From positions 1-11,444 of the forward strand of contig DATCKS010000532.1 of the NCBI GenBank assembly GCA_036562265.1: a stretch of DNA of 11,444 nucleotides. The letters are read 5' to 3'. Below are positions 1 to 11,444 of the stretch, in pieces. The position numbers and the translations under genes are program-made. A model generated the notes under the pieces. The model saw only the letters and a program-made list of their open reading frames with translations, did no database searches and was not told the origin of the DNA. The stretch is from DASVDK01 sp036562265 [NCBI: Thermodesulfobacteriota bacterium]. Its GTDB lineage: Bacteria > DASVDK01. Positions within the stretch are counted from its first letter, which is position 1; each line of letters opens with the position of its first letter.

Positions 1-20
1 AGCCAGGAGTCGACGCGCCC

Positions 21-2069
<2,049 letters not shown>

Positions 2070-2078
2070 CAGGCCGAA

Positions 2079-2136
2079 CGGCCGGCCGCGCCGGCGCGAC
2101 GGGGGCAACGGGGCCCCCCGCGCCGGCGGCCGGCCG
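2079..2136 (+). other. Large GC hairpin between the two pyrophosphatase genes
   Basis: The 85-base gap between the two hppA genes folds on itself. Positions 2079-2087 pair with 2128-2136 and 2090-2098 pair with 2119-2127 (18 base pairs, 2-base bulge at 2088-2089). Inside it, 2101-2106 pair with 2113-2118 around a 6-base loop, with a 2-base bulge at 2099-2100. That gives 24 almost entirely G-C pairs. It ends 9 bases before the GAGGA ribosome site of the second gene (2146-2150), so that site stays outside the stem. No T-run follows, so it is not a classic terminator. An mRNA processing or stability element, or partial attenuation between the two genes, is possible. The pairing is seen in the sequence; the function is inferred. 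Confidence 0.6.
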
Positions 2137-2154
2137 GCGGTTCACGAGGACGCC

Positions 2155-4275
2155 ATGTCCAGCACCACCCCCGCCTTCGACGGCATCGGGTCGACCGTCG
2201 GTCTCATCTTCGTCATCAGCCTCCTCTCCCTCGGATTCGCCGCCTGGCTCGCCGTCTGGGTCCTTCGCAAGGACGCCGGTACGTCGGCCATGCGGGTCAT
2301 CAGCGACGCCATCCAGGAGGGCGCCGAGGCCTTCCTGCGCCGGCAGTACCGGACGATCGCGTGGCTCTCGCTCGTCGTCGCGGGGCTGCTGCTCGCCTTC
2401 TACGGGTTCGAGAAGGGCGACTGGTCGCTCTCGGGCAAGATCGTCGCCTCGTTCCTCATCGGCGCGCTCTGCTCGGCCCTGGCCGGGTACATCGGCATGT
2501 ACGTCTCCATCCGCGCCAACATCCGCACCGCCTCGGCGGCACGCACGAGCCTGGGGGGCGCGCTGGCGATCGCGCTGCGCGGTGGCGCGGTGTCGGGGCT
2601 GACGGTCGTGGCGATGAGCCTCGTCGGCGTGGGCGGGCTCTTCGTCCTGTTCGGCGGGATGGGGTCGCCGGAGGCGGCGCGGACCGTCCCGTACCAGATC
2701 GTCGGCTTCGGCTTCGGCGCCTCCTTCGTGGCGCTCTTCGCGCAGCTCGGCGGCGGCATCTACACCAAGGCCGCCGACGTGGGGGCCGACCTCGTCGGCA
2801 AGGTCGAGGCCGGCATCCCGGAGGACGACCCGCGCAACCCCGCGGTCATCGCCGACCTCGTCGGCGACAACGTCGGCGACTGCGCCGGCCGCGGCGCCGA
2901 TCTCTTCGAGTCGACCGCCGCCGAGAACATCGGGGCGATGATCCTCGGCGTCGCGCTCTACCCGATCTACGGCTGGGGCGGCATCCTCTTCCCGCTCGTC
3001 GCCCGGGCGTTCGGCCTCGTCGCGGCGATCGTCGGGATCATGTCGGTCAAGGCGAAGGAGACCGAGGACCCGATGACCGCGCTGAACCGGGGCTACTACG
3101 TCACCTCGGCCCTCGCGATCGCCGGCTTCTACGTGGCCGTCCGGTGGCTCCTCGGCAACAACGGCTGGTTCTTCGTCGCGGGCGTCATCGGCATCCTCAC
3201 GTCGATCGCCTTCGTCTACATCACGCAGTACTACACCGAGTACCGCTACCGTCCGGTGCGCGACATCGCCCAGGCGTCGCAGACCGGGCCGGCCACGAAC
3301 ATCATCGCCGGCTTCGCGGTCGGACTCGAGTGCACCGCCGTCCCGGTCTTCGTCATCTCGGCGGCGCTCCTCGGCGCCTTCTACTGCGGCGTCCAGAGCG
3401 ACATCCAGGCGGCCGGCGTGAGCGACATCCAGGCGGGCCTCTACGGGACCGCCGTGGCCACCATGGGGATGCTCGGCACCGCCGCCTACATCCTCGCCAT
3501 GGACACCTTCGGGCCGATCACCGACAACGCGGGTGGGATCATCGAGATGAGCCAGCAGCCCGAGGAGGTCCGGCAGAAGACCGACCGCCTGGACGCCGTC
3601 GGCAACACCACGAAGGCGCTCACCAAGGGGTACGCCATCGGCTCGGCGGCCCTCGCCGCGTTCCTCCTCTTCTCCGCCTACCTCGACGAGGTCTCGACGC
3701 TCACCGGCCGGCCGTTCCACTCCGTGGACCTCGGCAAGATCGAGGTCTTCGTGGGGGCGCTGCTCGGCGCCATGCTCGTCTTCTGGTTCAGCGCCCTGGC
3801 CATCAAGGCGGTCGGCAAGGCGGCCTACTACGTCATCAACGAGGTGCGCCGCCAGTTCAGGGAGAACGCCGGGATCATGGCGGGCACGGCCAAGCCCGAC
3901 TACGCCCGGTGCGTCGACATCGTCACCGGCGGCGCGCTCCGGCAGATGGTCGTGCCGGGCCTCCTGGCCGTCGTCATGCCGGTCGCGGTCGGCCTCGTCC
4001 TCAGGGCCGAGGCGGTGGCGGCCTTCCTCATGGTGGGCACCATCGCCGGCATCCTGGTCGCCCTCGTGCTCAACAACGGCGGCGGCGCCTGGGACAACGC
4101 CAAGAAGTTCATCGAGACCGGACAGTACGGCGGCAAGCGCTCGGAGGCGCACAAGGCGGCCGTCGTCGGCGACACCGTCGGCGACCCCTTCAAGGACACC
4201 GCCGGGCCGTCGCTCCACGTCCTGATCAAGCTCCTCAGCACGATCACGCTCGTGCTCGCGCCGCTGTTCATCTGA
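2155..4275 (+). CDS. hppA: Membrane-bound proton-pumping pyrophosphatase, K+-independent type
   Basis: This is a second complete membrane pyrophosphatase (706 residues), coupling pyrophosphate hydrolysis to ion export across the cytoplasmic membrane. Landmarks in order: [11 protein letters not shown] at residues 208-218, DLVGDNVGD at 234-242, Glu252 in LFES with a further Glu257, [10 protein letters not shown] at 483-492, and [10 protein letters not shown] ending at Asp681. Lys487 and Thr490 are the known signature of K+-independent H+-pyrophosphatases, the Lys replacing the K+ ion. It differs from the upstream copy throughout the hydrophobic segments and is 24 residues longer, so the two are old paralogues. 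Leu235 replaces the first Asn of the usual acidic motif. The start is ATG with GAGGA at 2146-2150 (4-base spacing). It could be read from an upstream hppA transcript if the intervening hairpin allows. A terminator-like hairpin follows. Confidence 0.97.
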
Positions 4276-4299
4276 GCGGTCCCGCTCCACACCGTCCGT

Positions 4300-4330
4300 G
4301 CGCCCCGCGCGGCGATCCCGCGCGGGGCGC
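4300..4330 (+). terminator. Perfect 13-bp hairpin after the second hppA
   Basis: Positions 4300-4312 and 4318-4330 are perfect reverse complements of 13 bases, all G-C pairs, around a 5-base CGATC loop. It lies 25 bases after the hppA stop codon. The downstream sequence has only a short TT (4339-4340), so it would be a weak intrinsic terminator by E. coli rules, but its position between an operon end and a new promoter-like site supports that role. Confidence 0.6.
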
Positions 4331-4362
4331 GAGCCGCCTTCCGCCCTCCGTAATAGACCTGA

Positions 4363-4391
4363 TTGATCCCCTCCGGCCCGGGCAGTACCCT
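4363..4391 (+). promoter_or_regulatory. Candidate sigma-70-type promoter for the repeat-domain secreted protein
   Basis: TTGATC at 4363-4368 (4 of 6 matches to TTGACA) and TACCCT at 4386-4391 (3 of 6 to TATAAT) are separated by 17 bases. The -10 ends 27 bases before the GTG start at 4419. This is the AT-richest stretch of the interval and lies downstream of the terminator-like hairpin. The match is modest, so it is a candidate only. Confidence 0.4.
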
Positions 4392-4406
4392 CGGCCAGCT
4401 TTCAAC

Positions 4407-4412
4407 AGGAGG
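4407..4412 (+). promoter_or_regulatory. Strong ribosome binding site that decides the GTG start at 4419
   Basis: A perfect AGGAGG lies 6 bases before GTG at 4419. The reading frame stays open far upstream into the second hppA in another frame. This site, together with a signal peptide beginning right after the GTG, shows that the real start is 4419. Confidence 0.85.
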
Positions 4413-4418
4413 TGGCCT

Positions 4419-4982
4419 GTGCGTGCGAATGTTGCGCTGCTCCTCGCGCTCGTCCTCGGCGTCCCCACGGCATCCGCGACGGCGGAGGAGTCATCGAAAC
4501 CCGGCGGCATGGTGGCCCGTGAGGTCGAGGTGATCGCGACCGTCGAGGCGATCGACCGCGACGAGCGAGTCGTCACCATGCGCGGGCCCCAGGGCCGCGT
4601 GGTCGACCTCAAGGTGCCGCCCGAGGCTGAGAACCTGGACCAGGTCGAGGTCGGCGACCGGGTCCGGGTCCGCTACCTCGAGGGGCTCGCCATCAAGGTG
4701 GAGCCTGCGGGAGGGGAACCGAGGGCCAGTCAGTCCGGGACCGTGAAGCTCGCGCCCAAGGGCGAGACGCCGGGAGGGGTTGCGGTGCAGGTACGGCAGA
4801 TCCGGGCGCGCGTCGACGCGGTCGACCAGGCGCAGCGCACCGTGACGCTCACGGGCCCGCAGGGGCGGACCGTGACGCTGCCGGTGGACCCGAGCGTCGA
4901 GCAGTTCGACCAGGTGAAGCCGGGCGACGACGTGGTCGTCACCTACGCCGAGTCCCTCGCGCTCTCCCTCGTGAAGGAGTAG
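4419..4982 (+). CDS. Small secreted protein with two tandem beta-rich domains
   Basis: The 187-residue product is probably exported. Residues 2-22 form a signal peptide (basic MRAN, then a Leu/Ala/Val core, with cleavage likely near ASA/TA at 19-22). The mature part is two copies of one domain, residues about 31-95 and 121-185, offset by exactly 90 residues. Both contain V-x-A-(I/V)-D near the start, (V/T)-V-T-(M/L)-x-GPQGR at 51-60 and 141-150, and DQV-(E/K)-x-GD-x-V-x-V-x-Y near the end. The alternating hydrophobic pattern suggests a small beta barrel, loosely like DUF5666-type or OB-like proteins. The linker between copies (96-120) is rich in Gly, Pro, Ser and Lys. The gene has its own promoter candidate and an excellent ribosome site. 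It converges on the next gene, 54 bases away. No enzymatic residues are recognisable and the function is unknown. A periplasmic binding or scaffold role is possible. Confidence 0.85.
   Translation: MRANVALLLALVLGVPTASATAEESSKPGGMVAREVEVIATVEAIDRDERVVTMRGPQGRVVDLKVPPEAENLDQVEVGDRVRVRYLEGLAIKVEPAGGEPRASQSGTVKLAPKGETPGGVAVQVRQIRARVDAVDQAQRTVTLTGPQGRTVTLPVDPSVEQFDQVKPGDDVVVTYAESLALSLVKE
4509..4973 (+). repeat. Intragenic tandem domain duplication with 270-base period
   Basis: Positions 4509-4703 and 4779-4973 encode two homologous domains within the secreted protein at 4419-4982. The GPQGR pentapeptide starts at codon 56 and again at codon 146, so the period is 270 bases including linker. The two copies are clearly related in protein but well diverged in DNA, indicating an old duplication. 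Confidence 0.8.
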
Positions 4983-4992
4983 CGCAAAGCGG

Positions 4993-5025
4993 CCGGCCCC
5001 TTCCTCCCGGCGGGGAAGGGGCCGG
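4993..5025. terminator. Shared bidirectional terminator between convergent genes
   Basis: Positions 4993-5004 (CCGGCCCCTTCC) pair perfectly with 5014-5025, and the stem extends by a G-T wobble and a C-G pair to leave a 5-base loop at 5007-5011. It sits 10 bases after the + strand stop (4982) and 11 bases beyond the - strand stop (5037), so it can serve both converging transcripts. T-runs on either side are weak. Confidence 0.7.
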
Positions 5026-5036
5026 GCGTTCCCTCA

Positions 5037-5423
5037 TCAGTTGAACCCGGGCCTCAAGTACTCCCACTCGAACGTCGTCGGCGCCATGGGGCGCGGCGTC
5101 TCCTGGTCGAGGCGGGCGCCGCTCGAGAGCTGGCGGTAGCGGACGTACTCCGCCTCGCGCCCCACGTAGAGACACTTGCACCCGTAGGGGTCGGCGAGCG
5201 TGTACACCGGCTCCCCCTTGTACTCGCGGGGGACGACGACCAGGGCCGGGGTGAGCTGCTCGAGCTTCGCGAGCTTCTCCGGCGTGTCCGCCAGGATCAT
5301 CCGGAAGCCGGCCTGCTGGACGAGCTCGATGGGCGTCGGGAGGGGGCCTGCGGCGAGCGGCGACGCGGTCGAGAGCACGCCGGCGGCGAGGCCGGCCACG
5401 AGGCCTGCGAGTGGGCGGATCAT
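5037..5423 (-). CDS. Small secreted protein with Cys-x-Cys motif, unknown function
   Basis: The 128-residue product begins with a signal peptide: MIRP, then an Ala/Gly/Leu/Val-rich core to about residue 20-25, with cleavage near STA or LAA. There is no lipobox cysteine. The mature part holds a helix-like stretch (residues 31-56), a strand-like LVVVPREYKGEPVYTLADP region and a GCKCLYVG motif with Cys82 and Cys84, the only cysteines. These could bind a metal or haem edge, or form a disulphide. The C-terminus is polar and ends WEYLRPGFN. The ATG at 5423 is chosen over an upstream in-frame start because a perfect Shine-Dalgarno site precedes it and the signal peptide starts there. It is divergent from the decarboxylase operon and converges on the repeat-domain protein. 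I do not recognise the family with certainty. Confidence 0.8.
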   Translation of the reverse strand: MIRPLAGLVAGLAAGVLSTASPLAAGPLPTPIELVQQAGFRMILADTPEKLAKLEQLTPALVVVPREYKGEPVYTLADPYGCKCLYVGREAEYVRYRQLSSGARLDQETPRPMAPTTFEWEYLRPGFN

Positions 5424-5428
5424 ACGAG

Positions 5429-5434
5429 CCTCCT
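5429..5434 (-). promoter_or_regulatory. Ribosome binding site fixing the 5423 start
   Basis: On the - strand AGGAGG lies 5 bases before ATG at 5423. It excludes the longer in-frame start at 5483, which would give a non-signal-like N-terminus. Confidence 0.8.
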
Positions 5435-5447
5435 TGACGATGTGAGG

Positions 5448-5475
5448 AGCGTACCCCGGCCGTTGGCCGCGACAA
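5448..5475 (-). promoter_or_regulatory. Candidate promoter for the CxC secreted protein
   Basis: Read on the - strand, TTGTCG (5475-5470) and TACGCT (5453-5448) are spaced by 16 bases. The -10 ends 24 bases before the ATG. The spacer contains GGCC-AAC-GGCC. The architecture resembles the candidate promoter at 4363-4391, but the consensus match is weak. Confidence 0.3.
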
Positions 5476-5666
5476 TCGAGCAAAACCCTGAGGTCCTCGA
5501 GCGCCTCGTCGGCGCTCCGCGACCATCCGCGCCGCCTGAGAATCGATCGTCCCGGGAAGAGGGGGCGGCTCGGGTCGAGACGAAGGGATCTATCGCCCTG
5601 CGAGGGATCGCCACGCGGTCGTCCGGGAGCCGGCGCGGCACGCCGCGGGGCACGAGCCGCCCGGCG

Positions 5667-5686
5667 TCGGGAGTATTCCCGATACT
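5667..5686. promoter_or_regulatory. Two overlapping inverted repeats upstream of the decarboxylase
   Basis: TCGGGA (5667-5672) and TCCCGA (5677-5682) form a perfect 6-base inverted repeat around GTAT. AGTAT (5672-5676) and ATACT (5682-5686) form a second one around TCCCG. The two share arms and cannot form together. The centre lies about 75 bases before the decarboxylase ATG, a suitable place for an operator. The symmetry is seen; a regulatory role is inferred. Confidence 0.35.
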
Positions 5687-5740
5687 GCCGTGTCCACGCG
5701 AAGCGTATCGTGACCTTCGGCGCATCGTACGCCCCTCACC

Positions 5741-5746
5741 GGAGGA
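5741..5746 (+). promoter_or_regulatory. Ribosome binding site fixing the 5752 start
   Basis: GGAGGA lies 5 bases before ATG at 5752. The alternative in-frame GTG at 5710 has no comparable site and would add 14 residues that include the ribosome-site codons themselves. Confidence 0.8.
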
Positions 5747-5751
5747 ACAGG

Positions 5752-8523
5752 ATGAGCACGGACGTCTCGACCGGAACCCCGATCGACCACTTCTTCTCGG
5801 TGACGGAGGCCCGTCTCGACCGCTGGCGCGCGCTCCACATGGCGACACGGGGCTGGGCGGCCGCGCCACAGGCGAAGGCCGCCAGGGAGAAGACCGAACA
5901 GGGACTCACCGACCTGCGCCCCCTGGAGGCCTTCCACGCGTTTCCGGGTCCGAGGCTGATCGACGTGCTCGCCGAGCGCATCGCCGCCGGGGACGCCATC
6001 GGCGCCGCCCGCCTCGTCCAGCGCATCAGCTACGCGCTCCTCGCGCGCACGTACCGCAGCGACCCCGGCGAGTGGGACGTGAGCGAGGAGCTGGCTGCCG
6101 GAGGGACCGAGCGGCTGCCGCCGGCCCTCGAGGGCGGCACCGTGCACCGACCCTATTTCGAGGTGCTGTTCGTGACGCCGGCGCCGAGCCAGCGGTGGCC
6201 CGCCGTCGGTCAGGAGATCCGGCGGCTGCGGCGTCCCCAGGACGAGTTCGTCTACGAGCCGGTCTTCGTCGGCAGCTTCGAGGACGCCGTGCTCGGGACG
6301 GTGCTCAACGCCGAACTCGAGGCCGTCGTCATCTACGACGGCATTCCGTTCCCGTCGAGCTACCAGGCGCCGCTCATGCGCAGCTTCCTCGAGACGCATC
6401 TCGGCGTCGACGGCGGAAGCCTGGCCCCCCAGGACTTCGGGCTCGCGCTCGCGCGGGTCGTCAAGCGCATCCGGCCGGAGCTCGACGTCTACCTCCTCAC
6501 CGATCGCGAAGTCGAGAAGGTGGCCGGCGACCCGGCGCTCTCCGGCATCCGCCGGGTCTTCTACGAGGTCGAGGAGCTGCTCGAGCTGCACCTGAGCCTC
6601 TTGTCGGGCGTCGCCACACGTTTCGACACGCCGTACTTCAACAACCTGAAGCGGTACGCCCAGCGGCCGATCGGGACGTTCCACGCGCTGCCGATCGCGC
6701 GCGGCAAGTCGATCTTCAAGTCCGACTGGATCCGCGACATGGGGGAGTTCTACGGCGTGAACCTCTTCCTCGCCGAGTCGTCGGCCACCACCGGCGGCCT
6801 CGACAGCCTCCTCGAGCCGACCGGGAACATCAAGGTCGCCCAGGACAAGGCCGCCCGGGCGTTCGGCGCCGACCGCGCCTTCTTCATGACGAACGGCACG
6901 TCGACGTCCAACAAGGTGGTCGAGCAGGCGCTGCTCAGGCCGGGAGACATCGTCCTGGTCGACCGCAACTGCCACAAGTCGCACCACTACGGCATGGTCC
7001 TCGCCGGCGCGCAGCCGCTCTACGTCGAGGCCTATCCGATGACGGCGTACTCGATGTACGGCGGCGTGCCGCGGAGGAGCCTCAAGAAGGCGCTGCTCGA
7101 CCTCAAGGCCGACGGCCGCCTCGACCGAGCCCGGATGGTCGTCCTCACCAACTGCACCTTCGACGGGCACATCTACAACGTCAAGCGCGTCATGGAGGAA
7201 TGCCTCGCCATCAAGCCGGACCTGGTCTTCCTCTGGGACGAGGCCTGGTTCGGCTTCGCCCGCTTCACGCCGTTCTACCGGGGGCGGACGGCGATGGGCG
7301 CGGCGGCGGCCCTGCGGGAGCAGTTCGCCGACCCGGCCTCGAAGAGGACGTTCGCCGAGCAGCGAGCGACGCTCGGCGCCGACCTCGATCCGAGGGACCC
7401 GCGCCTGCTCGAGACGCGGCTCCTGCCGGACCCGGACGCGGCGAAGGTCCGCGTCTACCAGACGAGCTCGACGCACAAGTCCATGTCCGCGTTGCGGCAG
7501 GGCTCCATGATCCTCGTGGCCGACGAGGACTTCCCCCACGTCGAGGCGCCGTTCAAGGAGGCCGTCTTCACCCATACCTCGACGTCCCCGAACCTCCAGA
7601 TCATCGCGTCGCTCGACGTGGCCAGAAGGCAGATGGAACTCGAGGGCTACGAGCTGGTCATGCGGGCCATCCAGCTCGCCCTGGTGATCCGCCGCGAGGT
7701 CAACACCCACCCGCTCGTGTCGAAGTACTTCCGGATCCTGACCGCGGCGGACATGATCCCCGCCGAGTTCCGCGCGTCGGGGTTCGAGGACTACCTCGCG
7801 CCGGGGACGCGCTGGCCGAAGGCGCTCGCGGCGCTGCGGGACGACGAGTTCGCCCTCGACCCGACGCGGCTCACCCTGGTCTGCGGATCCGCGGGCTACG
7901 ACGGCACCCAGTTCAAGGGGCTCCTGGCCGAGAAGTACGACATCCAGCTCAACAAGACCTCGCGCAACAGCGTGCTGCTCCAGACCAACATCAACAACAC
8001 GCGGAGCGACGCCGCCAACCTGATCAAGGTGCTCGTCGAGATCTCGCGCGACATCGACCGCCGGCTCGAGGAAGGGGGCGAGGCGGACCGGCAGGCCTTC
8101 GCGACCCGGGTCAAGGCGCTCATGGAGGACGTGCCCGAGTTGCCGAACTTCAGCCGCTTCCACGAGAGCTTCCGGGACGCGCCCGACGCCTCGACGCAGG
8201 AAGGCGACATGCGGTCGGCCTTCTACATGGCCTACGACGAGTCCGCGTGCGAGCACGTCGGGCTCGGAAGCCCCGAGATCGACCGGCGACTCGCGTCGGG
8301 GCCGGAGCTCGTCTCGGCGAGCTTCGTGATCCCGTATCCACCGGGCTTCCCGATCATGGTGCCGGGGCAGGTGATCACCGCCGACACGATCGAGTTCATG
8401 CGGAAGCTCGACGTCAAGGAGATCCACGGCTACAACGCCGCGCTGGGGCTCAAGCTCATCCGTCCGGAGGCGCTGGCGTCCCGGCCGGCGGCGCCGCGGC
8501 CCGCGCTCCGCAAGAGCGCGTGA
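5752..8523 (+). CDS. Large PLP-dependent decarboxylase, Orn/Lys/Arg decarboxylase fold
   Basis: This cytoplasmic fold-type I pyridoxal-phosphate enzyme is predicted to decarboxylate an amino acid. Regions: an extra helical N-terminal part (1-130), a Rec/flavodoxin-like wing domain (about 135-270), the PLP core from about 290, and a C-terminal domain with YPPGFPIMVPG, a hallmark of the family. Core residues visible are the phosphate loop GTSTSN (382-387), His408 in DRNCHKS expected to stack on PLP, Asp496 in DEAWFGF binding the pyridine nitrogen, and Lys576 in STHKS forming the Schiff base. At 923 residues it is about 170-210 longer than E. coli LdcI, AdiA or SpeC (roughly 710-755). The Asp496-Lys576 interval is about 80 residues against roughly 30-40 in those enzymes. 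It is the first gene of a tight run with an AspT-type exchanger. Substrate is unknown: basic amino acids by family, but acidic ones are suggested by the neighbours. Confidence 0.9.
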   Translation: MSTDVSTGTPIDHFFSVTEARLDRWRALHMATRGWAAAPQAKAAREKTEQGLTDLRPLEAFHAFPGPRLIDVLAERIAAGDAIGAARLVQRISYALLARTYRSDPGEWDVSEELAAGGTERLPPALEGGTVHRPYFEVLFVTPAPSQRWPAVGQEIRRLRRPQDEFVYEPVFVGSFEDAVLGTVLNAELEAVVIYDGIPFPSSYQAPLMRSFLETHLGVDGGSLAPQDFGLALARVVKRIRPELDVYLLTDREVEKVAGDPALSGIRRVFYEVEELLELHLSLLSGVATRFDTPYFNNLKRYAQRPIGTFHALPIARGKSIFKSDWIRDMGEFYGVNLFLAESSATTGGLDSLLEPTGNIKVAQDKAARAFGADRAFFMTNGTSTSNKVVEQALLRPGDIVLVDRNCHKSHHYGMVLAGAQPLYVEAYPMTAYSMYGGVPRRSLKKALLDLKADGRLDRARMVVLTNCTFDGHIYNVKRVMEECLAIKPDLVFLWDEAWFGFARFTPFYRGRTAMGAAAALREQFADPASKRTFAEQRATLGADLDPRDPRLLETRLLPDPDAAKVRVYQTSSTHKSMSALRQGSMILVADEDFPHVEAPFKEAVFTHTSTSPNLQIIASLDVARRQMELEGYELVMRAIQLALVIRREVNTHPLVSKYFRILTAADMIPAEFRASGFEDYLAPGTRWPKALAALRDDEFALDPTRLTLVCGSAGYDGTQFKGLLAEKYDIQLNKTSRNSVLLQTNINNTRSDAANLIKVLVEISRDIDRRLEEGGEADRQAFATRVKALMEDVPELPNFSRFHESFRDAPDASTQEGDMRSAFYMAYDESACEHVGLGSPEIDRRLASGPELVSASFVIPYPPGFPIMVPGQVITADTIEFMRKLDVKEIHGYNAALGLKLIRPEALASRPAAPRPALRKSA

Positions 8524-8528
8524 GGAGG
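8523..8528 (+). promoter_or_regulatory. Ribosome site overlapping the decarboxylase stop codon
   Basis: AGGAGG begins at the last base of the decarboxylase TGA (8521-8523) and lies 8 bases before the exchanger's GTG at 8537. This overlap indicates translational coupling of the two genes. Confidence 0.8.
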
Positions 8529-8536
8529 AGGCGACC

Positions 8537-10237
8537 GTGACCGCGTTCTTCCAGTTCCTCGCGGACAACCCCTACATCCTGCTCTTCCTCGCGGTCGGCC
8601 TCGCCATCTGGGTGGGCCGGTTCAGCGTGAAGGGGTACGGGCTCGGCGCGGTAGCCGCCGCGATCATCGTGGGCTGCGGCCTGTCGACGTTCGCGTCGCT
8701 CTACGGCGTCGAGCTCACGCTCGACAACTTCGTGAAGAGCCTCTTCTACTACCTCTTCATGTACGGGGTCGGCCTGCGCGTCGGCCCGTCGTTCGTGAAC
8801 AGCATCAAGGGCGACGGCGTCAAGTTCCTCGTGCTGGCGGTCGTGTCGTCCGTCCTCGGCCTCACGCTGGTCGTCGCCGGGGCGAGACTCTTCGACCTGC
8901 CGATCGGCGCGGCGGGCGGGATGCTGGCCGGGTCGCAGACCATGTCGGCCGCCATCGGCTCGGCGGAGCAGGCGGTCACGTCCGGAGTCGTCAGGCTGCC
9001 GGAAGGGACCACGGCCGAGCAGGCCTCGGCCATGATCGCGCTCTCCTACGGCATCACGTACATCTGGGGAACGGTCGGCATCATCCTGATCTGCAAGTAC
9101 CTGCCCCGCTGGTGGGGCGTCGACGCGAAGGCGGCGGCGAGGCAGTACGAGGACGAGTACGGGGTCCGCAACGTGGACGACGCCGGGCTGAGCGGCTACC
9201 GGCCGTTCGGGCTCAGGGCGTATCGTCTCGAGAACCGGGCGATGGTCGAGCGGACGGTCGGCGACCTCCTTCGGGAGCACCCCGAGTACAAGGTCGCGAA
9301 CGTCGTCCGCGACGGGGAGTCGATCGGCGCCGGCACGGACATCGTCCTGCACAGGGGGGACGTCGTCGCGCTGGGCGGTCGGATCGAGGCGCTCACCGAG
9401 AAGATGGGGCTCATCGGGCCGGAGGTGCCCGACGTGCGGGCGCTCAACATCCCGCTCGACGCGGCCGAGATCCTGGTGACCAACCGGGCGGTGGAGGGCA
9501 AGCCGCTCAAGGAGTTCCGAACGGCCGACTTCGCCGGCCAGATCCAGCTCGGCCGGATCGAGCGCGCCGGCGTGCCGATCCCCATAGGGCTCGAGACGAA
9601 GCTGCAGCGCATGGACGTGCTGACCGTCGCCGGGCTCAAGGGCGCGGTGGAGCGGGCGGCCGCCCTCATCGGCCGGATCGCGAGGCCGAACTCGACGACC
9701 GACCTCTTCACCCTGGCCGCCGGCATGATCCTCGGCTTCCTGATCGGCCTGATCCAGTTCCCCGCGTTCGGGGCCAAGGTCGGCCTGGGCAACGCGGGCG
9801 GGCTGCTCCTCTCGGGCGTCATCGTCTCCTCGGTGGCCTCCAGGCTGCGCTTCTTCGGCAACACCCCGAACGCGGCCCGGAACATCCTCGAGGACCTGGG
9901 GCTCATCGTCTTCGTGGTCATCGTCGGCATCAACGCGGGCTCCTCGCTCCTGGCGCAGCTCACCGGCGCCCTCGCGGCCAAGATCTTCCTGGTCGGCTTC
10001 GTCGCCTGCACCATCCCGCCCTTCATCGTCTGGGCGATCGGGTATCACCTCTTCAAGATCAACCCGGCCGTCCTCATGGGCGGCGTGGCGGGCGCGCGCA
10101 GCCACTCGGGGCCCGCCCGGGAGGCGGCAAAGGAGATCGACAGCTCGGTGCCCTGGATCGGTTTCCCGGTGGGCTACGCGGTGTCCGGGGTCCTCCTGAC
10201 CGTCTTCGGGTACTTCGCCATGATGCTGGCGCAGTAA
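8537..10237 (+). CDS. AspT/YidE-type aspartate:alanine exchanger family transporter
   Basis: This 566-residue inner-membrane protein has the architecture of the AAE (aspartate:alanine exchanger) family: an N-terminal membrane half (residues 1-190, about five helices), two cytoplasmic TrkA-C/RCK_C-like domains (about 225-295 and 305-380), and a C-terminal membrane half (390-566). The halves are repeats of each other. The first has YGVGLRVG-F (76-86) and GSQTMSAAIGSAEQA (132-146); the second has VGINAGSS (463-470) and GGVAGARSHSGPAREAAK (515-532). AspT of Tetragenococcus (about 540 aa) swaps aspartate for alanine, powering a proton-motive cycle with aspartate decarboxylase. Here the gene starts 13 bases after a PLP decarboxylase, so exchange of that enzyme's substrate and product is the natural inference. 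The RCK_C domains may sense a ligand. Family identity is secure, substrate unknown. E. coli YidE and YbjL are orphan relatives, so a different role is possible. Confidence 0.9.
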   Translation: MTAFFQFLADNPYILLFLAVGLAIWVGRFSVKGYGLGAVAAAIIVGCGLSTFASLYGVELTLDNFVKSLFYYLFMYGVGLRVGPSFVNSIKGDGVKFLVLAVVSSVLGLTLVVAGARLFDLPIGAAGGMLAGSQTMSAAIGSAEQAVTSGVVRLPEGTTAEQASAMIALSYGITYIWGTVGIILICKYLPRWWGVDAKAAARQYEDEYGVRNVDDAGLSGYRPFGLRAYRLENRAMVERTVGDLLREHPEYKVANVVRDGESIGAGTDIVLHRGDVVALGGRIEALTEKMGLIGPEVPDVRALNIPLDAAEILVTNRAVEGKPLKEFRTADFAGQIQLGRIERAGVPIPIGLETKLQRMDVLTVAGLKGAVERAAALIGRIARPNSTTDLFTLAAGMILGFLIGLIQFPAFGAKVGLGNAGGLLLSGVIVSSVASRLRFFGNTPNAARNILEDLGLIVFVVIVGINAGSSLLAQLTGALAAKIFLVGFVACTIPPFIVWAIGYHLFKINPAVLMGGVAGARSHSGPAREAAKEIDSSVPWIGFPVGYAVSGVLLTVFGYFAMMLAQ

Positions 10238-10278
10238 GGCTCGACCGGCGGGCCTGCCAGGCCGAGGGGAGACGTTGC

Positions 10279-11444
10279 GTGAGGACGATCCAGCTCGATG
10301 TGATCCAGACGCTGCTCGTGGCGTTCGTGGCGCTCTTCGGAGGGCGGGCGCTCGTCGACGCCGTCCCGGCGCTCACGCGCTACAGCATCCCCGCCGCGGT
10401 CGTCGGGGGCGGCCTCTTCGCGGTGGTGCTGGGCGTGCTCGGGCGGGTCTTCGGGGTCCAGGTCGCGTTCGACACGAGCATGCAGGACGCGCTGCTCCTC
10501 GCCTTCTTCACGACGATCGGGCTCTCCGGCGACGTCCGGTCGCTCCTGCACGGCGGCCGGGCGCTCTTCGTCTTCCTCGCGGCGGCGATCGGGCTCATCG
10601 TGGTCCAGAACGCCATCGGCGTGGCGGTGGGGCTCGCGATGGACCTCACGCCGACGATGGGCCTCACGCTCGGCTCGATCACGCTCACCGGCGGCCACGG
10701 GACCGGTGCCGCCTACGCGCAGAACTTCGCCGAGGTCCAGAACATCCGGGGCGCGATGGAGGTGGCCATGGCCGCGGCCACCGCGGGGCTCGTGATCGGC
10801 GGCATCGTGGGCGGCCCGGTCGCCGAGCGCCTCATCCGCCGGTACGGGCTCACGGGAAGCGGCGGGGAAGCCGCGGCCGGCGCGGCCGAAGGCGCCGAGG
10901 AGCCGATCACGACCGACTCCCTGCTCCGCACGTTGCTCGCCGTCCTCGTCGCGCTCACGGTGGGGCGCATGCTCGGCGCCCTCGCGGCCGACTGGCCCAT
11001 CGTGCTGCCGCGCTTCATCTGGTGCCTGCTCATCGGCCTCGTGATCCGCAACGTCGCCGCCGGCGGCGTCTACAGGGTCGATCAGTCCACCGTCGATGCG
11101 CTCGGCAGCGTGGTGCTCTCGATCTTCCTCGTCGTGGCGCTCATGGCGCTCCGGTTCGGCGACCTCCTGGCCCTCGCGGGCCCGCTCCTCGCGATCCTGG
11201 CCCTGCAGACGATCGCCGCGGCGCTCTATGCCACCTGGATCACGTTCCGCGTCATGGGACGCAACTACGACGCGGCCGTCATGTCGGGTGCCCACGTCGG
11301 CTTCGGTCTCAGCAGCACCGCGATGGCCCTGGCCATCATGCGGACCCTGACCAACCGTCACGGGCCCGCGCCCCTGGCCCTGCTGCTCGTCCCCCTGGTC
11401 GGCGCGTTCTTCGTCGACATCATGAACGCGCTCCTCATCCAGGG
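10279..11444 (+). CDS. gltS: GltS-type sodium:glutamate symporter (3' end cut by window)
   Basis: The 388 visible residues align along their whole length with E. coli GltS (401 aa), an inner-membrane Na+-coupled glutamate importer of the ESS family. Shared signatures are the start-proximal PEPVAGG-like IPAAVVGGG, LLAFFTTIGL, the reentrant-loop motif LTGGHGTGAA (136-145), MGRNYDAAV, GAHVGFGL (337-344) and VPLVGAFFVDIMNAL. Only about the last 10-15 residues should lie beyond the window. The GTG start is preceded by GAGGGGAG (10264-10271, 7-base spacing). It begins 41 bases after the exchanger stop, with no hairpin between, so co-transcription is likely. The second reentrant region reads SSTAMALAIM where E. 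coli has ATPTAIANM, so a conserved Pro and Asn are replaced and substrate choice may have shifted. A related dicarboxylate or amino acid could be the substrate. Confidence 0.92.
   Translation, partial: MRTIQLDVIQTLLVAFVALFGGRALVDAVPALTRYSIPAAVVGGGLFAVVLGVLGRVFGVQVAFDTSMQDALLLAFFTTIGLSGDVRSLLHGGRALFVFLAAAIGLIVVQNAIGVAVGLAMDLTPTMGLTLGSITLTGGHGTGAAYAQNFAEVQNIRGAMEVAMAAATAGLVIGGIVGGPVAERLIRRYGLTGSGGEAAAGAAEGAEEPITTDSLLRTLLAVLVALTVGRMLGALAADWPIVLPRFIWCLLIGLVIRNVAAGGVYRVDQSTVDALGSVVLSIFLVVALMALRFGDLLALAGPLLAILALQTIAAALYATWITFRVMGRNYDAAVMSGAHVGFGLSSTAMALAIMRTLTNRHGPAPLALLLVPLVGAFFVDIMNALLIQ

Follow-up and report, generated by a model that had tools for sequence, protein, structure and literature searches.

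The window, a stretch of 11,444 nucleotides, carries a decarboxylase of the Orn/Lys/Arg (OKR) superfamily, here termed DC, followed directly by an exchanger of the AAE family, and many soil and plant-associated bacteria keep these two genes together. On balance we regard them as one decarboxylation/antiport module for an acidic amino acid, glutamate or aspartate, which would serve to raise pH or generate proton-motive force. The idea agrees with the pairing itself, with the frequent presence of an AspD-AspT pair alongside and with the altered substrate pocket of DC. To that extent the module anticipated by an earlier sequence-only reading is partly supported; its Na+ symport component is not general to the system.

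Gene order and conservation of the pairing

The DC, AspT-family and GltS genes are real and their source is a soil-type bacterium (Table 1). GC3 values of 0.96-0.98, as expected in a 70% GC genome, indicate genuine coding DNA, and together with the Pfam and NCBIfam scores they bear out the gene trio named by the sequence-only reading. DC scores 247 bits against Pfam OKR_DC_1 (cut-off 27), which places it in the OKR superfamily. The exchanger matches PF06826 (Asp-Al_Ex, 175 bits), PF02080 (TrkA_C, 44.6 bits) and TIGR01625 (131 bits, cut-off 71.95), and so has the domain, duplicated unit and TrkA_C of the AAE family, among whose transporters a succinate exporter and a glutamate exporter are named in the literature (PMC9527358). 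It does not pass the aspartate:alanine antiporter model TIGR03802 (399 versus 547 bits). The third gene is a PF03616 match that also scores above the cut-off of TIGR00210, the GltS equivalog (393.5 bits against 310.75, for an incomplete protein), so that a GltS-type symporter does follow the exchanger, but as a gene cut by the window edge. Immediately 3' of the DC stop codon stands GGAGGAGG, a ribosome-binding-like site. Translational coupling, stated as such previously, is putative: the two frames are separated by 13 nt and do not overlap. The 41-nt spacing between exchanger and GltS is consistent with a single transcript.

Table 1. Features of the DC locus in the window
Feature	Coordinates	Strand	Description
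DC	5752..8523	+	923 aa, PLP fold-type I decarboxylase of Orn/Lys/Arg superfamily
DC/exchanger junction	8511..8539	+	DC stop 8521-8523, then GGAGGAGG at 8524-8531, 13-nt gap, exchanger GTG start
Exchanger	8537..10237	+	566 aa, AAE family (AspT/YidE/YbjL type), subgroup TC
Exchanger-GltS gap	10238..10278	+	41 nt
GltS Na+/glutamate symporter	10279..11444	+	GTG start, 388 codons to window edge, no stop

Conservation was assessed in loci kept for the best 80 of 390 relatives, with genes called by our own codon-usage script, families assigned by BLAST clustering and HMM checks made on representatives only. Of 81 loci, 76 have an AspT-family gene close to DC, and in 74 this gene is the immediate same-strand neighbour, within 500 nt; the five loci without an exchanger include one cut by a contig end. 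Genomes were also drawn, and in those with a close DC (at least 58% identity) AspT stands beside DC in 24/24 (14/14, 3/3 and 7/7), a count of 21/21 when the draw centres G001, G003 and G005, which were preselected for DC, are excluded. In one of the three full-DC genomes behind the 3/3, AspT is divergent and 0.8 kb off. Several drawn DC matches carry one in-frame stop and that of G633 is split over two frames, and all were counted as DC; two further matches among 247 genomes of the G006 phylum lie outside the adjacency counts. Adjacency in related genomes, the check put forward by the sequence-only reading, is thus the rule within the close DC clade. The order recurs in relatives of several phyla, which chance would not be expected to give, and a merely local neighbourhood is likewise rejected by the immediate adjacency and the genome draws.

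The sister clade is arranged differently. AspT is beside DC in none of eight drawn genomes with a sister-clade or fragmentary DC (51-53% identity; 0/6 full, 0/2 fragmentary), one of which, G284, has AspT on another contig adjoining AspD, and in 9/11 sister-group loci an ATP-grasp/C45 pair takes the place of AspT beside DC.

Exchanger subtypes have been swapped repeatedly beside one enzyme clade. Subgroup TC, to which the window exchanger belongs, forms a separate clade (29 rows, FastTree support 100), and its genes adjoin DC in 28/28 cases within the 81 loci (best 80 of 390 relatives). By parsimony, TC and other exchanger types interchange 9 times on the DC tree, and an AAE partner is gained or lost 6 times when the sister clade is included in the tree; these are FastTree trees without bootstrap, from which L088 (examined) and G495 (counted at 51-53%) are absent.

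GltS is ruled out as a core part of the module, being present in just 7/81 loci, six of them with TC (best 80 of 390 relatives), and matching at E 1e-30 or better in 1/15 DC genomes, none of the 15 over the cut-off. It is accessory, and entry of substrate by Na+ symport, proposed previously, is on these counts not common to the system as a whole. Locus L033 holds an additional partial GltS match at a contig end. Nor is there support for tandem pyrophosphatases as module components (PPase1, 0 matches in 80 loci). DC islands also carry SulP, PPK2, MarC, Na/Ca exchanger and DUF3300/2092/2950 genes.

An altered substrate pocket

DC retains the catalytic framework of its superfamily, with the PLP lysine K576, H408 and D496 invariant in the alignment in 81/81 (best 80 of 390 relatives). 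It nevertheless passes no NCBIfam model for arginine, lysine or ornithine decarboxylases (AdiA, CadA/LdcC, SpeF), the best score being 199 against a cut-off of 968. In the alignment, Asn734 occupies the position of LdcI Glu526 and Arg738 that of an AdiA aspartate, and both, like Arg317 and Gln873, are conserved in 91/91 of the DC clade. Docking predicted Glu526 of an LDC to be a lysine-binding residue (PMC5607190). DC aligns LPIARGK (313-319, including Arg317 and Lys319) in place of the PGHxGG loop and PGQ (Gln873) in place of PGE. Arg738 is common to the sister clade too, whose neighbours differ. An AlphaFold model of DC (mean pLDDT 81.6) has the expected fold, with residues 305-356 below pLDDT 50 and low-confidence dimer-interface loops.

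Acidic pocket residues are therefore lost or swapped relative to the basic amino acid decarboxylases, a change that disfavours a basic substrate. The substrate of DC is most likely an acidic amino acid, with glutamate and aspartate about equally likely: GltS and a GABA-type neighbour favour the former, AspT-type exchangers and a GadB neighbour the latter. A broader proposal, which we hold only tentatively, is that an OKR-fold clade gave up basic side chains in favour of acidic ones (Glu526 to Asn, AdiA Asp to Arg) and, with interchangeable AAE partners, couples decarboxylation of glutamate (or aspartate) to antiport in a cycle independent of GadB, found in Alpha- and Betaproteobacteria, Rokubacteria, Acidobacteria and other groups. 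Our literature search found measured activity for no DC-family member.

Candidate substrates and physiological role

In the proposed module the glutamate or aspartate anion would enter through the exchanger and, in the window, glutamate probably also by Na+ symport via GltS. DC would strip the alpha-carboxylate and use up a cytoplasmic proton, and the neutral product, GABA or beta-alanine, would leave through the exchanger. Each turn would raise internal pH and import one net negative charge, and would in this way, like the AspD-AspT cycle, provide proton-motive force. AspD, the decarboxylase of that classical Asp:Ala cycle, occurs in 38/81 loci (BLAST clustering, one copy verified; best 80 of 390 relatives). 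The window has none, nor has any of the 28 TC loci, a lack that the module reading does not fully explain.

The specific assignment to glutamate is possible, at a lower level of confidence than the module itself. DC would remove the alpha-carboxylate of glutamate without being related to GadB, while the AAE protein would exchange glutamate for GABA and GltS would be a second route of glutamate entry. Bacteria that produce GABA at low pH but have no GadB/GadC would then have their missing GAD in DC. The window GltS, which passes its equivalog, points this way, as does the preference of GltS for TC loci and a Roseomonas genome whose sole GltS-like match sits in the DC cluster, but GltS is rare among the 81 loci (best 80 of 390 relatives) and the Roseomonas copy falls just under the cut-off (305.6 versus 310.75). 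In Phyllobacterium T1018 two divergent genes, one SSADH-like and one annotated in the record as 'aspartate aminotransferase family', are located upstream of DC-AspT and separated from it by an Lrp-type gene, but the SSADH-like score is below its cut-off (598 versus 646); in L070 GabT lies 6.9 kb from DC, and a sister-clade member has GabT at a distance of 3.8 kb. GadB was not found in 18/21 DC genomes, but it is present in the other three and in G185 stands directly downstream of DC-AspT. Castellaniella MT123, which forms GABA although it lacks GadB/GadC, possesses an Arg/Lys/Orn-type decarboxylase that is left unassigned (PMC12915299), which would fit. Against this, the authors point first to PanD and report homologues of GltP and GltIJKL rather than of GltS (PMC12915299). 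The MT123 enzyme is a candidate member of the DC family, and the Candidimonas genome G001 also carries a second OKR-type match, at 32% identity.

Assignment to aspartate is, as a complete reading, somewhat unlikely. DC would be an aspartate alpha-decarboxylase yielding beta-alanine, and the exchanger would swap aspartate for beta-alanine in parallel to AspD-AspT, which converts aspartate to alanine. In five genomes (G050, G052, G072, G159 and G185) there was no AspD match and DC adjoins the sole AspT match of the genome, a protein above the cut-off of the Asp:Ala equivalog; in several loci, such as L013, L022 and L027, DC and AspD share one AspT, and the GadB of G185 would complement such a DC. 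Two different decarboxylases side by side for one substrate seem redundant, however, and the window exchanger falls outside the Asp:Ala equivalog. GltS is, to our knowledge, not an aspartate carrier.

That DC is an ordinary arginine, lysine or ornithine decarboxylase for polyamines or acid resistance and merely co-resides with AspT genes in an acid/ion-stress island is improbable. Its OKR_DC_1 membership, the islands with SulP, PPK2, MarC, Na/Ca exchanger and DUF genes, and putative ureohydrolase-like genes 2-7 kb from sister-clade DC in three loci would agree with such a role, but the NCBIfam scores and the loss of the Glu526 equivalent throughout the clade argue otherwise. AdiC, CadB, PotE, GadC and GadB have 0 matches in 88 loci, AdiC, CadB and PotE being absent from the window too, and AspT adjoins DC more closely than we would expect (an expectation, not a computed value) from co-residence in an island. 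A purely polyamine role, named by the sequence-only reading as its own refutation, is accordingly disfavoured by the Asn at the Glu526 position and the missing basic amino acid antiporters, as is a classical basic amino acid acid-resistance system.

If the module operates as proposed, decarboxylase-dependent acid resistance would be present in many bacteria of soil, plants and groundwater that seemingly lack it, in a form that combines a known fold of altered specificity with another family of transporter. The module would supply a candidate for cases such as GABA formation in Castellaniella MT123, where both decarboxylase and antiporter are described as unknown by the authors (PMC12915299), and could help to uncover what the Rv2531c family does. 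Since partners have been swapped repeatedly, a small set of proteins would be enough to test the question.

Comparison with known decarboxylase systems

The literature search found no paper describing the pairing of DC with an AspT-type exchanger, and what was available of work on the acid response of R. tropici (PMC5936775), gut decarboxylases (PMC12484125), OKR evolution (PMC8503589) and CadA/SmcadA (PMC10992825, PMC7866039) offered no help. The closest solved structure to DC, and best PDB match of its model, is M. tuberculosis Rv2531c (PDB 9n0n/9n0o/9n0p), a full-length relative (786 bits) that shares with DC both PGQ and the Asn that replaces Glu526. In the alignment Rv2531c differs from DC in having Ile in place of Arg738 and Ala in place of Lys319, and its activity is described as not clarified (PMC12910592). 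Like DC, the enzymes of AdiA-AdiC, CadA-CadB and SpeF-PotE are OKR-fold decarboxylases with their own antiporter and conserved PLP-site residues, but their partners are APC-family rather than AAE-family proteins, their pocket acids are those lost or swapped in DC, and AdiA (755 aa) is about 170 residues shorter. GadB-GadC with glutamate import possibly shares substrate and role with the DC module, from which it differs in both decarboxylase and transporter family. In AspD-AspT of Tetragenococcus halophilus, predicted to swap an amino acid anion electrogenically for a neutral product (PMC9508256), the decarboxylase is aminotransferase-like rather than OKR-fold and the exchanger belongs to the AspT equivalog that the window protein does not pass; as at the DC locus, however, a decarboxylase and an AAE-family exchanger share one cluster.

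Conservation of the decarboxylase-exchanger pair

Pairing of the 923-aa Orn/Lys/Arg-fold PLP decarboxylase (DC, a name used here also for its close relatives) with an AspT-family (AAE) exchanger is real and conserved. Re-analysis of the window (11,444 bases, GC 70%) upheld the coordinates and families that the sequence-only reading had given for DC, exchanger and GltS. The genes are separated by 13 nt (DC-exchanger) and 41 nt (exchanger-GltS). A ribosome-binding-like site for the exchanger begins directly after the DC stop codon. Translational coupling of DC and exchanger, also proposed by that reading, is plausible.

Genes of the window
Feature	Position	Strand	Assignment
Membrane pyrophosphatase 1	21-2069	+	Best match among PRK00733 subfamilies
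Membrane pyrophosphatase 2	2155-4275	+	Best match is another PRK00733 subfamily than first copy
Small gene	4509-4982	+	No confident family; CusF- and DUF1344-like matches, both below cut-off
Small gene	5040-5423	-	No confident family; N-terminal signal-peptide-like stretch
DC	5752-8523	+	OKR_DC_1 (Pfam)
AAE-family exchanger	8537-10237	+	TC subgroup
GltS	10279 to window edge	+	Incomplete in window

A tandem, double ion-pumping pyrophosphatase pair lies a short way upstream of the module, one copy carrying GNTTAA and the other GNTTKA, which we take to be K+-dependent and K+-independent signatures respectively. The plus-strand small gene apparently contains two repeats, as judged by reading, and has a relative at locus L055 (4072-4485).

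A scan of genome contigs yielded 390 relatives, and the best 80 (61-69% identical) were analysed together with the window, giving 81 loci. The 80 comprise 69 Pseudomonadota, 4 Rokuibacteriota, 3 Acidobacteriota, one unplaced and one each from Planctomycetota, Thermodesulfobacteriota and Vulcanimicrobiota. The adjacency of DC and AAE-family genes that the earlier reading had proposed to seek in related genomes was found: an AspT-family gene is present at 76 of the 81 loci and is the immediate same-strand neighbour of DC at 74, no more than 500 nt away and with a median gap of 70 nt. At L055 and L070 it is divergent, behind AspD, the aspartate decarboxylase of the classical AspD-AspT cycle; five loci have none (L001, which ends just past DC, L019, L063, L075 and L077). 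Genome draws provided a sample free of best-match selection, although their counts include the three centres, chosen for carrying DC. DC occurred in 14 of 200 genomes from the family of Candidimonas G001 and in 7 of 95 from the phylum of Rokubacteria G003, with the exchanger beside it in 14/14 and 7/7. The class of Bradyrhizobium G005 had DC in 11 of 385 genomes; the exchanger accompanied all three full DCs at least 58% identical (one divergent, 0.8 kb away) and was not found beside six relatives at 51-53% or two fragmentary ones.

Around DC at the 80 relatives' loci, SulP, PPK2, DUF3300, DUF2092, DUF2950, Na/Ca exchanger, MarC, porin, AI-2E-type (by reading) and unnamed F3/F5 membrane genes recur. 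These flanks resemble an island for acid or ion stress, whose make-up is most regular at the Bradyrhizobium loci.

The pairing is apparently undescribed. Among the papers listed by searches of the open-licence literature, none was recognisable as an account of a DC-type decarboxylase with an AspT-type exchanger, which is weak evidence of absence. The adjacency is already visible in records, since annotation shows 'decarboxylase' next to 'aspT'.

Exchanger types and the sister clade

The 128 AspT-family genes of the 81 loci form five groups (TA-TE). Representatives of TA, TB and TE pass the aspartate:alanine equivalog (cut-off 547 bits) and TD lies just under it (538), whereas TC, the window's type, fails at 392-399 bits. 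TC genes group in a separate clade (29 rows, support 100), and all 28 of them in the 81 loci adjoin DC. By clustering, AspD is present at 38 of the 81 loci (one copy verified, 779 versus 435 bits), namely at 38 of the 53 other loci and at none of the 28 TC loci, so that AspD and a TC gene beside DC are mutually exclusive. By parsimony, the exchanger switches between TC and other types nine times on the DC tree; DC can therefore change its partner, though only inside a single transporter family. Across nine independent pairs AspD varied opposite to TC in about eight and in the same direction in none (sign test, median p 0.008). In genomes G083, G126 and G144 the exchanger next to DC is TC-like (374-383 bits), and AspD-AspT genes are on another contig.

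Relatives at 51-53% identity form a separate sister clade (10 rows, support 90). This clade has a conserved operon of its own: genes for an ATP-grasp ligase-like protein and a C45-type hydrolase adjoin DC at nine of 11 sister loci, the ten rows plus L088 (L083, L085, L087, L088 and L094-L098); L084 and L086 lack the pair beside DC. Because the sister clade has other neighbours, the AspT link marks one DC clade rather than the whole family. A carbon-nitrogen hydrolase lies upstream at seven of those nine loci, and one copy of the operon is close to nif genes. In one member gabT is 3.8 kb from DC, and three loci have a ureohydrolase-like gene, recognised by reading, at 2-7 kb.

Substrate pocket and candidate substrates

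DC belongs to OKR_DC_1 (247 bits), and none of the curated Arg/Lys/Orn decarboxylase models comes near its cut-off (best 199 versus 968). Its closest solved full-length relative is M. tuberculosis Rv2531c (786 bits), also the top structural match of the AlphaFold model (mean pLDDT 81.6); according to a 2026 review, the structural study of Rv2531c left its activity unclarified (PMC12910592).

When the 81 DCs are aligned with CadA, AdiA and SpeF of E. coli, the PLP lysine (K576), stacking His (H408) and ring Asp (D496) prove invariant. On the substrate side three features differ. At the position of LdcI Glu526, whose equivalent in a related LDC is predicted by docking to bind lysine (PMC5607190), all 81 DCs have Asn, against Glu in SpeF and Thr in AdiA. 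Four positions further on, all 81 have Arg where AdiA has Asp (about residue 575, counted on the alignment). The PGHxGG loop becomes LP(I/V)ARG, followed by Lys in 80/81, and PGE becomes PGQ. In a wider set, Asn734, Arg738, Arg317 and Gln873 are conserved in 91/91 DC-clade and 10/10 sister-clade sequences, and Lys319 in 90/91 and 10/10. Rv2531c shares the Asn but aligns Ile with the DC Arg. The channel of LdcI/AdiA has been described as containing a negatively charged patch of residues, a potential site for substrate (PMC4832331). In the DC pocket, Arg in place of an acid is as we would expect if the side chain of the substrate is acidic.

Glutamate and aspartate are both retained as candidates. 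Glutamate would fit the GltS gene in the window and six other loci of the 81, mostly with TC, although the Roseomonas copy tested scored just below cut-off. Also consistent with glutamate are Phyllobacterium SSADH-like (score under cut-off) and aminotransferase genes divergent from DC-AspT, gabT 4-7 kb from DC at two loci, a glutaminase gene 1.4 kb downstream at L053, and the lack of GadB in 18 of 21 DC genomes. Castellaniella belongs to the Alcaligenaceae. GABA production at pH 5.5 without GadB/GadC by strain MT123, a possible carrier of DC, would also fit glutamate; its authors suggest PanD first, count a decarboxylase of Arg/Lys/Orn type as one of several other candidates and describe the antiporter as unknown (PMC12915299). 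Aspartate, in turn, would fit five genomes where DC stands beside the only AspT match, of Asp:Ala type, and AspD was not found; several loci where DC and AspD have one exchanger in common, and GadB directly after DC-AspT in genome G185, would likewise fit aspartate. At L100 (7766-11042) DC and an AspT-type exchanger are immediately followed by a canonical GadB (TIGR01788, 666 bits), possibly an independent GadB-AAE pairing.

Proposed mechanism

From the genes, their pairing and the residue changes we infer a module into which an anionic amino acid would enter, be alpha-decarboxylated with uptake of a cytoplasmic proton, and leave as a neutral product. Internal pH would rise and one negative charge would move inward, in line with the published account of how aspartate(1-):alanine(0) exchange works (PMC9508256).
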